A stretch of DNA of 63,145 nt from an uncultured archaeon (GTDB lineage Archaea > Halobacteriota > Methanosarcinia > Methanosarcinales > Methanoperedenaceae): positions 1 to 63,145 of the forward strand of contig CABMCA010000077.1 of assembly GCA_902384525.1 (NCBI GenBank), written 5' to 3'. The translations under genes were made by a program, and so were the position numbers. Position 1 is the stretch's first letter, and the number at the start of each line of letters is the position of its first letter. Below, in pieces: positions 1-63,145 of the stretch. The notes under the pieces are model-generated. The model did no database searches and was not told where the DNA came from. It saw only the letters and a program-made list of their open reading frames with translations.

Positions 1-2
1 CG

Positions 3-401
3 TATGGTGCGGAGCAGCTTTATACGTTGAAATTGAGGAATATTAATTTGCTGGGTGGAAATGGAGTTGATATTCTGCCATCTCTTGAGCCGTGGATCGC
101 GACTTTTAATGCATGGTCGATAGATGTTGAAGGTGAGTTCGTGAAGTTTGAGGTGCATGATGTTGATAATGAAGTGCATCCTGATCCGATGTTCGGGCAT
201 GAGGCGCAGGTGTATGTGAGGGAAAACGATCCGGATGTGGTAGACCCAGTATCCAATTTACCCATTGGAGATAATCTACCAATCAAATTTAAATTTACAA
301 CCGGTACTTTCATAGTAGTACCACCAGGCAAATTAGAAGGAATAGGAGATAAAGATTGGGTGATTATTGAAGAAACTTCTGGATATACGGTGAAAAAATG
401 A
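3..401 (+). CDS. Hypothetical surface-associated protein (5' end outside window)
   Basis: The frame is open from the first bases of the window (reading YGAEQLYTLKLRN...), so the true start lies upstream; the TTG at 27 is merely the first in-window start-like codon. The visible 132 residues are rich in beta-forming and acidic residues, with no membrane segment. The stop overlaps the ATG of the next gene (ATGA at 398-401), so the two are probably co-transcribed and translationally coupled. The next gene encodes a secreted sarcinarray-type protein, which suggests an envelope role for this one. I do not recognise a named domain with confidence. Confidence 0.6.
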   Translation, partial: YGAEQLYTLKLRNINLLGGNGVDILPSLEPWIATFNAWSIDVEGEFVKFEVHDVDNEVHPDPMFGHEAQVYVRENDPDVVDPVSNLPIGDNLPIKFKFTTGTFIVVPPGKLEGIGDKDWVIIEETSGYTVKK

Positions 402-991
402 AATTTGGAACATTAATTTTAATAGCATCATTACTTTTGAATTTTCAAATAGCAGCAGGGGCCGAAAATGAATATGGTATTGTTAGGGCATGGTTCAATG
501 GTGAAAATGCAACTGTAAATGGATTACAATTAAAGATTGGGGAGCCAGTTGAGGTTAAAGTTGAAGTTATATCAAAAATAGATGGACATGTGACATTAAT
601 ATTACAAGAACCAGGGGTTACAAAAGCTTTTGAGGTATTATCCGGGCCAAGTAAAGTTGATGAAAAGATATCCAATTTAAATATTGAATCCGGTTGGTCA
701 AAAATATATACATGGAAACTCACTCCAAATGACGCTTGGAAAAATGGAAATGCACCAATTAACTTACTAGTAAAATTTTATAATATTAAATCTAAAAATG
801 ACAAAATTACTCAATTCACCATCGCCAACCCCTACATCCTCGACGACCAGTACACCGGCGCCGCCACTACTAAGACTCCTGCACCGGAAATAACCGAAAC
901 AGGCGCTCCCCCGGCGAAGTCGACGCCTTTCCTTCCGGTTATTTTCACGGTCAGCGCATTATTGCTGGCATGGCGCTTGAAAAAATCGTGA
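398..991 (+). CDS. Sarcinarray-family secreted surface protein
   Basis: The 197-residue protein has an N-terminal signal peptide (about residues 1-21, ending AAGA), a beta-rich domain containing EYGIVRAWFNGENATV and GWSKIYTWKLTPNDAWKNG, and a conserved block near residue 140 (FTIANPYILDDQYTG). A Thr/Pro/Ala linker is followed by a C-terminal hydrophobic helix and a basic tail (WRLKKS), the architecture of archaeosortase-type sorting signals. From memory this matches the sarcinarray family of Methanosarcina surface proteins; no search was run. The last third (about 817-990) is duplicated at 9833-10006 on the far side of the restriction-modification island. Its role is probably structural in the cell envelope. 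Confidence 0.65.
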   Translation: MKFGTLILIASLLLNFQIAAGAENEYGIVRAWFNGENATVNGLQLKIGEPVEVKVEVISKIDGHVTLILQEPGVTKAFEVLSGPSKVDEKISNLNIESGWSKIYTWKLTPNDAWKNGNAPINLLVKFYNIKSKNDKITQFTIANPYILDDQYTGAATTKTPAPEITETGAPPAKSTPFLPVIFTVSALLLAWRLKKS

Positions 992-1037
992 GATGGAGCA
1001 TACAATTAACACATTCGGTCAACATTGCTTTATGGCG

Positions 1038-1054
1038 CTGGGGTGCGACCCCAG
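1038..1054. terminator. Stem-loop in the 992-1390 intergenic gap
   Basis: CTGGGGT-GCG-ACCCCAG forms a perfect 7-bp stem with a 3-base loop about 50 bases after the sarcinarray stop codon. No T-run follows, so its role as a terminator is only a guess. The rest of the 399-base gap is AT-rich, has no convincing gene, and holds the hsdR promoter region at its right end. Confidence 0.3.
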
Positions 1055-1301
1055 ACCCGACGGAAGCGCCGCCGCTGGCGGGGCTTAACATGAAATCACT
1101 GGTTGCATAATTTCATAACTATCCATGCTTGCATTGTAGGATAATTCATTATCTGTTCCTCTGGTCAGTTACCTTTTTAATATTTTCATCTTTTTCTGCG
1201 GGCACTCATTCGGGCGTTATGAAATCACGTTTTATAGCTCATAATTATTTTTATAAATATTTATAAATTGAAATAAAATATGGTTTTTTAAAAACTATAT
1301 G

Positions 1302-1316
1302 CTTATATATATTTAA
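1302..1316 (+). promoter_or_regulatory. Candidate TATA box upstream of hsdR
   Basis: CTTATATATATTTAA is a strong archaeal TATA-like element. It lies about 75 bases before the hsdR TTG, which would give a leader of roughly 50 bases. The hsdR ribosome binding site is GAGGT at 1381-1385. Confidence 0.35.
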
Positions 1317-1390
1317 GGTATATCTATTGTCTTGCCATAGGACTCAAAGTTTTAAATAGCCATATAATAACGGTGGCTATGAGGTAGAAA

Positions 1391-3745
1391 TTGGGATTTA
1401 ACGAAGCTGATACTAGAGCAAAATTAATTGATCCGGCACTCCACAAATTGGGTTGGACTGAGGATCTAATAAGACGAGAAACTACTGCCGGAACTATCGA
1501 AATTATCAATGGGAAACCTAAGCGCAAGAAAGGAAGGACTGATTATCTGTTATGCTTACCAGTGAAAGAAATGGAGAATCCGTTATCCATTTCAATATTA
1601 GAAGCTAAAAAAGAAGATGAACATGCAACTCTTGGATTAGGACAAGCCAAAGAATATGCAAAATGTCTTAATGTTCCATTTGTTTTTTCCACTAACGGTC
1701 ATCTATTTGTTGAATATGATTCTTTCCAGGAGAAAGTAACCGAAGAACTCTTTTTGGAAAACTTTCCAACACCTGAATTGCTAAAAAAGTTATATGAAGA
1801 GAGCAGAGGTTTTTCTCTGTCGGATGAAGATGCCAAACCCTTGTATGTGCCCTATAGAGGAGGACAATCTGAAAGAAGATATTATCAGGATGCTGCAATC
1901 AGAGCCGCACTAGAGAAAATTGCTTCAAAGAAGGAAGGGTGGAATAGAGTATTACTCTCTCTTGCGACGGGTTCGGGAAAGACACGAATAGCTGTCCAGA
2001 TTTTGTATAAACTGGCTGAAGCAGGACATTTGAGAAAAGCTTTATTTGTTTGCGATAGGAACGAACTCAGGAAGCAGGGATTTGGACAAATGTTCTCTGT
2101 TTTTGGCGATAATGCGGCGTTTGTTGAGAATAAAGACCCTAAAAAGAATGCCAGGATTATTGTTTCAACATACCAGGCACTGGGGATTGATGAAGATGGT
2201 GACATATCATTCTTTTTGCAAAATTATCCCAGGAATTATTTCAGCCACATCATCATAGATGAATGTCACAGGAGCGCATGGGATAGGTGGAGTGTCGTCC
2301 TCACAAATAATCCTGATGCTGTGCAGATTGGATTGACTGCGACTCCAAGGAAGATAACAGGCGAGAAATCACCTGAAAAAGATAAGGATGAGAAAATCAG
2401 CAGGAACAATCTTACATATTTTGGTGAGCCTGTATATGAATATCCATATTCAAAGGGATGGGAAGACGGCTATCTGGCTGCTTGTGAGATTGTCAAGAGG
2501 ACCCCCAGTATAGATGAGCGCCCGATAATGAGGGATGAGCTTCTGGAGAAGGGAGTTTCTGATGCAAAAACCGGTGTGCTTCTGGGTACAAGTGATGTTA
2601 AAGAGATTTATAGTAAAGAAAATTATGATAAGGAACTGATAATTCCTGACCGAAGAAAGGCTATGTGCAAGGATTTGTTGGAGCAGTTTGAAAAAACGGG
2701 CGGCTTGAGACAGAAGACGATTATTTTTTGCGCGAATGACAAACACGCTGAAGACGTGGAAATTGAACTGAACAATATGTATAAGGATAAAGGGCTTTCA
2801 GGTTTTGAGAAATTTGCATTCAAATGTACGCAAAAAGGAATAGCAAGCGGTTCTTTAGGAGATAGTCAGGAAGTTCTGATTGCGAACATGCGTGGAGGCA
2901 GGAATTCCCATTTCATAGCGACAACTGTTGATTTGCTGACGACGGGTGTGGATATCCCCTGTGTCCAGAACATTGTGTTTTTCACTTATGTAAAATCGCC
3001 GATTCTCTTTTATCAGATGGTCGGGCGCGGGATGAGAATTGATGAATCCTTCAGTAAGTTCATGTTCAGGATTTATGATTATACCAATGCGACAAGGTTA
3101 TTTGGAAAGGAGTTCATTTCAACGCCAAGAACTGAGCCTTCAAAACCTCCAATAGAAGGAGAAAAAAGAAAGATTGCCAAGGTTCGGGGATATTATGTTG
3201 AAATCAGGGACGAAGGGACATTCATATTAATGAAAGATGAAATAACAGGCAAAGAGCGGCCATTCACGATTGAAGAGTACAGGGAGAAACTGGCGGCCTC
3301 GCTGGTTGAGCATGCAGATAACATTGAACTGCTGCGTGAAATGTGGGTCAATCCAGAGGAAAGGAAGCATCTGATTTCAGCCTTGCCTGGCGGCGAGAAA
3401 GGCGCCTTGCTGCTTCGGGATTTATTGAAGCTAAAAGATTGCGATTTATTTGACCTGTTCGCTGAAATCGGCTTTGGCGTACCTGCAAAAACAAGGGGGG
3501 AAAGGGTTCTTGCGTTTGATTATAAGAACAAGGACTGGCTGTTATCGCTGCCCGGAGATTCGGCGAATGTAATCAAGGCCCTGGCGAAGCAATTTGAAGA
3601 GAATGGCATCGAGGAGCTTGAAAGTCCGGAAATTTTTGATGTGGGTGAGATAAAGAAGGCTGGCGGGATTAAGGCTCTGGCTAAGATTGGTTTTAATCTT
3701 GGACATGTGGTATCTGAGGTAAAGATGGGGCTGCTGGCGGCATGA
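1391..3745 (+). CDS. hsdR: Type I restriction endonuclease subunit R
   Basis: This is the DNA-translocating and cleaving subunit of a type I restriction system. The N-terminal nuclease domain shows a PD-(D/E)xK pattern (Asp51, Glu71-Ala-Lys73) with the following QAKEYA block. The helicase core shows Walker A ATGSGKTR (about 191-199), the DECH box (about 290), TATPR (about 317) and motif VI QMVGRGMR (about 542). The C-terminal region resembles the EcoEI R C-terminal domain. At 784 residues it suits the compact EcoEI-like class. The start is TTG: an in-frame TAG lies just upstream at 1385-1387, and GAGGT is 5 bases before TTG. Its stop overlaps the hsdS start (ATGA), consistent with an operon. 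Confidence 0.93.
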   Translation: MGFNEADTRAKLIDPALHKLGWTEDLIRRETTAGTIEIINGKPKRKKGRTDYLLCLPVKEMENPLSISILEAKKEDEHATLGLGQAKEYAKCLNVPFVFSTNGHLFVEYDSFQEKVTEELFLENFPTPELLKKLYEESRGFSLSDEDAKPLYVPYRGGQSERRYYQDAAIRAALEKIASKKEGWNRVLLSLATGSGKTRIAVQILYKLAEAGHLRKALFVCDRNELRKQGFGQMFSVFGDNAAFVENKDPKKNARIIVSTYQALGIDEDGDISFFLQNYPRNYFSHIIIDECHRSAWDRWSVVLTNNPDAVQIGLTATPRKITGEKSPEKDKDEKISRNNLTYFGEPVYEYPYSKGWEDGYLAACEIVKRTPSIDERPIMRDELLEKGVSDAKTGVLLGTSDVKEIYSKENYDKELIIPDRRKAMCKDLLEQFEKTGGLRQKTIIFCANDKHAEDVEIELNNMYKDKGLSGFEKFAFKCTQKGIASGSLGDSQEVLIANMRGGRNSHFIATTVDLLTTGVDIPCVQNIVFFTYVKSPILFYQMVGRGMRIDESFSKFMFRIYDYTNATRLFGKEFISTPRTEPSKPPIEGEKRKIAKVRGYYVEIRDEGTFILMKDEITGKERPFTIEEYREKLAASLVEHADNIELLREMWVNPEERKHLISALPGGEKGALLLRDLLKLKDCDLFDLFAEIGFGVPAKTRGERVLAFDYKNKDWLLSLPGDSANVIKALAKQFEENGIEELESPEIFDVGEIKKAGGIKALAKIGFNLGHVVSEVKMGLLAA

Positions 3746-5025
3746 AGCAAGAATTAATCTCCATACAAAAGAACAAATTGCCTGAAGGTTGGCACGTCTA
3801 CAAAATGGAGGACGTTTGTGATTTAAAAACCGGAGGCACACCATCTAAAAGCCGACCAGAGTATTTTGGAGGGAATATCAAGTGGATTGTATCAGGCGAT
3901 ATCAATAAAGAATTCATTTATGACGTGGAAGGACGCATTACAGAATTAGGTCTAAAAGATTCAAATGCAAGACTGCTACCTATAGATTCTGTATTGATAG
4001 CTCTAAATGGTCAAGGTAAAACAAGGGGTACAGTTGCAGTGTTAAAAACTGAGGCTACTTGTAATCAATCAATTATCGCATTTATACCGAAAAATAGACA
4101 AAATTTGGATTATATTTTTTTATTTTATTATTTAAAGAATGGATATCAAAAATTAAGGAATCTAACAGGAGACAATGAAAGAAGTGGTTTAAGCATGAGG
4201 GTGTTAAGACCACTTCCAGTTATAGTTCCTCCAATAGATACGCAGAGGATAATAATTGACAAACTCGAAAAGCAAATGGCTCAAATCGATATAATGAGAA
4301 AAGAACTGGGAAAACAATTAGATTCAACAGAAAGATTATTTGAGATTTATTTAAATGAAATATTTCATTTCAAACTTAACGGTGATTTACCTGCTGATTG
4401 GAAATGGAGAAAACTTTCAGAAGTCACAGAAGATTGGAAAGAAGATATTGTGTCAGGGCCTTTTGGTTCTAATCTTGTTGTAGCAGACTATAAAAATGAA
4501 GGCGTACCAATAATCAGGTTGCAAAATATTCAGAGAATGAAATTCATCAATTCAGATATAAAATATATAACGCCTGAAAAAGCTGAAGAACTTAAAAGGC
4601 ATTCTTACAACCCAGAGGATATTGTTATAGCAAAATTGGGGATTCCAGTAGGCAAAGCGTGCAAGATTCCAGATAAATTTGAAAAAGGGATTCTTGTTGC
4701 TGATGTCGTTAGAGTTAGAGTAAATAAAACAGAAAATGATGTGCATTTTATGGAATATCTTCTTAATTCAAACCTTGTCGCTGAGCAACTCAACAGTAAA
4801 ATAATCGGTTCAACACGGCCCAGAGTAAACCTGTATGATGTAAGGGATTTAATTTTGCCAGTTCCGAGTAAATTAGAACAACAAAAAATAGCTTCAAAAC
4901 TCGACAAGCAGACGGCACAAATTGAGATAATGAAAAACGAAGCGGTTAAACAATTAAAGGCAGTTAATCAGCTCCCCGCCTCCATCCTGAACGAAGTCTT
5001 CGGGCAATATCAAATCAATAGCTGA
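3742..5025 (+). CDS. hsdS: Type I restriction-modification specificity subunit S
   Basis: HsdS recognises the bipartite DNA target and recruits the R and M subunits. The 427-residue protein has two target-recognition domains, starting near residues 14 (LPEGWHVYKMEDV) and 216 (LPADWKWRKLSEV). Each is followed by a conserved helical spacer (DKLEKQMAQIDIMRKEL near 174, SKLDKQTAQIEIMKNEA near 387). This is the normal tandem-half architecture. The ATG overlaps the hsdR stop. Unusually, hsdM is not adjacent: about 1.3 kb with a HEPN/MNT pair and remnants separates them. The recognition sequence cannot be read from the protein. Confidence 0.92.
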   Translation: MKQELISIQKNKLPEGWHVYKMEDVCDLKTGGTPSKSRPEYFGGNIKWIVSGDINKEFIYDVEGRITELGLKDSNARLLPIDSVLIALNGQGKTRGTVAVLKTEATCNQSIIAFIPKNRQNLDYIFLFYYLKNGYQKLRNLTGDNERSGLSMRVLRPLPVIVPPIDTQRIIIDKLEKQMAQIDIMRKELGKQLDSTERLFEIYLNEIFHFKLNGDLPADWKWRKLSEVTEDWKEDIVSGPFGSNLVVADYKNEGVPIIRLQNIQRMKFINSDIKYITPEKAEELKRHSYNPEDIVIAKLGIPVGKACKIPDKFEKGILVADVVRVRVNKTENDVHFMEYLLNSNLVAEQLNSKIIGSTRPRVNLYDVRDLILPVPSKLEQQKIASKLDKQTAQIEIMKNEAVKQLKAVNQLPASILNEVFGQYQINS

Positions 5026-5032
5026 TAATATA

Positions 5033-5296
5033 ATGAAAAGGACTCATGAAATGACAGCGCCACTTGAAAAAGAAATAGAAATCATATTGGCCTCAATTGA
5101 GTGCAGATACCATGCAGTAAATCTGCGTTCATCTGCGTTTATCTGCGGTTCGTTTTTAATCTCTGTAACAGGATATAGTAACTATCTCATCGCAATAAAA
5201 AAGAACCTTGAAAGCAAACTTTCGCAGCGGATTTTTTGTTTATTTTATGGCATCAGCGTACCAATTGATATTGATGCTAAAACTCCCGGAGGTTGA
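5033..5296 (+). CDS. Doubtful small ORF between hsdS and the HEPN gene
   Basis: An 87-codon frame begins 8 bases after hsdS. There is no clear ribosome binding site, and part of it runs through the 10-base tandem repeat at 5121-5150, which argues against real coding. The C-terminal residues (LFYGISVPIDIDAKTPGG) faintly recall the acidic strand of nucleotidyltransferases, so this may be a relic of an older toxin-antitoxin gene. I do not recognise a family and regard it as possibly non-coding. Confidence 0.2.
   Translation: MKRTHEMTAPLEKEIEIILASIECRYHAVNLRSSAFICGSFLISVTGYSNYLIAIKKNLESKLSQRIFCLFYGISVPIDIDAKTPGG
5121..5150. repeat. Three 10-base tandem repeats ATCTGCG(T/G)T(T/C)
   Basis: Three consecutive units, ATCTGCGTTC, ATCTGCGTTT and ATCTGCGGTT, fill exactly 30 bases. 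A short related string (GAACGCAGATAA) occurs near 52534. From memory similar strings occur between genes in many unrelated genomes; their role is unknown. Confidence 0.6.
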
Positions 5297-5304
5297 GCAA
5301 TTAA

Positions 5305-5700
5305 ATGATAAGAGAAGAAGCTTTAAGATGGTTTGAAGAAGGCGAAAGCGACATCCTGACTGCAAAGATACTGCTGGAAAATAAAAAATATAACCCTTGC
5401 GCCTTTTATTCCCAGCAGGCTTCGGAAAAGATTTTAAAAGGACTGCTTCAGGCTCACAACGAAGCTTCATGGGGTCATTCAGTCCTATCGCTTTTGCGAA
5501 GCTTTGCGCAAATCAATGATGTGGACATCAGTGAAATTGAGCCGTGCGCAAAGGAGCTTGATAGACATTACATTTCTTCACGATACCCCGATGCATATCC
5601 ATCGGGAAGACCTGAGGATTATTATACTGAGAGAATTGCTAAGGAGTCATTAGTATGCGCCAAGAAAATAAAGGAATTTGCACAGAATCTGATGCAATAA
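5305..5700 (+). CDS. HEPN domain protein (probable toxin of a HEPN/MNT pair)
   Basis: HEPN proteins of this size are all-alpha and usually form a toxin-antitoxin module with a minimal nucleotidyltransferase. The 131 residues show the characteristic pattern: WFEEGESDILTAKILLE near the start, FYSQQASEKILKGLL in helix 2, and the C-terminal DRHYISSRYPDAYPSG block, which includes the Arg/Tyr cluster of this subfamily. A GGAGGT ribosome binding site lies at 5288-5293. The overlapping downstream MNT gene supports the pairing. In many such pairs the HEPN protein acts as an RNase and MNT neutralises it; this is family knowledge, not visible here. Confidence 0.85.
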   Translation: MIREEALRWFEEGESDILTAKILLENKKYNPCAFYSQQASEKILKGLLQAHNEASWGHSVLSLLRSFAQINDVDISEIEPCAKELDRHYISSRYPDAYPSGRPEDYYTERIAKESLVCAKKIKEFAQNLMQ

Positions 5701-6122
5701 ATGAAGAATTAAAGGAATATTGCAGGAGAGTCATAGGGAAGTTCAAACCCATTTGTATTATTCTTTATGGTTCAAGAGCCAAAGGGACTTTTACACCTTC
5801 AAGCGATATAGATATTATCGTATTGAGCGATAACTTTGAAAATGATTTTCTATCAAGGATAAAAGATTTGATTGATATTAATTCATCAACACTTCCTATC
5901 GAACCACTTGGTTATACAAAAGTTGAGTTTGAAACAATGCTGCGATCATATAAAATTACGGCGCTGGATTCTATACGTGAAGGAAAACCATTGTTTGGTG
6001 AAGATTATTTCAATAATTTAAAGAAAACACTACACGAACTGGAAAAAACCGGACTTTACAAAGGCAAAACTTCATGGCATCTACCTTCTGCTGCTATAGA
6101 ATCTGAAAAAGCATTGGTTTAG
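5655..6122 (+). CDS. MNT-type nucleotidyltransferase (probable antitoxin)
   Basis: The 155-residue protein carries the minimal nucleotidyltransferase signature GSRAKGTFTPSSDIDIIV (about residues 39-56), with the catalytic GS and paired Asp residues intact. It starts inside the HEPN gene: AAGGAG at 5641-5646 lies 8 bases before the ATG at 5655, and no other start codon gives the full domain. The 46-base overlap suggests translational coupling. The C-terminal extension (after about residue 110) is longer than in the smallest MNT proteins. In described HEPN/MNT systems this enzyme modifies and silences its HEPN partner. Confidence 0.85.
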   Translation: MRQENKGICTESDAINEELKEYCRRVIGKFKPICIILYGSRAKGTFTPSSDIDIIVLSDNFENDFLSRIKDLIDINSSTLPIEPLGYTKVEFETMLRSYKITALDSIREGKPLFGEDYFNNLKKTLHELEKTGLYKGKTSWHLPSAAIESEKALV

Positions 6123-6134
6123 AGGTGATAAAAA

Positions 6135-6194
6135 GTGGCTAATATCCAAAAAATCTTAGAGGCCATAAGGCAAATACATTATGTCATTAAATAG
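6135..6194 (+). pseudogene. Remnant encoding the tail of a Fic-type protein
   Basis: A GAGGTGA ribosome binding site (6123-6129) precedes a GTG and a 19-codon frame (MANIQKILEAIRQIHYVIK). Its last residues, IHYVIK, and the 38 bases after the stop match the end of the Fic pseudogene at 8614-8674. It therefore looks like a stump left when most of a Fic-like gene was deleted. A functional peptide is unlikely. Confidence 0.45.
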
Positions 6195-6232
6195 GTTGAC
6201 GCAAGAGTTGACGAAAGGTTGACGCAAGATTA
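6173..6232 (+). repeat. 60-base direct repeat, copy 1
   Basis: Bases 6173-6232 match 8614-8674 with one substitution and one single-base gap. The unit covers the final codons of a Fic-type gene and a downstream stretch with three imperfect GTTGACG-AAG units. The two copies bracket hsdM and the Fic pseudogene. Confidence 0.85.
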
Positions 6233-6252
6233 CTGGAAGATGGTTTTGAACC

Positions 6253-6321
6253 GTACGATAAAATCGTACAGTTGATCTTGTCATTTAACTTGTCGTTCAG
6301 GTTGTCATTTCTAAATCTTAA
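6253..6321 (+). promoter_or_regulatory. Stem-loop and repeated TTGTC motifs before hsdM
   Basis: GTACGAT-AAA-ATCGTAC (6253-6269) is a perfect 7-bp stem. It is followed by three spaced TTGTC(A/G)TT motifs before the hsdM ATG at 6334. Such an arrangement could bind a regulator or shape the leader, but no function is shown. Confidence 0.3.
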
Positions 6322-6333
6322 AGAGATATTAAC

Positions 6334-7881
6334 ATGGTAAAAAACAATAACGCAAGATTGGTAAACGGTCAGTCCAGCATGAACGCATACATCAAATCAG
6401 TCTGCGACATCATGCGCCGCGACAGGACAAAAGGCGCCCTGGAATACATCCCGGAACTTACCTGGATGATGTTCCTGCGAATACTTGATGAAAAGGAGCA
6501 GGAAGAAGAGCTAAAATTCCAGGCTGTCGGAAAGTCGTTTACTCCCTCTTTAAAAGAACCATACAGGTGGAGGGACTGGGGCAATACATACGGCAAGAAA
6601 AGGGTAGAACTGCAAAACAGCAAAATGGGAGATTTCCTTAATTTTGTGAATAACGAATTGATTCCATACTTAAAATCATTCCAGGACAAACCATCAGCAA
6701 ACATAAAACAAAAGCTCATTTCGCAAATCTTCAGGAACAATAACCAGACAAAACTTGCAAGTGAGACGAACCTGCTGGATGTGCTGGATAAAATAGACCA
6801 TCTCACCTCGGAAAACATCGACGAAACCCACCAGTTCCCGCTCTCGCAAATCTACGAAGGCTTGCTGCTAAAGATGGGTGAGAAAAACAATGACGGTGGG
6901 CAGTTCTTTACTCCCAGGGAAGTAATTCGTGCTATGATAAGGGCAGTAAAACCTGAAATAATCAAAGACGGTGCGCCCGTAACGATCTACGATCCGTGCT
7001 GCGGGACAGGCGGCTTCCTCGCCGAAAGTTATGCTTATTTTACTAACCCTGAACTGTCATGCAGAGAACTGAACGCAACCGAAATCGAACATTTAAAGCA
7101 TGATGCTTTCTGGGGTCTGGATAACAGCGACACAGCTTTCCCGATCGCGCTGGCAAATTTAGTCCTGCACGGGATAGATTATCCCCATATCGGCTTGAAA
7201 AACACGCTCAGCGGCAGGGATACATATATGGAGCTATTCGAAGGCGCTCAGAGTAAATTTGACTATATATTTACAAATCCTCCTTTTGGCGGTAAAGAAG
7301 GGGAAGACGCCAAGACTAACTTTGTTTTCAAGACCGGCAATACCCAAATTTTGTTCATCCAACATATTATAGATCATCTTGTGGATGGTGGAACATGTTC
7401 AATGGTTATCGATGAAGGAGTACTTTTCAGGACAAATGAATTGGCTTTTGTCCAGACAAAGAAAAAATTATTGGAAGAATGTAATTTGTGGTGTATCATA
7501 AGCTTGCCGCAGAACGCTTTCTTAAATGCAGGCGCAGGTGTCAAGACGAACCTGTTATTCTTCACGAAAGGAAAGCCAACGCAAAAAGTCTGGTATTACG
7601 ACATGTCTAATATCAAAATTCTAAAGAAAAACCCTCTGACGCTTAATAAATTCGAGGACTTCCTGATCAGGCGCCATTCTGCGAAAGAAGAAGATAAGAT
7701 CAGTGAAAAAAGCTGGTTTATCGATATCGAGACAATAAAAAGTAAGAATTATGATATAAAAGCTGTCAATCCCAATGTCAAAGAAAAAGTCATACCCAAA
7801 CCGGAAGAGCTTATTAAGATTATTGAGGATTCTCAGATTAAAATTAATGAGGGTTTAAAGAGATTGAAAGAAATAACATAG
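6334..7881 (+). CDS. hsdM: Type I restriction-modification N6-adenine methyltransferase subunit M
   Basis: HsdM methylates adenine in the target site, protecting host DNA, and with HsdS forms the core of the type I complex. The 515-residue protein has the helical HsdM N-terminal domain (about 15-150), the SAM-binding motif DPCCGTGGF (about 219-227) and the catalytic NPPF motif (about 314-317), followed by GGKEGED. All key residues are present. It is separated from hsdRS by the HEPN/MNT genes and has its own leader region. A possible promoter or operator stretch is described at 6253-6321. A 43-codon gene and the Fic pseudogene follow closely. Confidence 0.94.
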   Translation: MVKNNNARLVNGQSSMNAYIKSVCDIMRRDRTKGALEYIPELTWMMFLRILDEKEQEEELKFQAVGKSFTPSLKEPYRWRDWGNTYGKKRVELQNSKMGDFLNFVNNELIPYLKSFQDKPSANIKQKLISQIFRNNNQTKLASETNLLDVLDKIDHLTSENIDETHQFPLSQIYEGLLLKMGEKNNDGGQFFTPREVIRAMIRAVKPEIIKDGAPVTIYDPCCGTGGFLAESYAYFTNPELSCRELNATEIEHLKHDAFWGLDNSDTAFPIALANLVLHGIDYPHIGLKNTLSGRDTYMELFEGAQSKFDYIFTNPPFGGKEGEDAKTNFVFKTGNTQILFIQHIIDHLVDGGTCSMVIDEGVLFRTNELAFVQTKKKLLEECNLWCIISLPQNAFLNAGAGVKTNLLFFTKGKPTQKVWYYDMSNIKILKKNPLTLNKFEDFLIRRHSAKEEDKISEKSWFIDIETIKSKNYDIKAVNPNVKEKVIPKPEELIKIIEDSQIKINEGLKRLKEIT

Positions 7882-7889
7882 GTGGTAAA

Positions 7890-8020
7890 ATGAATCTAAA
7901 AAATTGCTTGCCAAAGTCGTTTATGAACGGGAGAAAAGACCCGAACTGGCACAAAAACCTATCCAAAACGCACATGATGAATCTATTCCCCCAATAATAG
8001 AAGATGAATATAATATTTAG
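7890..8020 (+). pseudogene. 43-codon gene after hsdM with one-base frameshift
   Basis: AGGTGG at 7880-7885 precedes an ATG at 7890. The frame starting there soon turns implausible, but the -1 frame from about 7895 reads KKLLAKVVYEREKRPELAQK and onward, ending EDEYNI* at 8020. One extra A in the run of six at 7897-7902 would join ATG-AAT-CTA to this frame and give an intact 43-residue charged protein. Its end overlaps the Fic start codon (8004). Either a genuine deletion or a homopolymer consensus error fits. The family is not recognised. Confidence 0.4.
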
Positions 8021-8635
8021 CCCGAACTTTAGATACACTCATAAGATAGTGAAAAATCTCGTTGACATAGCTTCAGCCAGGGAGACCATTCTCAACGCCT
8101 ATCTCGTGCCAAAATGGGAAATATCGCTCAGGAGAGATGCTTTGATAAGGGCAGATATAGAAACCTTCAGGTATTTGTTGGCAGCAGGACAGCAAGGGCA
8201 TTAGCTACTCTTATCCTTTATCTCAGGGAGTTCGACATAAAGAAATTTTTTGCTCTGGACGACCATTACGACAGCGAGAGAACCGCATACTACCGCGCTT
8301 TAAAATCAGTTGAACAGAAAACGCTTGATCTTACAGACTGGCTCGAATACTTTACAGATGGCGTTCTTCTTTCCATCGCAAAAGTAAAAGAGAAGGCACT
8401 TCATCTTTCTCTGGAAAAACATAAAAAAGAGTCAAAAGGACAGATTACGCTCACTGAAAAGCAAATGAAAATTATGGAAAATATAATTTCAAATGGGCAA
8501 ATAACAAGCGGTGAAATTCAAAAGATGTTTAAGATATCACGTCAGGCAGCGCATAAAGAAATTATAAAGTTAATCGAATTAAATCTTATTGAGCAAAAAG
8601 GTGCTGGTAAGACAATACATTATGTCATAAAATAG
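8004..8635 (+). pseudogene. Fic family protein, core deleted
   Basis: Residues from 8004 (FRYTHKIVKNLVDIASARET...ALIRA) match the N-terminal helices of Fic/DOC-family proteins. The reading then shifts to another frame, where RTARALATLILYLREFDIKKF and DDHYDSERTAYYRALKSV match the region just after the catalytic HxFx(D/E)GNGR motif, followed by a C-terminal winged helix (SRQAAHKEIIKLIELNLIEQKGAG). The segment between, including the catalytic His motif, is missing: only GSRTAR remains where GNGRTAR is expected. The gene therefore cannot make an active AMP-transferase. Fic genes commonly accompany defence islands. Confidence 0.75.
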
Positions 8636-8674
8636 GTTGACGCAAGAGTTGACGGAAAGGTTGACGCAAGATTA
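8614..8674 (+). repeat. 60-base direct repeat, copy 2
   Basis: This is the intact-context copy, covering the last codons of the Fic reading frame (TIHYVIK) and the following GTTGACG-rich stretch. See copy 1 at 6173-6232. Confidence 0.85.
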
Positions 8675-8682
8675 AAAAAAAC

Positions 8683-8754
8683 CGAAGCGCCATCGATTAC
8701 CACTATGCTTTGACCCCTGAAGAGATCGTTGAGAATTTCAATACGGGGAAGTAA
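8683..8754 (+). pseudogene. C-terminal gene stump (HYALTPEEIVENFNTGK)
   Basis: The short frame RSAIDYHYALTPEEIVENFNTGK ends at TAA 8752-8754 with no start codon of its own. A divergent copy of its middle (CACTATGCT.TGACCC...GAGATC) recurs at 9809-9835, fused to the sarcinarray fragment. It looks like the tail of a lost gene and marks a recombination scar. The parent gene is not recognised. Confidence 0.35.
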
Positions 8755-8890
8755 AATGAATCAAAAAACATGCGGGTCCTTTAAAGGAAAAAATGAAATC
8801 ATTCACAAAAAATCACTTTCACATCGCTCTAACAACCTTTTTTAACCTTGCTGGTATCTTGACCATGCAAGAAATTTATTCTATCGAGAG

Positions 8891-9745
8891 ATGAACATGG
8901 ACTCAAAAGAAGCGCTTGTTGTTTTTGAAGGTACTAAAATAAGACGAATATGGCATGATGAACAGTGGTATTTTTCAGTGGTTGATGTTTTACAAGTTTT
9001 GACAGATAGTCCAACGCCAAGGCAGTATTGGGGCAAAATTAAAGACAGAGAATTTCAAAAACTTGAGTTGTCCCCAATTTGGGTACAACTGAAACTACCA
9101 TCCGCAGATGGTAAAAGTTACAAAACCGACTGCGCCAACACCGAATCCATGTTCAGGATAATCCAATCCATTCCTTCAAAAAAAGCTGAACCATTCAAAA
9201 GATGGCTCGCAAAAGTCGGATACGAAAGGATACAGGAAATAGAAAATCCAGAACTTGCGCAGGACAGGGTTAAGGAATATTATGAACTCAAAGGCTATCC
9301 AGAGGATTGGATCGACAAGAGGCTAAGAGGCATAGCGATTCGGCAGGATTTAACTGATGAATGGAAAACAAGGGGTATTCAGGAGAAAAAAGACTTTGCG
9401 ATACTCACGAATGAGATATCAAAGGCTACATTTGGCAAAACCGTTAGTGAATACAAAGAATTCAAAAGCCTGGAAAGGGACAGCCAGAATCTGAGAGACC
9501 ATATGACGGACTGGGAGTTGATCCTTACTATGGTCGGTGAAAAAGCAACAACGGATATTACAATTTCTAAAGATTCCCTGGGATTTGAAGAATGCAAGGA
9601 TTCTGCTGTTGAAGGCGGCACAATTGCAAAGAATACACGGAAAGAGCTTGAGGAAAAAACAGGAAAATCCGTAATTTCTAATGAAAATTATCTTCACTTA
9701 ACTGGAAAGAAACAAAGAAAGGTGAAGGGATTTCTATCAAAATGA
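8891..9745 (+). CDS. BRO-N domain protein (phage antirepressor-like)
   Basis: The 284-residue protein begins with a BRO-N DNA-binding domain (about residues 8-110: ALVVFEGTKIRRIWHDEQWYFS then VVDVLQVLTDS), followed by a charged helical region (GYERIQEIENPELAQ) and a conserved C-terminal part (MTDWELILTMVGEKATTDI). BRO-family proteins are found in viruses and mobile elements and are thought to regulate transcription. Two ATGs are possible (8891, 8897); the second has the better spacing from GAGAG. Its position at the right end of the restriction island supports a mobile origin. Its role here is not known. Confidence 0.75.
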   Translation: MNMDSKEALVVFEGTKIRRIWHDEQWYFSVVDVLQVLTDSPTPRQYWGKIKDREFQKLELSPIWVQLKLPSADGKSYKTDCANTESMFRIIQSIPSKKAEPFKRWLAKVGYERIQEIENPELAQDRVKEYYELKGYPEDWIDKRLRGIAIRQDLTDEWKTRGIQEKKDFAILTNEISKATFGKTVSEYKEFKSLERDSQNLRDHMTDWELILTMVGEKATTDITISKDSLGFEECKDSAVEGGTIAKNTRKELEEKTGKSVISNENYLHLTGKKQRKVKGFLSK

Positions 9746-9805
9746 CAAAGATGACCAAAATAACAGAAATTCCATCTTCTAGTAAAGAAATTAGTAAAGA
9801 AATTT

Positions 9806-10006
9806 TTGCACTATGCTCTGACCCTTGGAGAGATCACCATCGCCAACCCCTACATCCTCGACGAGCAGTACACCGGCGCCGCCGCCACGACTTCCGCACC
9901 GGAAATAACAGGAACGGGCGCTCCGGCAAAGTCGACACCATTCCCCTCAGGGATTTTTGTCTTTATGGCGCTGCTTGTTGCGTGGCGCTTCAGAACGAAA
10001 GCGTGA
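9806..10006 (+). pseudogene. Duplicated C-terminal fragment of the sarcinarray protein
   Basis: From about 9833 the frame reads ITIANPYILDEQYTGAAATT, then a Pro/Thr linker, TPFPSGIFVFMALLVAWRF and a basic tail: the same C-terminal segment as residues ~139-197 of the protein at 398-991. DNA identity is highest in CACCATCGCCAACCCC and on through GCAGTACACCGGCGCCGCC. No signal peptide or N-terminal domain is present. The preceding codons (HYALTLGE) belong to a different relic, copied from the stump at 8683. This is a truncated copy rather than a gene. Confidence 0.75.
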
Positions 10007-10035
10007 CGCTATTTTTTATTTATCGACTGAATTGT

Positions 10036-10067
10036 AGCGCCGGCATCAGCCTGTCCAGTCCGGCGCT
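10036..10067. other. GC-rich stem-loop after the sarcinarray fragment
   Basis: AGCGCCGG (10036-10043) pairs perfectly with CCGGCGCT (10060-10067) across a 16-base loop. It lies between the fragment ending at 10006 and the convergent small gene ending at 10091. It could act as a bidirectional terminator, but there is no T-run. Confidence 0.35.
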
Positions 10068-10090
10068 GGTCTAGCCTCTATCCAAGAAAA

Positions 10091-10252
10091 TTATTGTTTT
10101 TGAAATGAACTGTCTATGAAATCTTTATATTGCTTTGACCATACTTTGTTTGGCGTCGCTTTAATCCATTCAACGTATCTATCAATGAAATCCAATCGTT
10201 CCTTGAAATTAGCTTTTTTTTCTTTTTTTAGTTCTTCTATATCAACTTTCAT
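10091..10252 (-). CDS. Small charged protein, 53 residues
   Basis: Reading the minus strand, ATG at 10252 gives MKVDIEELKKEKKANFKERL and onward, with a conserved-looking block FIDRYVEWIKATPNKVWSKQ before the end. The start overlaps the end of the upstream 59-residue gene by 11 bases, a typical coupled pair. The sequence is helical and basic, with no membrane segment. I recall similar short archaeal proteins with a (V/Y)EW(I/V)K-TPNKVWSKQ motif but cannot name the family. Toxin-antitoxin or regulatory roles are possible but unsupported. Confidence 0.6.
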   Translation of the reverse strand: MKVDIEELKKEKKANFKERLDFIDRYVEWIKATPNKVWSKQYKDFIDSSFQKQ

Positions 10253-10421
10253 CGAAGTCTCCAAGGTACTTTTTAACTTTATTATCTGATATCTTGAGCT
10301 TACCTAAAAACATTTTCAGCATTACATTATCCAGATTTTCTATAAAATCCAGAACAAAACTATCAAGTAAAGTAAGCTCCCTGTTGAAGATTATTGTCTC
10401 ATCTTTGAATTCTATTTCCAT
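10242..10421 (-). CDS. Small acidic protein, 59 residues, paired with the next gene
   Basis: The minus-strand frame from ATG 10421 reads MEIEFKDETIIFNRELTLLD and onward, ending YLGDFDES. It is acidic, probably alpha-helical after an N-terminal beta pair, and could be the partner of the basic 53-residue protein whose gene it overlaps. An opposite-charge tiny pair with overlapping frames recalls toxin-antitoxin modules such as VapBC or RelBE. No catalytic motif is visible, so that is inference only. Confidence 0.6.
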   Translation of the reverse strand: MEIEFKDETIIFNRELTLLDSFVLDFIENLDNVMLKMFLGKLKISDNKVKKYLGDFDES

Positions 10422-10507
10422 TTATCGTTCCTGATTCATTAGCAGGCTTTTCACCTAATATAACTTTTCAAAACTACCCCTAAATGCCCTATCCAGCATA
10501 GCCGGCA

Positions 10508-11731
10508 TCAGCGCTCATCACCCAGCCCATACATATCCTTTAATCCATGTCCTGTGGCAATACAAACAACTGTGCCTTCCAGCTTATTCTTTATATATCC
10601 AGCATACGCAACAGCGCCGCTGGGTTCAACAAAAATCCCATTACAGGAAAGCAGATTACGCGCCAATAGCGCCTCATTATCTGTGATCTTTATGGCAAAG
10701 CCTCCTGAATCCCTTATTGCCCTGAGTGCGGCCAGGCCATCTATCGGATCTCCACATGCAATGGCTGTTGCTATTGTCTTTGGGTTTTTTACAGGGATTA
10801 TTTCTTTTAAGTTATTTTCCCAGGCATCAGCCACTGGCGCGCAATTTTCAACCTGTACGCCTATAATTCCGGGTATTTTATCTGTTATCCCCACAAGCAC
10901 AAGCTCGCGGAATGCTTCATAAATGCTCCATATCAGTGTTCCATTACCAACCGGCACTACAATATAATCGGGAACATGCCAGTACAACTGGTCTGCTATT
11001 TCAAATCCTACAGTTTTTGTGCCTTCGCTGCGCCATGGATAATCTCCTGTCAGGAATGAATCGCTGTTTGACATCACAAATTCTTCGGCACGCCTCATGG
11101 CCACAGAATAATCTCCGGCAACAGGTATCGTTTCTGCACCATATGCTTTTATCTGCGTGATCTTTTCTTTTCCCACGATATCAGGAATGAACACTTTGCA
11201 TTTTAGCCCTGCAAAAGCCGCATATGCGGCCATGGATGCACCCATATTGCCAGTTGATGCAAGCGCCACTTTTTTCTTCTTGAACTCAAGCGCTTTTGTT
11301 ATTTCAAGAGAGGATCCCCTGTCTTTAAAAGAGCCTGTGGGGTTTGTAGCTTCGTATTTTATGAGCAATCGCCCTGTTTTTGAAAGTCTTTTATTTTCAA
11401 GAAGAGGTGTGCCGCCTTCACCCATCGAAATGCACTTTGAAAGGTCTTTTACAGGCATGAAAGCCCAGTATTTCCAGTGGGTCGCAGGTGTGCGCATGAA
11501 TTCATCGCGAAGAATTACTTTTTTTATGGATTTGTAATCATATTCAGCATCCACAGCCGAGCCGCACTCGCACCTTGGAATTGGCAACCGCTCTATTTCA
11601 TAGGGTTTATGCAGCCTTCCGCACCTGAAACATCTAAAACCTGTAACGTAAACCATTGATACTAATTCATGCTCTTCTAAAATATTATCGTTTTGGAATG
11701 TTTTTCCACAGATATTACATCTATATTTCAA
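10508..11731 (-). CDS. thrC: Threonine synthase
   Basis: The enzyme converts O-phosphohomoserine to threonine using PLP. The 407-residue protein starts with a zinc-ribbon-like region (YRCNICGKTF, FRCFRCGRLH and RCECGSA), then the fold-type II PLP core: GEGGTPL near 104, the lysine-binding motif NPTGSFKDRG (about 130-139) and a STGNMGASMAAYA substrate loop. The phosphate-binding VPVGNGT is present. Length and motifs fit archaeal ThrC. An additional C2H2-like look at the N-terminus (CNICGKTF) is unusual but is consistent with the extended zinc region. It is transcribed away from the gene at 11808 from a shared AT-rich spacer. Confidence 0.9.
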   Translation of the reverse strand: MKYRCNICGKTFQNDNILEEHELVSMVYVTGFRCFRCGRLHKPYEIERLPIPRCECGSAVDAEYDYKSIKKVILRDEFMRTPATHWKYWAFMPVKDLSKCISMGEGGTPLLENKRLSKTGRLLIKYEATNPTGSFKDRGSSLEITKALEFKKKKVALASTGNMGASMAAYAAFAGLKCKVFIPDIVGKEKITQIKAYGAETIPVAGDYSVAMRRAEEFVMSNSDSFLTGDYPWRSEGTKTVGFEIADQLYWHVPDYIVVPVGNGTLIWSIYEAFRELVLVGITDKIPGIIGVQVENCAPVADAWENNLKEIIPVKNPKTIATAIACGDPIDGLAALRAIRDSGGFAIKITDNEALLARNLLSCNGIFVEPSGAVAYAGYIKNKLEGTVVCIATGHGLKDMYGLGDER

Positions 11732-11807
11732 TTGAAAAAATGTTTCATGATAATAATAACAATTATAATTATATAATCAATTAGATATATATAAATAGAT
11801 AAAGGTA

Positions 11808-12230
11808 ATGTTTAGAATTGGTGTGTATGAGATGACCTACCCGAAAGATCACGTGAATAATCTGGAAAATCAAGATATAAACAGTGAGATAAAATATAAT
11901 TTTCTTTATAGATTTAAATCTTTGATCGGTGGTAATTCCGGATATATACGATTTATAATATTATTTGGAATATTATTCACAATACTGCAAATATCTGACC
12001 TGGCGATCACGTATTTTGCCCTTCAAAACCCGCAAAACAAAGAACTCAATCCCTTGTATAACCAGGAATGGTTCGTCCCGTTCAAATTATCAATAGTCTT
12101 TCTCATAATGCTGGTAATGCATCGAATTCCTGTTCAAAACCGAAGGATGGCAAAGGGCGCAATGTTAGGAATGATATACATGTATTTGTTTATTAATTTT
12201 AACAATCTTTACTTCTTGTTGAATTCTTAA
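11808..12230 (+). CDS. Small membrane protein, DUF5658-like
   Basis: A 140-residue protein with a charged N-terminal region and three predicted membrane helices (about 48-68, 85-103, 110-138). The pattern SDLAITYFALQNP...ELNPLYNQ resembles the DUF5658 family (ITLxxxxxG..EANP). The ATG at 11808 has only a weak ribosome binding site. A TATA-like run at 11784-11796 lies so close that the ATG at 11832 may be the real start, unless the earlier TATA-like string near 11771 is used. Function unknown. Confidence 0.65.
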   Translation: MFRIGVYEMTYPKDHVNNLENQDINSEIKYNFLYRFKSLIGGNSGYIRFIILFGILFTILQISDLAITYFALQNPQNKELNPLYNQEWFVPFKLSIVFLIMLVMHRIPVQNRRMAKGAMLGMIYMYLFINFNNLYFLLNS

Positions 12231-12250
12231 ACAAGATTAAAAAAAACAAA

Positions 12251-12712
12251 TTATAAATATGTCCATCTGCTAAAAGTCGCTGCCTGCCCCGCATATTTGT
12301 TATTCTCATCAATGATATTCCAGACCGTGCCTTTTTCAATCAAGAAGCGCCTACCTGTGCCAGATATGCGTACTCCGCGGTATGTGTCGATATATCCATT
12401 GCGTCTGACCTCTTCAAGGAGTCTTTCACGATCTTCCCGATTAACAGGTTCCGCAGTAAGGCGCGATGGCATTTTAATGAATTCTTCCCATGTCATCTCC
12501 CACAGGTCAAGTGCTGCCTGGTTACCGTAGTTCAAAACAGGATCTTCCTGTGTTCCATGCGAGAGAACTATGAACGGCTGATAAAATAGTGCCCTGGCGC
12601 GCTCTTGTAGTCCACCAGGAGGAATAAGCTCTCGTCCTGTCAAGCGTAAGTAGCTTTGCAGCAGCTGGTCAACGTGTTTGATCAATAGAGTGTCGTCAAA
12701 TGGATGAGACAT
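12251..12712 (-). CDS. MEKHLA domain protein
   Basis: The 153-residue protein matches the PAS-like MEKHLA domain: VLSHGTQEDPVLNYGNQAAL, followed by DLWEMTWEEFIKMPSR, then RLTAEPVNREDRERLLEEV and the C-terminal RFLIEKGTVWNIIDENN. The whole protein is this single domain, as in stand-alone bacterial members. MEKHLA proteins are better known from plants, cyanobacteria and proteobacteria, so lateral acquisition is possible. Ligand and function are not established. It follows pcc1 by 6 bases and may be read with that operon. Confidence 0.8.
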   Translation of the reverse strand: MSHPFDDTLLIKHVDQLLQSYLRLTGRELIPPGGLQERARALFYQPFIVLSHGTQEDPVLNYGNQAALDLWEMTWEEFIKMPSRLTAEPVNREDRERLLEEVRRNGYIDTYRGVRISGTGRRFLIEKGTVWNIIDENNKYAGQAATFSRWTYL

Positions 12713-12718
12713 GAAATA

Positions 12719-12982
12719 TCAATTTGTCTTTTTAGTACATGATCCAGGGATCTTATTATTTAAATTTATCATTTCATACGCAATTTTTGCATTCATCAGG
12801 TAATCATCAACCGAAGCAAGGATCGTACCCACCCTTTCTCCTTCGAATAAAACGACCGCAGAACCATCCTCAATAATCGTCTTTATTCCAGGAACATTAT
12901 CCGGCGCCAGGGACTGTGCAATAATATTAACCAGTTCTCCTGCTCTTTCACCTTTGAATGTTAATTTTCCTTCTATCTTCAT
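12719..12982 (-). CDS. pcc1: KEOPS complex subunit Pcc1
   Basis: Pcc1 is the small dimerising subunit of KEOPS, which makes the universal t6A modification of ANN-decoding tRNAs. The 87 residues show the expected alpha/beta pattern: a beta strand with basic residues (KLTFKGERAGELVNIIAQSL), an APDN motif, a central strand pair (IIEDGSAVVLFEGERVG) and the C-terminal helix (ASVDDYLMNAKIAYEM). Its start overlaps the recJ stop (ATGA), giving the order rps15-recJ-pcc1, a synteny I recall from many Euryarchaeota. Confidence 0.85.
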   Translation of the reverse strand: MKIEGKLTFKGERAGELVNIIAQSLAPDNVPGIKTIIEDGSAVVLFEGERVGTILASVDDYLMNAKIAYEMINLNNKIPGSCTKKTN

Positions 12983-14298
12983 GCTTTTGGTTTTAACTGT
13001 TTTTCAATAATTGAATCGACCTGATCTATGAACTTCATTGCCGTCCCGATGGGTATCGTGGCGCCGGATGCAACATCATGCCCCCCTCCCATGCCTCCGA
13101 CAGTTGCTGATGCTTCCCTCATAGCCGCTGCAAGATCAAGTCCTCTGTCCACCAATTTCCTTGTCCCGCGACCTGAAACACGGATCTTTTCCTCAATTTC
13201 GTTAAATGTGAGGAAAGGTTTATCCGGATATAAGTATCGCGTCATCGTTCCTGCAATTATTCCCGTGCCACTTGAATCCTCCAGAAGCACATACCTGAAA
13301 CTCCGGGCTGACTTGATCCGGGCTTGTGCTTTTTTAATTACGCTGATCAAAGCGCGCTGGTTCTCTCGTGCTATGACCTTTGCCTCATCAATGACCGATT
13401 CATCCCGCATACACAGCGAAAGTGCAATTCCTGCCTTTTCATCTTTACCGCAAGCGTTCAGGATATTTACAAAATCATAAATATTTTGTACAACTTCCCT
13501 GCCCAGGTTATAGTTGTCACCTATAAGAGAATCAATAGCCGGAAGGCTTCCCTGCTTTACAAGTTTTAATATGATTACAGAAGAAAGTTTCGTCAATTGT
13601 TCTTCTGAAAGATTTCGTAATTCACCTTTTATTCCAAGATTATCCAGAAAGACCTTGATCTTATCCTTATCACCGGTTATATCAAGATAAGGGTCTACAC
13701 TATTTTCAAAAATTTCTGCGAGGGATCCATCCCCCATTCGAAGCCCTCTACTGGAAGTTACTGTCTTCCTGGCAATGGCTTCATCGAGGATAAATTTATT
13801 AGCGCCTTTCATTGGCTGTTTATCCCCTGTCGCCCCTGCAATAGCAAGTCCTGCAAGATCGGTATTGTCGCCCATCTGACGAGCCACCATGTAAGCGCCA
13901 CATGAAGCACATAATTCAGTTGAGCCGTCAATACCCACAAGATGCGGGTTGAACTGGACATGTTCCAGTTTCCCTGTTGGTTTATGATGGTCTATTATTA
14001 TGGCTTCTTTTATCCTGGAAGTCAGTTCGACCTGGCCGCTTCCCATGTCGCAAAGAATAACGGGTCCATTGGATGTTTTTTCAATTAAGCCTAAAGTTGA
14101 TTGGTCAAACTGGCTGACTATCGTAGCATGAAAAAGTATGCCCTTCCTCTGAAGGGCATTACACATGATACCGGCAGCAGATAAGCCATCAGCATCGTTA
14201 TGCGAAATAAGCCGAACTATATCATGTTCCAATATGGCTTCTGCTACCTGCCTGCTTAAAGCCTCAAGTTCAGCGAGGCTTTCCTGTCCATCAGTCAT
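12979..14298 (-). CDS. recJ: DHH-family single-stranded DNA exonuclease, archaeal RecJ/GAN type
   Basis: A 439-residue DHH/DHHA1 phosphoesterase. Motifs visible: HNDADGLSAAGI (about 34-45), CDMGSG (about 83-88), the DHH triad in IIDHHKP (about 99-105), and C-terminal GGMGGGHDVASGATIP (about 401-416) of the DHHA1 domain. Archaeal relatives act as the GINS-associated nuclease or in RNA and DNA end processing. It lies 6 bases after rps15 and overlaps pcc1, consistent with a translation/replication operon. The exact substrate cannot be told from sequence alone. Confidence 0.87.
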   Translation of the reverse strand: MTDGQESLAELEALSRQVAEAILEHDIVRLISHNDADGLSAAGIMCNALQRKGILFHATIVSQFDQSTLGLIEKTSNGPVILCDMGSGQVELTSRIKEAIIIDHHKPTGKLEHVQFNPHLVGIDGSTELCASCGAYMVARQMGDNTDLAGLAIAGATGDKQPMKGANKFILDEAIARKTVTSSRGLRMGDGSLAEIFENSVDPYLDITGDKDKIKVFLDNLGIKGELRNLSEEQLTKLSSVIILKLVKQGSLPAIDSLIGDNYNLGREVVQNIYDFVNILNACGKDEKAGIALSLCMRDESVIDEAKVIARENQRALISVIKKAQARIKSARSFRYVLLEDSSGTGIIAGTMTRYLYPDKPFLTFNEIEEKIRVSGRGTRKLVDRGLDLAAAMREASATVGGMGGGHDVASGATIPIGTAMKFIDQVDSIIEKQLKPKA

Positions 14299-14304
14299 CG
14301 GGAC

Positions 14305-14760
14305 TTATGAAATGAGCATTTCTGCTCTCTGAATAGAGAATTTCCAGTCTGCTGGAAGTACACCCTCACGGCGATAATATTTTTCAAGTCTCCTAATTTT
14401 TGATATCTTATTATTAAGCGCGCGCTTATTATGCATATCTTTAGGATTCTTTAAAAGGTGTTTATTGAGGTCAAGTACATCGATTATAATATTATGAATA
14501 TCCTCCGGGACTTTTGAAGAAACATTTTTTTCCTTCATTATGGTCCCTATTTTCTTACCCGTCACAAGTGTGACATCAGGGACGCCATAACGGTCTCTTA
14601 AGATCATACCGATCTTGCTTGAGGATGTTCCGCTCGTTGCAAGCTGCTGTATAGTACTCTCGATCTCATCCTTGTTCGTGTTCGACCACTTTGGGGGCTC
14701 CGTCCTGATTGGTTTTGTGGACCCTGCCTGACCTTTTTTGCGTGTGTGCATTCTTGCCAT
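14305..14760 (-). CDS. rps15: 30S ribosomal protein S15
   Basis: The archaeal and eukaryotic long form of S15 (151 residues), binding the central domain of 16S rRNA. It shows the N-terminal extension MARMHTRKKGQAGSTKP, the PPKWSNTN block, the GTSSSKIGMILRDRYGVPDV motif and the conserved C-terminal LNNKISKIRRLEKYYRREG. A GGAG lies just before the start, and a TATA-like CGCTTATATGAATT sits at 14801-14814 on the minus strand. First gene of the rps15-recJ-pcc1 operon. Confidence 0.95.
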   Translation of the reverse strand: MARMHTRKKGQAGSTKPIRTEPPKWSNTNKDEIESTIQQLATSGTSSSKIGMILRDRYGVPDVTLVTGKKIGTIMKEKNVSSKVPEDIHNIIIDVLDLNKHLLKNPKDMHNKRALNNKISKIRRLEKYYRREGVLPADWKFSIQRAEMLIS

Positions 14761-14800
14761 TTAATTTTCTCCAATAATTATTATTTCCAATTGATTTTCA

Positions 14801-14814
14801 AATTCATATAAGCG
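14801..14814 (-). promoter_or_regulatory. Candidate TATA box for the rps15 operon
   Basis: On the minus strand CGCTTATATGAATT lies about 45 bases before the rps15 ATG. It abuts the left end of the decayed cytochrome gene. Confidence 0.35.
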
Positions 14815-15111
14815 AAGGCAACCCATTATGGTGGTAGGATATTAAATACCTTTCCAAAAACACAGCTTCCGAATACTCTGGCATTCCTGGACGGCAAAGC
14901 ATTCAATCCCCAACAGGTCACAGACGGGGTTGTAACCGGAACAAATGTGTCTGGGGCTACATTGATTCCGAATGCTTTCGGCCCTTCAGTTCTATCAGTT
15001 GGCCATTCCGTCGCCGGTGCCCCAAGCAGGCATAGACTTTAATAAGAATGCTGCGGCGCGTGGGGATGAACTCTTCAGCGGAAAGGCGCAACAACTGCCA
15101 CACTGAGCCCG
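14812..15111 (+). pseudogene. Decayed c-type cytochrome gene
   Basis: The frame at 14851 reads FPKTQLPNTLAFLDGKAFNP, then QQVTDGVVTGTNVSGATLIP and VLSVGHSVAGAPSRH, ending at a TAA (15040-15042). From 15029 another frame continues GIDFNKNAAARGDELFSGKA. After a second shift the bases read RNNCHTEP, exactly where a CxxCH heme site is expected, with the first Cys codon changed TGC to CGC. There is no start codon. The pattern ARG-ELF-GKA-C--CH is typical of the class I domain of di-heme cytochrome or cytochrome peroxidase-like proteins. Two frameshifts and a lost heme Cys mark a dead remnant. Confidence 0.6.
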
Positions 15112-15141
15112 TTAAACTTAAAAGTGCAAGCCTTCCTGTCC

Positions 15142-15154
15142 AAAATACTTATTA
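15142..15154 (+). promoter_or_regulatory. Candidate TATA box for citrate synthase
   Basis: AAATACTTATTAG lies about 40 bases before the citrate synthase ATG, with GTGGGG as the likely ribosome binding site at 15176-15181. Confidence 0.3.
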
Positions 15155-15188
15155 GCTGCCGAGTCCTTCTAAAAAGTGGGGTTATATA

Positions 15189-16361
15189 ATGCTGGAAACC
15201 AAGGATATCGGACTAAGAGGCGTTCCGGTCGCTGATACAAGAATAAGTGCAGTAGACGGGGAAAAGGGCAGATTGATCTACCGGGGATACGATATAGAAA
15301 TACTTGCTGAAAACTCAACTTATGAAGAAACAGCCTATTTAATGCTCTATGAGACCCTTCCCACCAGGAAAGAATTAGAAATATTTAAAGAAACGCTCGC
15401 TTCTGAAAGGCATCTTCCGGCAGGGATTGTCAGGCATATGAAAAAGAGGAAAAAGACCGCCCATCCCATGGATGTCCTCCAATCAGTGATACCGATGCTT
15501 GCAGATTTTGATGATGCGGCAAGACTGAATACAAAAGGATCACAGATAAAAACCTCCATAAAGCTAATCGCCACAATGCCAACCATTGTTGCATACTGGG
15601 ACAGGATAAGGAAAAATCTTGAAATAAGAAAACCGGATGAAAAACTGGGATCGGCTGCAAACTTCCTGTATATGCTGAATGGGGAAATACCTGATGTACA
15701 GACCGCAAAAGATTTTGATACATGTCTTGTACTTCATGCAGAACACTCTTTTAATGCTTCTACTTTCGCTGCCAGGGTTGTGGCTTCGACACGTGCGCAT
15801 ATGTACGCATGTACAGGCGCGGCACTGGCTGCGCTTTCAGGCGAACTTCACGGCGGCGCCAATGCCCAGGTAATGAAAATGCTTTTTGATATTGATAAAA
15901 CTGAAAGAGTTGAAAAGTGGATAAATTCAAAACTGGATGCAGGAGAAAAGATCATGGGTATGGGGCATGCGGTTTATAAGACGTGGGACCCCCGTGCAAA
16001 GATACTTTCCGGCATCTCAGGAAAACTCGCAGAAAGGACGGGAAATACAAAATGGTTCGAATTATCCAGAAAAATTGAAAATGTAGTTCGGAGGGAATTT
16101 AAGGAACGCAAAGGAAAGGAAATCTATCCGAATGTGGACTTTTACAGTCCTTCCATTTACTGCGTTATGGGAATTGATCCAGACCTCTTTACCCCGGTTT
16201 TTGCGATTTCAAGGATATCAGGATGGTGCGCGCATATTATAGAAGAGAAATTTGCCGAGGCGCAGCCAAAAGCTGTAATCTACAGACCTGAAGCTGAGTA
16301 TGTCGGGAGATACTGCGGACTTGAAGGATGCAAGTACATGCCTTTAGAGAAACGCGAATAA
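15189..16361 (+). CDS. gltA: Citrate synthase
   Basis: Condenses acetyl-CoA and oxaloacetate to citrate. The 390-residue protein is of the short archaeal/Gram-positive dimeric type. It begins with the GLRGVPVADTRISAVDGEKG block and LIYRGYDI. Catalytic residues are visible: His in GELHGGANAQV (about 219-229), His in GMGHAVYKTWDPRA (about 257-270) and Asp in NVDFYSPSIY (about 318-327). C-terminal RPEAEYVG is conserved. It is the Si-type enzyme, not the Re-citrate synthase of some anaerobes. It appears monocistronic; a 60-residue membrane protein follows. Confidence 0.95.
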   Translation: MLETKDIGLRGVPVADTRISAVDGEKGRLIYRGYDIEILAENSTYEETAYLMLYETLPTRKELEIFKETLASERHLPAGIVRHMKKRKKTAHPMDVLQSVIPMLADFDDAARLNTKGSQIKTSIKLIATMPTIVAYWDRIRKNLEIRKPDEKLGSAANFLYMLNGEIPDVQTAKDFDTCLVLHAEHSFNASTFAARVVASTRAHMYACTGAALAALSGELHGGANAQVMKMLFDIDKTERVEKWINSKLDAGEKIMGMGHAVYKTWDPRAKILSGISGKLAERTGNTKWFELSRKIENVVRREFKERKGKEIYPNVDFYSPSIYCVMGIDPDLFTPVFAISRISGWCAHIIEEKFAEAQPKAVIYRPEAEYVGRYCGLEGCKYMPLEKRE

Positions 16362-16401
16362 CAAAGTTATCAAAATTTTAAGGGGAAATCCTGATAATAA
16401 A

Positions 16402-16584
16402 ATGGAAGTTTACAGGCTGGTATTTTTTAAACTTGCTCCGGAAGAGTTCATACTTGCAGAGGCTACGGGGCTGGGGCAGTTTTACCTGATTTCCAGGTAT
16501 TTCATATATGCGGCTCTGCTTGCGTGGGCTGTTACTTTTATCGTGATGATTCGGAGGATCAGGAATAAAGTGGTCGGACGATAG
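16402..16584 (+). CDS. Small membrane protein, 60 residues
   Basis: The frame gives an N-terminal amphipathic segment, one clear membrane helix (about residues 30-51: LISRYFIYAALLAWAVTFIV) and a basic tail (RRIRNKVVGR), the positive-inside pattern of a real single-span protein. AGGGGAAA lies about 13 bases upstream. It follows citrate synthase by 40 bases and may be co-transcribed. No family is recognised. Confidence 0.45.
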   Translation: MEVYRLVFFKLAPEEFILAEATGLGQFYLISRYFIYAALLAWAVTFIVMIRRIRNKVVGR

Positions 16585-16634
16585 CTTTTTGGGATATAAA
16601 AAAAGAATTTAAAAAATAGAAATTTAGGTCATTT

Positions 16635-16949
16635 TCAAGGGTGGTTTTGTGATACCTGGAAGCATGCAATATCGTACTGGGAAACCGCATGTACACTATT
16701 AGCATGCAGAAAAGATGCTGTGCCTGGATTTCCTGCGTAGACAGTACCCGCAACTCCGCTCCCATTAAATGCCGAGCCCGGCGCTGAGCTTGAACTTCCG
16801 GGTGTAACCGGATTGGACAGGCCACAAACATTGTTTGGCGCACCAGGCTGTCCCGGCCCGTTTGGACTGGGATCTGCAGAAACTATGCCGACAACTAACA
16901 ATCCCACGATCATTGAAGCCATGATATATACTATGTTCTTATTAATCAA
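16635..16949 (-). CDS. Secreted small protein with Gly/Pro/Ser-rich body
   Basis: A 104-residue protein with a clear signal peptide (residues 1-25, MIVGLLVVGIVSA cleavage region), then DPSPNGPGQPGAPNN, a Ser/Pro-rich middle and a conserved-looking end containing NPGTASFLHANSVHAVSQYD and IACFQ. Two Cys (in NNVCGL and IACFQ) could form a disulphide outside the cell. I recall similar short secreted proteins in other microbes with the HA(N)SxHAVSQYD motif, but no function is known to me. Confidence 0.65.
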   Translation of the reverse strand: MINKNIVYIMASMIVGLLVVGIVSADPSPNGPGQPGAPNNVCGLSNPVTPGSSSSAPGSAFNGSGVAGTVYAGNPGTASFLHANSVHAVSQYDIACFQVSQNHP

Positions 16950-17139
16950 TTTTTAACCTCCCAATAAGATAGCAGGATGTTTATACTATATATAATCGTC
17001 GATGCTTTGGGACGGTTTCAATATGTTGACTATTTACGCCGTAAGCATTTTCGTATTTGCAGAGATTGTTTTGAATAACTTTATAACAGCCGAAAGATTT
17101 AATGTATATAAAATAATAGATTTGACTGGAGGTGAAAAA

Positions 17140-17277
17140 ATGGTTGGACTAGAAAGTTCAATGGATAACGCAACGGCAGCAAAGAAAGTAAAAGCAAAAG
17201 AAGATCCTGCCGAGAAAAAGAGATTAGATGCGTTTAATGCACAACTGAGAGCCCGCAAGGGACCTCAGCCCAAATGA
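17140..17277 (+). CDS. 45-residue charged protein upstream of narG (new small-protein family)
   Basis: A perfect GGAGGTG at 17128-17134 sits 5 bases before ATG 17140. The protein starts MVGLESSMDNATAAKKVKAK and ends AFNAQLRARKGPQPK. It is highly charged and helical, with no membrane segment or Cys. A paralogue of 51 residues lies at 27043-27198 with the same frame: M-GL-S-MD-A--AKK-K, then F-A-LRARK--QPK. Conservation of sequence plus a strong ribosome binding site shows both are translated genes. It lies 118 bases before narG, on the same strand. Function unknown. Confidence 0.75.
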   Translation: MVGLESSMDNATAAKKVKAKEDPAEKKRLDAFNAQLRARKGPQPK

Positions 17278-17351
17278 AGAAGAGAATTGCAGAAACATAT
17301 AAGCAATTTTTATACATGTGAGGAGTGGTTTACTTTTTTCCATGTTGCACC

Positions 17352-17360
17352 CTTATATTA
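17352..17360 (+). promoter_or_regulatory. Candidate TATA box of the nitrate reductase operon
   Basis: CTTATATTA lies about 35 bases before the narG TTG, predicting a very short leader, with GGGGGA (17385-17390) as the ribosome binding site. No obvious operator repeat was seen nearby. Confidence 0.35.
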
Positions 17361-17394
17361 AAACAAAACAGTATAAGTTTTAACGGGGGATATT

Positions 17395-20193
17395 TTGGCA
17401 GTAGGAGCATCGACAGAAAACTTAGCAGCAAGGCATGAACGCGCACGCGCTCTCCTGGAGCGGGGGGCTCAGGCAGCCAAACATACGCTGGCACTTGATC
17501 TTCTGGAAAGGGTGCATGAACCCATCGGTGAATACCCATATAGAGGATGGGAGACACTGTACCGTGAGCAGTGGAAGTACGATTCTTTTGGCAGGACAAC
17601 ACATTCGATAAACTGCACAGGCTCCTGTGCCTGGAAGGTCTATGTCAGGAACAACATTGCATTCAAAGAGGAGCAGTATGCTGATTATCCCGATATTAAC
17701 CCGACTCTTCCCACGTACAATCCGAGAGGATGCCAGAAAGGCGCAAATTACAAAGAATATGTTTATGGCCCGCAGCGTGTGAAATATCCCCTGATACGGA
17801 CAGGTGAGCGCGGCGAAGGAAAATGGCGCAAAGCATCGTGGGGGGAAGCACTTAGCTACATTGCTGACAAGATCGTATCTGCCATATCGAATTATGGCCC
17901 GGATACAGTGACATTCTACTCGGCCAATCCTGCAAAATTCCTTGTTTCCTATGCAGCAGGCGCACGCCTTGCTAACCTTATCGGCGGCGTGGTATGCAGT
18001 TTCTATGATTGGGTTTCAGACCTGCCGCCCGGTGAGCCGATGACATGGGGTGTGCAGACAGATTCATGCGAGGCAGCGGACTGGTTCAACTCAAAATATA
18101 TCATAATCTGGGGTTCAAATGTCCTTGAGACTCGCATTCCCGACGCTCATTTTGTGACTGAGGCCAGGATGCATGGGACAAAGATAATTGCCATCTCTCC
18201 CGAATATAACCCTGTCGCGATCCATGCGGATATCTTCATCCCGGTGAAACCAGGTACAGACGGTGCACTGGCTCTTGGAATGGCATATATTATCGTGAAT
18301 GAAAAATTATATGACGAGAACTACCTGAAAAGTTTCACAGATATGCCGATGCTTGTGCGAACCGATAATGGCAAGTTCCTCAGGGAATCTGAAGTCGTAT
18401 CAGATGGGAAGGCAGGTAATTTCTATTTCTGGGACAAAAGTTCCGGAAAGGCGGTGCTTGCACCCGGTACAATCGATTGTCCGGATAAGACGCTGGATAC
18501 CGGTGCGATAGATCAGGCACTTTTTGGGACTTTCATAATAGATACGCTTTCAGGAAAAGTGGAAGTGACAACGGTTTTTTCACTGCTTAAAAAGAAACTC
18601 AAAGATTACGATCCTGCAAGCGTTTCCGATATTACAGGTGTGGATGCCGCACTTATCACCAGGATAGCAGGCGAGTTTGCAAACACAAAACCTGCCAGGA
18701 TCATTGCGGGCGCAGGAGTAAATCACTATTACCACAATGATCTTATAAACAGGAGCATGATCCTGCTCGCCGCCCTGACAGGTAATGTCGGGATTCCGGG
18801 CGGAGGCTTTGACCACTATGTAGGCCAGGAAAAATACTGGTGCGAAGAGGGATTTTTAAAACTTGCTTATCCTCTTGGAAATATAAAGCAGAGGTTCCAG
18901 CCGACCACCCTGTGGGCATACGTGCACTCAGAAATTGAAAAAATTGAAGGAAAAAAAGAAAGAGAAGGAAAAGGAGACCCTGAAAACCATGACCTTTGGC
19001 CGCGTCCGATCAGCGAATACATACGTGAAAGCGTTGATCGCGGCTGGATGCCCCTGTATCCCGAAGGGACGCTCGACAGCGGCAAAACGCCCCGCATCCT
19101 GTTAGTATGGGGCGCCAACTTCCTTAACCAGGCCAAAGGAGCAGAATATATCCTGGCCAACCTGTGGTCAAAGCTTGACCTTATAGTAGATACTGACTTT
19201 CGCATGAACACTACGGGTTTATATGCGGATGTTATCCTTCCTTCATCAAGTATGTTCGAGAAGTGGGATTTAAGTACAACTGATCTTCATTCATACATCA
19301 GTCCATTCACCCCAATAATATCCCCGCAGCTTGAAAGCAAGACAGACTGGCAGATATTTTTAGAACTTGCCCGTGCGCTTGCAGGCACAAAGTTCTCTTT
19401 TACAGATACGCTGCCTGACGGCTCCACCATTAATCGTGATTTTTCAACACTGGTGAATGATTTTACGGAACAGGGCACGCTTTCGGAAGATAAGAGCGCA
19501 GGTCAGTTCATCCTGGATAATTCAATGGAAACAAAAGGTATGACAATGGATATGCTAAACGAGCAGCCCAGGCGTATTGTGGCAACAGATAAAGAATGGA
19601 CAAGCGATATGAAAGATAAGGAAGCGTACTATGCTTTCCAGAGAATGTACGAATTGAAACAGCCTCTTAACACACTTACAGGGAGACAGCAGTTCTACAT
19701 AGATCACGACTGGTTCCTGGAAGAGTTCCATGAGGAACTTCCTGTATACAAGCCGCCTGTGGACGGGACTAAATACAGGCTTCGATTTCTCACGCCACAC
19801 GGACGGTGGAGCATACATTCCCTGTGGCGGGATGCAAAGTACCAGCTGCGGTTACAGAGAGGTTATCCGATCGTGTACTTAAACCCGGATGATGCCGCAG
19901 CCCGCGAACTTTCAGATAACGATCCTGTTGAGATCTTCAACGACAACGGGGCAATAATCGCTAATCTTTGCATATCGACCCGGATGCCTGAGGGCTTAAC
20001 ATTGATGTATCAGGGCTGGGAACGCTACACCTTCAAAAAGGGGGGCTTCCAGAGCCCTACGACCATCCGCATCAAGCCCACACAGCTTGCGGGAGGCTAT
20101 GGACAGCTTAAATTCAAGGTAAATTACTGGGGGCCTACGGGAAATCAAAAGGATACCCGCGTGGAGATCCGAAAATACATGGAGGTTGAATAA
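17395..20193 (+). CDS. narG: Nitrate reductase-type molybdopterin catalytic subunit (NarG, type II DMSO reductase family)
   Basis: A 932-residue Mo-bisPGD subunit. The FS0 iron-sulphur ligands follow the NarG pattern: His70-x3-Cys74-x3-Cys78-x34-Cys113, in THSINCTGSC and NPRGCQKGAN. The expected molybdenum ligand is Asp205 in SFYDWVSDLPP, and YIIIWGSNVLETRIPDAHF follows as in NarG and NxrA. Nitrate reductase is the likeliest activity; nitrite oxidoreductase, perchlorate or other oxyanion reductases of the same clade cannot be excluded. The N-terminus (MAVGASTENLAARHERARAL) has no twin-arginine signal, and an in-frame TAA at 17374-17376 prevents an upstream start. The stop overlaps narH by one base. 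Confidence 0.88.
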   Translation: MAVGASTENLAARHERARALLERGAQAAKHTLALDLLERVHEPIGEYPYRGWETLYREQWKYDSFGRTTHSINCTGSCAWKVYVRNNIAFKEEQYADYPDINPTLPTYNPRGCQKGANYKEYVYGPQRVKYPLIRTGERGEGKWRKASWGEALSYIADKIVSAISNYGPDTVTFYSANPAKFLVSYAAGARLANLIGGVVCSFYDWVSDLPPGEPMTWGVQTDSCEAADWFNSKYIIIWGSNVLETRIPDAHFVTEARMHGTKIIAISPEYNPVAIHADIFIPVKPGTDGALALGMAYIIVNEKLYDENYLKSFTDMPMLVRTDNGKFLRESEVVSDGKAGNFYFWDKSSGKAVLAPGTIDCPDKTLDTGAIDQALFGTFIIDTLSGKVEVTTVFSLLKKKLKDYDPASVSDITGVDAALITRIAGEFANTKPARIIAGAGVNHYYHNDLINRSMILLAALTGNVGIPGGGFDHYVGQEKYWCEEGFLKLAYPLGNIKQRFQPTTLWAYVHSEIEKIEGKKEREGKGDPENHDLWPRPISEYIRESVDRGWMPLYPEGTLDSGKTPRILLVWGANFLNQAKGAEYILANLWSKLDLIVDTDFRMNTTGLYADVILPSSSMFEKWDLSTTDLHSYISPFTPIISPQLESKTDWQIFLELARALAGTKFSFTDTLPDGSTINRDFSTLVNDFTEQGTLSEDKSAGQFILDNSMETKGMTMDMLNEQPRRIVATDKEWTSDMKDKEAYYAFQRMYELKQPLNTLTGRQQFYIDHDWFLEEFHEELPVYKPPVDGTKYRLRFLTPHGRWSIHSLWRDAKYQLRLQRGYPIVYLNPDDAAARELSDNDPVEIFNDNGAIIANLCISTRMPEGLTLMYQGWERYTFKKGGFQSPTTIRIKPTQLAGGYGQLKFKVNYWGPTGNQKDTRVEIRKYMEVE

Positions 20194-21233
20194 TGCCCGT
20201 GCAAAAACAGGTCAGGATGGTGGCGGACTTAAACAAATGCCTCGGCTGCCATACCTGTACCATGGCGTGTAAAACCATGTGGACCGACAGGAACAAGGGT
20301 CAGATGCACATGTACTGGAACAACGTGGAAACCCGCCCAGGCAAAGGTTATCCAAAGGACTGGGAAACCCAGGGAGGATGGTTTAACACAAAAGACAAAA
20401 ACAGCATACTGCTTGCAAGTATAAACGAAGGCTATGGTACACCATGGGAATACAACTACGACCAGGTTTTAAAAACCAATGGGGGGGATGCCTCAGAATC
20501 GGTATCGGAATCGGTATTGACTCCATCTCCCAGACCCTCAGGAAATGCCTATGCAAGCAACTGGGATGAGGATGTGGGCGAAGGAACATTTCCCAATTCT
20601 TATTATTTTTACCTGCCCCGAATATGCAACCACTGCAGTGACCCTCCTTGTGTGGATGCCTGTCCGCGCCAGGCGGTATATAAGCGCAAGGAAGACGGGA
20701 TCGTCCTTGTTGACCAGAAACGATGCAGGGGTTATCGCTATTGCATAAAAGGATGTCCTTATAAAAAAATATACTACAACCCGGAAGAAAAGATATCCCA
20801 GAAGTGTATTTTCTGTTATCCCAGGATCGAGCAGCATAAAGGCAACTTATGTGCGACCCAGTGCGTTGGCCGCATACATCATGTAGGCTTTGCGGATGAT
20901 ACAGCCAGCGGCGCATATAAACTCGTGAACATATGGAAAGTGGCTTTGAGACTACATCCTGAGTTCAAGACCGAACCTAACGTATTTTACATTCCGCCTC
21001 TTTCCCCGCCTGTCTATAGTCCACAGCTTACTGAAGATCAGCGTATTCCGGTCGAAGTGCTGGCAAACTTGTTCGGCGATACGTCAGATCAGACCCACGA
21101 TCAGCGTGTTGAGAGAATAAAGGAGATATTTCGCATCATCCGGACTGAAAGGGAAAAGGTGGCAAAAGGTGAACGTTCAGAATTGATCGATATACTGATC
21201 CCTCATTCGGAAGCAGACCGGATCAAGGTGTAA
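20193..21233 (+). CDS. narH: Nitrate reductase iron-sulphur subunit (NarH-like)
   Basis: The electron-transfer subunit of the complex, 346 residues with four cysteine clusters: CLGCHTCTMAC (about 14-24), CNHCSDPPCVDACP (about 147-160), CRGYRYCIKGCP (about 180-191) and CIFCYPRIEQ...CATQC (about 207-226). The third cluster has Tyr where E. coli NarH has Trp (CRGWRMC), as seen in some relatives. Between clusters 1 and 2 there is a low-complexity insert (about 97-130, SESVSESVLTPSPRPSG). The adjacent narG, gamma-type and chaperone genes confirm its role. Confidence 0.9.
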   Translation: MPVQKQVRMVADLNKCLGCHTCTMACKTMWTDRNKGQMHMYWNNVETRPGKGYPKDWETQGGWFNTKDKNSILLASINEGYGTPWEYNYDQVLKTNGGDASESVSESVLTPSPRPSGNAYASNWDEDVGEGTFPNSYYFYLPRICNHCSDPPCVDACPRQAVYKRKEDGIVLVDQKRCRGYRYCIKGCPYKKIYYNPEEKISQKCIFCYPRIEQHKGNLCATQCVGRIHHVGFADDTASGAYKLVNIWKVALRLHPEFKTEPNVFYIPPLSPPVYSPQLTEDQRIPVEVLANLFGDTSDQTHDQRVERIKEIFRIIRTEREKVAKGERSELIDILIPHSEADRIKV

Positions 21234-21246
21234 ACAAGGTAAATTA

Positions 21247-21925
21247 TGAAAATAATAACAAAGAGGTCTTAACTCTGGCCGACAACGATCCCCAGGCGGA
21301 AATTATAGCAGTATACACATCCGGGACAATATCAATTAACCCCGAAGATCCTGTATGGCACAATGCCCTGGAAACCACTATCATTTTCAGCAGGAGACTT
21401 AATGAAGCCGGTGCAAGAACAACATTCTTCCCTGATGAGATAAGGCAGATAAAAGTTAAGGTATTGCATAACGGGAACGATATTTTTTTCTTCTATCAAT
21501 GGAATGCAGCCACAGAAAATAATTCCGTAGCTGATTATCCCATCTTTGCAGATGCAATTGCTATGGAAATCCCGCTTTTTACAGAAGAAAGTATTCTCTG
21601 CATGGGTGCTATGGACAAACCTGTGAACATTATTTTCTGGAGAGCCGATCTGCCAGTTCCCGAGAATATTGTTGCCGGGGGAATGGGCACTCCTCAAATA
21701 AGTCCTGATGAAGCTTCCCAGAACATCAGGCATTACCAGAAATGGAAGGATGGGATATGGGATGTGATAATAACCCGGCCGATGGCTGCTGGTTCGGAAA
21801 ATCAGGTTTCTTTTGTGCGCGGGAAAAATTACAGGATAGCCTTTGCTTATTGGAAAGGAGGAGCGTATGCAGAAAGGGGCGGACACAAAATAGTTTCAGA
21901 GTGGCAATATCTTTCTATCCGGTGA
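21247..21925 (+). pseudogene. Heme-binding gamma subunit of the NarGH complex, apparent frameshift at the start
   Basis: From about 21253 one long frame encodes EVLTLADNDPQAEIIAVYTS through to SEWQYLSIR, with IRHYQKWKDGIWDVIITR and IAFAYWKGGAYAERGG matching the heme-b-binding gamma subunit of ethylbenzene dehydrogenase/perchlorate-type reductases. That frame has no ATG, GTG or TTG before 21464. The only good start, ATG 21247 behind AAGGT, is in another frame and stops after 8 codons. One more A in the AAAA at 21250-21253 would give M-K-N-N-N-K-E-V-L and a ~226-residue protein. So the gene is either broken by one base or the consensus lost one A. Confidence 0.7.
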
Positions 21926-21935
21926 TCTTATCAAT

Positions 21936-22604
21936 ATGCCTCAAAAACCAATCTGTACAAGAGATCCGACAATTCGCAGTAACCTGTACAAATTACTTTC
22001 GACTGGATTCCGTTATCCGACCCCTGAACTCTTTAAAACTTTTCAAAATGGGGAATTAATAGACGAACTCATGTATAACATATCCGCAATTCCTGAGCTT
22101 AATGCCCTTATGTCAGAACACCTTCTAATGAAAGACGACGAGAAAGATGCTATGAAAGGAATGACTTTAGCTGAATTCGGGGCAATATTCACCCGGACAT
22201 TCGATACTGGCACACCTGTTCCCCCCTGTCCGCCTTACGAGGGCCATTATTGCACAAAGCCAAGGAGTATGATAATGCTGGAAGTTAGCGAATTCTACAA
22301 TTTTTTCGGTCTGTGCATGAGCCAGGAAGAAGGTAAACGGGAATTTCCGGATCATATCTGTGCAGAGCTTGAATTTCTTCATTTCTTAACCTTTAAGGAG
22401 GGAGAAGCCCTGCGCGAAGGCGAGGAGGAAAAACTCAAAGGATATCTTCTGGCGCAGAAGGATTTTCTCGAACGCCACGTGATAGAATGGGTCCCAAAAT
22501 TTTGCATTAAACTTCAAAATTCAGAAGGTGTGCATTTCTATGCCGGATTGGCTCAAATTGCATCTGGTTTTATCACCTATGAATTTGAAAACATTATAAA
22601 ATAA
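21936..22604 (+). CDS. TorD/NarJ-family molybdoenzyme chaperone
   Basis: The 222-residue all-helical protein fits the TorD/DmsD/NarJ family of chaperones that guide cofactor insertion and assembly of molybdoenzymes. Visible features: SNLYKLLSTGFRYPTPELF at the N-terminus, AEFGAIFTRTFDTG, the PPCPPYEGHYC loop and the late ELEFLHFLTFKEGEAL block typical of TorD-like proteins. GGTGATC precedes the ATG. It is the last gene of the narG-narH-gamma-chaperone operon, so its client is presumably NarG. Confidence 0.83.
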   Translation: MPQKPICTRDPTIRSNLYKLLSTGFRYPTPELFKTFQNGELIDELMYNISAIPELNALMSEHLLMKDDEKDAMKGMTLAEFGAIFTRTFDTGTPVPPCPPYEGHYCTKPRSMIMLEVSEFYNFFGLCMSQEEGKREFPDHICAELEFLHFLTFKEGEALREGEEEKLKGYLLAQKDFLERHVIEWVPKFCIKLQNSEGVHFYAGLAQIASGFITYEFENIIK

Positions 22605-22616
22605 AATTGACAGTAA

Positions 22617-23891
22617 TTACAGGTTTCCGCGCAATTTCTCTGCATGCAGTATTCTGTTTAATGCAAGCTGGTATGCCGACTTTCTCATCCTGCAATTTTT
22701 TTCATCACACAAAGAATGGATTTCATTGTAGGCAATTATCATGGTTTTTTTGAGCCTTTCCAGGACTTTATCCTCTTCCCAATAATCATTATTGAGGTTC
22801 TGTATCCATTCAAAATAGCTTACCACCACACCCCCTGCATTTGCGAGAACATCGGGTATAAGTATTATTTTTTTATCAAAAAAAATATTGTCAGCTTCTC
22901 TTGTAGTTGGGGCGTTTGCAAGTTCCATGACCATTTTGGCCTTAACATCGTTCGCATTGGCCGAATTCAGCTGGTCTGAGAGAGCTGCAGGGATCAGGAT
23001 ATCGCATTCGCATGTTAAAAGTTCCTCATTCGTAATATTGCAACTTTCTTTAAAATCAACAACACTCCCTGTTATCAATTTATGTTCCATTACAGCCTTG
23101 ATATCAAGACCGTCCTTATTTATTATGCCGCCTTTTGAATCACTCACAGCAATCACTTTGTATCCTTTCTCATGCAGGATGCGGGCTGCGTTCTCTCCCA
23201 CATTCCCGAATCCCTGTACGGCAATGCTGACCTCGAATTTATCCATATCCATTCTTTTCATGGCTTCTTCGAGTACATAGATCCCACCAAGGGATGTGGA
23301 ATAACTTCTTGCTTTGCTGCCCCCCAGGTCAACCGGTTTCCCGGTCACTACTGCAAATACATGTTCTCTTTTTATCCGTTCATATTCATCAAGTATCCAG
23401 ACCATGATATTTTCATCAGTATAAACATCGGGTGCCGGGATATCAATAAATGGCCCGATATAGTTCGCGATGGCACGGATATAGCCTCGTGTGACCTGCT
23501 CAAGCTCATTCCTGCTGAGTTCCTTGGGATTTACCACTACACCGCCTTTTGATCCCCCGAAAGGTATGTTAACAACAGCGCATTTAAGGGCCATCAAGAA
23601 AGAAAGATCCTTGACATGGTCAAGGGTCAATTCAGGGTGGAACCTGATGCCTCCTTTAGCCGGGCCGCGGGCATCGTTATAATGCACCCTGTATCCAACG
23701 AACATTTTTATTTTCCCGGAGTCCATTCTCACCGGGAAATGAACTATGAAAGAACGCCGTGGCATGTCCAGCAAATCGAGTTCTTCCTGGGATAGCCCAA
23801 TTTCTGAATATATACTACTGAGTTCACTTATGGCCAGTTTACAGAGATTCCTGTCATCGACGTTAATCCTTTCATGATTATTGATTTGCAC
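22617..23891 (-). CDS. gdhA: Glutamate dehydrogenase (Glu/Leu/Phe/Val family)
   Basis: Reversibly converts glutamate to 2-oxoglutarate and ammonia. The 424-residue protein has KGGIRFHPELTLDHVKDLSF then LMALKCAVVNIPFGGSKGG, including the catalytic Lys in the KCA context, followed by the Rossmann motif GFGNVGENAA (about 225). The length matches the archaeal hexameric enzyme. Start is GTG 23891 behind GAGG. It converges with the nar operon end, leaving only 12 bases between the two stop codons. Cofactor preference (NAD or NADP) is not clear from sequence. Confidence 0.92.
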   Translation of the reverse strand: MQINNHERINVDDRNLCKLAISELSSIYSEIGLSQEELDLLDMPRRSFIVHFPVRMDSGKIKMFVGYRVHYNDARGPAKGGIRFHPELTLDHVKDLSFLMALKCAVVNIPFGGSKGGVVVNPKELSRNELEQVTRGYIRAIANYIGPFIDIPAPDVYTDENIMVWILDEYERIKREHVFAVVTGKPVDLGGSKARSYSTSLGGIYVLEEAMKRMDMDKFEVSIAVQGFGNVGENAARILHEKGYKVIAVSDSKGGIINKDGLDIKAVMEHKLITGSVVDFKESCNITNEELLTCECDILIPAALSDQLNSANANDVKAKMVMELANAPTTREADNIFFDKKIILIPDVLANAGGVVVSYFEWIQNLNNDYWEEDKVLERLKKTMIIAYNEIHSLCDEKNCRMRKSAYQLALNRILHAEKLRGNL

Positions 23892-23936
23892 AAATCCAAC
23901 CTCTTTTGTATTATTATCCTCTTCTTTAAGGGACTT

Positions 23937-23950
23937 TTCATATATTAAAG
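23937..23950 (-). promoter_or_regulatory. Candidate TATA box for gdhA in a divergent promoter region
   Basis: On the minus strand CTTTAATATATGAA lies about 50 bases before the gdhA GTG. The opposite strand has CTATATATT at 23982-23990 for the lplB operon, so both are driven from the same 162-base spacer. Confidence 0.4.
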
Positions 23951-23981
23951 AGAACCGGAAAAGAATTGAAAATGTCAGAAT

Positions 23982-23990
23982 CTATATATT
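23982..23990 (+). promoter_or_regulatory. Candidate TATA box for lplB-lplA
   Basis: CTATATATT lies about 65 bases before the lplB TTG. The ribosome binding site AGGAGG is at 24043-24048. Confidence 0.35.
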
Positions 23991-24053
23991 TCTTTATTTC
24001 CATTAGTTTAATGGTAAGAGTAAGGATTCTACCAGGAGTATCAGGAGGTTATT

Positions 24054-24332
24054 TTGATTGCCCATTCCAAAAAGGTTAAAGAAGGAAAAATTGTAAAAGT
24101 AGAAGTGGAGGTTGATGATGTCATCAAAAAGCTCAGGATTACCGGGGATTTTTTCCTGCATCCCGAAGAGGTCCTGGATGATATAGAAAAAAGTATGACT
24201 GGCTTGAAAAAGGATGTAAGCTTTGATACAATAGTCCTCAAAATCCAAAATATTGTAAAGGATCACAATTCCCAGATGATCGGCATAAGCCCTGAGTCCA
24301 TCGCGGAAGTCTTGAGGGAGGCGTTAAAATGA
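24054..24332 (+). CDS. lplB: Lipoate-protein ligase small subunit LplB (C-terminal domain type)
   Basis: A 92-residue stand-alone version of the accessory C-terminal domain of lipoate-protein ligase, as first seen in Thermoplasma. It reads MIAHSKKVKEGKIVKVEVEV, then KKLRITGDFFLHPEEVLDDI and a final helical part ending AEVLREALK. GDFF-HPE is the hallmark of this domain. It is needed with LplA to activate lipoate. Start TTG is chosen from AGGAGG 5 bases upstream. It overlaps lplA by 4 bases. Confidence 0.85.
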   Translation: MIAHSKKVKEGKIVKVEVEVDDVIKKLRITGDFFLHPEEVLDDIEKSMTGLKKDVSFDTIVLKIQNIVKDHNSQMIGISPESIAEVLREALK

Positions 24333-25081
24333 ATTTGAAATGGAGGGTCATAGGGCTTGAAACCCATGATGCCTACCTGAACATGGCTCTTGATGAAGCA
24401 GTAAGCGAAGGCGTAAGAGCCGGATCATCCCTGCCCACTATACGATTCTATAACTGGAAACCGAATGCCGTTTCCATAGGTTATTTCCAGGGCCTGAAGG
24501 ACGAGGTCAATCTTGATGTGTGCAGGGAACTGGATGTGGACTGCATAAGGCGATGGACAGGCGGAGGGGCGGTTTATCATGATTTTGAAGGGGAGATAAC
24601 ATACAGCGTGATAGCGCCTGCAAACATATTCCCGAAGAATATAATAGAATCGTACAGGTTAATATGCGGCTGGCTTGTCAGGGGTCTTGAAAGCCTTGGA
24701 ATTGAAGCCGAGTTCAGGCCGGTTAACGATATTCTTGTAAAGGGTAAAAAAATTTCAGGAAGCGCCCAGACAAGGAGAGGAGGGATATTGCTCCAGCATG
24801 GCACCCTGCTTTACGGGCTTGACCTTAAAACAATGTTCAGTGTGCTTAATGTGAACAGGCAGAAAATTACAGATAAGATGATAGAGAGCGCCCAGGAGCG
24901 TGTCACATGTGTATGTAAGCACAGCGATGCAGGAAAGATGGAAGTTTATGAGGCTCTCATTTGTGCTTTTACAGAAGGCAAGGATTATGAGTTGGGCACA
25001 TGGAGTATGGATGAACTGGCAAGAGCTAAGGAGCTTGCTGAAGGAAAATACAGAAGCGATGAATGGATGTATATGAGGTGA
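24329..25081 (+). CDS. lplA: Lipoate-protein ligase catalytic subunit LplA
   Basis: The 250-residue catalytic domain attaches lipoate to E2 and related proteins through lipoyl-AMP. It has MALDEAVSEG (about 17-26), the RRWTGGGAVYHD nucleotide and lipoate loop (about 74-85), and KKISGSAQTRRGGILLQHGT, which contains the conserved Lys. The accessory domain is separate (lplB). The gene overlaps lplB. A client, the E2 of pyruvate dehydrogenase, is encoded at 38880, and lipoyl synthase at 35910. Confidence 0.9.
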   Translation: MNLKWRVIGLETHDAYLNMALDEAVSEGVRAGSSLPTIRFYNWKPNAVSIGYFQGLKDEVNLDVCRELDVDCIRRWTGGGAVYHDFEGEITYSVIAPANIFPKNIIESYRLICGWLVRGLESLGIEAEFRPVNDILVKGKKISGSAQTRRGGILLQHGTLLYGLDLKTMFSVLNVNRQKITDKMIESAQERVTCVCKHSDAGKMEVYEALICAFTEGKDYELGTWSMDELARAKELAEGKYRSDEWMYMR

Positions 25082-25086
25082 TCTTA

Positions 25087-25773
25087 ATGAAACTTCAAAA
25101 TAAAAGCGTGATAGTTACCGGAAGCGGAAGAGGCATCGGGGAATATATTGCAAAGAGATTAGGAAGGGAAGGGGCAAATATAGTAGTAACAGGAAGGACA
25201 ACAAAAGATATAGAAAAAGTGAGTGAAGAAATAAATAATGAAGGAGGTAGATCGGTTTTCATTGAAGGGGATGTCACAAGAGAAGAAGATGTGAAACAAG
25301 TTATTCATGGAACTATCAAAGAATTCGGGAAAGTTGATCTGGTTGTAAATAATGCAGGGATCGGATTAAAAAAATATATATGGGAAACCGGTGTCGAAGA
25401 GTTTGGGGAATTAATGGATGTGAATGTGAAAGGGGTTTTTCTTTACATGAAGCATATTATCCCGGAGATGAAAATAAATGGAGGTTTAATAATAAATATT
25501 TCATCAGGTGCAGGGAAAGAGGGGATTCCAATGCTGGGCGCATACTGTGCATCAAAATTTGCAGTGATCGGCCTTACCGAATCTGCTGCAGCTGAAGTCA
25601 ATAATGTCAAAATAGTTGCATTATGCCCTGGAAGCGTGGATACAGGGATGTTCAAGCGGCTCTTTCCGGGTGAAAAGGCAGACCTCAAACCGGATGATGT
25701 CGCACAAAAAGTGGCGGATATCTGCACCCATCCGGAAAAATATTGTCAGGGTCAATCCATTGAACTTTATTAA
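25087..25773 (+). CDS. Short-chain dehydrogenase/reductase (FabG-like)
   Basis: A classical SDR of 228 residues: cofactor motif TGSGRGIG (about 11-18), NNAG (about 82-85), catalytic Ser in NISSGAG (about 135) and YCASK (about 150-154). GAGGTGA at 25075-25081 is 5 bases before ATG 25087, so I prefer this start over the upstream ATG at 25063. It overlaps the lplA promoter-distal end closely and is probably read with lplBA. The substrate is unknown; a role in making the fatty acid precursor of lipoate is conceivable but unsupported. Confidence 0.85.
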   Translation: MKLQNKSVIVTGSGRGIGEYIAKRLGREGANIVVTGRTTKDIEKVSEEINNEGGRSVFIEGDVTREEDVKQVIHGTIKEFGKVDLVVNNAGIGLKKYIWETGVEEFGELMDVNVKGVFLYMKHIIPEMKINGGLIINISSGAGKEGIPMLGAYCASKFAVIGLTESAAAEVNNVKIVALCPGSVDTGMFKRLFPGEKADLKPDDVAQKVADICTHPEKYCQGQSIELY

Positions 25774-25840
25774 TATTATACAAAATTATGCGCGGTCTTA
25801 TAGGTAACATTTATACATGTCAAAATGAAATACTATTACT

Positions 25841-26458
25841 ATGATTGGTGAGGATGGGGTTCTCTTAAATGTAGTAAACGATAAAAAAATTATAATACCC
25901 TTGCATAAACCCGGTTTAAAAGAGAAATATTTCTTTTTAATCTCCGGACTAATAGTGAGTATTCCCATTACGTTCTTTGTCAATATATTCTCAAACCACC
26001 TGTGCTTTCTGCTGCCGGTGTTTTATTCTGAATTATGCGCAGTCGGTTTTTTTGCTCCTTTTATTGAGGAATTTTCAAAAGCGTTCCCTCTTTTCTATCG
26101 TCACGGGGAAACTGAAAAATCAATTTTTATTCTCGGCTTTCTGGTCGGTCTTGGATTTGGCCTCACTGAATTTTTAATTTATGTATTTGGAGGAACATCA
26201 GTATATATCAGGTTGCCAGGAATTTTCTTCCACGCAGCAAGCACGTCAATTACAGCCTATGGCATTGCAACGAACCGGGCTATACAGTTCTACCTGCTCG
26301 CCACAGGTCTGCATTTATCATATAATTTTTCCGTGGTCATGGGCGACCCATTCTGGTTGATAGTAGCGTACGCTTTTTTAATACTGACGTATTTTCTCTC
26401 CTGGCATCTCTACCACAAAACATCAGAAAGGGCTGCGGGTTCAGTACAGTTCTCTTAG
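25841..26458 (+). CDS. PrsW-family intramembrane metalloprotease
   Basis: A 205-residue polytopic membrane protein with five or six helices. The PrsW/CAAX-like protease motifs are visible: EEFSK (about 73-77, the EExxK glutamates), GFGLTEF (about 107-113), FFHAAST and a late histidine in GLHLSYNF. PrsW proteins act in site-1 type cleavage of membrane regulators in bacteria; archaeal roles are unknown. No anti-sigma-type partner is expected here. A long stem-loop begins just at its stop codon. Confidence 0.75.
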   Translation: MIGEDGVLLNVVNDKKIIIPLHKPGLKEKYFFLISGLIVSIPITFFVNIFSNHLCFLLPVFYSELCAVGFFAPFIEEFSKAFPLFYRHGETEKSIFILGFLVGLGFGLTEFLIYVFGGTSVYIRLPGIFFHAASTSITAYGIATNRAIQFYLLATGLHLSYNFSVVMGDPFWLIVAYAFLILTYFLSWHLYHKTSERAAGSVQFS

Positions 26459-26459
26459 A

Positions 26460-26492
26460 GCTTGTCTGAAAATATAATGTATTTCGACAAGC
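26460..26492. other. Long inverted repeat after prsW
   Basis: GCTTGTC (26460-26466) pairs with GACAAGC (26486-26492), and the inner TGAAAATA/TATTTC pairs with one bulge. It could end transcription of prsW, or be a mobile-element terminus, since GCTTGTCTGAAAA resembles transposon ends I have seen. No transposase is present. Confidence 0.35.
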
Positions 26493-26637
26493 GGATACTT
26501 AAATGGAAGATATTCATCGCAGTAATATCGAATCCAGACGAAGTCGAGACCCTGATAATGACCCTACTGCCCGGGGTGCTGAACAGGTTGCAGGCAGCCC
26601 ACACCGTATCTGCGGTAATAACGCAACGCGATAAGAT

Positions 26638-26835
26638 CTACAATATCTTTGCAAATGATAGTGGAAGAATACACGGCGCCAGATTATGCAGGGTTCGATC
26701 GTGGATAACAGGGACCACCTCCTGGTCAATAATACCGAGTACATTTTTTGAATTTGCACCATCGACGATGGCATCTGCCATCGCTTTTGTATTACCTGAT
26801 GTACGGAGATATACAACAACTACTTTTGGTGGCAT
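26638..26835 (-). pseudogene. Flavodoxin N-terminal remnant
   Basis: On the minus strand the first ~45 codons read MPPKVVVVYLRTSGNTKAMA, then DAIVDGANSKNV. This is a flavodoxin FMN-phosphate loop (TSGNT) and first helix. The reading then loses similarity (TLHNLAPCILPLSFAKIL) and stops after 65 codons, under half the usual ~140. The next expected flavodoxin stretch appears on the opposite strand at 26655-26708, suggesting a small inversion. The gene is therefore broken. Confidence 0.5.
26655..26708 (+). pseudogene. Inverted flavodoxin fragment
   Basis: The plus-strand bases read MIVEEYTAPDYAGFDRG then stop. VEEYTAPDYAGFDG-IVVG is the kind of second-strand sequence that should follow the N-terminal remnant on the other strand. 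The break falls near the palindromic TTCGATCG at 26694-26701. Evidence is a short similarity only. Confidence 0.35.
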
Positions 26836-27042
26836 ATTTTACTCTCCTTATCTTATTGAATGAGTGGCTTATTATTGGTATATTCACTCTATTTTTATTT
26901 GGCTAAACCATATTATCTATTTACTTTATACGTTTAGCAGGTTGGGGATTGAGATGGTCTATCCTTTAGCAGCCTTTTAAACCTCCTTTGCTCCCAATTC
27001 TCAATCCTGTTACTTTTTTCACCACGATTGCGAAGCTTTATC

Positions 27043-27198
27043 TCAATCGTATTGTGCACCTTTTGGCTGTTCTGCCTTGCGTGCTCTCAGTTTTGCATAG
27101 AACTCTTTCTGTCTCTCTCTTTCGGTATCAGCGACTTCTGGTTTTTTGATCTTTTTAGCATCTTCTGCCAGGTCCATAGCGCTATCCAGTCCTGCCAT
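27043..27198 (-). CDS. 51-residue charged protein, paralogue of the protein upstream of narG
   Basis: On the minus strand, AGGAGGTGA (about 27205-27213) precedes ATG 27198. The protein begins MAGLDSAMDLAEDAKKIKKP and ends EFYAKLRARKAEQPKGAQYD. It shares M-GL-S-MD-A--AKK-K and F-A-LRARK--QPK with the 45-residue protein at 17140. There are no Cys and no membrane helix. The neighbours (flavodoxin remnant, CAP-dockerin gene) give no clue to function. Two conserved paralogues 10 kb apart argue for a genuine small-protein family. Confidence 0.72.
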   Translation of the reverse strand: MAGLDSAMDLAEDAKKIKKPEVADTERERQKEFYAKLRARKAEQPKGAQYD

Positions 27199-27489
27199 TG
27201 TATTTCACCTCCTTTTTATTAAATTATACAACAAAAATCACATTTTTTCAACTCTTTTCAATATTTGATTCGATGATTAATTTGAAACTACTCGTCGAGG
27301 TATTGCAACAATACTCCCTTTTTCCTTTAACACTATGACCTCCAATGGATTATAATTATTATTCATTACTTACTTGTATTAATACCTATCGCAGTACCTG
27401 AAATTATATTAAAAAGTAATTTTTTCGCAATATGCAAGGGAGAACATAAAGGATTTTATTGTATCCCATACATAGGTGGAAAATAGGTC

Positions 27490-28242
27490 ATGAAAAAAGC
27501 TTATAGAAGGAATTCCCTCAGAATTGCGTATGGAATAACAATGCTGGTATTATTGCTAACTGGCAGTGCAAGTGCGCTGTATGATAGCGAGGCACAGTAT
27601 TTCCTGGGCCTTATCAACAATTATCGCGCACAGAATAATCTCGGCAAGCTAATAGTCGATGCAAAACTCCAGGAAAGTGCAAACTGGATGAGTAATGATA
27701 TGCTCCCAAATTGCGTAAATGGAAAATATACATGCTCGCATACTGACTCCACCGGGAGGACATTCGTTCAGCGCCTCAGGGACTTCGGGTATCCAGCTGG
27801 CTTAAGCGCTTCAGCAGCAGAGAACATCGCTTGGGGATATGGTGGTGGAGCATCAAGCGCTCAACAGGCATTTGATCTCTGGAAAAACAGCCAGGGGCAT
27901 AGAACTAACATGCTCGATAGCTCATTCGTTGCGATTGGTATCTCCCGCAGTTGTAGTGCAGGTGATTGTGCCTGGGTTACAGACTTTGGCAGCATGATCG
28001 TAAAACCCCTTAATAATGACCCGACACCTACTGGAGCGCCTAAAACTGGCGATATAAATGGCAATGGCAAATTAACGCTTTTGGATGCAATATACCTGGC
28101 AAAGCATGTTGGAGGTTTTAGTGGATATGAGATAATTTATGCTGATGGTGATATAAACGCCAATGGAATAGTTACTCATGTGGATGCAATATACCTGGCA
28201 AAGCATGTTGGTGGATTCATCGGATATGAAACAATTTATTAG
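27490..28242 (+). CDS. Secreted CAP/SCP-domain protein with C-terminal dockerin
   Basis: The 250-residue protein has a signal peptide (about 1-29), then a CAP domain (about 35-175) with YFLGLINNYRAQNNLGKL, the CSHTDSTGRTF His site, AAENIAWGYGGG and GHRTNMLDSSFVAIGI. The C-terminal ~65 residues hold two EF-hand-like dockerin repeats, GDINGNGKLTLLDAIYLAKH and GDINANGIVTHVDAIYLAKH. Dockerins dock to cohesins and bind Ca2+. No cohesin is visible in the window. Signal peptide and domains imply an extracellular or cell-surface location. AGGTGG precedes the ATG at 27490. Confidence 0.85.
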   Translation: MKKAYRRNSLRIAYGITMLVLLLTGSASALYDSEAQYFLGLINNYRAQNNLGKLIVDAKLQESANWMSNDMLPNCVNGKYTCSHTDSTGRTFVQRLRDFGYPAGLSASAAENIAWGYGGGASSAQQAFDLWKNSQGHRTNMLDSSFVAIGISRSCSAGDCAWVTDFGSMIVKPLNNDPTPTGAPKTGDINGNGKLTLLDAIYLAKHVGGFSGYEIIYADGDINANGIVTHVDAIYLAKHVGGFIGYETIY

Positions 28243-28317
28243 GAGGGAATAATTGGATAAGAAGTATTTTTTCTGAAAATGATTTGAGAGAAAGCATTAA
28301 AACAATGAAAATTCAAG

Positions 28318-29427
28318 ATGAATATTATGATAGCTTTTCAAACTCTATTTACACCATTAAATATAGGTAACCTTGTTTTAAAAAATCGAATCACTCTGGC
28401 TCCTATGTTCCTCTGTTATGGAAATTCAGATGGGACCGTTTCTGAAAAAACAATAGAATTTTATGCAAGAAGAGCTAAGGCAGGTGTATCCCTGCTCGCA
28501 GTTGAAGCATCTGCCGTGGATAGCAAAGGAATTGGCTTATCCAGAATGATAAGGGCTGATTCTGATAATTATGTTAAAGGGCTGAGCAAGTTGGCAAAAG
28601 CAATAAAAGATGCAGGAGGATATGCAGTTCTTCAATTATATCATGGCGGTAGATATTCACAACAACCAATTGCTCCATCACCAGTGGAAACTTACCTGGC
28701 GCCAGAAAAGAAAATTATTCCAAAAGAAATCTCAATAGATGAAATAACCGAATTGATAAATAAGTTCGGTGAAGCAGCAGAGAGAGCAATGATGGCCGGG
28801 TTTGATGGGGTTGAGCTTCATGGTGCTTCAGGGTATCTCCTTACGCAGTTTATTTCACCCAGAACCAATAAGCGTAACGATAGATATGGCGGTTCATTTG
28901 AAAATAGGATCGGGTTTCCTCTCGAAGTAGTAGCATCTGTCAGGGAATATATAGGCAAAGAATGTCTTTTGGGATATAGATTCATGCCTGATGAATGGCT
29001 TCCTGATGGTTTCACACTGAACGAAGGGAGGTTATTAGCCAGGAGACTTGAGAAGGCAGGTGTTAATTATCTATCCTGTAATGCTGGAACTTATGAATCC
29101 TGGTTTCTCCCTCATATAATGAAAGTGACTTCAAAACCTGGTTATCAGGTTGATATTACCCATGAAATTAAGAAGGAAGTCAGGATTCCGGTATTCGCTA
29201 ATGGAAGAATAAATACTCCTGACCTTGCTGAAGAAATTATCCGGAAGGGGAAAGCAGATGCCGTAGCCCTTGCAAGACCACTTTTTGCTGACCCTGAATT
29301 TGTGCAGAAAATTTTTGAGAATAGAACTGACCAGATTGTAAAGTGCGCAAATGACATGTTATGCGGGAGGCAAACCATGCAAGGTTTAGACGCTGTTTGC
29401 AGTCAATGGAAAAAGGTGACTGCTTGA
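28318..29427 (+). CDS. NADH:flavin oxidoreductase, Old Yellow Enzyme family
   Basis: A 369-residue FMN-binding TIM barrel: LFTPLNIGNLVLKNRITLAP at the start, HGGRYSQ (about 122), the substrate/FMN loop GVELHGASGYLLTQFISPRT (about 164-183), NKRNDRYGGSFENR, and C-terminal FANGRI and ADAVALARPLFADP. It ends with Cys-containing CANDMLC, so it may keep the first part of the 4Fe-4S site of the long dienoyl-CoA-reductase-like members but lacks their second flavin domain. Substrate unknown. Two close ATGs (28318, 28327) could start it. A broken VOC gene follows. Confidence 0.88.
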   Translation: MNIMIAFQTLFTPLNIGNLVLKNRITLAPMFLCYGNSDGTVSEKTIEFYARRAKAGVSLLAVEASAVDSKGIGLSRMIRADSDNYVKGLSKLAKAIKDAGGYAVLQLYHGGRYSQQPIAPSPVETYLAPEKKIIPKEISIDEITELINKFGEAAERAMMAGFDGVELHGASGYLLTQFISPRTNKRNDRYGGSFENRIGFPLEVVASVREYIGKECLLGYRFMPDEWLPDGFTLNEGRLLARRLEKAGVNYLSCNAGTYESWFLPHIMKVTSKPGYQVDITHEIKKEVRIPVFANGRINTPDLAEEIIRKGKADAVALARPLFADPEFVQKIFENRTDQIVKCANDMLCGRQTMQGLDAVCSQWKKVTA

Positions 29428-29451
29428 ATTTGTAGAAAATGGAGAACAACT

Positions 29452-29692
29452 ATGATTAAAACAATTGACCACATAGGGATTATTACAGGCGACTTACAGA
29501 AATCAGTTGAATTCTATACTGATGTGCTTGGATTTTCTATTTCCGCTAAGATTGAAATGGATGATGTGGGTTTTTCTGCAATCTTTGTTGAAAAAAACGG
29601 CAGCAGGATAGAACTCATGGGATATAGAGGCGCAATTCCAAAGCGTTCAGAGGGGTGTGATGATCGAACTGGTGGAACATCCTAAACAATAA
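29452..29692 (+). pseudogene. VOC/glyoxalase-family protein with internal deletion
   Basis: The first ~62 codons match the VOC fold: IKTIDHIGIITGDLQKSVEF, YTDVLGFS and SRIELMGYRG. In another frame the last 13 codons read GVMIELVEHPKQ, then stop at 29690-29692, the typical VOC ending. About 50 codons between them are missing and the two halves are out of frame. A complete protein would be ~125 residues; the remaining one cannot form the metal site. Confidence 0.6.
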
Positions 29693-29704
29693 AACTATTA
29701 CCCA

Positions 29705-29956
29705 TTACCTGCAACCTTTTTCTTTCCAAGCTTTTCCGTACTTAATTCCCCAGGAAGCCCACATCGCCCCCAGAATTGCAGTCGCCACAAGTATGGCAAC
29801 CAGAATTACGGCAATCTTCTGAAAAAGGCTGATTGTTGATGCGAAAAATGCCACGTAAATTATCGCAAAGATCAGCAATCCGAACAAAACGATTATAGAT
29901 ACAGCAACTCTCAGTGCCAGTCCTGGTGGATTTTCTTGGCTTTCAATCTGGTTCAT
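29705..29956 (-). CDS. Two-helix small membrane protein
   Basis: An 83-residue protein with two hydrophobic helices (about 16-40 and 45-68) and basic ends (KYGKAWKEKGCR). GAGGTGAATTC sits before the ATG, giving a good ribosome binding site. It lies upstream of nothing obvious and just downstream of the rubredoxin gene on the same strand, so it may be co-transcribed with it. No family is recognised. Confidence 0.6.
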   Translation of the reverse strand: MNQIESQENPPGLALRVAVSIIVLFGLLIFAIIYVAFFASTISLFQKIAVILVAILVATAILGAMWASWGIKYGKAWKEKGCR

Positions 29957-30007
29957 ATGAATTCACCTCACAACATCCAGTAGCGTCCCTTTCACTCCTG
30001 TAATATA

Positions 30008-30163
30008 TCACATCTTCTCAAACATATCTTTTCGCGCTCCGCACACAGGGCAGACCCAATCATCTGGCAGATCTTCAAAAGCAGTTCCGGGCTTCGCTCT
30101 CGGCAAATCCCCAACTTCCGGGTCGTATATATAACCGCATACTGTGCATCGATACTTTATCAT
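30008..30163 (-). CDS. Rubredoxin (copy 1)
   Basis: A 51-residue one-iron protein: [20 protein letters not shown], then [20 protein letters not shown]. The two CxxCG sites (Cys6/9 and Cys38/41) that bind Fe(SCys)4 are intact. It is almost identical to a second copy at 35672-35830 on the far side of the S-layer-like gene, differing mainly near residues 17-21 and after CPVCG. Rubredoxins serve as small electron carriers, often for oxidative-stress reductases. Confidence 0.93.
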
Positions 30164-30211
30164 TTACTCACCACCAGTAAATCCTTCAGCAATAACAAAA
30201 AGGTTACTATC

Positions 30212-33200
30212 TTAAGTGACCTTTTCAATTTGTGTTTTTCCAATCTTTAATTTTTTTCGTATTACTTCGAGGTTTATCTTATTTTTTGTAGTCAGCAGAT
30301 AGATGGCGATTATCCCTAAACCCGTAACCAGTGTTACAATCAGGATCAAGTTCCAGATAAGAGGCGTCTGTTTGACTTCTAATAACCCTTTCTGCCCAAG
30401 GATCTCTACAGTATAGTTCCCTGCCCTGGCTTCTTTTCGCGTGAAATTAATTTCCTTTATTTCACCCGGAGCCAGGGTAACAGACCTGTTATCCACGGCA
30501 GTGCCATTAATTATAATCTCTACAGGGAGCGTATCTTTTTTCGTACCTGCATTTGTTATGTTAGATTTAATTACAGCATCTTCATCTGTAAAAACCGCAT
30601 TGGGGGTGATATTCAGGTCAAGTGCCTTATACTCAGAGAAAGGCGCCCTGATGTTAATTTCCCTGGCAACAGTGATATACCCGGTCTTTGAGGCGGATAA
30701 GTTATGAATGCCGCTTGTATTCAGCGTGTAGTTCAGGGTACCATTAATATTGGTAGATCCGATTGTCGTATTATCAAAGCTCACAGTAGCGTTGCTGATA
30801 TTTGTGTTATTTGAGGTGACTATTATCGTTATGGTGTCAAACTGGTTAGCCATGACCGGGGCATCTATGCTCAGCTTGCGTTCTATATACTCCAGTACTT
30901 CTATATTCTTTATCGCATTATCGTACCCGGACCTGGTTGCGGTTATATTGTAAGTACCTTTCATAGTTCTTGGGAAAGTATAATTAAGAACACCATCAAT
31001 GGAGGTCTGACCAATATCAGAAGAATTAATTGCCAGAGCTGCGCCATCTACCGGGTTCCCTCCGGCAGTAACACGTATCTTTATATTATCACCAGCGGTT
31101 GCCTGGGTCGGAGCATCTATTATAAGCTGGCTGGCAATCATCTCCGAAGTCACATCGACAGCAAAGTAAAACCTCAAAGAATTATCAGTAGTATCGCCAA
31201 CCTTCACTGTGATATTGCCCATCAGGTTTTCATTCGTACCTTTAGAAAGGCTGATACTTCCATCGTTACTCATTTGTATGTTATCAGTTCCCACACTCCG
31301 GACTACCATCCTGCCGAACTTATTTCCGTCAGTAATAGTAACATAACTCTCAGATATCTGGAACAAGCCTTTAATAAATGCAGATTGTATTTCTTTTCCT
31401 GAAAATACATTATCAAACCTCACCAATATTAAAGGAATGTTTGAACCGCCACCTGTATTCTTTGTGTAGACATAGGTCTGGCCTGCTGAAAGCGGAGCTA
31501 CATCCACCTCGACGCCATCTTTTAACAGAGATAAGAGTATTGTCCTTGCATTAAGATCTATATCTTTTGCTTTCAGGACATATCCCTCTTTCAGGGCTAT
31601 ATTACCACCTACAGAAAAAGTGCGTTGGGCATCATCGTCAGTCAGTACCTTATGCAATTGGCCACTCGCAATAATACTTATTGGATCAATACTTGTGGTT
31701 GGACCAGGAGGTTTGCTGTTGCTGGTGTAGCCTGCAAAATATTTGTCTGCCATGAACCCGATTACGTCATAGCTTCCAAACCCTTTGTACCCGAAGCTTA
31801 CTTCCTGAGGTGTGGTCTTGTACAGCAAGCCTCCATCCGGGATGGTTCTGCTACCAGCCAGCGGCGCTGCAAGCTGCAAAGTTTCCTCCCCGATACCCTT
31901 GTCCAGGTCATAATAAAACCCTACGACTGTCTTTCCTATATTCATTCCGAAGTTATAAGGAGCCCATGTGTCAATAGGATCGCTATCTCTATATACACTG
32001 CTTCGTACTTCAAAGTCTCCTGTTCTTTGAACGGATAAAGCAAAACGGACATCTGAGTCATCTGCTACGATTATCTTTAAATCTCCCATCAGATCTATCG
32101 TGTTTCCGGCACCGAGGCTTAGAGACGCACGGTTTCTCATCGTTATACTATTATCACTGATACTGGTTATTTCCATAATACCAAAGTCATTCCCGGTACT
32201 GACCGTATCATAGTTCTCAGATATCTGGAATAATCCTCTCAGGAACGCAGTTTGTATTTCTTGTCCTGAGAATACATTTTCAAATCTCAACATTATTAAA
32301 GGAAGGTCATTTTTTACGTATACATAGGTCTGACCTGCCGAGAGCGGAGTTGAATCCACCTCGACGCCATCTTTTAAAAGAGATATTAACATTGTTCTGG
32401 CATTGAGATCGATATCTTTTGCCTTTACAACATAACCGTCCTGAAGAGCCAGAGTGCTTCCCAGGGATATTGTACGTCGTATATCATCATCAATAAGCAC
32501 CCTGTAGAGATGCCCCTGGGAAATCGTACTGACAGGATCAACACCTGTGGTCGGTTCAGGAGGTTTTGTATTTGCGGTGTATCCTGCAAAGTACTTATCT
32601 GCCATAAATCCTACGACGTTATATCTCCCAAACCCGGAGTACCCAAAAACCACTTCCTGGGAAGATGTAGTGTAATTGATGTTGCCGCTACTTATTGTTC
32701 TATCTCTATAACCATTCATCGTCATCGTAATACTTTCATCACCAACATCTTCGTTAATATCATAATAGAACCCGGAGAAACTCATCGGATCCCAGGTATA
32801 GTTAAGAGAGAACTCATCCGGTTTGCTTCCATCCCAGATACGATTTCCTTTAAAGAATGTTCCTGGATGTACGGTCACATTCCATGATTTTGAGCTTGTT
32901 CCATTTATGTTGTTCGCCCCTGCTATTATTGAGTAGTTTCCCTTCGTAGTTGAATTAAAAGTGAAACTGGAATTTCCTCCTGCCTGAATAATCAAGGGGC
33001 CCAATGACGTATTTCCATTAACAGTCCAGTTAACGGTCGCAGCCTGGTCAATACTGATATTGAAGATGATCGTGTCTCTTACCGTTATCTCCGTAGACGG
33101 TTCTTGAATCACCGTTATATTTGGTGGCGGGTATATCCCGGCAACGACAAGCGGAAGACCCGATACAACTCCGGTTACGATATTTTGGGTCATATTAGTG

Positions 33201-34978
33201 GTCCTGTCTTCCCAGACTGAGTTGTTCAAACTATACAGGCGAACGTTGCTTTTATTAAACCCATCCGGAGGTTGTGTATAATTCAGGGTTATAGTTATCG
33301 GACCAGTGAAGTTCGCAGTCGTTGTTATGTTCACGTAAGGCCCAAGTGGCATAAAGCCTGGAACTACAGAAGAGGTTTTTTCAAATGATACTGTCGTGAT
33401 CCCTTCTTTCGTAATGTTTGCAAAAGTGACTGTTACCCCGGAGGGTAATCCTGAAGGTGTTACCCCGCTCCCAATCGGAGTGTTTGTTGTGATACCTGTA
33501 TTGGTAGGCCATGGTTTTATTGCCCTGTTACCAAAAGTATCGACTGCGATCACAGAAATGTTATGAGACGTGCCTTGAATAAAGCCTGTACGATTATAAT
33601 AATTTAATGACTTTGGAAGAGTATCTTTTAAGACCCCGTCTATTAGTATTTGTGTACCGTTAAAGCTTTCATCCACCGGGGCATCCCATGTCCAGTTTAT
33701 ATATGTTGGCCCTCTCATTATTATTGTTAAGTTAGTAACATTCTCCGGAGGATTCTTCACATGCCATGTCCAATTGCTTGATGATGTACCATAAATGCTT
33801 ATGAATACTGCTGTAATGTTAAATATTCCAGGAACTGCGCTTATATTGGTATAGTTTGCAGTAGTTACATTTGAGTTATTCTGAACCAGAGAGCCATTCA
33901 ACAGCCAGGTCACGTTCCCGGTCTGATTTAAGGTAATGCTGAAATCTCGCGGCGTACCTACAAGATCGTTCACCGGATTAGGTGGATTTGAGGCTAATAT
34001 AGAAGGCGGACCTGGCACAGTCACAACCCAATCCCATTTCTGTGTGGCGCTACCATTGTCATTTTTGACTACAAAAGTTACATTCCATGTTCCCTGGGCT
34101 GCACTTGTGTTGGTATAGCTTGAAGTAGTTACACCGGGATCGGTCTGAGCTGGAGTACCATTGATCAGCCATGTCACATTCACGGTCTGGTCCACCGTGA
34201 CATTGAACGATCGCAATGCACCTACAAGATCACTCACTTGTTGTGTTGGATGAAATACTGTTATAGATGGCGGTCCCGGTTTATTCACAATCCATGTCCA
34301 TGGCTGAGTGGCGCTACCATTTTCGTTACTGGCAGCTGCATTTACATCCCATACTCCCTCGGCTGCGCTGGCATTCGTATAGCTTGCGGTGGTTACACCG
34401 GGATCGGTCTGAACCCGCTTCCCATTGATCTGCCATGTAACATTTACTGTCTGGTTTACTTTAATGCTAAAGATGCGCGATGCCCCAATGATATTTTCCG
34501 CTGGCGAGGATGGGGAGTGTGACTGTATAACTGGTGATCCGTGTGCAAAGGGAGTTGAGGTAGGGGTCGCTGTGGGGCTGACAGTAGCGTTAGCAGTAGC
34601 GTTTGCGATAGCTTTAGCGGTAACGTTAGCGGTAGCATTTGCCGTTGGGGATGAGGCAGGGGTAGAAGTAGGGGCAGCCGTAGCGTTAGTTGCTGGTGCA
34701 GCAGTAACGTTAGCTGCAGCATTTACCCTTGGAGAAGGGGCAGGAGTATGAGTAGCCGCAGCATTAGCTGTTGGTGCAGCAGTAGCGTTAGCCGCAGCAT
34801 TTGCCGCTTGAGTAGGGGCAGGGGTAGTTACTGTGTTTGTTGAGGTTGCTCCAGATACTGCTGCTATGGCTTTGACACCATTGAAATCAGTTTCAAACAT
34901 GTATCCGGCAGCGGTATATACCAGGCTCAAAAGCATCAACACAAAAATGATTCTGTTAATATCTCTTTTAAGTATCAT
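30212..34978 (-). CDS. Giant S-layer-like surface protein with Ig repeats and two S-layer duplication domains
   Basis: 1588 residues. An N-terminal signal/membrane segment (about 8-25) is followed by an Ala/Pro/Thr-rich stalk (about 45-143), three related Ig-like repeats (NQTVNVTWQINGKRVQTDPG type, about 145-415), an Fn3-like stretch, and a further Ig-like unit ending near 700. Then come two tandem copies (about 700-985 and 988-1275) of the Methanosarcina-type S-layer duplication domain, with GFMADKYFAGYT and VKAKDIDLNARTMLISLLKD in each. PEGA/CARDB-like beta domains (about 1280-1535), a C-terminal membrane helix (about 1545-1568) and a basic tail follow. Many NxS/T sites suggest heavy glycosylation. 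It is probably a cell-envelope anchor or S-layer component. Confidence 0.85.
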   Translation of the reverse strand: MILKRDINRIIFVLMLLSLVYTAAGYMFETDFNGVKAIAAVSGATSTNTVTTPAPTQAANAAANATAAPTANAAATHTPAPSPRVNAAANVTAAPATNATAAPTSTPASSPTANATANVTAKAIANATANATVSPTATPTSTPFAHGSPVIQSHSPSSPAENIIGASRIFSIKVNQTVNVTWQINGKRVQTDPGVTTASYTNASAAEGVWDVNAAASNENGSATQPWTWIVNKPGPPSITVFHPTQQVSDLVGALRSFNVTVDQTVNVTWLINGTPAQTDPGVTTSSYTNTSAAQGTWNVTFVVKNDNGSATQKWDWVVTVPGPPSILASNPPNPVNDLVGTPRDFSITLNQTGNVTWLLNGSLVQNNSNVTTANYTNISAVPGIFNITAVFISIYGTSSSNWTWHVKNPPENVTNLTIIMRGPTYINWTWDAPVDESFNGTQILIDGVLKDTLPKSLNYYNRTGFIQGTSHNISVIAVDTFGNRAIKPWPTNTGITTNTPIGSGVTPSGLPSGVTVTFANITKEGITTVSFEKTSSVVPGFMPLGPYVNITTTANFTGPITITLNYTQPPDGFNKSNVRLYSLNNSVWEDRTTNMTQNIVTGVVSGLPLVVAGIYPPPNITVIQEPSTEITVRDTIIFNISIDQAATVNWTVNGNTSLGPLIIQAGGNSSFTFNSTTKGNYSIIAGANNINGTSSKSWNVTVHPGTFFKGNRIWDGSKPDEFSLNYTWDPMSFSGFYYDINEDVGDESITMTMNGYRDRTISSGNINYTTSSQEVVFGYSGFGRYNVVGFMADKYFAGYTANTKPPEPTTGVDPVSTISQGHLYRVLIDDDIRRTISLGSTLALQDGYVVKAKDIDLNARTMLISLLKDGVEVDSTPLSAGQTYVYVKNDLPLIMLRFENVFSGQEIQTAFLRGLFQISENYDTVSTGNDFGIMEITSISDNSITMRNRASLSLGAGNTIDLMGDLKIIVADDSDVRFALSVQRTGDFEVRSSVYRDSDPIDTWAPYNFGMNIGKTVVGFYYDLDKGIGEETLQLAAPLAGSRTIPDGGLLYKTTPQEVSFGYKGFGSYDVIGFMADKYFAGYTSNSKPPGPTTSIDPISIIASGQLHKVLTDDDAQRTFSVGGNIALKEGYVLKAKDIDLNARTILLSLLKDGVEVDVAPLSAGQTYVYTKNTGGGSNIPLILVRFDNVFSGKEIQSAFIKGLFQISESYVTITDGNKFGRMVVRSVGTDNIQMSNDGSISLSKGTNENLMGNITVKVGDTTDNSLRFYFAVDVTSEMIASQLIIDAPTQATAGDNIKIRVTAGGNPVDGAALAINSSDIGQTSIDGVLNYTFPRTMKGTYNITATRSGYDNAIKNIEVLEYIERKLSIDAPVMANQFDTITIIVTSNNTNISNATVSFDNTTIGSTNINGTLNYTLNTSGIHNLSASKTGYITVAREINIRAPFSEYKALDLNITPNAVFTDEDAVIKSNITNAGTKKDTLPVEIIINGTAVDNRSVTLAPGEIKEINFTRKEARAGNYTVEILGQKGLLEVKQTPLIWNLILIVTLVTGLGIIAIYLLTTKNKINLEVIRKKLKIGKTQIEKVT

Positions 34979-35154
34979 ATTTCCCGAACCAATAGTTCAA
35001 TTATCTTCATTTCAGTCCCACGATTTGTTTTTGTTCGGTTTGGTATTATAAAGATCGCTATCTATAACTTTATTACATGTGTTATATAACATTTTCTAAA
35101 TCCAATTTTATAAATATATAAAGCTACAAATTTTTAGGATTCGTCTTATTCCCA

Positions 35155-35595
35155 TTAACGAGCTGGCGAACGTATTAAAATATAGCGCATAATATATGTC
35201 GTTATGCCAAGAAGCACCGTCAATATCCATAATAGAAATACAGTTCTCATGGGATTACGGGTCTTTTTTATTATTTTGTCAAATGCAAAAAATATGCCTA
35301 AAATTAATGCAGATGTTCCGAAAACAACATGGAATACCGTGACCAATATCGGTAGATTTGTTAAATGAGAGATGATTAACTGGAAACTTCTTATCAGAGA
35401 AAAACCCATCCATAAAATAAAAGCCGTAACTGTTAGTATGACAGCAATTCTTGTCATTTTAAAATGTCTTAATAAAATCCCTCTTTTTGCATATACAACG
35501 CCTGAACAGAGTATTATAAAACCTGCTATCGAGATAATTAAGGATAAATCTGCGAATAAACCAGCCCTTGTTCCAAGAAAACCCATATATTTCAC
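35155..35595 (-). CDS. Four-helix membrane protein, DUF420-like
   Basis: A 146-residue protein with four membrane helices (about 13-36, 47-68, 78-104, 117-138). Conserved-looking features are RHFKMTRIAVILTV (helix 2 start), a buried His in TVFHVVFGTSALI and RNPMRTVFLLWILTVLLGI, which recall the DUF420/YozB family linked to heme-copper oxidases. The assignment is tentative. It lies between the S-layer-like gene and rubredoxin copy 2, all on the minus strand. Confidence 0.55.
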   Translation of the reverse strand: MKYMGFLGTRAGLFADLSLIISIAGFIILCSGVVYAKRGILLRHFKMTRIAVILTVTAFILWMGFSLIRSFQLIISHLTNLPILVTVFHVVFGTSALILGIFFAFDKIIKKTRNPMRTVFLLWILTVLLGITTYIMRYILIRSPAR

Positions 35596-35671
35596 CCCCT
35601 TAATTTATGTTCCCTTCTTCCGCAAATTATGACGTTATTGCTTCTTTTATAAAGGCTTCGGCATATGGCAT

Positions 35672-35830
35672 TTAAGTCATTTTCTCAAACATATCTTTTG
35701 ATACCCCGCACACAGGGCAGACCCAATCATCAGGAAGATCTTCAAAGGCTGTTCCCGGCTTCGCTCTCGGCGGATCACCTATCTCAGGATCATATATGTA
35801 ACCGCATACCGTGCATCGATATTTTATCAT
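35672..35830 (-). CDS. Rubredoxin (copy 2)
   Basis: The 52-residue protein [20 protein letters not shown] continues to [19 protein letters not shown] with both CxxCG iron sites intact. Only a handful of residues differ from copy 1. The gene lies 76 bases upstream of the DUF420-like gene on the same strand. Its promoter faces that of lipA, from the spacer 35831-35909. Confidence 0.93.
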
Positions 35831-35862
35831 TTACTCACCCCAATATATTCATGGCAACAAAT

Positions 35863-35872
35863 CCATATATAG
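35863..35872 (+). promoter_or_regulatory. Candidate TATA box for lipA-pdh
   Basis: CCATATATAG lies about 42 bases before GTG 35910. The predicted transcript start would fall just ahead of the GAGGTGA at 35897-35903, which fits that GTG as start. Confidence 0.35.
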
Positions 35873-35909
35873 TTTATCAGGTATTTTATAAATTATGAGG
35901 TGAGTGAAT

Positions 35910-36788
35910 GTGAGTGCTTATGCTGCCAATAAACCCGAATGGCTCAAAATAAGACCGCCATCCGGAACAAAATTCATGGTTTTGAAGAAAACCGTTGAGG
36001 ATCTTAAATTAAACACGGTCTGCACGGGCGCAAGATGCCCGAACCTTGGGGAATGCTGGACTCATGGTACTGCCACTTTTATGATACTTGGCTCGATATG
36101 CACAAGAAACTGCAAGTTCTGCGCTGTTATAAAAGGAAAGGAAGGAGAGACCCTCGACTCTTCAGAACCCGGAAGGGTTGCGCAGGCTGTGGGAAAGCTG
36201 GGTTTAAAATATGTTGTTCTTACATCGGTAGACAGGGATGACCTTCCGGATGGCGGATCAATGCATTTTGCAAACTGCATCAAAGAAATAAAATCTCTTG
36301 GTGAAAACATTATTGTGGAAGCCCTGATACCCGATTTTGGGGGAGATGAAGAGTCCTTGCGCAAAATTGCAGATGCTCATCCTGATGTGGTCGGGCATAA
36401 TATTGAAACTGTTCAGGAACTTCAGGTTCATGTGAGGGATATTAGAGCCGGATACACTTTGTCCCTGGAAGTACTCAGTAAAGTAAAGCAGATGTCTTCT
36501 TCCATATATACCAAATCATCCCTGATGCTTGGTCTTGGGGAAACGGAAGATATGATCATCCGAACTATGGATGATTTGAGATCCCGGGGTGTCAGTATCC
36601 TCACACTGGGCCAGTACCTGAGACCTTCAGTAAAGCAGCTTGAGGTCAAAGAATATATATCGCCTGAAAAATTTGCATATTATAAAAAAATAGCAAGTGA
36701 GAAAGGATTCATCCGGGTTATGAGCGGACCATTTGTGAGAAGCTCGTATATGGCCCATTCAGTAAAGATTAAGAAGGTTAAGAACTAA
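35910..36788 (+). CDS. lipA: Lipoyl synthase
   Basis: A radical-SAM enzyme that inserts two sulphurs into protein-bound octanoate. The N-terminal auxiliary cluster motif CTGARCPNLGEC and the radical-SAM CTRNCKFC are intact, followed by VVLTSVDRDDLPDGG and the final SGPFVRSSYMA. I prefer GTG 35910 (6 bases after GAGGTGA 35897-35903) over GTG 35904, which would touch the ribosome binding site. It heads the operon lipA-pdhA-pdhB-pdhC-lpdA. Confidence 0.93.
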   Translation: MSAYAANKPEWLKIRPPSGTKFMVLKKTVEDLKLNTVCTGARCPNLGECWTHGTATFMILGSICTRNCKFCAVIKGKEGETLDSSEPGRVAQAVGKLGLKYVVLTSVDRDDLPDGGSMHFANCIKEIKSLGENIIVEALIPDFGGDEESLRKIADAHPDVVGHNIETVQELQVHVRDIRAGYTLSLEVLSKVKQMSSSIYTKSSLMLGLGETEDMIIRTMDDLRSRGVSILTLGQYLRPSVKQLEVKEYISPEKFAYYKKIASEKGFIRVMSGPFVRSSYMAHSVKIKKVKN

Positions 36789-36808
36789 TTTATAAATGGG
36801 GTGTAAAG

Positions 36809-37897
36809 TTGCCAAGGCAAAAAATTCTGGATATGAGTGTGGATTGGCTTTCGATTCTGGACGCAGAAGGTAATGTGGATGAGAGCCTGGAGCCAAAACT
36901 GGATACGGAAACACTTGAAAAATTCTACAGGACGATGGTGCTTACCCGTATGTATGATGATAAAGCATTGAAACTTCAACGCCAGGGGAGAATGCTTACT
37001 TTCGGTTCTTCGCTGGGGCAGGAGGCGACGGCAGTAGGAAGTGCTTTTGCCATGAAACCTGATGACTGGTTTTTTCCTGCTTTCAGGGAGCATGGCGTCC
37101 AGATAGCAAGAGGCATCCCCCTCTCGCTTCTTTACATTTACTGGATGGGCTCTGAAGACGCAAACCTTAAGCTTCCCCCGAAGAACTTTCCTGTGGCAAT
37201 TCCAGTTTCTACCCAGATACTCCATGCCGTAGGGGCTGCATGGGCAGCGAAGATTAAGAAACAGAACATAGCTTCAGTCGTTTATTTCGGGGATGGTGCA
37301 ACCTCGGAGGGGGATTTTCACGAAGGGATGAATTTTGCGGGCGTATTCAAGACCCCGACAGTTTTTATCTGCCAGAATAACCAGTATGCCATATCCCTTC
37401 CCAGGGAAAAGCAGACAGCATCAAAAACACTTGCACAGAAGGCTTTAGCATATGGTTTTGAAGGCATACAGATTGATGGTAACGATGTTCTGGCAGTGTA
37501 TAGCGTAACTTTAACCGCACTTGAAAAAGCCAGGTCTGGCGGCGGCCCTACGATGATAGAGTGCTTCACTTACCGCATGGGTCCTCATACAACATCCGAT
37601 GATCCCACCAAGTACAGAAAGGCGGCAGAGGTCGAAGAATGGAAAAAAAAGGACCCCATAAAACGTCTGCGCATATACCTTGAAAAAAAAGGCATGTGGG
37701 ATCAGAGCCGCGAAGATGCCATGATAAAAGAAATTACTGATGAAGTTGAGAAGGCTGTAAAAGAGGCTGAAAGCTATAAGCCAGTGGTTGAGAACATGTT
37801 CAAATATGTATATGCCGATAAGCCCCTGCATTTAAAAGAACAGATGGATGAACTCCAGGGCTTCATTTCAAAAAGAAGGGGGAATGAGTCTGGCTAA
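36809..37897 (+). CDS. pdhA: Pyruvate dehydrogenase E1 component, alpha subunit
   Basis: A 362-residue thiamine-diphosphate-binding subunit that decarboxylates pyruvate with E1beta. It has SSLGQEATAVGSAFAM, FPAFREHGVQIARG, and the ThDP site GDGATSEGDFHEGMNFA...CQNNQYAIS (about 160-195). Conserved HTTSDDPTKYR near 266 is the phosphorylation-loop region of the family. Start is TTG 36809, 5 bases after GGGGTG. It overlaps pdhB by 14 bases. Branched-chain oxo-acid dehydrogenase is an alternative substrate class. Confidence 0.9.
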   Translation: MPRQKILDMSVDWLSILDAEGNVDESLEPKLDTETLEKFYRTMVLTRMYDDKALKLQRQGRMLTFGSSLGQEATAVGSAFAMKPDDWFFPAFREHGVQIARGIPLSLLYIYWMGSEDANLKLPPKNFPVAIPVSTQILHAVGAAWAAKIKKQNIASVVYFGDGATSEGDFHEGMNFAGVFKTPTVFICQNNQYAISLPREKQTASKTLAQKALAYGFEGIQIDGNDVLAVYSVTLTALEKARSGGGPTMIECFTYRMGPHTTSDDPTKYRKAAEVEEWKKKDPIKRLRIYLEKKGMWDQSREDAMIKEITDEVEKAVKEAESYKPVVENMFKYVYADKPLHLKEQMDELQGFISKRRGNESG

Positions 37898-38861
37898 ACT
37901 CAATATGGTACAGGCGATCAACCTTGCTCTCTTTGAAGAAATGGAAAAGGATCCCACTGTCCTGGTCATGGGCGAGGATGTGGGTGTGGATGGCGGAGTT
38001 TTCAGGGTCACAGAAGGTCTTCTCAGTAAATTTGGAAGCGATCGCGTGATCGATACGCCTCTTGCAGAATCCGGGATAGTAGGGACAGCAATAGGCATGG
38101 CAGTATCGGGTCTCAAACCCGTTGCTGAAATACAATTCGAGGGATTCAGCTATATGACCATTGACCAGCTTGCAGCACATGCTTCCAGGATAAGGTATAG
38201 ATCCCGCGGGACATACCATTGTCCCCTTGTAGTAAGGGCGCCTTATGGAGGAGGTGTGAAGGCACTGGAACATCATTCAGAAGCGGTGGCGACTTTTTAT
38301 ATCCACATTCCGGGCTTAAAAGTGGTTATTCCTTCAACGCCTTATGATGCCAAGGGACTCCTTATTTCCTCTATCAGGGACCCTGATCCGGTCATGTTCT
38401 TTGAGCCTAAAAAGCTTTACCGCGCTTTTAAGGAAGAAGTACCGGAAGGCGAATACACTGTCCCGCTTGGAGTGGGAAAGAAGATCACGGAAGGAGAGGA
38501 TTTGACCCTTATAGCCTGGGGTGCCATGGTCAGGGTGTGCCAGGAAGCCATGGAACAGGTCAAAGATCTGAATGTTGAGCTTATAGATTTACGTACGCTC
38601 TCGCCCCTTGATGACAAAGTCATTATAGATTCCGTAAAAAAAACCGGCAGGGTGGTTATTGTCCATGAAGAACCCAGGACACTTGGTTTCGGGGCAGAGA
38701 TCATCGCAAGAATTAATGAAAAAGCTCTCCTCTCCCTTGAAGCGCCGGTCAAAAGGGTAACAGGGTTCGATGTTCCGATGCCGTTGCCCAAGCTTGAGGA
38801 TTATTATCTACCGAATGCAGCAAAGGTAGCTGATGCAATAAAAGAGGTTGCGGCTTTTTGA
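37884..38861 (+). CDS. pdhB: Pyruvate dehydrogenase E1 component, beta subunit
   Basis: The partner of E1alpha. The 325-residue protein starts with MSLAKLNMVQAINLALFEEM and includes VMGEDVGVDGGVFRVTEGL, RVIDTPLAESGIVGTAIGMA, the GGGVKALEHHSEA loop, and IDLRTLSPLDD in the C-terminal domain. ATG 37884 follows AGGGGG and gives the family start, so the earlier in-frame ATG at 37848 is not preferred. It is followed by pdhC after 18 bases. Confidence 0.92.
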   Translation: MSLAKLNMVQAINLALFEEMEKDPTVLVMGEDVGVDGGVFRVTEGLLSKFGSDRVIDTPLAESGIVGTAIGMAVSGLKPVAEIQFEGFSYMTIDQLAAHASRIRYRSRGTYHCPLVVRAPYGGGVKALEHHSEAVATFYIHIPGLKVVIPSTPYDAKGLLISSIRDPDPVMFFEPKKLYRAFKEEVPEGEYTVPLGVGKKITEGEDLTLIAWGAMVRVCQEAMEQVKDLNVELIDLRTLSPLDDKVIIDSVKKTGRVVIVHEEPRTLGFGAEIIARINEKALLSLEAPVKRVTGFDVPMPLPKLEDYYLPNAAKVADAIKEVAAF

Positions 38862-38879
38862 GGTGAAAAAGGTGAAAAT

Positions 38880-40274
38880 ATGGTCGATGTAAAATTTCCA
38901 GATGTTGGTGAAGGTGTGACTGAAGGTACGATTGTCAAGTGGCTTGTAAAAGAGGGAGACGAAATCAAAGCTGACCAGACAGTGGCAGAGATAGAAACAG
39001 ATAAGGCAATAGTTGAAATACCTTCATCCGAAGCAGGGAAGATAGTGAAACTTGTTGGAAAAGAGGGGGATGTGATAAAAGTCGGCAGCACCCTTGCTTC
39101 ACTAGCATTACCCGGAGAAGCGGTAGGGAAGCCCGAAACCGGGGTTCCTGAAAAACCAGGTGAAGCTAAACCAGCTGAGGCTAAACCAACTGAGGCTGAA
39201 CCTACTGAAGCTAAACCAACTGAGGCTAAACCAAGTGAGGTTAAACCAACTGAAGTAAAACCAACTGAGGCAAAACCAGGTGAGGTTAAACCAACTGAAG
39301 TAAAACCAACTGAGGTTAAACCTCAGGAAAAGCCGGCCGAGATGCTGGGAAGAGTCTTAGCTGTGCCATCCACAAGGCGCCTTGCAAGGGAACTGGGCGT
39401 GGATATATCAAAGGTTAAGGGTACAGGGCCAGGGGGAAGAATCACTGATGAGGATGTCAGGAAATCCACAGTAACTGAAGCTAAAGCTGAAGCTAAAGTT
39501 GAAGTTCCACAGGCGCCTGAAACCAGGAAGCCAGAGGCTGCACCGGTTGAAATTACACGGGAAATAAAAGCACTGGAAGAGAGGATCCCGATAAAGGGCA
39601 TCAGAAAGACCATAGGTGAAAGGATGGTTCTCTCGTTATTTACGGCTCCTCATGTTGTTTCCATGGATGAGGCAGATGTGACTGAGCTTGTCAAACTCCG
39701 TGAAAAAGAAAAAAAATTGGCCGAGGAGAAAGGCATCAAGCTTACATACCTTGCATTTATTGTCAAAGCAGTGACAGTTGCGTTGAAGCAGCACCCATAC
39801 CTGAATGCTTCCCTTGATTCGAAGAAAAATGAAATAGTTCTTAAACGATACTACAACATAGGGATAGCAGTTGACACTCCCGAAGGTTTGATGGTCCCTG
39901 TTATCAAAGATGCGGACCGCAAAAGCATCATGGAACTGGCCCGTGTGAGCGAAAAACTCGCTGATGAAGCAAGGACAAGAAAGATCAAACTCCCGGATTT
40001 AAAGGGAAACACTTTCACGATAACGAATATAGGGAGCATCGGAGGGATTTTTTCTACTCCCATTATCAATCCTCCTGATGTTGCCATACTCGGTATCCAC
40101 AGGATAAGGGACATGCCTGTTGTAATAGACGGGGAGATAAAGATAAGAAAAATACTGCCCATTGTCCTGTCGTTTGACCACAGGGTGCTTGACGGCGCGC
40201 AGGCTGCAAGGTTCATGAATACCCTGATAGAACATCTTAAAGATCCGGATCTACTTCTGCTGGACGGGGTATAA
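38880..40274 (+). CDS. pdhC: Dihydrolipoamide acyltransferase E2 of the pyruvate dehydrogenase complex
   Basis: The 464-residue core of the complex. It has an N-terminal lipoyl domain with the lipoylated Lys42 in ETDKAIVEIPSS, a charged Pro/Lys/Glu linker made of short repeats (about 96-150), an E1/E3-binding domain (about 160-195, VPSTRRLARELGVDISKVKG), a second linker and a catalytic domain ending SFDHRVLDGAQAARF with the active-site His (about 433). All three domains are intact. GAGGTGAAAAAGGTG precedes the ATG. Confidence 0.94.
   Translation: MVDVKFPDVGEGVTEGTIVKWLVKEGDEIKADQTVAEIETDKAIVEIPSSEAGKIVKLVGKEGDVIKVGSTLASLALPGEAVGKPETGVPEKPGEAKPAEAKPTEAEPTEAKPTEAKPSEVKPTEVKPTEAKPGEVKPTEVKPTEVKPQEKPAEMLGRVLAVPSTRRLARELGVDISKVKGTGPGGRITDEDVRKSTVTEAKAEAKVEVPQAPETRKPEAAPVEITREIKALEERIPIKGIRKTIGERMVLSLFTAPHVVSMDEADVTELVKLREKEKKLAEEKGIKLTYLAFIVKAVTVALKQHPYLNASLDSKKNEIVLKRYYNIGIAVDTPEGLMVPVIKDADRKSIMELARVSEKLADEARTRKIKLPDLKGNTFTITNIGSIGGIFSTPIINPPDVAILGIHRIRDMPVVIDGEIKIRKILPIVLSFDHRVLDGAQAARFMNTLIEHLKDPDLLLLDGV
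39163..39330 (+). repeat. Repeated codons of the E2 linker
   Basis: About a dozen near-repeats of a 12- to 15-base unit (AAACCAACTGAGG-type) encode KPTEAKPTEVKP-style segments. They give the flexible swinging arm of E2. Slippage here could easily vary its length. Confidence 0.8.
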
Positions 40275-41681
40275 ATGGTAATGGGAGATATCGTCACAGG
40301 CTGTGAAGTTCTTGTAGTTGGCGGAGGACCGGGTGGTTATACGGCTGCCATCAGGGCATCGCAGCTTGGCAAGGACGTAATACTCGTTGATAAATATGAC
40401 CCTGGCGGCACATGTGTCTACCGCGGCTGCATTCCTGCAAAAACTTTAATTCATGCGGCCAATTTCATTTACGATATAAAGAATCCGGGAAACATCGGGA
40501 TTAAGGGTTCTGTCGAATTTGATTATAAAAATATCCAGAAATGGAAATACGAGGTTATTAAAAAGTTAAGGGACGGCATAGGAAGCCTCTGCAAGAAATA
40601 AGGCGAGACTGTGATAAAGGGCGAGGTTTTTTTTGAGTCCTCTGATAAGGCAAGAGTTACGTTAACAGATTGGGAAATCTCAACCATCCGGTTTGAGAAT
40701 GCAATAATCGCTACTGGTTCGTATCCGCAGGAGTTCCCGGGATTTCCTTTTGACGGCAAATTTGTTATAAACTCAAATGAAGCTCTCGGCCTTATGAAGA
40801 TACCTGAAGACGTGGTGATACTGGGTGCAGGTTATATTAGCGTTGAACTGGGTACGATGTTTGCCAAGTTTGGAACTAAAGTAAAAATCGTGCAGCGTTC
40901 TTCCAGGATTCTTTCCATGTTTGATAACGAACTGGTTGAAGTAGTAAGCCGGAAAATGAAAAAGCTGGGTATGGAGGTATATTATAATTCCACGCCGCAG
41001 AAGTTGAGCACAGAAAATAATAAAGCTGTGATAACGATTGTTGACGATAAAGGAAAGGAAACGCAGCTTAAAGCTGATAAAATACTTGCAGCAATTGGTG
41101 TAAAACCGAACACCGGGAATCTGGGGCTTGAAAATACAGGGGGTGAACTGGATAAGAACGGTTTTATCAAGGTGGATGAAAAACTGCATACTACATATCC
41201 GAAAATATTTGCGGTCGGTGATGTTACCGGACCGTCATTCATTGCCACTAAAGCTTTCAGGGAAGGCAAAGTTGCGGCAGAAGTGATAGCGGGTAGCCCG
41301 AGTGCTTTTGATAACAGGGCAATACCGCTGACTGTATTTTCAGACCCCGAAATAGCCTCAGTTGGCCTTGATGAAGAAAGTGCCAGAAAAAGCGGTTTTG
41401 AAATAAAAACAGGCAAGTTTCCTTTTAAAGCATCGGGAAGTGCCCTGACAATGGACAGGACAGAGGGATTTGTGAAAGTAGTGGCAAAAACAGACGGGGA
41501 AATACTCGGTATACATATAGTAGGAGCGAACGCCTCAATGCTGATAAGTGAGGCATCGCATTCCATAGAGATGGCTGCTTTTTTAGAAGACCTTGCAGGA
41601 ACGATACACCCGCATCCAACTCTTCCTGAAGCGCTTGCCGAAGCGGCAGAAGCAGCACTGGGAAAAGTGATTCATTTATGA
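40275..41681 (+). pseudogene. lpdA: Dihydrolipoamide dehydrogenase (E3) with one in-frame TAA
   Basis: The gene encodes a 467-codon flavoprotein that reoxidises dihydrolipoamide. Domain order is normal: GGGPGGYTAAIRA FAD site, disulphide GGTCVYRGCIPAK, second dinucleotide motif GAGYISVELG, VNP-type C-terminal HPHPTLPEA with the catalytic His/Glu. At codon 109 (40599-40601) the frame has TAA between CKK and GETVIKGE; the frame is otherwise continuous. A one-base change from TAT would repair it. It may be a true mutation, a sequencing error or a readthrough; TAA is not the pyrrolysine codon. Operon position after pdhC is as expected. Confidence 0.85.
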
Positions 41682-41800
41682 TTATTTTAATTCGTATATC
41701 TAGTGTGGCACACATTGCTTCTGCTAGCTGTAGTCAACCGCTGGACGCTCGACGCTGTTGTTCATCGTCCTGACCCTGCGCTTTACCCCCGAATGTTACT

Positions 41801-42685
41801 TTAGACAAAAATCCATATTGCAATTGACCCAGCTATTGCTATGCAGGCGAGAATCCCCGCATCGATCCATTTCCTGTTTATCTTATGCTCAACTTTCTTC
41901 TTCTGGAAGTAAGCATCATTGTTGTTGATGATATAATTCCTGATTTTATTATTTTTGGACAATTTGAATCCGAACACAAGTTGGGCGCCCCATGAGTAAT
42001 AAAAATAGACATAGAAGAACATTATTCCGAACAAAATACTTACCATGATATTTGGTCCCCATGTAGCATTAAGGATGACCCCTCCGACAGGAACGGTCAT
42101 TATTGGAGCAAGCGCCCATATCCACGCGGTCTTATTATTATACAGGCAGTACTCTGAGGTAAATAGCCCCCACCATAATAAGTAAAACACCAGTATATAA
42201 ATGGGGATAAAATCCAGAGCCAGAGATTTAGCAAAATAAACCAATCCACATATGATAAAGGTCATCAATACAAGAACTTTGGTTGCTAACTTAAAAGATA
42301 CACCCGGGAGAATGTATACCGAAGAGGCCTCCATTCCATGCATTTTGGCAATATAATCCGAAGTGGTATCGATTTTATGATTGTTTTCCGTTATTTCATT
42401 TCCTATCGCATCCATGCGCCCGACAGAATCGACGAGTATATTGACAAGAGGCTGTATTTTGCGATTCCAATACATATTCATCTTATCGTTGGCGATTTTT
42501 TTCTTCAGGATGTGCCAGATCCCGATCCAGGCCGTAATGTATCCGACTCCCATTAATATAATATCTATGAAAGTGGCTACCGGATTATAGATGATAAAGG
42601 CATCAATGATCAACGATATAGTTGCGAATAATCCGACTATCATCCCCAAAAGGATGGCGCTAAAGATTGCGATTTTTTCTTTCAT
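41801..42685 (-). CDS. Polytopic membrane protein with charged middle loop
   Basis: The 294-residue protein has two N-terminal helices (about 5-60), a soluble stretch with ENNHKIDTTSDYIAKMHGME (about 98-120), then four or more helices and a final helix (IACIAIAGSIAIWIFV). No motif is recognised. It stands alone between lpdA and the gap at 42686-42992. A conserved Methanosarcinales membrane protein is possible, without known function. Confidence 0.6.
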   Translation of the reverse strand: MKEKIAIFSAILLGMIVGLFATISLIIDAFIIYNPVATFIDIILMGVGYITAWIGIWHILKKKIANDKMNMYWNRKIQPLVNILVDSVGRMDAIGNEITENNHKIDTTSDYIAKMHGMEASSVYILPGVSFKLATKVLVLMTFIICGLVYFAKSLALDFIPIYILVFYLLWWGLFTSEYCLYNNKTAWIWALAPIMTVPVGGVILNATWGPNIMVSILFGIMFFYVYFYYSWGAQLVFGFKLSKNNKIRNYIINNNDAYFQKKKVEHKINRKWIDAGILACIAIAGSIAIWIFV

Positions 42686-42791
42686 ATCTTTACATGGAAC
42701 TGACGCAGGGGGAAATATGTTAATATCCGGTGATAATAAGTATTAAGATTTATTTCCGGGAAACTAAAATTATAGCTGCTATTTTGTAAAG

Positions 42792-42811
42792 GGGTTATCA
42801 AATAATAACCC
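42792..42811. other. Stem-loop in the 42686-42992 gap
   Basis: GGGTTAT-CAAATA-ATAACCC forms a perfect 7-bp stem. It lies between the divergent starts of the membrane protein (42685) and the tyrosinase-like gene (42993), so it is more likely leader or operator than terminator. The rest of the 307-base gap is AT-rich, with a TATA-like ATTATAAATATATTG at 42906-42920. Confidence 0.35.
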
Positions 42812-42992
42812 GATTCTATCATGGTGTTATGTTTACTTTTTTCCTTCATTTAGAACACCTTCTATCCTGAACAATATATTATATGATTGATAGATAGCCA
42901 CTTACAATTATAAATATATTGCTCTCAGCGACCTACGAACGAAATACTTAAGAACTGCTATAATCAATATACATGATGGGAGTTGATAATTC

Positions 42993-43487
42993 ATGGCAAT
43001 AGAACCTGTTGTAACAAATCTCAGGAAAGAACTTCAGGCAATATCTGAAGGAAGTACCAGACAATTTGAAGAGGAGTTTGCTCCTGTCCATGTAGAATGG
43101 CACAATAGCGACAATAGCCTCGGCAGAGGAACATTTGAAGGAGATTTCATAGGATTTCTTTCGTTTCATCATGAAGTTGTTCTGGCTCACCAGGACATGA
43201 GAGTGAAGAATGGTGAACCTGTGGAAGAGGAGATGAGAAGACCAAGGCCTCCTTATAGAAATAGGATAGATACTATTACCGATCCGGAAAACTTCTCAAA
43301 CGCACTTGAAGGGTGGCATAATCGCGTTCATATGAATCCTATGTACCCTCCTGACTTCATGGACCCGGCCTTGAACATATTCATGCCCCTTTTCTGGCAA
43401 TTCCATACATTTATTGATAACAAATTTATGGCCTGGCTCAATGATAATAACATTGCTTACGATGATGTTGACCACACAGTAGTTTAA
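42993..43487 (+). CDS. Minimal tyrosinase/hemocyanin-like type 3 copper protein
   Basis: The 164 residues contain a tyrosinase-type CuB site: WHNRVHM (His109, His113), then MDPALNIFMPLFWQFHTFID with His138, spaced 25 residues after His113. A CuA-like FLSFHHEVVLAHQ (His59) resembles the FLPWHR block, with His33/His37 as the possible first ligand. The second CuA ligand, expected about nine residues before His59, is Gly50, so CuA may be incomplete. Usual tyrosinases exceed 250 residues. GGGAG lies 10 bases before the ATG. Activity, copper content and role are unknown. Confidence 0.6.
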   Translation: MAIEPVVTNLRKELQAISEGSTRQFEEEFAPVHVEWHNSDNSLGRGTFEGDFIGFLSFHHEVVLAHQDMRVKNGEPVEEEMRRPRPPYRNRIDTITDPENFSNALEGWHNRVHMNPMYPPDFMDPALNIFMPLFWQFHTFIDNKFMAWLNDNNIAYDDVDHTVV

Positions 43488-43819
43488 TTTTCTTTTTTGC
43501 CTATGTAATAAAGTCGATTGAAATCCACCATTATTCTTCCGTCTTTTGCCTGCTTCTTGATTTCTTCCATCACGCTGTTATTAAAAGCTGCTGCGCCTGA
43601 AAGATAGATGTTGAAATCTTCTTCCGTCGAATAATCCGTTTGTTCGCGGTCTATATTGATAAAAATGGTGACAAACCCATGCGTTTCAAAGAATAGCCTG
43701 TAATCATTCTCTGTCGGAAGATGGAACCAGGGATTTTTCCAGTGGGAAAAAAAGGGTTTGATCTGTTCATTTATTTCACAATAAGGTGGTTTTTGACAGT
43801 CCGTTCTCCGTCCAATCAA
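43484..43819 (-). pseudogene. Truncated methyltransferase-like C-terminal fragment
   Basis: The 111-codon frame starts abruptly (MIGRRTDCQKPPYCEINEQI) and then reads HWKNPWFHLPTENDYRLFFE, FVTIFINIDREQTDYSTEED and a hydrophobic YLSGAAAF segment. I recognise this as the second half of class I SAM methyltransferases of the trans-aconitate type. The Rossmann half with GxGxG is absent, and the 5' end runs into the next gene (43776-44204). It is probably a leftover. Confidence 0.45.
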
Positions 43820-44204
43820 ACTGGATCGTTATATTTACATCCGTTTTTGGCATGGTCTTCTCTCTTGTGTATTCTGAGTCAAATTGCATTACTGATCCTT
43901 TGCCCGGAGGCAAATCCCCACTTATTGGAATATTTTTTCTGACAACTCTATTATGCGCCGCATCTGTATATATTACTACACCACTCAAATTTTTGGCAAT
44001 TTCATTTCCATCATTCCAGAACGTTCCATGCACTTTTATGGTTTCCATATTTGAATTATTTTCTGCTGCGCCCTGTGAAATACCGACATCGCTAACAATA
44101 TGTACATATTTACTTTTTTGCAGAGGGGCAAACCAGGCAATTATAATTATTGCACAAACTGCCAGTACAATGAAAACCAATTTCTTTCCTGATATGTTTT
44201 TCAT
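43776..44204 (-). CDS. Membrane-anchored extracellular beta-domain protein
   Basis: From ATG 44204 the protein has a signal-anchor helix (KKLVFIVLAVCAIIIIAWFA), followed by a beta-rich domain with GTFWNDGNEIAKNLSGVVIY and DLPPGKGSVMQFDSEY, resembling FxLYD/CARDB-type domains in surface proteins. It overlaps the start of the methyltransferase remnant downstream. TTG 44219 is a second possible start. Function unknown. Confidence 0.6.
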   Translation of the reverse strand: MKNISGKKLVFIVLAVCAIIIIAWFAPLQKSKYVHIVSDVGISQGAAENNSNMETIKVHGTFWNDGNEIAKNLSGVVIYTDAAHNRVVRKNIPISGDLPPGKGSVMQFDSEYTREKTMPKTDVNITIQFDWTENGLSKTTLL

Positions 44205-44293
44205 AATAATATCAATCAAGCAACCGCTTTAAATAAATATATATGGTGCGCCGGAGGCAGGCACACCATTTATTAATCTGTGGGAGGTGTCTT

Positions 44294-46171
44294 TTACGCA
44301 GGCAGTCCCAGCGCCGATCGTTTCTTCATGATATGTGCTTCTATGCCTTTTGCCGCTTCAACCATGTCTGTCTCTACAGCAATCTTTCCGCCAGTGATTC
44401 CTTCAAGGTCTACAGTAAGGAGTTTCACGAGGCGTGGAGCACCTGTAACCGGAGGCATGGGCGCTACGTGTGTATAAAGTCCGAAAGCCAGGGCAAATAA
44501 TGCATCGATCGTGGCTTTCTGTTCCATATATTCCGGCGCTGTCACTGCAACTGGAAGCTGGGATGGGTCAACGCCAAGAGCATCAGCAACTGCTGTCACA
44601 AGAAGCGTGATTCTTCCTGTATCCGTGCATGTACCAAAACTCAGGACAGGCGGGATCTTGAGTAATTCACATACTGCTCTGAGGCCCGGCCCTGCTTCCT
44701 GTTTCGCTTCAAGGGTGGTAAGTCCACCGACCTGAAGTGCAGCATTTCCGCATCCTGCGCTGATGACAAGTATATCCCGTTTGATGAGTTCGCGGGCCAT
44801 TTTCAAAGTATTGACATCCTGGCCGCTGTCACGCAGCGTTGTGCAGCTGACAAGCGCCACGACTCCTTTCAACGTTCCTTTCTTGATAACATCAAGAAGC
44901 GGGGTAAGTGTGCCGCCAAGCGCCCCAAGGCATGCCTCAGTCGAGAAACCGATCACAGCATTCTGTTTTTTGCTTGATGGGTTTGTAGCCTTTCCTTTTC
45001 TCTTCCTGAAGCTCTCAATAGCGATATCTATGAGTTTCTGCGCCTGAGCTGCTGCATCTTCAGGCTTATAGATTATCTGGTCTTTCATACCCGGAACGTT
45101 GACGAGTTTTGAAACCGAAATAAGGTTAGTGTTGTATTTGTCCTGGTATTCGCCCATTCCCGGAGGAGAGCAGTTCATATCCATGGCAAAAACATCGATG
45201 CCGCCTGTTGCAAGCGCGGGTTCAATAGACAGCCAGTTCCCGGTCATTCCCACGAATACATCATCTATCGGGAATCTCTGGATGAGTTCCTGGCCTGTTT
45301 CGATTGAGCCGATAATGTGGAGTCCTTTTGCTCCTGCTTTCTTTGCAGCATCCTGGTTTTTTGTCTCATGGGCAGTTTTGATAAGAGCTGCGCCTATGAA
45401 AGGTTCATGACCATTTGCCGCAATATTTACGTAAGTTGGGTCGATAACTCCAAGATCCACATTGACTGCATGAGGCTGGGGCGTTCCGAACAGGATGTCC
45501 TGTCCCATCTCAAGTGGTATCTGTGAGCCGTAAATACATGAAATACCAAGACGCAATGCCTTTTTTGCAAGCGATACATAATCACCGTCGACATTTGTCA
45601 TCGTGCTTGAAACAGAATCCATAACCTCATGAAGTGGTCCTCCGGGAAGGATGTCAAGTTTTCTCCAGAGTTCAATTCTTGATTTTGGAGCAAATCGAAG
45701 AACATTTGAAAGCTCAACGTCAGAATCAGAGTTTATTTCAGCAGTCATTGCATCTGCCAATGCAATTGCAGTGTCTTTTGTGCTGCCATCAGTCTTTACC
45801 CCCATCTTCCCTGCAAAACTTCTTAGCTTTTCTTCATCTTTTATCTGGAAAGGCGTTTTACCCGATGCTGTCGCTTTGAGTGTTTTGGCAACACTCTTTG
45901 CATGGTAAGTATATATCGCCGTACCCATGGTATTCAGGAACATCAAGTTCCTCATTGCCATGGCGTCAGCATCTATGCCGCAGACCCCGCGTTGTACTCC
46001 TGGCTTTATCCTGCACGGGCCATTGCTGCAAAGCTGGCAGCTTATACCCTGTTCGCAGAATGAACAGCGTTTTCCCTGAGCCTGAGCCCTATCAAAAGTA
46101 TTCGTTACATTATCTTTATGCAATATATTATGCATTTTTATTACTGATTCATGTGCACTAACCGATTCCAT
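44294..46171 (-). CDS. cooS: Anaerobic carbon monoxide dehydrogenase catalytic subunit
   Basis: A 625-residue Ni-Fe-S enzyme interconverting CO and CO2. The N-terminal cluster region has RCSFCEQGISCQLCSNGPC (B and D cluster ligands) and GVCGID. The C-cluster surroundings AANGHEPFIGAALI, MNCSPPGMGEYQ, SCTTLRDSGQDV and SAGCGNAALQVGG are intact. It is the monofunctional CooS type, not the CdhA of acetyl-CoA synthase, and no cooF or CdhC is adjacent. GGAGG lies just before the ATG. It appears monocistronic. Confidence 0.94.
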   Translation of the reverse strand: MESVSAHESVIKMHNILHKDNVTNTFDRAQAQGKRCSFCEQGISCQLCSNGPCRIKPGVQRGVCGIDADAMAMRNLMFLNTMGTAIYTYHAKSVAKTLKATASGKTPFQIKDEEKLRSFAGKMGVKTDGSTKDTAIALADAMTAEINSDSDVELSNVLRFAPKSRIELWRKLDILPGGPLHEVMDSVSSTMTNVDGDYVSLAKKALRLGISCIYGSQIPLEMGQDILFGTPQPHAVNVDLGVIDPTYVNIAANGHEPFIGAALIKTAHETKNQDAAKKAGAKGLHIIGSIETGQELIQRFPIDDVFVGMTGNWLSIEPALATGGIDVFAMDMNCSPPGMGEYQDKYNTNLISVSKLVNVPGMKDQIIYKPEDAAAQAQKLIDIAIESFRKRKGKATNPSSKKQNAVIGFSTEACLGALGGTLTPLLDVIKKGTLKGVVALVSCTTLRDSGQDVNTLKMARELIKRDILVISAGCGNAALQVGGLTTLEAKQEAGPGLRAVCELLKIPPVLSFGTCTDTGRITLLVTAVADALGVDPSQLPVAVTAPEYMEQKATIDALFALAFGLYTHVAPMPPVTGAPRLVKLLTVDLEGITGGKIAVETDMVEAAKGIEAHIMKKRSALGLPA

Positions 46172-46202
46172 AATATTCCTCCGAAATTGTTATTGTTACC
46201 TC

Positions 46203-46212
46203 TTGTATAAAT
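46203..46212 (-). promoter_or_regulatory. Candidate TATA box for cooS
   Basis: On the minus strand ATTTATACAA lies about 35 bases before the cooS ATG. A perfect 14-base palindrome lies about 45 bases further upstream (46254-46267). Confidence 0.35.
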
Positions 46213-46253
46213 CTGTTGTTTTGTATTTTGTGTTCATTTCGACCATTCATATT

Positions 46254-46267
46254 ACCTTTTTAAAGGT
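46254..46267. promoter_or_regulatory. Palindrome upstream of cooS, possible operator
   Basis: ACCTTTTTAAAGGT is a perfect 14-base dyad in the 452-base gap 46172-46623, beyond the cooS TATA-like box. It could bind a regulator. The remainder of the gap, to the receiver-domain gene, holds no recognised gene; a TATA-like string may drive each side. Confidence 0.3.
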
Positions 46268-46623
46268 TATTATCAAAGAGCACCCCATAACATATAAACA
46301 TAATCACTATAGATCATAAGATAAATTTGAAAATAGGCTATAGAATAAAAGTTAACTGGTTTGATTCAAGCACGAAGCATGGTAAGCAGCATTTTGAACC
46401 TCTGCTAGGCTCTGACTGCATGAGACACATTTGCTGGCATTATTATTAATAATCTTTTAAAATAATGGGTTCAACCATAGGATTCACATATTAAATGGAT
46501 ACCCGATTGTAGAAATAGTTTCACAAATCTGAAAATTTATCCCAATATATCTCACTTAATTGGTAATGTTGTGAATTTCAATCATACTTAACCTTATATT
46601 TGTGTGTCTTCACATAAAATTAT

Positions 46624-47013
46624 ATGTGTAAAGAAAAATCAAAATCAATACTGGTCGTCAATAGTGATCCGGATATTGCTGACCTGTTTGCCGAAATGCT
46701 TCGATCGGATGAAAATAACTACATTGTCACCACAACATTTACAGGCAAAGAATGCCTGTGGGAAATTGGTAAAAATAAACCTGATATGGTTTTGATGGAT
46801 ATCGAACTACCTGATATGAACGGATGGGATTTAACCGGAAAAATAAAAGCGAATAATCCGGATATGCCAATTGTCGTGATAACATCAAAAATAGATCGTA
46901 AACGATTTATCCTGATGCGGCAGCTTTACTCCACTAAAAAACTTGTAAATGACCCCGAAAGCAGGAAGATTATGGATATTACTTTCTTTTCTTCCCCTCA
47001 TGCATCTTCTTGA
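46624..47013 (+). CDS. Degenerate response-regulator receiver domain protein
   Basis: The frame ILVVNSDPDIADLFAEMLRS, then the phosphoacceptor region MVLMDIELPDMNGWDL (Asp59) and PIVVITSK are those of a receiver domain. The usual DD pair of the first strand is NSD, and the expected C-terminal Lys in a KP motif is missing. The last 20 codons run antisense over the next gene, so the true functional end may be earlier. Phosphorylation is uncertain. No histidine kinase is nearby. Confidence 0.6.
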   Translation: MCKEKSKSILVVNSDPDIADLFAEMLRSDENNYIVTTTFTGKECLWEIGKNKPDMVLMDIELPDMNGWDLTGKIKANNPDMPIVVITSKIDRKRFILMRQLYSTKKLVNDPESRKIMDITFFSSPHASS

Positions 47014-47218
47014 TCTCGTCTTCAGCGGCCTGCAATTTTACCTTATTATCTTCATATATCCTGGAAACATTTTCTGAAGCCCGCTCAAGCCTTTTCTTCA
47101 GGACAAGCAGTTCTTGTGTGGAAAGATTATAATTAGGGGTATTTTCGATCCACAACTGCTCTATATCAATGAGAGCATTAATTGCAGCTTTTGTCCTGTT
47201 TATCGTATTCTCGTCCAT
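46979..47218 (-). CDS. Small coiled-coil protein, 79 residues
   Basis: A charged helical protein beginning MDENTINRTKAAINALIDIE and rich in Lys, Glu and Leu through LVLKKRLERASENVSRIYED to a basic tail. The heptad-like spacing suggests a coiled coil. Its end overlaps the receiver-domain gene on the opposite strand by 35 bases. No family is recognised. It lies 38 bases after pyrI on the same strand, so operon membership is possible. Confidence 0.5.
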   Translation of the reverse strand: MDENTINRTKAAINALIDIEQLWIENTPNYNLSTQELLVLKKRLERASENVSRIYEDNKVKLQAAEDEIKKMHEGKKRK

Positions 47219-47256
47219 GGACTCAAATTGAACTTTTCCTTAGATTAAAGTTTGCA

Positions 47257-47757
47257 TCAAATCAAGTGCTCTGCAATCCCCTCGGAAATCACATGGTCGC
47301 AGTAAATACACCGAAGTTCCACCGGCTTTTTATTTACGGTGAATTTTGAAATGACAGGCTCAACGGTATTGGAAATGCAGTTGGGATTATCGCATTTCAT
47401 CACGCCTTCAAGTTGCAGGGGAAGCTCAACCCTGTGTTTATCAATTACCTCAAAATCCCGGATGATATTGATAGTGGCATCCGGCGCAATGAGTGAAATC
47501 CTGTCAACTTCTGTCTCTTTAAGTTCCCTGTCCTCGATCTTTACAATATCCTTTTTTTCCAGAACCCCGCTTGGAACATTCATTGCAACGCTGACCACAG
47601 CGGTCGTTGTTCCTGATATCCCGAGTATTTTCAAAACATTGAGCGCCTGGCCTGCTGTAATGTGGTCGATAACAGTCCCATGCTTGATAGGGCGCACACG
47701 CATTTCTTTCTTTAATGAACCGTCTGAAATTTTGTTTTCAGCTTCATTTCGTTTCAT
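47257..47757 (-). CDS. pyrI: Aspartate carbamoyltransferase regulatory chain
   Basis: The 166-residue regulatory subunit binds ATP and CTP and holds the zinc that joins it to PyrB. It includes RPIKHGTVIDHITAGQALNV, the effector-binding part, and C-terminal zinc ligands CDNPNCISN and CIYCDHV (four Cys). It is 12-15 residues longer than E. coli PyrI at the N-terminus. The first four codons overlap the pyrB end. Confidence 0.92.
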   Translation of the reverse strand: MKRNEAENKISDGSLKKEMRVRPIKHGTVIDHITAGQALNVLKILGISGTTTAVVSVAMNVPSGVLEKKDIVKIEDRELKETEVDRISLIAPDATINIIRDFEVIDKHRVELPLQLEGVMKCDNPNCISNTVEPVISKFTVNKKPVELRCIYCDHVISEGIAEHLI

Positions 47758-48668
47758 ACGACCTCCATCGCCATTGCAAGAAGCGCCATCCTGACCGGGA
47801 CGCCATAAAATGATTGTTCAAAATAACGCGCGTATTTTGTCCTGTCAACAGCAGGATCGATCTCATCAAGACGCGGCAGAGGATGCATTATTATGAGATT
47901 GTCAGGAGCCTTTTCAAGCAATTCCACAGTCACCCTGTATATACCTGCTACTTTCTGGTATTCTGCCGGGTCAGGAAAGCGTTCTTTCTGGATCCTTGTA
48001 ACATATAATACGTCAATATCCCCCAATACATCCTCCATATTTGTTGTCTCGGTGATGCTTGCACCCTGCTTTTTCAGGTCTTTCTTGATCACATCGGGCA
48101 TTTGTAGCTGCTTTGGTGAGATAAGGGTCATATCGGCATGATACATCGATAAAGCATAAGCAAGTGAATGAACTGTTCTTCCGTACTTGAGGTCCCCGAC
48201 AAGTGCGATGCGCAGGTTTGAGAGGCTGCTCTCACGCATTATCGTATAAAGGTCAAGAAGTGTCTGGGTTGGATGGTGCCCTGCCCCGTCTCCGGCATTT
48301 AATATCGGGACGTTTGAAAATTGCGCAGCCATTCGGGCTGAGCCTTCCCTGGGATGCCTCAATACGATAGCATCAGCATAATTTCCTATTACCCTGATAG
48401 TATCTGCAAGAGTTTCTCCTTTTGCGACAGAGCTTTTTTCAACCGGGCCGAGGTCAATTACCTCGCCACCAAGCCGTTTCATTGCAGTTTCAAAAGACAA
48501 ACGCGTGCGAGTGCTGGGTTCATAAAAAAGCGTCGCCAGGATCTTACCGGAAAGAAGAGATGATTTTTTGCCCCTTGCTATTGGTTCAAAATCCTTTGCC
48601 CTTTTCAGGATAATATCAATCTCATCATTCGAAAAATCCTTCATTGAGATGATATGTCGTAACATCAC
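47754..48668 (-). CDS. pyrB: Aspartate carbamoyltransferase catalytic chain
   Basis: The 304-residue catalytic chain makes carbamoyl aspartate in pyrimidine synthesis. Conserved motifs are FYEPSTRTRLSFETAMKRLG (carbamoyl phosphate binding), GDGAGHHPTQTLLDLYTI, VGDLKYGRTVHSL and HPLPRLDEIDPAVD. All catalytic residues seem present. GTG 48668 or ATG 48665 starts it, behind AGGTG. It is co-transcribed with pyrI. Confidence 0.94.
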   Translation of the reverse strand: MMLRHIISMKDFSNDEIDIILKRAKDFEPIARGKKSSLLSGKILATLFYEPSTRTRLSFETAMKRLGGEVIDLGPVEKSSVAKGETLADTIRVIGNYADAIVLRHPREGSARMAAQFSNVPILNAGDGAGHHPTQTLLDLYTIMRESSLSNLRIALVGDLKYGRTVHSLAYALSMYHADMTLISPKQLQMPDVIKKDLKKQGASITETTNMEDVLGDIDVLYVTRIQKERFPDPAEYQKVAGIYRVTVELLEKAPDNLIIMHPLPRLDEIDPAVDRTKYARYFEQSFYGVPVRMALLAMAMEVV

Positions 48669-48738
48669 ACCTAATAAGCATCATTGAAATTTAAATATAT
48701 TGATAATAGTTAAATGCAGGGAAATCCAATTTACATGT

Positions 48739-49455
48739 ATGGATAAGGTCCAAAAGGGGCAACAGGATTTTTCGATATATCATAAGGGTGCGGTCCACAT
48801 AAGGAGTATGCGCAGCATCCACACAAGCAATACTGAAATAATTCACATAATTATTTCATGGCTTGCCATTTCCTATGCATTCGCGATCCTGCTGTTATGG
48901 TCAAAATCAGGTACCAGACCTTCCAGTGAAGAGCTTTTTAACGGTATTTTCAATCCTCTTGTTATTTCTTTATTTACAGTCGGGATTTCATTCATTATCC
49001 ATGAAATGAGCCATAAGATCGTGGCGCAAAGGTTCGGTTCATGGGCCGAGTTCAGGATGAGTCCGATCATGCTCTTGCTGATGCTTGTCCTTGTATACCA
49101 GTTCGGGATATTATTTGCGGCTCCGGGTGCTGTTATGATATACGGCGGGAACGTTGGCCGCAGGGAAAACGGGCGCATATCGCTCGCAGGGCCGCTTTCA
49201 AACCTTATTCTTGGAATGGCTTTTTTCCTCCTGTTATCTGAACAGGGGCTCCTCTATGAGATCGGAAGATACGGGGTGATCGTTAATATCACACTCGCGC
49301 TTTTTAATATGATCCCGTTTGGAATATTTGATGGCAGGAAAGTATGGGATTGGAATAAACCCGTGTATATTCTGGTTGTAATAGCTACTCTTTTGTTACT
49401 CTATTTCTTTGTTGCACCGCAGTTGATTCCTCCAGTTGATAAAATGCCGTTTTGA
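48739..49455 (+). CDS. Site-2-type membrane metalloprotease (M50 family)
   Basis: A 238-residue polytopic protein with the zinc motif HEMSHK (HExxH) in ISFIIHEMSHKIVAQRFGSW and the second M50 motif NMIPFGIFDGRK (like NxxPxxxLDG). The membrane-embedded catalytic helices flank these. Starting at ATG 48739 (MDKVQKG) trims a doubtful 13-residue lead. No target is visible. Similar archaeal S2P proteins have unknown substrates. Confidence 0.82.
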   Translation: MDKVQKGQQDFSIYHKGAVHIRSMRSIHTSNTEIIHIIISWLAISYAFAILLLWSKSGTRPSSEELFNGIFNPLVISLFTVGISFIIHEMSHKIVAQRFGSWAEFRMSPIMLLLMLVLVYQFGILFAAPGAVMIYGGNVGRRENGRISLAGPLSNLILGMAFFLLLSEQGLLYEIGRYGVIVNITLALFNMIPFGIFDGRKVWDWNKPVYILVVIATLLLLYFFVAPQLIPPVDKMPF

Positions 49456-49591
49456 TAGTTCGAATATTTAGTCAAGCCCCTAATATTTGAAATATATCTA
49501 AGAAATGTATATTATTATTGTACTCATGTAAATATTTTAGTTAAGATAATATTAAATATTGTCCTGCTGTGTTTGTGCAAAAAGTGGTGTT

Positions 49592-50068
49592 ATGATATCA
49601 AAAAATTTTAGAAAAGATGAACGTGCAATCGAGTTGCCTATAAATATAGTCGTTATGCTCGTTGTTGGTATGGTCGCGCTGGCTGCGTTGTTATCCATAA
49701 TTCCCAAGTCTAAGGAGAATTTAAGCGTGGATATTATTAATATTAAAATTGACAATGGATCAGTACAGGAAGGTAGTATTGCTACCCTGAGTGGTGACGG
49801 GACATACCAGGTAAAGGTCAATGTCAAAGTTTATGACAAGAATAATAATCCTATCGAAAAGGCCAGTGTTACCCTGACCGGAGGCGGGGGATTTGCTGTA
49901 GATCAGACAAACAGCCGCGGTGAGGGTATTCTAACAATGGGAACGACAAATAACTCAAAAGTTATCATGAGGCCGAACCAAAAGAGTGTTGAGTTGAAAC
50001 TTGTTGCCAAGGCCAATGGTTTTTACGATTATGAAGATGAAAAAGCAATTCAGCTATATCAAAAATAG
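49592..50068 (+). CDS. Pilin-like secreted protein 1
   Basis: From ATG 49592 the protein reads MISKNFRKDERAIELPINIV, then a single hydrophobic helix (VVMLVVGMVALAALLSI) and a beta domain with ASVTLTGGGGF, FAVDQTNSRGEG and LKLVAKANGFYDYE. The charged start, then AI-LP-N-VV, then a helix of ~20, is the layout of type IV pilin-like N-termini. The beta domain resembles a carboxypeptidase-regulatory/Ig fold. Close paralogue of the next gene; both precede an antisense coiled-coil gene. Confidence 0.65.
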   Translation: MISKNFRKDERAIELPINIVVMLVVGMVALAALLSIIPKSKENLSVDIINIKIDNGSVQEGSIATLSGDGTYQVKVNVKVYDKNNNPIEKASVTLTGGGGFAVDQTNSRGEGILTMGTTNNSKVIMRPNQKSVELKLVAKANGFYDYEDEKAIQLYQK

Positions 50069-50110
50069 GTTTGCTTTTAAATTTTATATTTCTCTGTACT
50101 GAAGGAAAAA

Positions 50111-50527
50111 ATGGCCATAGGAATTCCTGTAAAAATAGTGGTCCTTACAATAGTTGGAATGGCTGGATTGGCAGCCATGCTTGCAATAATAGATAACGGT
50201 GAGGATGCAATACCAAAACCCATACATGCGGATTTGAAAAGCACTAACCTGATCATATTATCTGCTTTTAATGATACGGATGACATTTACATGGCAGTGG
50301 AAGTTATTGATCCAACAGATGGCACATCTGTTAAGAGAGCAAGCGTGGTCCTTTCAGGTCATGGTGCTGCTGTGGTAAATATGACAAACAATGATGGATA
50401 TGCGATCTTAAGATCCAAAAAGACCGATTTTGATTTGAAAACAGGAGAAGGTTATCTTAGACTTGATATCAAAGCAAATGGTTTTCAGGATTATGCCAAC
50501 GAATTTGCGGTCAAAATAGTGAAATGA
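50111..50527 (+). CDS. Pilin-like secreted protein 2
   Basis: A 138-residue protein beginning MAIGIPVKIVVLTIVGMAGL with a leader helix, then the beta domain with KRASVVLSGHGAAVVNMTNN, and LDIKANGFQDYANEFAV. It shares A-SV-L-G-G with downstream KANGF-DY--E-A with protein 1 and so is a paralogue. The leader begins without the basic run of protein 1, so its processing may differ. AAGGAA precedes the ATG. Confidence 0.6.
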   Translation: MAIGIPVKIVVLTIVGMAGLAAMLAIIDNGEDAIPKPIHADLKSTNLIILSAFNDTDDIYMAVEVIDPTDGTSVKRASVVLSGHGAAVVNMTNNDGYAILRSKKTDFDLKTGEGYLRLDIKANGFQDYANEFAVKIVK

Positions 50528-50528
50528 T

Positions 50529-51071
50529 CTATTTCCTGTTTGTCATTATGAACTTCCCTATTACGACCCCCCCGAATAATATTCCAACCAATATCGGATA
50601 ATATGATGACCGAATAATATTCCAGTGGCCGCCGTATATAAGGTATCCTGTTGCGAACATTACTATTGTGGCTGCAAGACCTGAAAATTCAATCGGGACT
50701 TTTATTTTACCGATCGTTATTTCATTATGTTTCTCAAGTTTCAAGATCCTGTTCTCAATAGACGAAAGCTGTGATTTAATGGAACCGATATCAGTAACAT
50801 GGGTTTCATGCGTTGTTTTTTCAAGACTGACTAATTTGCGGTCTATTTCCTGTAATTTTTCTGTGATTTCATTCTGCGAGATATTATCAACACTTCTCTC
50901 TTTTTCAGGAGATGATATATCGGCATCAGGTACGAATGTTTTGATCGAAAGACGCTTTTCAACAGCACGCATGCGGTTATCGACACTTCTCAAACTCTGA
51001 TCAATGTATTCAATACGGCCATTAATATCCGAATTGATCCTGTCGTTATTTTTTTCCTCGCTTTTTTTCAC
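50529..51071 (-). CDS. Coiled-coil membrane protein
   Basis: A 180-residue protein with a long charged coiled-coil stretch (IDQSLRSVDNRMRAVEKRLS, then ITEKLQEIDRKLVSLEKTTH) and two C-terminal membrane helices (about 131-148 and 156-173). It is encoded on the strand opposite the pilin-like genes, ending 2 bases after protein 2. Function unknown; a structural or signalling partner of the pilin-like proteins is only a guess. Confidence 0.6.
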   Translation of the reverse strand: MKKSEEKNNDRINSDINGRIEYIDQSLRSVDNRMRAVEKRLSIKTFVPDADISSPEKERSVDNISQNEITEKLQEIDRKLVSLEKTTHETHVTDIGSIKSQLSSIENRILKLEKHNEITIGKIKVPIEFSGLAATIVMFATGYLIYGGHWNIIRSSYYPILVGILFGGVVIGKFIMTNRK

Positions 51072-51225
51072 TATTTATGTCACCCGGGAGTCTCCGAAAC
51101 AATCCAAGTTATTTAAGGTTTTCTGAACAACACATATAATTTTTGTATTAATATATTCAGGATAGTGCATCAGGAATTTTCAATGAAATAATTTATGAAT
51201 CCGAACGGTATTAGAACCGAAAAAT

Positions 51226-52488
51226 ATGGTTTCTTTTTTCAATGACGATAGCGCTTCTATTGATATCCCCATAAGACTTGTGGTATATATTATCCTGACC
51301 GCAGCGATCATAGCCGTTACCATTATCGGGCTTTCTCATATCTGGCCAGGGATAACAACGAATATCATGGAAAAGCAGATCGGAGAAATAAAAGCTTCAT
51401 TGAGCACGATGCAAAGCGGCGGCGCACGGAATTTGATCGACCCTGATTCACCATCCGGAAATATCCGTACACTTATGGTTACAATCCCGGAAGATATAGA
51501 TTATCTTGCTTTTGGGGTGGACCCTGACCCTGATAATGATCTTAACATAACAAACACACCCGATGGAATGATTACAGATAGAGGAAATGTTATTTATTAC
51601 AGTGGGACAAATGGGAAAATCAGGACACCACTTGATGATTTTATTGAACTGCGTGAAGGACTTCTTGATGAGGACAGATGGATGGTTAACGATATCGGGG
51701 GATTACAAAATGGCGCTGTTCTTTCCGAAAAAGGAAATTATGAACTAACATTCGAACTGGTTTATGACCCGATCTCGAAAGAAAAATATACGCTGGTTCA
51801 TATGACTGATAATTTGAATGCATATATAAATCCTTATGACCCCACAGTCCTTCCTAATAATCTCCGGGTTTCCGTAAATCCGGGTTCAATACCCGCAGAT
51901 GGGGTTACCAATGCAGAAATACTTGTCAAGTTAAAAGATAAAAAAGGAAGGGATGCAACAGGAGATGGAATAAACATAAACCTGTCGGCATCACTTGGAA
52001 ATCTCTCTGCATCGAATCTGACAACAGTGAAAGGAAAAGCCACTGCGACCATCAGTTCGGATCTATTTGGGACATCGTTGATAACTGCCACCTCGGCTGG
52101 ATTAAATCCGGGTTCAGGTCATTTGACAATAACACAAAAACCAATAATCCTTGAATTCAACCAGTGGATATCCAATGAAAGTTATAAACTCTCCGGGCAA
52201 TTTTCCACAAACCAGGACTTAAAATACGATATTTCGTTTACAGGATACGGAACTAAATTTTCAGTGCCATTGGTAGGGACATGGTGGCCCAATGCAAGCA
52301 TCGAGATAGACGGTATACAAATCGATGAAGAAATAATTGACAGCAGGTCAACGCTATCAAAGACTTTCACCCGGATCACAATACCCGCAGGCGATCATTA
52401 TTTGAATATAAGCCTGAAAAATGATAAATATCTTCCATTGCTGGGAGATACGAATATTTATGTTCAGAAAATAGTGCTTTCGGGGTAA
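51226..52488 (+). CDS. Pilin-like secreted protein 3 with Big/invasin-like domain
   Basis: The 420-residue protein has MVSFFNDDSASIDIPIRLVV, with the same I-IP-x-VV pattern as the other two, then a membrane helix (YIILTAAIIAVTIIGLS). A large extracellular part follows, with ETMVTIPEDIDYLAFGVDPD-type region, then an invasin/Big_1-like domain (RVSVNPGSIPADGVTNAEIL, about 207-300) and a C-terminal carbohydrate-binding-like stretch (WWPNASIEIDGIQID). It is likely displayed at the surface. Confidence 0.6.
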   Translation: MVSFFNDDSASIDIPIRLVVYIILTAAIIAVTIIGLSHIWPGITTNIMEKQIGEIKASLSTMQSGGARNLIDPDSPSGNIRTLMVTIPEDIDYLAFGVDPDPDNDLNITNTPDGMITDRGNVIYYSGTNGKIRTPLDDFIELREGLLDEDRWMVNDIGGLQNGAVLSEKGNYELTFELVYDPISKEKYTLVHMTDNLNAYINPYDPTVLPNNLRVSVNPGSIPADGVTNAEILVKLKDKKGRDATGDGININLSASLGNLSASNLTTVKGKATATISSDLFGTSLITATSAGLNPGSGHLTITQKPIILEFNQWISNESYKLSGQFSTNQDLKYDISFTGYGTKFSVPLVGTWWPNASIEIDGIQIDEEIIDSRSTLSKTFTRITIPAGDHYLNISLKNDKYLPLLGDTNIYVQKIVLSG

Positions 52489-52554
52489 AAACCACTGGAT
52501 TTTATCGTAAATTATGCCAATGTCCTTATATTATGAACGCAGATAAGCCCCTCA

Positions 52555-53322
52555 ATGCAAATTAGTTTCTCATCCCTTGCTCTTGTAAATAACCCATTTG
52601 ACTGGGCTTATGGCCTTGAAGAACTGGGGTTTACTGGCTGGGAAGTGGTAAGTGAAGGAAAACAGCAATTAAATGACACGACGCTTTCACATATAAAAAA
52701 TATTATCGAAACAACAGATCTTGTTCTTTCGCTTCATCTCCCGTTCTCAGACCTTAATCTTGGAAGCCTCAATCACCCTATCTGGAATGAGAGCATAAGG
52801 CAGATGACAAAATGTCTTGAAAGGGCATCGGATTTCATTGAGCTTGCCGTGGTTCATCCCGGTCATCTTTCGCCTTTGGGGATGCAGCTTCCTGACATGG
52901 CCTGGCAGCAGAATATTGAAGGCTTAAGGGCGATTTGTGATTTTGCGGATGATTTTGGAATTAAGATAGGAGTGGAAAATATGCCCAATATGCAGCAGAT
53001 TTTCGGCAGGCAGCCTGGTGAGATACTGGGTATGATAGAATCCCTGGATCGTGAGAATGCAGGATTGACGCTTGATATGGGTCATGCCAACACCAACGGC
53101 CTTGTTTCTGATTTCCTGGCAGACCTTGGAAAAGTGATACATGTTCACCTGCATGATAATAAAGGAAGAAGTGATGAGCACCTTGAGCTTGGGAAAGGGA
53201 CTATTAAATGGAAAGATGTCATGCCGAAATTCAAAGGGTATAATGGAAGGTTCGTTACAGAGGCAAGAACCGTTGAAGAAGGAACGGCAAGTTTGAAATT
53301 CCTGAAAATGAACATCGAATAA
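52555..53322 (+). CDS. Sugar phosphate isomerase/epimerase-like TIM barrel
   Basis: A 255-residue AP endonuclease 2 / xylose-isomerase-like barrel protein. Metal-binding pattern residues seen: His in LSLHLPFS and VVHPGH, Glu in GVENMP, Asp/His in TLDMGHANTNG and HVHLHDNKG, and Glu in VTEARTVEE. All are in the right order for the family. Substrate is unknown; both sugar isomerases and endonuclease IV relatives use this fold. Confidence 0.8.
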   Translation: MQISFSSLALVNNPFDWAYGLEELGFTGWEVVSEGKQQLNDTTLSHIKNIIETTDLVLSLHLPFSDLNLGSLNHPIWNESIRQMTKCLERASDFIELAVVHPGHLSPLGMQLPDMAWQQNIEGLRAICDFADDFGIKIGVENMPNMQQIFGRQPGEILGMIESLDRENAGLTLDMGHANTNGLVSDFLADLGKVIHVHLHDNKGRSDEHLELGKGTIKWKDVMPKFKGYNGRFVTEARTVEEGTASLKFLKMNIE

Positions 53323-53582
53323 AGGAAGTATGAATTTTCTCAAATAGCTTTCATGAGAATAACTGTTTACCTTCTTGCTGTTGCTATATATCGAGATCGT
53401 TGGGTATTTTTTGGGTCCGGGGAATTGTTTAAATCTTTTATCCTGTTTTACCTGTTATAGAGGTTATATAAAGTAAATAGAATGATTATAAATGATTTAA
53501 CAATTTTCAGGGGAAGAATGGACTTTAAAATATTATTAGACTGTAAGAATGCTTAAATTACTGATAATCATAATGAGTTATA

Positions 53583-53597
53583 ACGGCAAAACGCCGC
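53583..53597. other. Small stem-loop ahead of the DUF5667 gene
   Basis: CGGC-AAAAC-GCCG lies about 20 bases before the ATG at 53616 and just before AAGAGGTGA. It could affect initiation. The preceding gap 53323-53582 shows no gene. Confidence 0.25.
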
Positions 53598-53615
53598 TTA
53601 AGAAGAGGTGAAATT

Positions 53616-54803
53616 ATGAGATTGAGAAATATAACTCTGGCAGGTATAATCCTGATCGTGCTGGCCTTTACCATAAGCATGGCTGGAGCTATAGAGAATA
53701 GTATGGGTAATGAAACACCCTCAGTAAATGTAACGGGAAATTCAACTGAAACACTAACTGTCAGTTTAAATGATACTGTAGACCCGGAAGCGGATGATAA
53801 TCAGGCTGAAGATGAAAGTCTGATCGGTCCCGGAAATGCTTTATACGGATTAAGCATAGCATTTGAAAATATAGGTGAGATCTTCACTTTCAATGCAAGT
53901 GAAAAACTGGGAAAACAGGTATCTCATGCAAGAAAGAGGATAGCTGAAGCAAGAGCAGCGCTGAAAAGAAATGATACTGAAGCAGCAAATTTTGCTCTTG
54001 CTAAGTATGAAGCGAAAATGAGTGAAATGAACGGAACAATGTCTGGACTTTCCGGCAATGATACTGGACTTATCAATGCAGAGCAGATGATATTAAAGCA
54101 TCAGCGTATTCTTGAAAATCTCAGTAACTCACATCCCAATAGCACAGGACTTCTGAGAGCTTACAAAAACAGCAAGAACCTTGAGGAAAAGTTTAGATCC
54201 AAGACGGCAGGAAAATTTGGCCGGATTGAAATGGAAGATGGTGGAAGAATACTGCAAGAAGAGCAGGATGAATCTGAGGATGCAAAGGAGCGAACCCAGA
54301 TAAAAGCAGAATTAACGGATAATGGTTCGAATGTAAATATTGATCTGAGATTCCAGACAAACAGTACAAATGAGACAGATATTGTTGAAGAGACACTTGA
54401 TGAACTTAAGAACCTCAGAATAAATCTAAGTGAAAATTTAAAGCTTGAACATGATGACGACACAGATGTTACAGGAGCTCCTACAACAACATTGACGGCA
54501 TCAGAGAACGAAAAAGATTCGAAAGACTATAAGGTAAAACTTGATGTCAAAGCAAAAGTTGAAGGGAACTTTACCGATGTCAAAGTAGAATTTAAATTCC
54601 ATCTTAATGAAACAACAAAGTCCGGAATCGTTGATGGGATCAATAAGAAACTTTCAGAACTCAACTCTGATGAAGTACTTAAAGGATTAGAACTCAAAGT
54701 CCTGGAACATAAAAAAGTTGAGAATGGTAAAGAGATTGAGAATTCAGAAGATATAGAAAAATCAGACAGCTCTAACATCGTTGAGAAAAAAGGAGAAAGG
54801 TGA
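53616..54803 (+). CDS. Secreted DUF5667-domain protein
   Basis: The 395-residue protein has a signal peptide (about 1-25), a Thr/Asn-rich stretch, then a DUF5667-like helical domain: LIGPGNALYGLSIAFENIGE then IFTFNASEKLGKQVSHARKR, typical of the L-PG-xLY-lK-a-E pattern. The following part is a highly charged helical region with two similar segments (ENIDLRFQTNSTNETDIVEE-type and later KVEFKFHLNETTKSGIVDGI). It is likely exported. Function unknown. GAGGTGAAATT precedes the ATG. Confidence 0.75.
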   Translation: MRLRNITLAGIILIVLAFTISMAGAIENSMGNETPSVNVTGNSTETLTVSLNDTVDPEADDNQAEDESLIGPGNALYGLSIAFENIGEIFTFNASEKLGKQVSHARKRIAEARAALKRNDTEAANFALAKYEAKMSEMNGTMSGLSGNDTGLINAEQMILKHQRILENLSNSHPNSTGLLRAYKNSKNLEEKFRSKTAGKFGRIEMEDGGRILQEEQDESEDAKERTQIKAELTDNGSNVNIDLRFQTNSTNETDIVEETLDELKNLRINLSENLKLEHDDDTDVTGAPTTTLTASENEKDSKDYKVKLDVKAKVEGNFTDVKVEFKFHLNETTKSGIVDGINKKLSELNSDEVLKGLELKVLEHKKVENGKEIENSEDIEKSDSSNIVEKKGER

Positions 54804-54853
54804 GATGAGAAAGGGTGGTTCTGAAAAATAGGACTGAACCAGAAAAGGCTGTT

Positions 54854-54879
54854 AAGATAGGTGAAAATTCACCTATCTT
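54854..54879. terminator. Perfect 12-bp inverted repeat after the DUF5667 gene
   Basis: AAGATAGGTGAA-AA-TTCACCTATCTT is a perfect dyad of 26 bases, ~50 bases past the stop codon. As RNA it forms a strong hairpin and is well placed to end transcription. Archaeal termination usually depends on T-runs, which are only weak here. Confidence 0.45.
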
Positions 54880-54925
54880 GCAATTCTTGAAAAATATCAT
54901 GGGCTAAAAAAGAATATGATCATGT

Positions 54926-55075
54926 TATTCCTGACTATGATTTCTGACTATCATTTCCTGACTATCTTTTCCTGACCGCAAACTACATAAGCAAAGGATA
55001 GCATTCAAATAATTGGATAAGGATAATATAAGTTATACAGATAAGGATAATATAATAAATACGGATAAGGATAGG
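54926..55075 (+). repeat. Two small repeat tracts before the gene at 55084
   Basis: The tract 54926-54977 has four spaced copies of TTCTGAC/TTCCTGAC, three followed by TAT. The tract 55014-55075 has three copies of GGATAAGGATA-type units (55014, 55040, 55063) ending in AGGAGCGATAA just before the ATG. They may be slippage repeats or binding sites. Confidence 0.5.
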
Positions 55076-55083
55076 AGCGATAA

Positions 55084-55341
55084 ATGTCGATAAATGAAAT
55101 AATGTTAGCAGTATTTTTAATTAACCTTCCATTCGGATATATCCGGGGAAATGCTGCAAGGTTCTCCAGGAAATGGATAATGGCCATACATATCCCTGTG
55201 CCATTAGTATTTCTATTAAGAATATTTTCAGGACTTAACTGGACTGTAATTCCCTTGCTGGTTCTATCAGATATTGCAGGACAAATAGCTGGCGGAAAGC
55301 TGAGAAAATATAATTTCCAGCGGCTAAAAGCAATTGAATAA
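55084..55341 (+). CDS. Small membrane protein, 85 residues
   Basis: The frame MSINEIMLAVFLINLPFGYI begins after AGGAGCG and has two or three hydrophobic helices (about 6-20, 31-46, 52-69) and a basic tail (KLRKYNFQRLKAIE). The pattern FGYIRGNAARFSRKW and HIPVPLVF looks conserved in related archaea from memory. No function known. It precedes the ABC transporter on the same strand by 50 bases. Confidence 0.6.
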   Translation: MSINEIMLAVFLINLPFGYIRGNAARFSRKWIMAIHIPVPLVFLLRIFSGLNWTVIPLLVLSDIAGQIAGGKLRKYNFQRLKAIE

Positions 55342-55390
55342 ATATCATTATACAAAGAATTATAATATTAGATGTTAATGACGTCTATAA

Positions 55391-57016
55391 ATGAAGAAAG
55401 GGCATTTTATCCTTGGAATTATATTGTTTTTAATTTCAATAACATTAGCATTCTATTTTTTTGATTATATTGATTTTCCTGAACTCCAGTTACTTCCGTA
55501 TTACGCCGCATCATCAATCCTTCGTATGGGATTTGCTTATTTTTTTGCACTATGCTTTGCGCTTTCCTATGGGTACATCGCAGCAACTGATCAGAATGCA
55601 AGAAAGTTCATGCTCCCATTCCTTGATATCCTGCAATCTGTGCCTATTCTGGGTTTCTTTCCTGCAGCGGTTCTTTTTTTCATCAATCTTATAAATGGCA
55701 GGCTTGGAGTTGAAATTGCAGCGGTTTTCCTTATATTTACAAGCATGGCATGGAACATGGCTTTTGGCGTTTATGAATCACTCACTTCCATACCAAAAGA
55801 GCTTGCTGAGGCTGCAAATAGTTTCGGGATTCATGGCTGGCACCGTCTTGAGAGCCTGACTCTTCCTGCATGTGTCCCGAAACTTGTTTATAATAGTATA
55901 ATATCATGGTCAGTAGGCTGGTTTTTCCTGGTTGCCTCTGAAATTATTTCCGCAGGGTCAGAATCATATAAGCTTCCTGGCCTTGGGAGCTTTTTGATAG
56001 ATACAACATACGCTGGAAAAACGGCACTTATGCTTGTTGGTTTATCGACCCTTATAATTATTATCCTTTTACTTGAATTATTTATCTGGAAACCCATGCA
56101 GTCATGGGCTAATAAATATACATATGATTATTCGGGTGACAAAAAACCAGGAGAGTTCATTTTTGACTTAAGGATAATAAAGCAATTATTCAGGTCCATA
56201 TTCGAGACATTCTCAAGAATAACCGTAATATTGTATATTCTATTCCACGGGCATAGACTTATCAAAAATATCCTTAAGATTACAGGCTATCTCGTTTTAA
56301 TTTCGGTATTTGCCTATATAGCGTATATTTTCATCAGTTCTTTCACAAAAATGCTTCTGAACATACCTGATGATGCATATTCCATTCCTCTTGCTATCGT
56401 ATATTCATTCCTCAGATTAAGTGCTGCATATGTTTTCTGCGTTATATGGACGATCCCTGCTGCATATTTCATTGCAAAAAGCAGTAAGGCATCGTTGTAC
56501 ATTATCCCGATAATGGAAGTTGCAGCATCTATTCCTGCTATTGCGCTTTTCCCTGCAATGGTGGTAATTTTTATAAGGTACGGCAGTCTTGAGGTCGCAG
56601 CAATTATTCTCTTACTTCTTGGAATGCAATGGTATTTGCTTTTTAACCTGATAGCAGGAGTGAGATCAATCCCAAAAGATGCGCAAAATGTTGCCACTTC
56701 TTTTGGTATAAAAGGAACATTATATTGGAGAAAAGTCATTCTGCCTGCAATGTTCCCATCATTCGTTACAGGGAGCACTACTGCCTGGGGCGGTGGATGG
56801 AACACTTTGATCGTTGCTGAATATATAGTCTTTAAAGGCAGCGAATATCATCTTTTCGGAATAGGATACCTGCTTGATAAAGCCACATTCGGGTCACCAA
56901 ATCCAGGCATGGTCTTATTATCAGTAATAGGTATGTCTATAACTATTATAATTCTGAACAGACTTATATGGCAGCCTTTATACAGGAAAGCATTTTCAAA
57001 ATATAAATTCGATTGA
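55391..57016 (+). CDS. ABC transporter permease, two fused permease domains (NitT/TauT-like)
   Basis: A 541-residue protein holding two copies of the binding-protein-dependent permease domain. Each has an EAA-type loop: [20 protein letters not shown] (about 137-156) and [20 protein letters not shown] (about 435-454), with matching membrane helices around. Both halves resemble SsuC/TauC-type permeases. The ATPase gene follows and overlaps slightly. No substrate-binding protein is encoded in the window, so the substrate (nitrate, sulphonate, cyanate, bicarbonate or other) cannot be inferred. Confidence 0.88.
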
Positions 57017-57024
57017 GGCATTTG

Positions 57025-57768
57025 ATGCTTGCAGAAATAAAAAATGTATCCAAAACATTTGAATCCGAAGGAAATAAAATATTAGCCCTGGATAACATCA
57101 ATTTTTCTGTCGAAGACAACGATTTCATATGCATTGTGGGTCCATCAGGATGTGGAAAAAGCACTCTTTTACGAATAATTGTCGGACTTGAAAAACCAAC
57201 CTCAGGAGAAGTTTTTTTTAAAGGCGAAGAAATTGCGCCGGATAACCCAAAGGTGTCCATGGTTTTCCAGAATTTTGCACTTTTTCCGTGGCTTACGGTA
57301 AAAGAAAATATTGAACTTGTTCTTGAATCAACTAAAAAAGAGAAAGATGCGGGGGAGATTGCCTGCAAATACATAAAGGCCGTGGGACTTGACGGGTTTG
57401 AAAAGGTATATCCGAGAGAGCTTTCAGGTGGAATGAAACAAAGAGTCGGATTTGCCAGAGCACTTGCTGTTGAACCTGTATTATTATGCATGGATGAGCC
57501 GTTTTCATCACTTGATGCATTGACATCCCAGAATTTGAAAGACGAACTTTTAATATTATGGGCTGATGCAAACATGCCCCCTGATGCTGTAATTATGGTA
57601 ACTCATAATGTGGAGGAAGCAGTATATCTGGCAAACCGCATTATAGTTCTCTCACCAAGACCCGGTAAAATTGTGGCAGATTTGAAAATAGAGCTGGAAA
57701 GGCCCCGCAATAGAAAGGATCCGGAGTTCTATCGATGGGTCGATAAGGTGTATTCACTGATAGTGTAA
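57025..57768 (+). CDS. ABC transporter ATP-binding protein
   Basis: The 247-residue ATPase pairs with the permease. Walker [10 protein letters not shown] (about 36-44), Q-loop [12 protein letters not shown], signature [15 protein letters not shown] and Walker [14 protein letters not shown] are intact. The ATG at 57025 ([10 protein letters not shown]) follows GAGG and is preferred to TTG 57013. The C-terminal extension found on many NitT-type ATPases is absent and seems to be encoded separately at 58225. Confidence 0.93.
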
Positions 57769-57920
57769 AAGTTAATATTTTTTATGAAATATAGGGAACC
57801 ACAATTTTTTATTAAGTCGTCTTTTCAATAAAGATATTTTATAATTATATGTAAAAAAATAGAATTCCCTATATAAACCTAATATCGAACCTAATAGTTT
57901 AAAACCAGAAAAAGATACCC

Positions 57921-58061
57921 TCAATTGGATTCCGTTTTTTGAGACTGTGATTTATATGAATTCATGCACCCTAATGTACAGAACATCTTTTCCCTGACAT
58001 GCCTATCTTGTATGTACATTTCCGTGTGGCAATTTTTGCATCTGACTTTAATTATTTCCAT
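57921..58061 (-). CDS. 46-residue zinc-finger-like protein
   Basis: On the minus strand ATG 58061 gives MEIIKVRCKNCHTEMYIQDR, then HVREKMFCTLGCMNSYKSQS and stop. Cys8 and Cys11, with Cys28 and Cys32, form a CxxC...CxxxC zinc site in a treble-clef-like layout. GAGG lies 7 bases upstream. It sits in the otherwise gene-free gap 57769-58224, antisense to the ABC genes. No family was recognised. Confidence 0.6.
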   Translation of the reverse strand: MEIIKVRCKNCHTEMYIQDRHVREKMFCTLGCMNSYKSQSQKTESN

Positions 58062-58224
58062 GTTGGAGCCTCTTTTTGTTTAATAATCGGATGAGGCTAT
58101 TATGACCTGTAGTACATATATTAATTTCTGTTAAATTATTAAAATAATGCTTACAATTGTTATTATAATCACCAATAACGTAATATATTAAATTCACTAA
58201 TAGAATAACTAATAGAATAGAAAC

Positions 58225-58695
58225 ATGGCTTTCCCAAAATCAACAATTAGCGAGATTACTGGACTCCTTGAAGCGGTAAATGACGCGGGTGGTATTGAAG
58301 ACGCAGCAAGGCTTGCGGCTGATTTTGATCTCAAACTTGATGAAATACTTCCTTCTATTGACGGAGCAGAATTGCTCGGTTTCGCAAAAGTCATGGATGG
58401 CAATATAGAACTCACTCCCGATGCCCAAAAACTCCTTGATGCCGGTATAAGAGAACGAAAGAAGATCATAATGGATAAGGTTGCAGATGTTGAATTGATC
58501 AAAGAATTGAAAAGTAAGCTCATCAGCACAAGCGCGCATAAAATGAAAAAGCAGGATGCCTTGGATTTCCTGCGCACAAAAATCTCCACGACTGATATTG
58601 AAAGTTATTTCAGGATATTGATAAATTGGACCAGATACGCCGGGATCATAAGTTATAATAGCGATCTGGATGAGATTTGCCTTATTCCGGATTAA
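58225..58695 (+). CDS. Stand-alone AAA-associated C-terminal domain protein
   Basis: The 156-residue protein resembles the AAA_assoc_C domain, which in bacterial NitT/TauT-type ATPases is fused to the C-terminus: LPSIDGAELLGFAKVMDGNI, ELTPDAQKLLDAG, FLRTKISTTDIESYFRILIN and WTRYAGIISYN. Here it is a separate gene 457 bases after the ATPase, with the zinc-finger gene between. It is likely a regulatory partner of the transporter. The assignment is from memory of the domain pattern. Confidence 0.7.
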   Translation: MAFPKSTISEITGLLEAVNDAGGIEDAARLAADFDLKLDEILPSIDGAELLGFAKVMDGNIELTPDAQKLLDAGIRERKKIIMDKVADVELIKELKSKLISTSAHKMKKQDALDFLRTKISTTDIESYFRILINWTRYAGIISYNSDLDEICLIPD

Positions 58696-58774
58696 TAAGA
58701 AATTTCATTAATAATTTCCAGGAAAATTTATTTAATGCAAAGATTTAAGTATTGAGCAAATAACATTAATATTT

Positions 58775-59089
58775 ATGGGACTAATCGGACTTCCTGAAAT
58801 GATTTTGATATTAGTTGTAGCCATAATTTTTTTCGGACCGGATAAAATTCCGGAATTAGCCAGATCTCTGGGAAAAGCAACTGGTGAATTCAAGAAAGCA
58901 CAAATGGAAACCGAACGAGAAATTAAAAAAGTTGGCGAACCAATGGATGAGAAAGATACAAAGATCCACAATTTAGCAATTGAAATGGGCCTGGATGTAC
59001 AAAACAAGACCAGTGAGCAGCTTGTTGAAGAGATACGCTTGAAGGTCAGATCAAAAGAAGCAAAAATCCCCCCAAATATTGCAGGATAA
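58775..59089 (+). CDS. tatA: Sec-independent protein translocase TatA (copy 1)
   Basis: A 104-residue TatA/E-type protein: one membrane helix (LPEMILILVVAIIFFGPDKI) with the FGxxKIPELARSLGKA hinge and amphipathic helix, then a soluble tail (EIRLKVRSKE). TatA forms the pore of the twin-arginine pathway, exporting folded cofactor proteins. TatC is not in the window. The next gene is a paralogue. Confidence 0.92.
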   Translation: MGLIGLPEMILILVVAIIFFGPDKIPELARSLGKATGEFKKAQMETEREIKKVGEPMDEKDTKIHNLAIEMGLDVQNKTSEQLVEEIRLKVRSKEAKIPPNIAG

Positions 59090-59091
59090 TC

Positions 59092-59406
59092 ATGGCGCCG
59101 CCCGGATTAATGGAAATATTATTAATCGCTATAGTAATAATCGTACTGTTTGGAGCAAACAAGATCCCTGAGCTTGCCAGGTCACTTGGCAAGGCAACAG
59201 GTGAATTCAAAAAAGGAAAGAATGAGATCGAGAATGAATTAAGTGATATCGGTAAACCCGGCAAAGACAATAAACCTGTTGAAAATTCAACCTCTAAGAT
59301 CAAAACTATGGCAAAAGATCTTGGAATTGCAACCGAAGGCAAAAGTGATGAGCAATTGCTTGATGAAATACAGAAAAAGATGATAAAAATAGAAAAAAAG
59401 GTTTAA
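59092..59406 (+). CDS. tatA: Sec-independent protein translocase TatA (copy 2)
   Basis: A 104-residue paralogue beginning MAPPGLMEILLIAIVIIVLF, with GANKIPELARSLGKATGEF and a charged tail. It starts 2 bases after copy 1 ends, so the pair is an operon. The tails share the K-LGI-TEGKSDEQLLDEI style ending with copy 1 (MGLDVQNKTSEQLVEEI). Two tandem copies may have different partners. Confidence 0.92.
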   Translation: MAPPGLMEILLIAIVIIVLFGANKIPELARSLGKATGEFKKGKNEIENELSDIGKPGKDNKPVENSTSKIKTMAKDLGIATEGKSDEQLLDEIQKKMIKIEKKV

Positions 59407-59412
59407 AGGTTT

Positions 59413-59823
59413 TTATTTCTTTTTACCCTTTTCTTTTAACAGGAATTTTAATAGATCTTTACTGAGGCGTGTTTCTCTTCCAAGCCTGTCAAGTACCGCC
59501 GATTCTGACAAGCCTTCGGATTTAAGCTCTTCCATCCGTTCGAATACTGCTGGTTTGACTTCCGAATATTCATTGATGTCTTTCCTGTGTCCCCACACAT
59601 CTCCTTCCAGAAGGGAAATTCCCTGCATTTCCAGGAACATCCTGGTTGAACCTGAAATGGTCTTGATGTACGAGCTTGGTACATGAATTGCTTTAACGTT
59701 CGGGCATGTTTGCACCAATGCAAAGATATCTTTATTTGATGGCCTGAAAGCAAGATGAATTATTTTTTCCCCAGCCCCTAGTGTTTCAATTTCTTCTTTT
59801 GAACTTACTACTCGAATCCTCAT
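59413..59823 (-). CDS. DUF1699 family protein
   Basis: The 136-residue protein is the Methanosarcinales-type DUF1699: MRIRVVSSKEEIETLGAGEK, HLAFRPSNKDIFALVQTCPN, FLEMQGISLLEGDVWGHRKD and INEYSEV. The length and the WGHRKDINE motif are as in the family. Function is unknown. It converges with tatA copy 2. Confidence 0.82.
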   Translation of the reverse strand: MRIRVVSSKEEIETLGAGEKIIHLAFRPSNKDIFALVQTCPNVKAIHVPSSYIKTISGSTRMFLEMQGISLLEGDVWGHRKDINEYSEVKPAVFERMEELKSEGLSESAVLDRLGRETRLSKDLLKFLLKEKGKKK

Positions 59824-60059
59824 ATTATTTTACCTCTATGCGTCTGGATATACAATCAATTCACATATTGCAATTAAAATGATCCATCACACAATATCTA
59901 TAATGTATTTTCACCCTATAAATAATCTTCGTTATTTAAATGATATTTAGAATAAGTCATATAAATGAATCGTTGATTATCAACTCTGACCTGATGTAGA
60001 AGTTCTATTTACCCGTAAAGAAACCATTAAGCACATGCACGTTCATCTTAAATAAGAAT

Positions 60060-60626
60060 ATGGTTCATAAATTCGATGTTAAGAAAGCTGGTATTCTTGA
60101 TAATCCTGAAAGAATGCAATTCTTAAATCCGGAAATTATTCTCGATAAGCTGGAACTGACAGGAGAAATGGTGATTGCAGATCTGGGTTGCGGCACAGGA
60201 TTTTTTTCAATTCCTGCATCAAAGCGTGTTAAAAAGGTATTCGCACTGGATATCCAGCAGGAAATGCTTGACATCCTTCTGGATAAAATAAAAAAAGAAA
60301 AAATTACAAACATTGAAACCCTTCTCTCAGAAGAATCTTTCATCCCGCTTCCCGATGATTCTGTAGACATACTTTTAATGGTCAATGTTTTTCATGAGCT
60401 TGGAGATAAGTTGTCCATATTAAAAGAAGTAAAACGCGTTGTTACAAATAAAGGCCGGCTAATGATCATAGACTGGAAAAAAATTGAAATGGACCCTGGC
60501 CCTCCCCTTGAAGAACGATTTGATGAAAAAGAGGTAATTAATATATGCAATGCAAATGGGTTTACAATTCTTGAACAATCGTATGCCGGACCATATAACT
60601 ATTTGCTGATTTTTGGGCTACGTTGA
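60060..60626 (+). CDS. Class I SAM-dependent methyltransferase
   Basis: The 188-residue protein has the SAM motif VIADLGCGTGFFSIPA (about 39-54), an acidic residue at the end of strand 2 (ALDIQQEML), and post-motif I DDSVDILLMVNVFHEL. It resembles UbiE/Methyltransf_11-type enzymes. Substrate unknown. Its last 9 bases overlap the polyferredoxin gene on the opposite strand. Confidence 0.82.
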   Translation: MVHKFDVKKAGILDNPERMQFLNPEIILDKLELTGEMVIADLGCGTGFFSIPASKRVKKVFALDIQQEMLDILLDKIKKEKITNIETLLSEESFIPLPDDSVDILLMVNVFHELGDKLSILKEVKRVVTNKGRLMIIDWKKIEMDPGPPLEERFDEKEVINICNANGFTILEQSYAGPYNYLLIFGLR

Positions 60627-61946
60627 CATTTTATTTGGATTTTTCATCCGTTTCTTTATTTCCGCCAATGCCGTCTTAGCGTCTTTTCTTTCCCATACAT
60701 GCCTTACCTGTTTGTTTCCAAGAATTGATGACATTTTTTCAATCCTTTCATCCACAAGTTTCCTTAACACCGGATCAATAACAGGCTTTATTATTGGCGG
60801 TTCAGCTCTCTTTTCCTCTTTTTCCACATGCAGCGAGCGCGATACATCAGGACGCCCTCGCTCTTGCGTTGTCAGGCTGGCAATCGCTTTTTTCCAGTCT
60901 TTTGCCCAGGCCGTATCGGCTACAGGAGTATATTTTGCCAATTTTCGCTTTACTCCTATTGCTTCAACATGACATGCTTTCTCACAGGCGCCGCAATAGG
61001 TGCAAAAATCCTTTACTACATCTATTTTCTTATCCTTCGGGATGATCCATGCTTTCGAGGGACACACATTAAAACAACCATGGCAGCCAATAGGGTCGCA
61101 GCCTTTGAGTTTTTCATCAATCAGATCTATTTCACCCTCAAATGGTTTTGAAACTTGCGCCGCATCGTAAGGGCATACTGCCTCACACCAGCCGCAGCGG
61201 GTGCATTTGTCATTATCCACCTTGATGGTACCTGTGATTTCGGGAGCAATTTTTTTAATTTCTTCTTCGTTAAAATCTCCCTTTACTTTTATTGCATCTT
61301 CAGGACAGAAGGGCACACAGATGCCGCAGTAATCGCATTTTGCCTTATCAACAACAAGATCACTAAAAGGCATGAGATCATCTGCTTTTGCTTTTTTCTC
61401 AACAAGAATAAAAGCAGGACACAACACCGTACAGGCGCCGCATAAGGTGCATTTTTCCATATCCACTATGATCTCTCCGGCCTTTCCCTCTTTGAATGGA
61501 GCAAGTGTCTCTTTTTTTGCAAATGCCAGATCGATACTGATAGCTTCTTCAGGGCATGATTTTTCACATATCAGGCAGGGGAGACATTTATCATTGAACA
61601 CAACTTTTGAATCAAGATGCGGAAACTCTGCAAGCTCAAGAATATCTTTATCATTAATTGTCATCCTGATCGACCTTACAGGACAGAATGCGACGCACAT
61701 ACCGCAAAAAGAACATCTGGTATGATCAATGATAACAGGGGGTGCGTCCAATCCTGTGGCTATTTCTATAAGCGGCCCGGGCTCAATTGCTTTTTTGGGG
61801 CATACCTGGATACATAAACCACAGCCATTGCAGCGTTTGTAATCATAATCAAGGAGTTTTTTTGATTCCCCTGTTTTCTGGGTGAAGAGAAAATGTGAAT
61901 CCCTGACATCGCTTTCCACTGTAACATTGAGTTCTTCTTCGCCCAT
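60618..61946 (-). CDS. fwdF: Polyferredoxin of formylmethanofuran dehydrogenase type (FwdF/FmdF-like)
   Basis: The 442-residue protein holds eight 4Fe-4S cluster motifs: CNGCGLCIQVCP, CSFCGMCVAFCP, CLPCLICEKSCP, CTLCGACTVLCP, CDYCGICVPFCP, CTRCGWCEAVCP, CDPIGCHGCFNVCP and CTYCGACEKACH. The segment EIATGLDAPPVIIDHTRCSF recalls FwdF/FmdF. A longer Glu/Lys/Arg-rich C-terminal tail (about 355-442) is additional. Such proteins carry electrons to the tungsten/molybdenum formylmethanofuran dehydrogenase, and here it sits directly after hdrA. A role as partner of HdrA in electron transfer is inferred. Confidence 0.82.
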   Translation of the reverse strand: MGEEELNVTVESDVRDSHFLFTQKTGESKKLLDYDYKRCNGCGLCIQVCPKKAIEPGPLIEIATGLDAPPVIIDHTRCSFCGMCVAFCPVRSIRMTINDKDILELAEFPHLDSKVVFNDKCLPCLICEKSCPEEAISIDLAFAKKETLAPFKEGKAGEIIVDMEKCTLCGACTVLCPAFILVEKKAKADDLMPFSDLVVDKAKCDYCGICVPFCPEDAIKVKGDFNEEEIKKIAPEITGTIKVDNDKCTRCGWCEAVCPYDAAQVSKPFEGEIDLIDEKLKGCDPIGCHGCFNVCPSKAWIIPKDKKIDVVKDFCTYCGACEKACHVEAIGVKRKLAKYTPVADTAWAKDWKKAIASLTTQERGRPDVSRSLHVEKEEKRAEPPIIKPVIDPVLRKLVDERIEKMSSILGNKQVRHVWERKDAKTALAEIKKRMKNPNKMST

Positions 61947-61947
61947 G

Positions 61948-63144
61948 CTACTCCTGCTTAAGCTCGCTGCCTATTGGTCCTATTTCTTTTAACTGCTTTA
62001 CGAAGTCCTTCACTATTTCGGCAAACTTCAGACCTTCGCTTGCTGCTATCCATGCCACGCGGAAACGCCGCTCATCGAACCCAAGGTCAACCAGTATCTT
62101 TCCAAGTACGTTCATCCTCTGGACTGCACAAATGTTCCCGATAGTATAATGGCATTCCCCCAGCCTGCATCCTGAAACAAGAACGCCATCCGCTCCTCTT
62201 CGCAGGGCTTCAAGGACAAAAGACGGGTTGATCCTTCCGGCACATAATACCCTGATGTTCCGGATGTTGGTTGGATACTGGATTCGCAGACTTCCTGCCA
62301 GGTCAGCTGCCGCATAACTGCACCAGTGGCACAGGAACCCGACAATTAATGGGAATTCGCTGCCCTCTTTTGTTGCCTCTGTTATTTGCGACAGGATCTG
62401 TTCATCCGTATAATTCCTGATCTGGATAGCGCCATTTGGACAGGCTGCTGTGCATGCTCCGCATCCCCTGCATGCTACTTCATCAACGCTTGCTTTCCTG
62501 TCTGTCACCTTGATGCGACCGAAATCGCATACTTTTTCACAAATCCTGCACCCATCACACAGGTCGGGGATAACATAAGCACTCGCTGGTTCTATATCAA
62601 TTTCTCCTTTATAAAGAAGACTTAATGCTTTCGCAGCGGCTGCACTGCCCTGTTCGATCGATACCTGTATTTCCTTGGGACCGCTTGCGCATCCTGCAAT
62701 GAAGATACCTTTCGTGTGCGTTTCCACAGGGCGCATTTTTGGATGGGCGCTCTGGAAGAACCGGTCAGGACGCGTGGAGAGGTTCAGCATCTTCCCTATT
62801 TGCTTTGAATCTTTATCAGCTTCCATACCTATGGCAAGCACAACAAGGTCCGTGATATCGCTGCATTTCTCACCAGAAAGAGTATCTTCATAATGAATTA
62901 TTGTTTTTCCATCTGATTCCTCAACTTCAGCAACCCGTCCGCGAACGAATGAAATGCCCAGTTCCTGCGCCCGTTTGTAGTATTCCTCATACATCTCTCC
63001 ACCTGCGCGTATGTCGATGTAATGTATCGATATCCTTGCATCAGGATATTTTTCAGCAAGTTTCATGGCATTTTTTATCGAAGCCATACAGCATACCTTG
63101 GAGCAGTAAGGATTTCCCACCTGTTCATCGCGCGAGCCCACACA
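61948..63144 (-). CDS. hdrA: Heterodisulfide reductase subunit A fused to MvhD (5' end outside window)
   Basis: The frame stays open to the window edge (reading CVGSRDEQVG at the edge), so the N-terminal FAD and cluster part is missing. Seen here: the HdrA region with NPYCSKVCCMASIKNAMKLA, DIRAGGEMYEEYY and a Rossmann end; two ferredoxin-like clusters (CDGCRICEKVCDFGRI, CRGCGACTAACPNGAI); and a C-terminal MvhD-like domain with FLCHWCSYAAADLAG, VLCAGRINPSFVLEALRRGA and SGCRLGECHY. This HdrA-MvhD fusion is known in Methanosarcina HdrA2-type proteins. It should bifurcate or merge electrons with HdrBC and a partner. It precedes fwdF by 1 base on the minus strand. Confidence 0.9.
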   Translation of the reverse strand, partial: CVGSRDEQVGNPYCSKVCCMASIKNAMKLAEKYPDARISIHYIDIRAGGEMYEEYYKRAQELGISFVRGRVAEVEESDGKTIIHYEDTLSGEKCSDITDLVVLAIGMEADKDSKQIGKMLNLSTRPDRFFQSAHPKMRPVETHTKGIFIAGCASGPKEIQVSIEQGSAAAAKALSLLYKGEIDIEPASAYVIPDLCDGCRICEKVCDFGRIKVTDRKASVDEVACRGCGACTAACPNGAIQIRNYTDEQILSQITEATKEGSEFPLIVGFLCHWCSYAAADLAGSLRIQYPTNIRNIRVLCAGRINPSFVLEALRRGADGVLVSGCRLGECHYTIGNICAVQRMNVLGKILVDLGFDERRFRVAWIAASEGLKFAEIVKDFVKQLKEIGPIGSELKQE

Positions 63145-63145
63145 A

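Follow-up and report, generated by a model that had tools for sequence, protein, structure and literature searches.

A family of 30–51 residue proteins with strong translation signals in Methanoperedens, one member of which lies beside a nitrate reductase block

The window analyzed here, a 63,145-nucleotide stretch of DNA from an uncultured archaeon of the Methanoperedenaceae, holds two tiny genes of similar sequence, one of them beside a nitrate reductase block, which raises the question of whether these genes represent a genuine protein family and, if so, whether its function is tied to nitrate reduction or lies elsewhere. Translation confirmed that both open reading frames described in the original prediction exist, encoding proteins of 45 and 51 residues. 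Both had been assigned to the minus strand, which is correct for the 51-residue gene but not for the 45-residue gene, which is read from the plus strand. The strong Shine–Dalgarno (SD) sequence noted for both genes is present, with GGAGGTGA lying 4 nt upstream of the ATG of the 45-mer and 6 nt upstream of that of the 51-mer. The genes and their signals are as follows:

17080–17113, plus strand: putative promoter of the 45-residue gene, ACAGCCGAAAGATTTAATGTATATAAA, BRE/TATA-like, recognized by comparison of upstream sequences
17128–17135, plus strand: SD sequence GGAGGTGA of the 45-residue gene, of a length rare elsewhere
17140–17277, plus strand: family member of subfamily A, 45 residues, MVGLESSMDNATAAKKVKAKEDPAEKKRLDAFNAQLRARKGPQPK, ending LRARKGPQPK
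27043–27198, minus strand: family member of subfamily B, 51 residues, MAGLDSAMDLAEDAKKIKKPEVADTERERQKEFYAKLRARKAEQPKGAQYD, ending EQPKGAQYD
27205–27212, minus strand: SD sequence GGAGGTGA of the 51-residue gene

The two proteins are 52–53% identical with one internal gap, and a whole-genome search with the 51-mer retrieved the 45-mer (E = 2e-6), these two being the only copies found by that search in the 2.92-Mb assembly. In the close relative G006, the orthologue of the 45-residue protein differs by one residue and that of the 51-residue protein is 86% identical; since each window gene is closer to its own G006 counterpart than to the other window gene, the two are old paralogues. The high basic charge claimed for both holds for the 45-mer (net +5, pI 10) but not for the 51-mer (net +1, pI 8). 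Upstream of the subfamily-A genes, a box, ACAGCCGAAAGATTTAAA.TATAT, is kept even where the sequence farther upstream is unrelated, which suggests that these genes carry a putative promoter of their own.

Of 34 Methanoperedenaceae genomes, 31 carry the family according to a profile search, with 1–7 copies each, and 30 gave homologues when a single sequence served as query; no member was found in the Methanoperedenaceae genomes G008 and G014. In a second family of the same order, which may, as a guess, be the ANME-2a/b family, the profile search identified a short core form of 30–37 residues in 10 of 17 genomes, for example MADKVSKAESDRLKKFNEQLRARKAPLPKK, which has a GAGGTGA-type ribosome-binding site of its own. 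The other sampled genomes of the order gave no significant match beyond these two families, and the profile had no further significant match in 238 genomes of the class and 393 genomes sampled from the phylum. A scan of 84,980 species returned 36 loci, all titled Methanoperedens or Methanoperedenaceae, uncultured archaeon or Methanosarcinales archaeon METP1, its pattern being the N-terminal extension, to which the short form is invisible. These stand-alone proteins of 30–51 residues form an unnamed family that is carried by nearly all Methanoperedens genomes and recurs in a single related family of archaea. Its annotation is probably incomplete, since a core of 30 residues can escape normal gene callers.

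Pooled pN/pS ratios were 0.139 for subfamily A (computed over 10 genes), 0.182 for subfamily B, and 0.161 for subfamily B2, with 0.39–0.61 synonymous differences per site in these sets, indicating that the family is under strong purifying selection. Together with its presence in 31 of 34 genomes, these ratios place the family far beyond chance. Among 64 family genes, 77% are preceded by an SD match of 8 nt or longer and 97% by one of 6 nt or longer; among 551 other genes, the shares are 2% and 18%, a conservative contrast since the starts of the 551 comparison genes were picked to favor a ribosome-binding site. Homologues and a conserved SD sequence, the two features by which the original prediction could be judged, were thus both found, decisively. 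Codon usage of the family genes is only slightly nearer to that of mcrA than the background is, so that the ribosome-binding site would be the sole pointer to high abundance. A near-universal, often multicopy Methanoperedens family with such exceptional translation signals is likely to be important to these methane consumers.

Comparison of all members distinguished seven forms:

Form A: 45–47 residues, tail RARKAPQPK
Form B: 50–51 residues, tail EQPxGAQY, 26 of 74 distinct sequences
Form C: 47–51 residues
Form D: 100–105 residues, the common N-terminus followed by a basic linker and a C-x2-C-x15-CC domain, 8 genes
Form E: 41–42 residues, adjoining an integrase gene
Form F: 30–40 residues, the core alone
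Form G: a single 179-residue membrane protein whose N-terminus is the module, L059:7775-8311 (reverse-strand position)

The core of about 30 residues is constant and consists of a segment predicted to be helical, E..R...F...LR.R, followed by a tail, for example APQPK, while the N-terminal helix, MVGLESSMDxAxxAxKVK, is a Methanoperedens addition to this core and is present in both window genes. Conservation across forms is 90% or higher at E26, R29, F33, L37, and R40. An AlphaFold2 model of the 51-mer, built with 26 sequences and of low confidence (pLDDT 72, pTM 0.36), places helices at residues 4–15 and 24–38, followed by a flexible tail; since form F keeps only the second helix and the tail, these are the constant unit. 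The corresponding model of the desulforedoxin fusion form (pLDDT 57) was too poor for use. Net charge ranges from +4 to +7 in the core form, from +5 to +6 in subfamily A, from 0 to +5 (mean about +2) in subfamily B, and from 0 to +2 (mean about +1) in subfamily E, and is positive in subfamily C. The stand-alone forms contain 38–47% charged residues, no cysteine, and almost no tryptophan, and they are, as had been proposed, soluble and free of membrane helices. The helices have hydrophobic moments no higher than those of shuffled sequences, and an amphipathic docking face is therefore not statistically supported.

The statement that the family has no name proved right, as searches of Pfam and NCBIfam gave no match and no relative emerged when alignments of 2, 24, and 18 rows were run as profiles against PDB; no curated family covers these proteins of 30–51 residues. 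PHROGs yielded only sub-threshold matches (E 0.1), for the short form and to unknown families, seven pattern matches in viral contigs were unrelated to the family, a plasmid collection contained no member, and a literature search for the family's peptide strings found no mention. Three known systems come nearest, two of them through the fused forms and one as a small stand-alone protein. The C-terminal domain of form D matches desulforedoxin (PDB 1cfw, E = 0.002), sharing in a protein of about 100 residues the C-x2-C-x15-CC spacing of desulforedoxin and of the N-terminal domain of desulfoferrodoxin (PF06397). The Cys4 site is confined to the 8 fusion genes and is missing from the two window genes and every other stand-alone form. 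The 179-residue protein of form G sets the module before a two-helix membrane region as in SLATT or DUF4231-type proteins, with a weak DUF4231 match below the cut-off (E 0.008), but this membrane fusion was seen once only, outside the window.

The small stand-alone protein is MtrI (MM_2401), an oxygen-responsive small subunit that Methanosarcina mazei attaches to its Mtr complex; it has 68 residues, is encoded by a stand-alone Methanosarcinales gene in varying genomic context, and has also been reported from Methanoperedenaceae and Methanocomedenaceae (PMC12774963). It contains an N-terminal four-cysteine zinc ribbon and a cobalt-ligating Cys40, and binds Mtr upon oxidation (PMC12774963). Like MtrI, the present proteins are tiny, stand-alone, helical, soluble products of Methanosarcinales genes whose context varies, whereas their stand-alone members have 30–51 residues and neither a zinc ribbon nor any cysteine. 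Homology to MtrI was rejected, given the absence of cysteine from every stand-alone member and the lack of a relative in the PDB profile searches.

Genomic context was compared for 64 family genes, and no single gene is a constant neighbor, so context names no partner. A 55-residue zinc-ribbon gene, cl0, lies 3′ of 23 of the 64; a 58-residue gene, cl1, intact or as a remnant, lies upstream of 15 and typically occupies that position ahead of genes of subfamily B. A flavodoxin gene and a gene for a 104-residue membrane protein each lie 3′ of 5 of the 64. In several genomes, the order cl1, family gene, cl0 occurs within a few kb of mcrA. The 51-residue gene of the window is flanked by two decayed partners:

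26741–26835, minus strand: truncated flavodoxin fragment MPPKVVVVYLRTSGNTKAMADAIVDGANSKNV, followed by unrelated sequence
27248–27333, minus strand: frameshifted, truncated cl1 remnant, MLKGKGRIIAIPP...SSFKVLIES..., recognized from the reading frames

A longer flavodoxin gene lies 3′ of the family gene in G030, G009, G020, and G029. The 51-residue gene is itself intact between the decayed cl1 and flavodoxin sequences, which indicates that selection acts on this gene by itself. Directly after the flavodoxin fragment, pieces of window positions 26506–26746 recur in G004, G005, G006, and G030. The cl0 protein (MCSTYTPFEIKPEEL..CVSCKKTF..CPNCGS..IKPRAP; L067:7026-7193, L079:8384-8551, and 17 more loci) is encoded in 30 of the 34 Methanoperedenaceae genomes, in many cases close to mcrA; it reaches the cut-off of no curated family and weakly resembles a putative Zn-ribbon RNA-binding protein at a score far below the cut-off (E 9e-4). 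The cl1 protein (L079:7845-8021 and 9 more loci), MLKGKGRIIAIPPASSFKVLIESKIVNDSQFPLPLEKGAEIDVEIENEKVILKRxxQI, has no match in Pfam, NCBIfam, or PDB, and its gene is decayed in G006 as well as in the window genome.

Given these observations, our tentative reading is that the family provides a small accessory or regulatory subunit that docks on a complex of core metabolism, a proposal we hold as the leading one at somewhat less than even confidence. It is favored by the distribution and copy number of the family, the short form with its own ribosome-binding site, the purifying selection, and the strong SD sequences, as well as by the fusion of the module with a desulforedoxin-type domain and, once, with a membrane protein, the two-helix model with its flexible tail, the persistence of an intact gene beside decayed partners, the proximity to mcrA in several genomes, and the precedent of MtrI, which demonstrates that such peptides can be genuine subunits of methane-metabolism complexes. 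The core alone would be largely unfolded or helical and would become ordered upon binding a shared partner, to which the N-terminal helix would add a second contact and to which the fused versions would bring an Fe/Zn-Cys4 center. The likeliest partner, as a guess, would be a conserved protein complex of core (methane or redox) metabolism, and the role could resemble that of MtrI on the Mtr complex of Methanosarcina, by analogy and not by homology. The desulforedoxin fusion points to a redox role and gives a testable lead toward redox biology. The reading is weakened by the lack of a constant neighbor, the low-confidence AlphaFold2 model, the unsupported amphipathic face, and a codon usage that hardly approaches that of mcrA. 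Among the partners named in the original prediction (RNA, a ribosome, or an enzyme), a soluble partner of an enzyme is accordingly the option we favor. A broader version, in which the core is a docking module common to ANME-type archaea by which short, strongly translated peptides and desulforedoxin fusions, using one and the same helix, plug into a single central methane-metabolism complex, is rather improbable in our estimate; if true, it would amount to a redox-responsive subunit system that annotation has missed.

The accessory subunit was favored over the strongest rival, an RNA- or ribosome-associated protein that would contact rRNA or mRNA through its basic tail, LRARKAPQPK, for example as a stress or hibernation factor. 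This rival, which we consider unlikely, accords with the strongly positive charge of the core form and subfamily A, with the abundance suggested by the ribosome-binding sites, and with the position 3′ of 23 family genes of cl0, which faintly resembles a putative RNA-binding protein. The near-neutral charge of subfamilies B and E weakens the argument from basic charge that the original prediction had made, and their mean values speak against purely electrostatic nucleic-acid binding. No solved ribosomal or other chain in the PDB matches the family, and a ribosomal factor would not ordinarily be fused to desulforedoxin or to a membrane protein.

A hydrophilic, mostly disordered stress protectant that acts without a specific partner is improbable. 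The high proportion of charged residues, the lack of cysteine and near lack of tryptophan in the stand-alone forms, the low-confidence fold, and the multicopy, dispensable nature of the genes, as judged from the two genomes in which none was found, are all consistent with such a protein, but the five residues conserved across forms and the retention of the module as the N-terminus of other proteins are not. Selfish spread of a mobile cassette of promoter and gene, with little function for the host, is very unlikely. Genomic positions vary among close relatives, conserved blocks of about 0.3–0.5 kb lie between unrelated flanks, and subfamily E adjoins an integrase gene, as such a cassette would predict; against it stand the pN/pS ratios of 0.14–0.18, the persistence of subfamilies A and B side by side in several genomes, the absence of matches in viral or plasmid collections, and stable orthologous loci in several genomes (the mcr locus and the HgdB/MptA locus).

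The position beside the nitrate reductase operon, from which the original prediction took its title, is real, as a NarG-type gene begins at 17395, 117 nt downstream of the 45-residue gene on the same strand. The features concerned are:

17376–24042: nitrate reductase block, with NarG-type gene 17395–20193, NarH-type gene 20193–21233, and further genes
24329–25081, plus strand: lipoate-protein-ligase-like gene (cl13, lplA), named from sequence alone

The window NarG matches TIGR01580 below the curated cut-off; NarG of this kind was found in 9 of the 34 genomes, and TIGR01580 brought in two more, whose NarG is canonical. At 3 of these 11 loci, a family gene lies within 6 kb of narG: the window gene precedes it by 117 nt and that of G028 by about 1 kb, and in G004 the distance, to a different narG, is 5 kb. 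Since by our own estimate about 0.1 cases would be expected by chance, proximity is, by this estimate, enriched. This enrichment is what a dedicated Nar accessory protein would predict, and yet such a role is very doubtful, and as a general function was largely rejected on co-occurrence and synteny. The three narG-near genes belong to different subfamilies, and 20 of the 31 carrier genomes have no NarG match, which removes most of the value of nar proximity as a clue to function. In G006, where the orthologue differing by one residue sits without a nar block, some 6 bp separate the segments corresponding to 17072–17375 (promoter and subfamily-A gene) and 24043–25773 (lipoate-ligase region), and nar genes are absent from this junction. 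The published Methanoperedens nar cluster begins with NarG and lists no such small gene (PMC4683180). Nitrate reductase has been described as laterally acquired in Methanoperedens (PMC7327174), and shared insertion regions can therefore explain the proximity and are a better account of it than a functional pair.

The nar block at 17376–24042 was either inserted in the window genome or deleted in G006. G028 and the window share the order citrate synthase, family gene, narGH, so a loss of the block from G006 is equally possible. In G030 and G006, the lipoate-ligase-like gene lies next to, or next but one from, the subfamily-A gene, which in G030 immediately precedes it. In G030, a dehydrogenase-complex operon (of pyruvate dehydrogenase type, judging from sequence) lies directly 3′ of the ligase-like gene, whereas in the window the operon, at 36757–41683, sits 11 kb from that gene, indicating that the stretch between them has been rearranged.

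The weakest alternative, a RiPP precursor with an N-terminal leader and a variable C-terminal core, would suit the conserved N-terminus, the C-terminal variants among paralogues, and a B12 radical SAM protein (a distant RiPP C-methyltransferase match) convergent near mcr-locus copies, but it is highly improbable and was rejected, as the short form lacks the supposed leader while conserving the supposed core, the radical SAM gene goes with the mcr-locus copies alone, whereas a maturation enzyme beside each copy would be expected, and the module is fused to other domains. Three genes were observed near mcrA or the mcr-type copies, encoding an unnamed 104-residue protein (YDLVLPPGVPHKLI.., L079:9166-9480), an 82-residue DnaJ-type zinc-finger protein (L079:9578-9826), and the B12 radical SAM protein itself (733 residues, L071:8699-10900), the C-terminal region of which looks PqqD-like in our reading.
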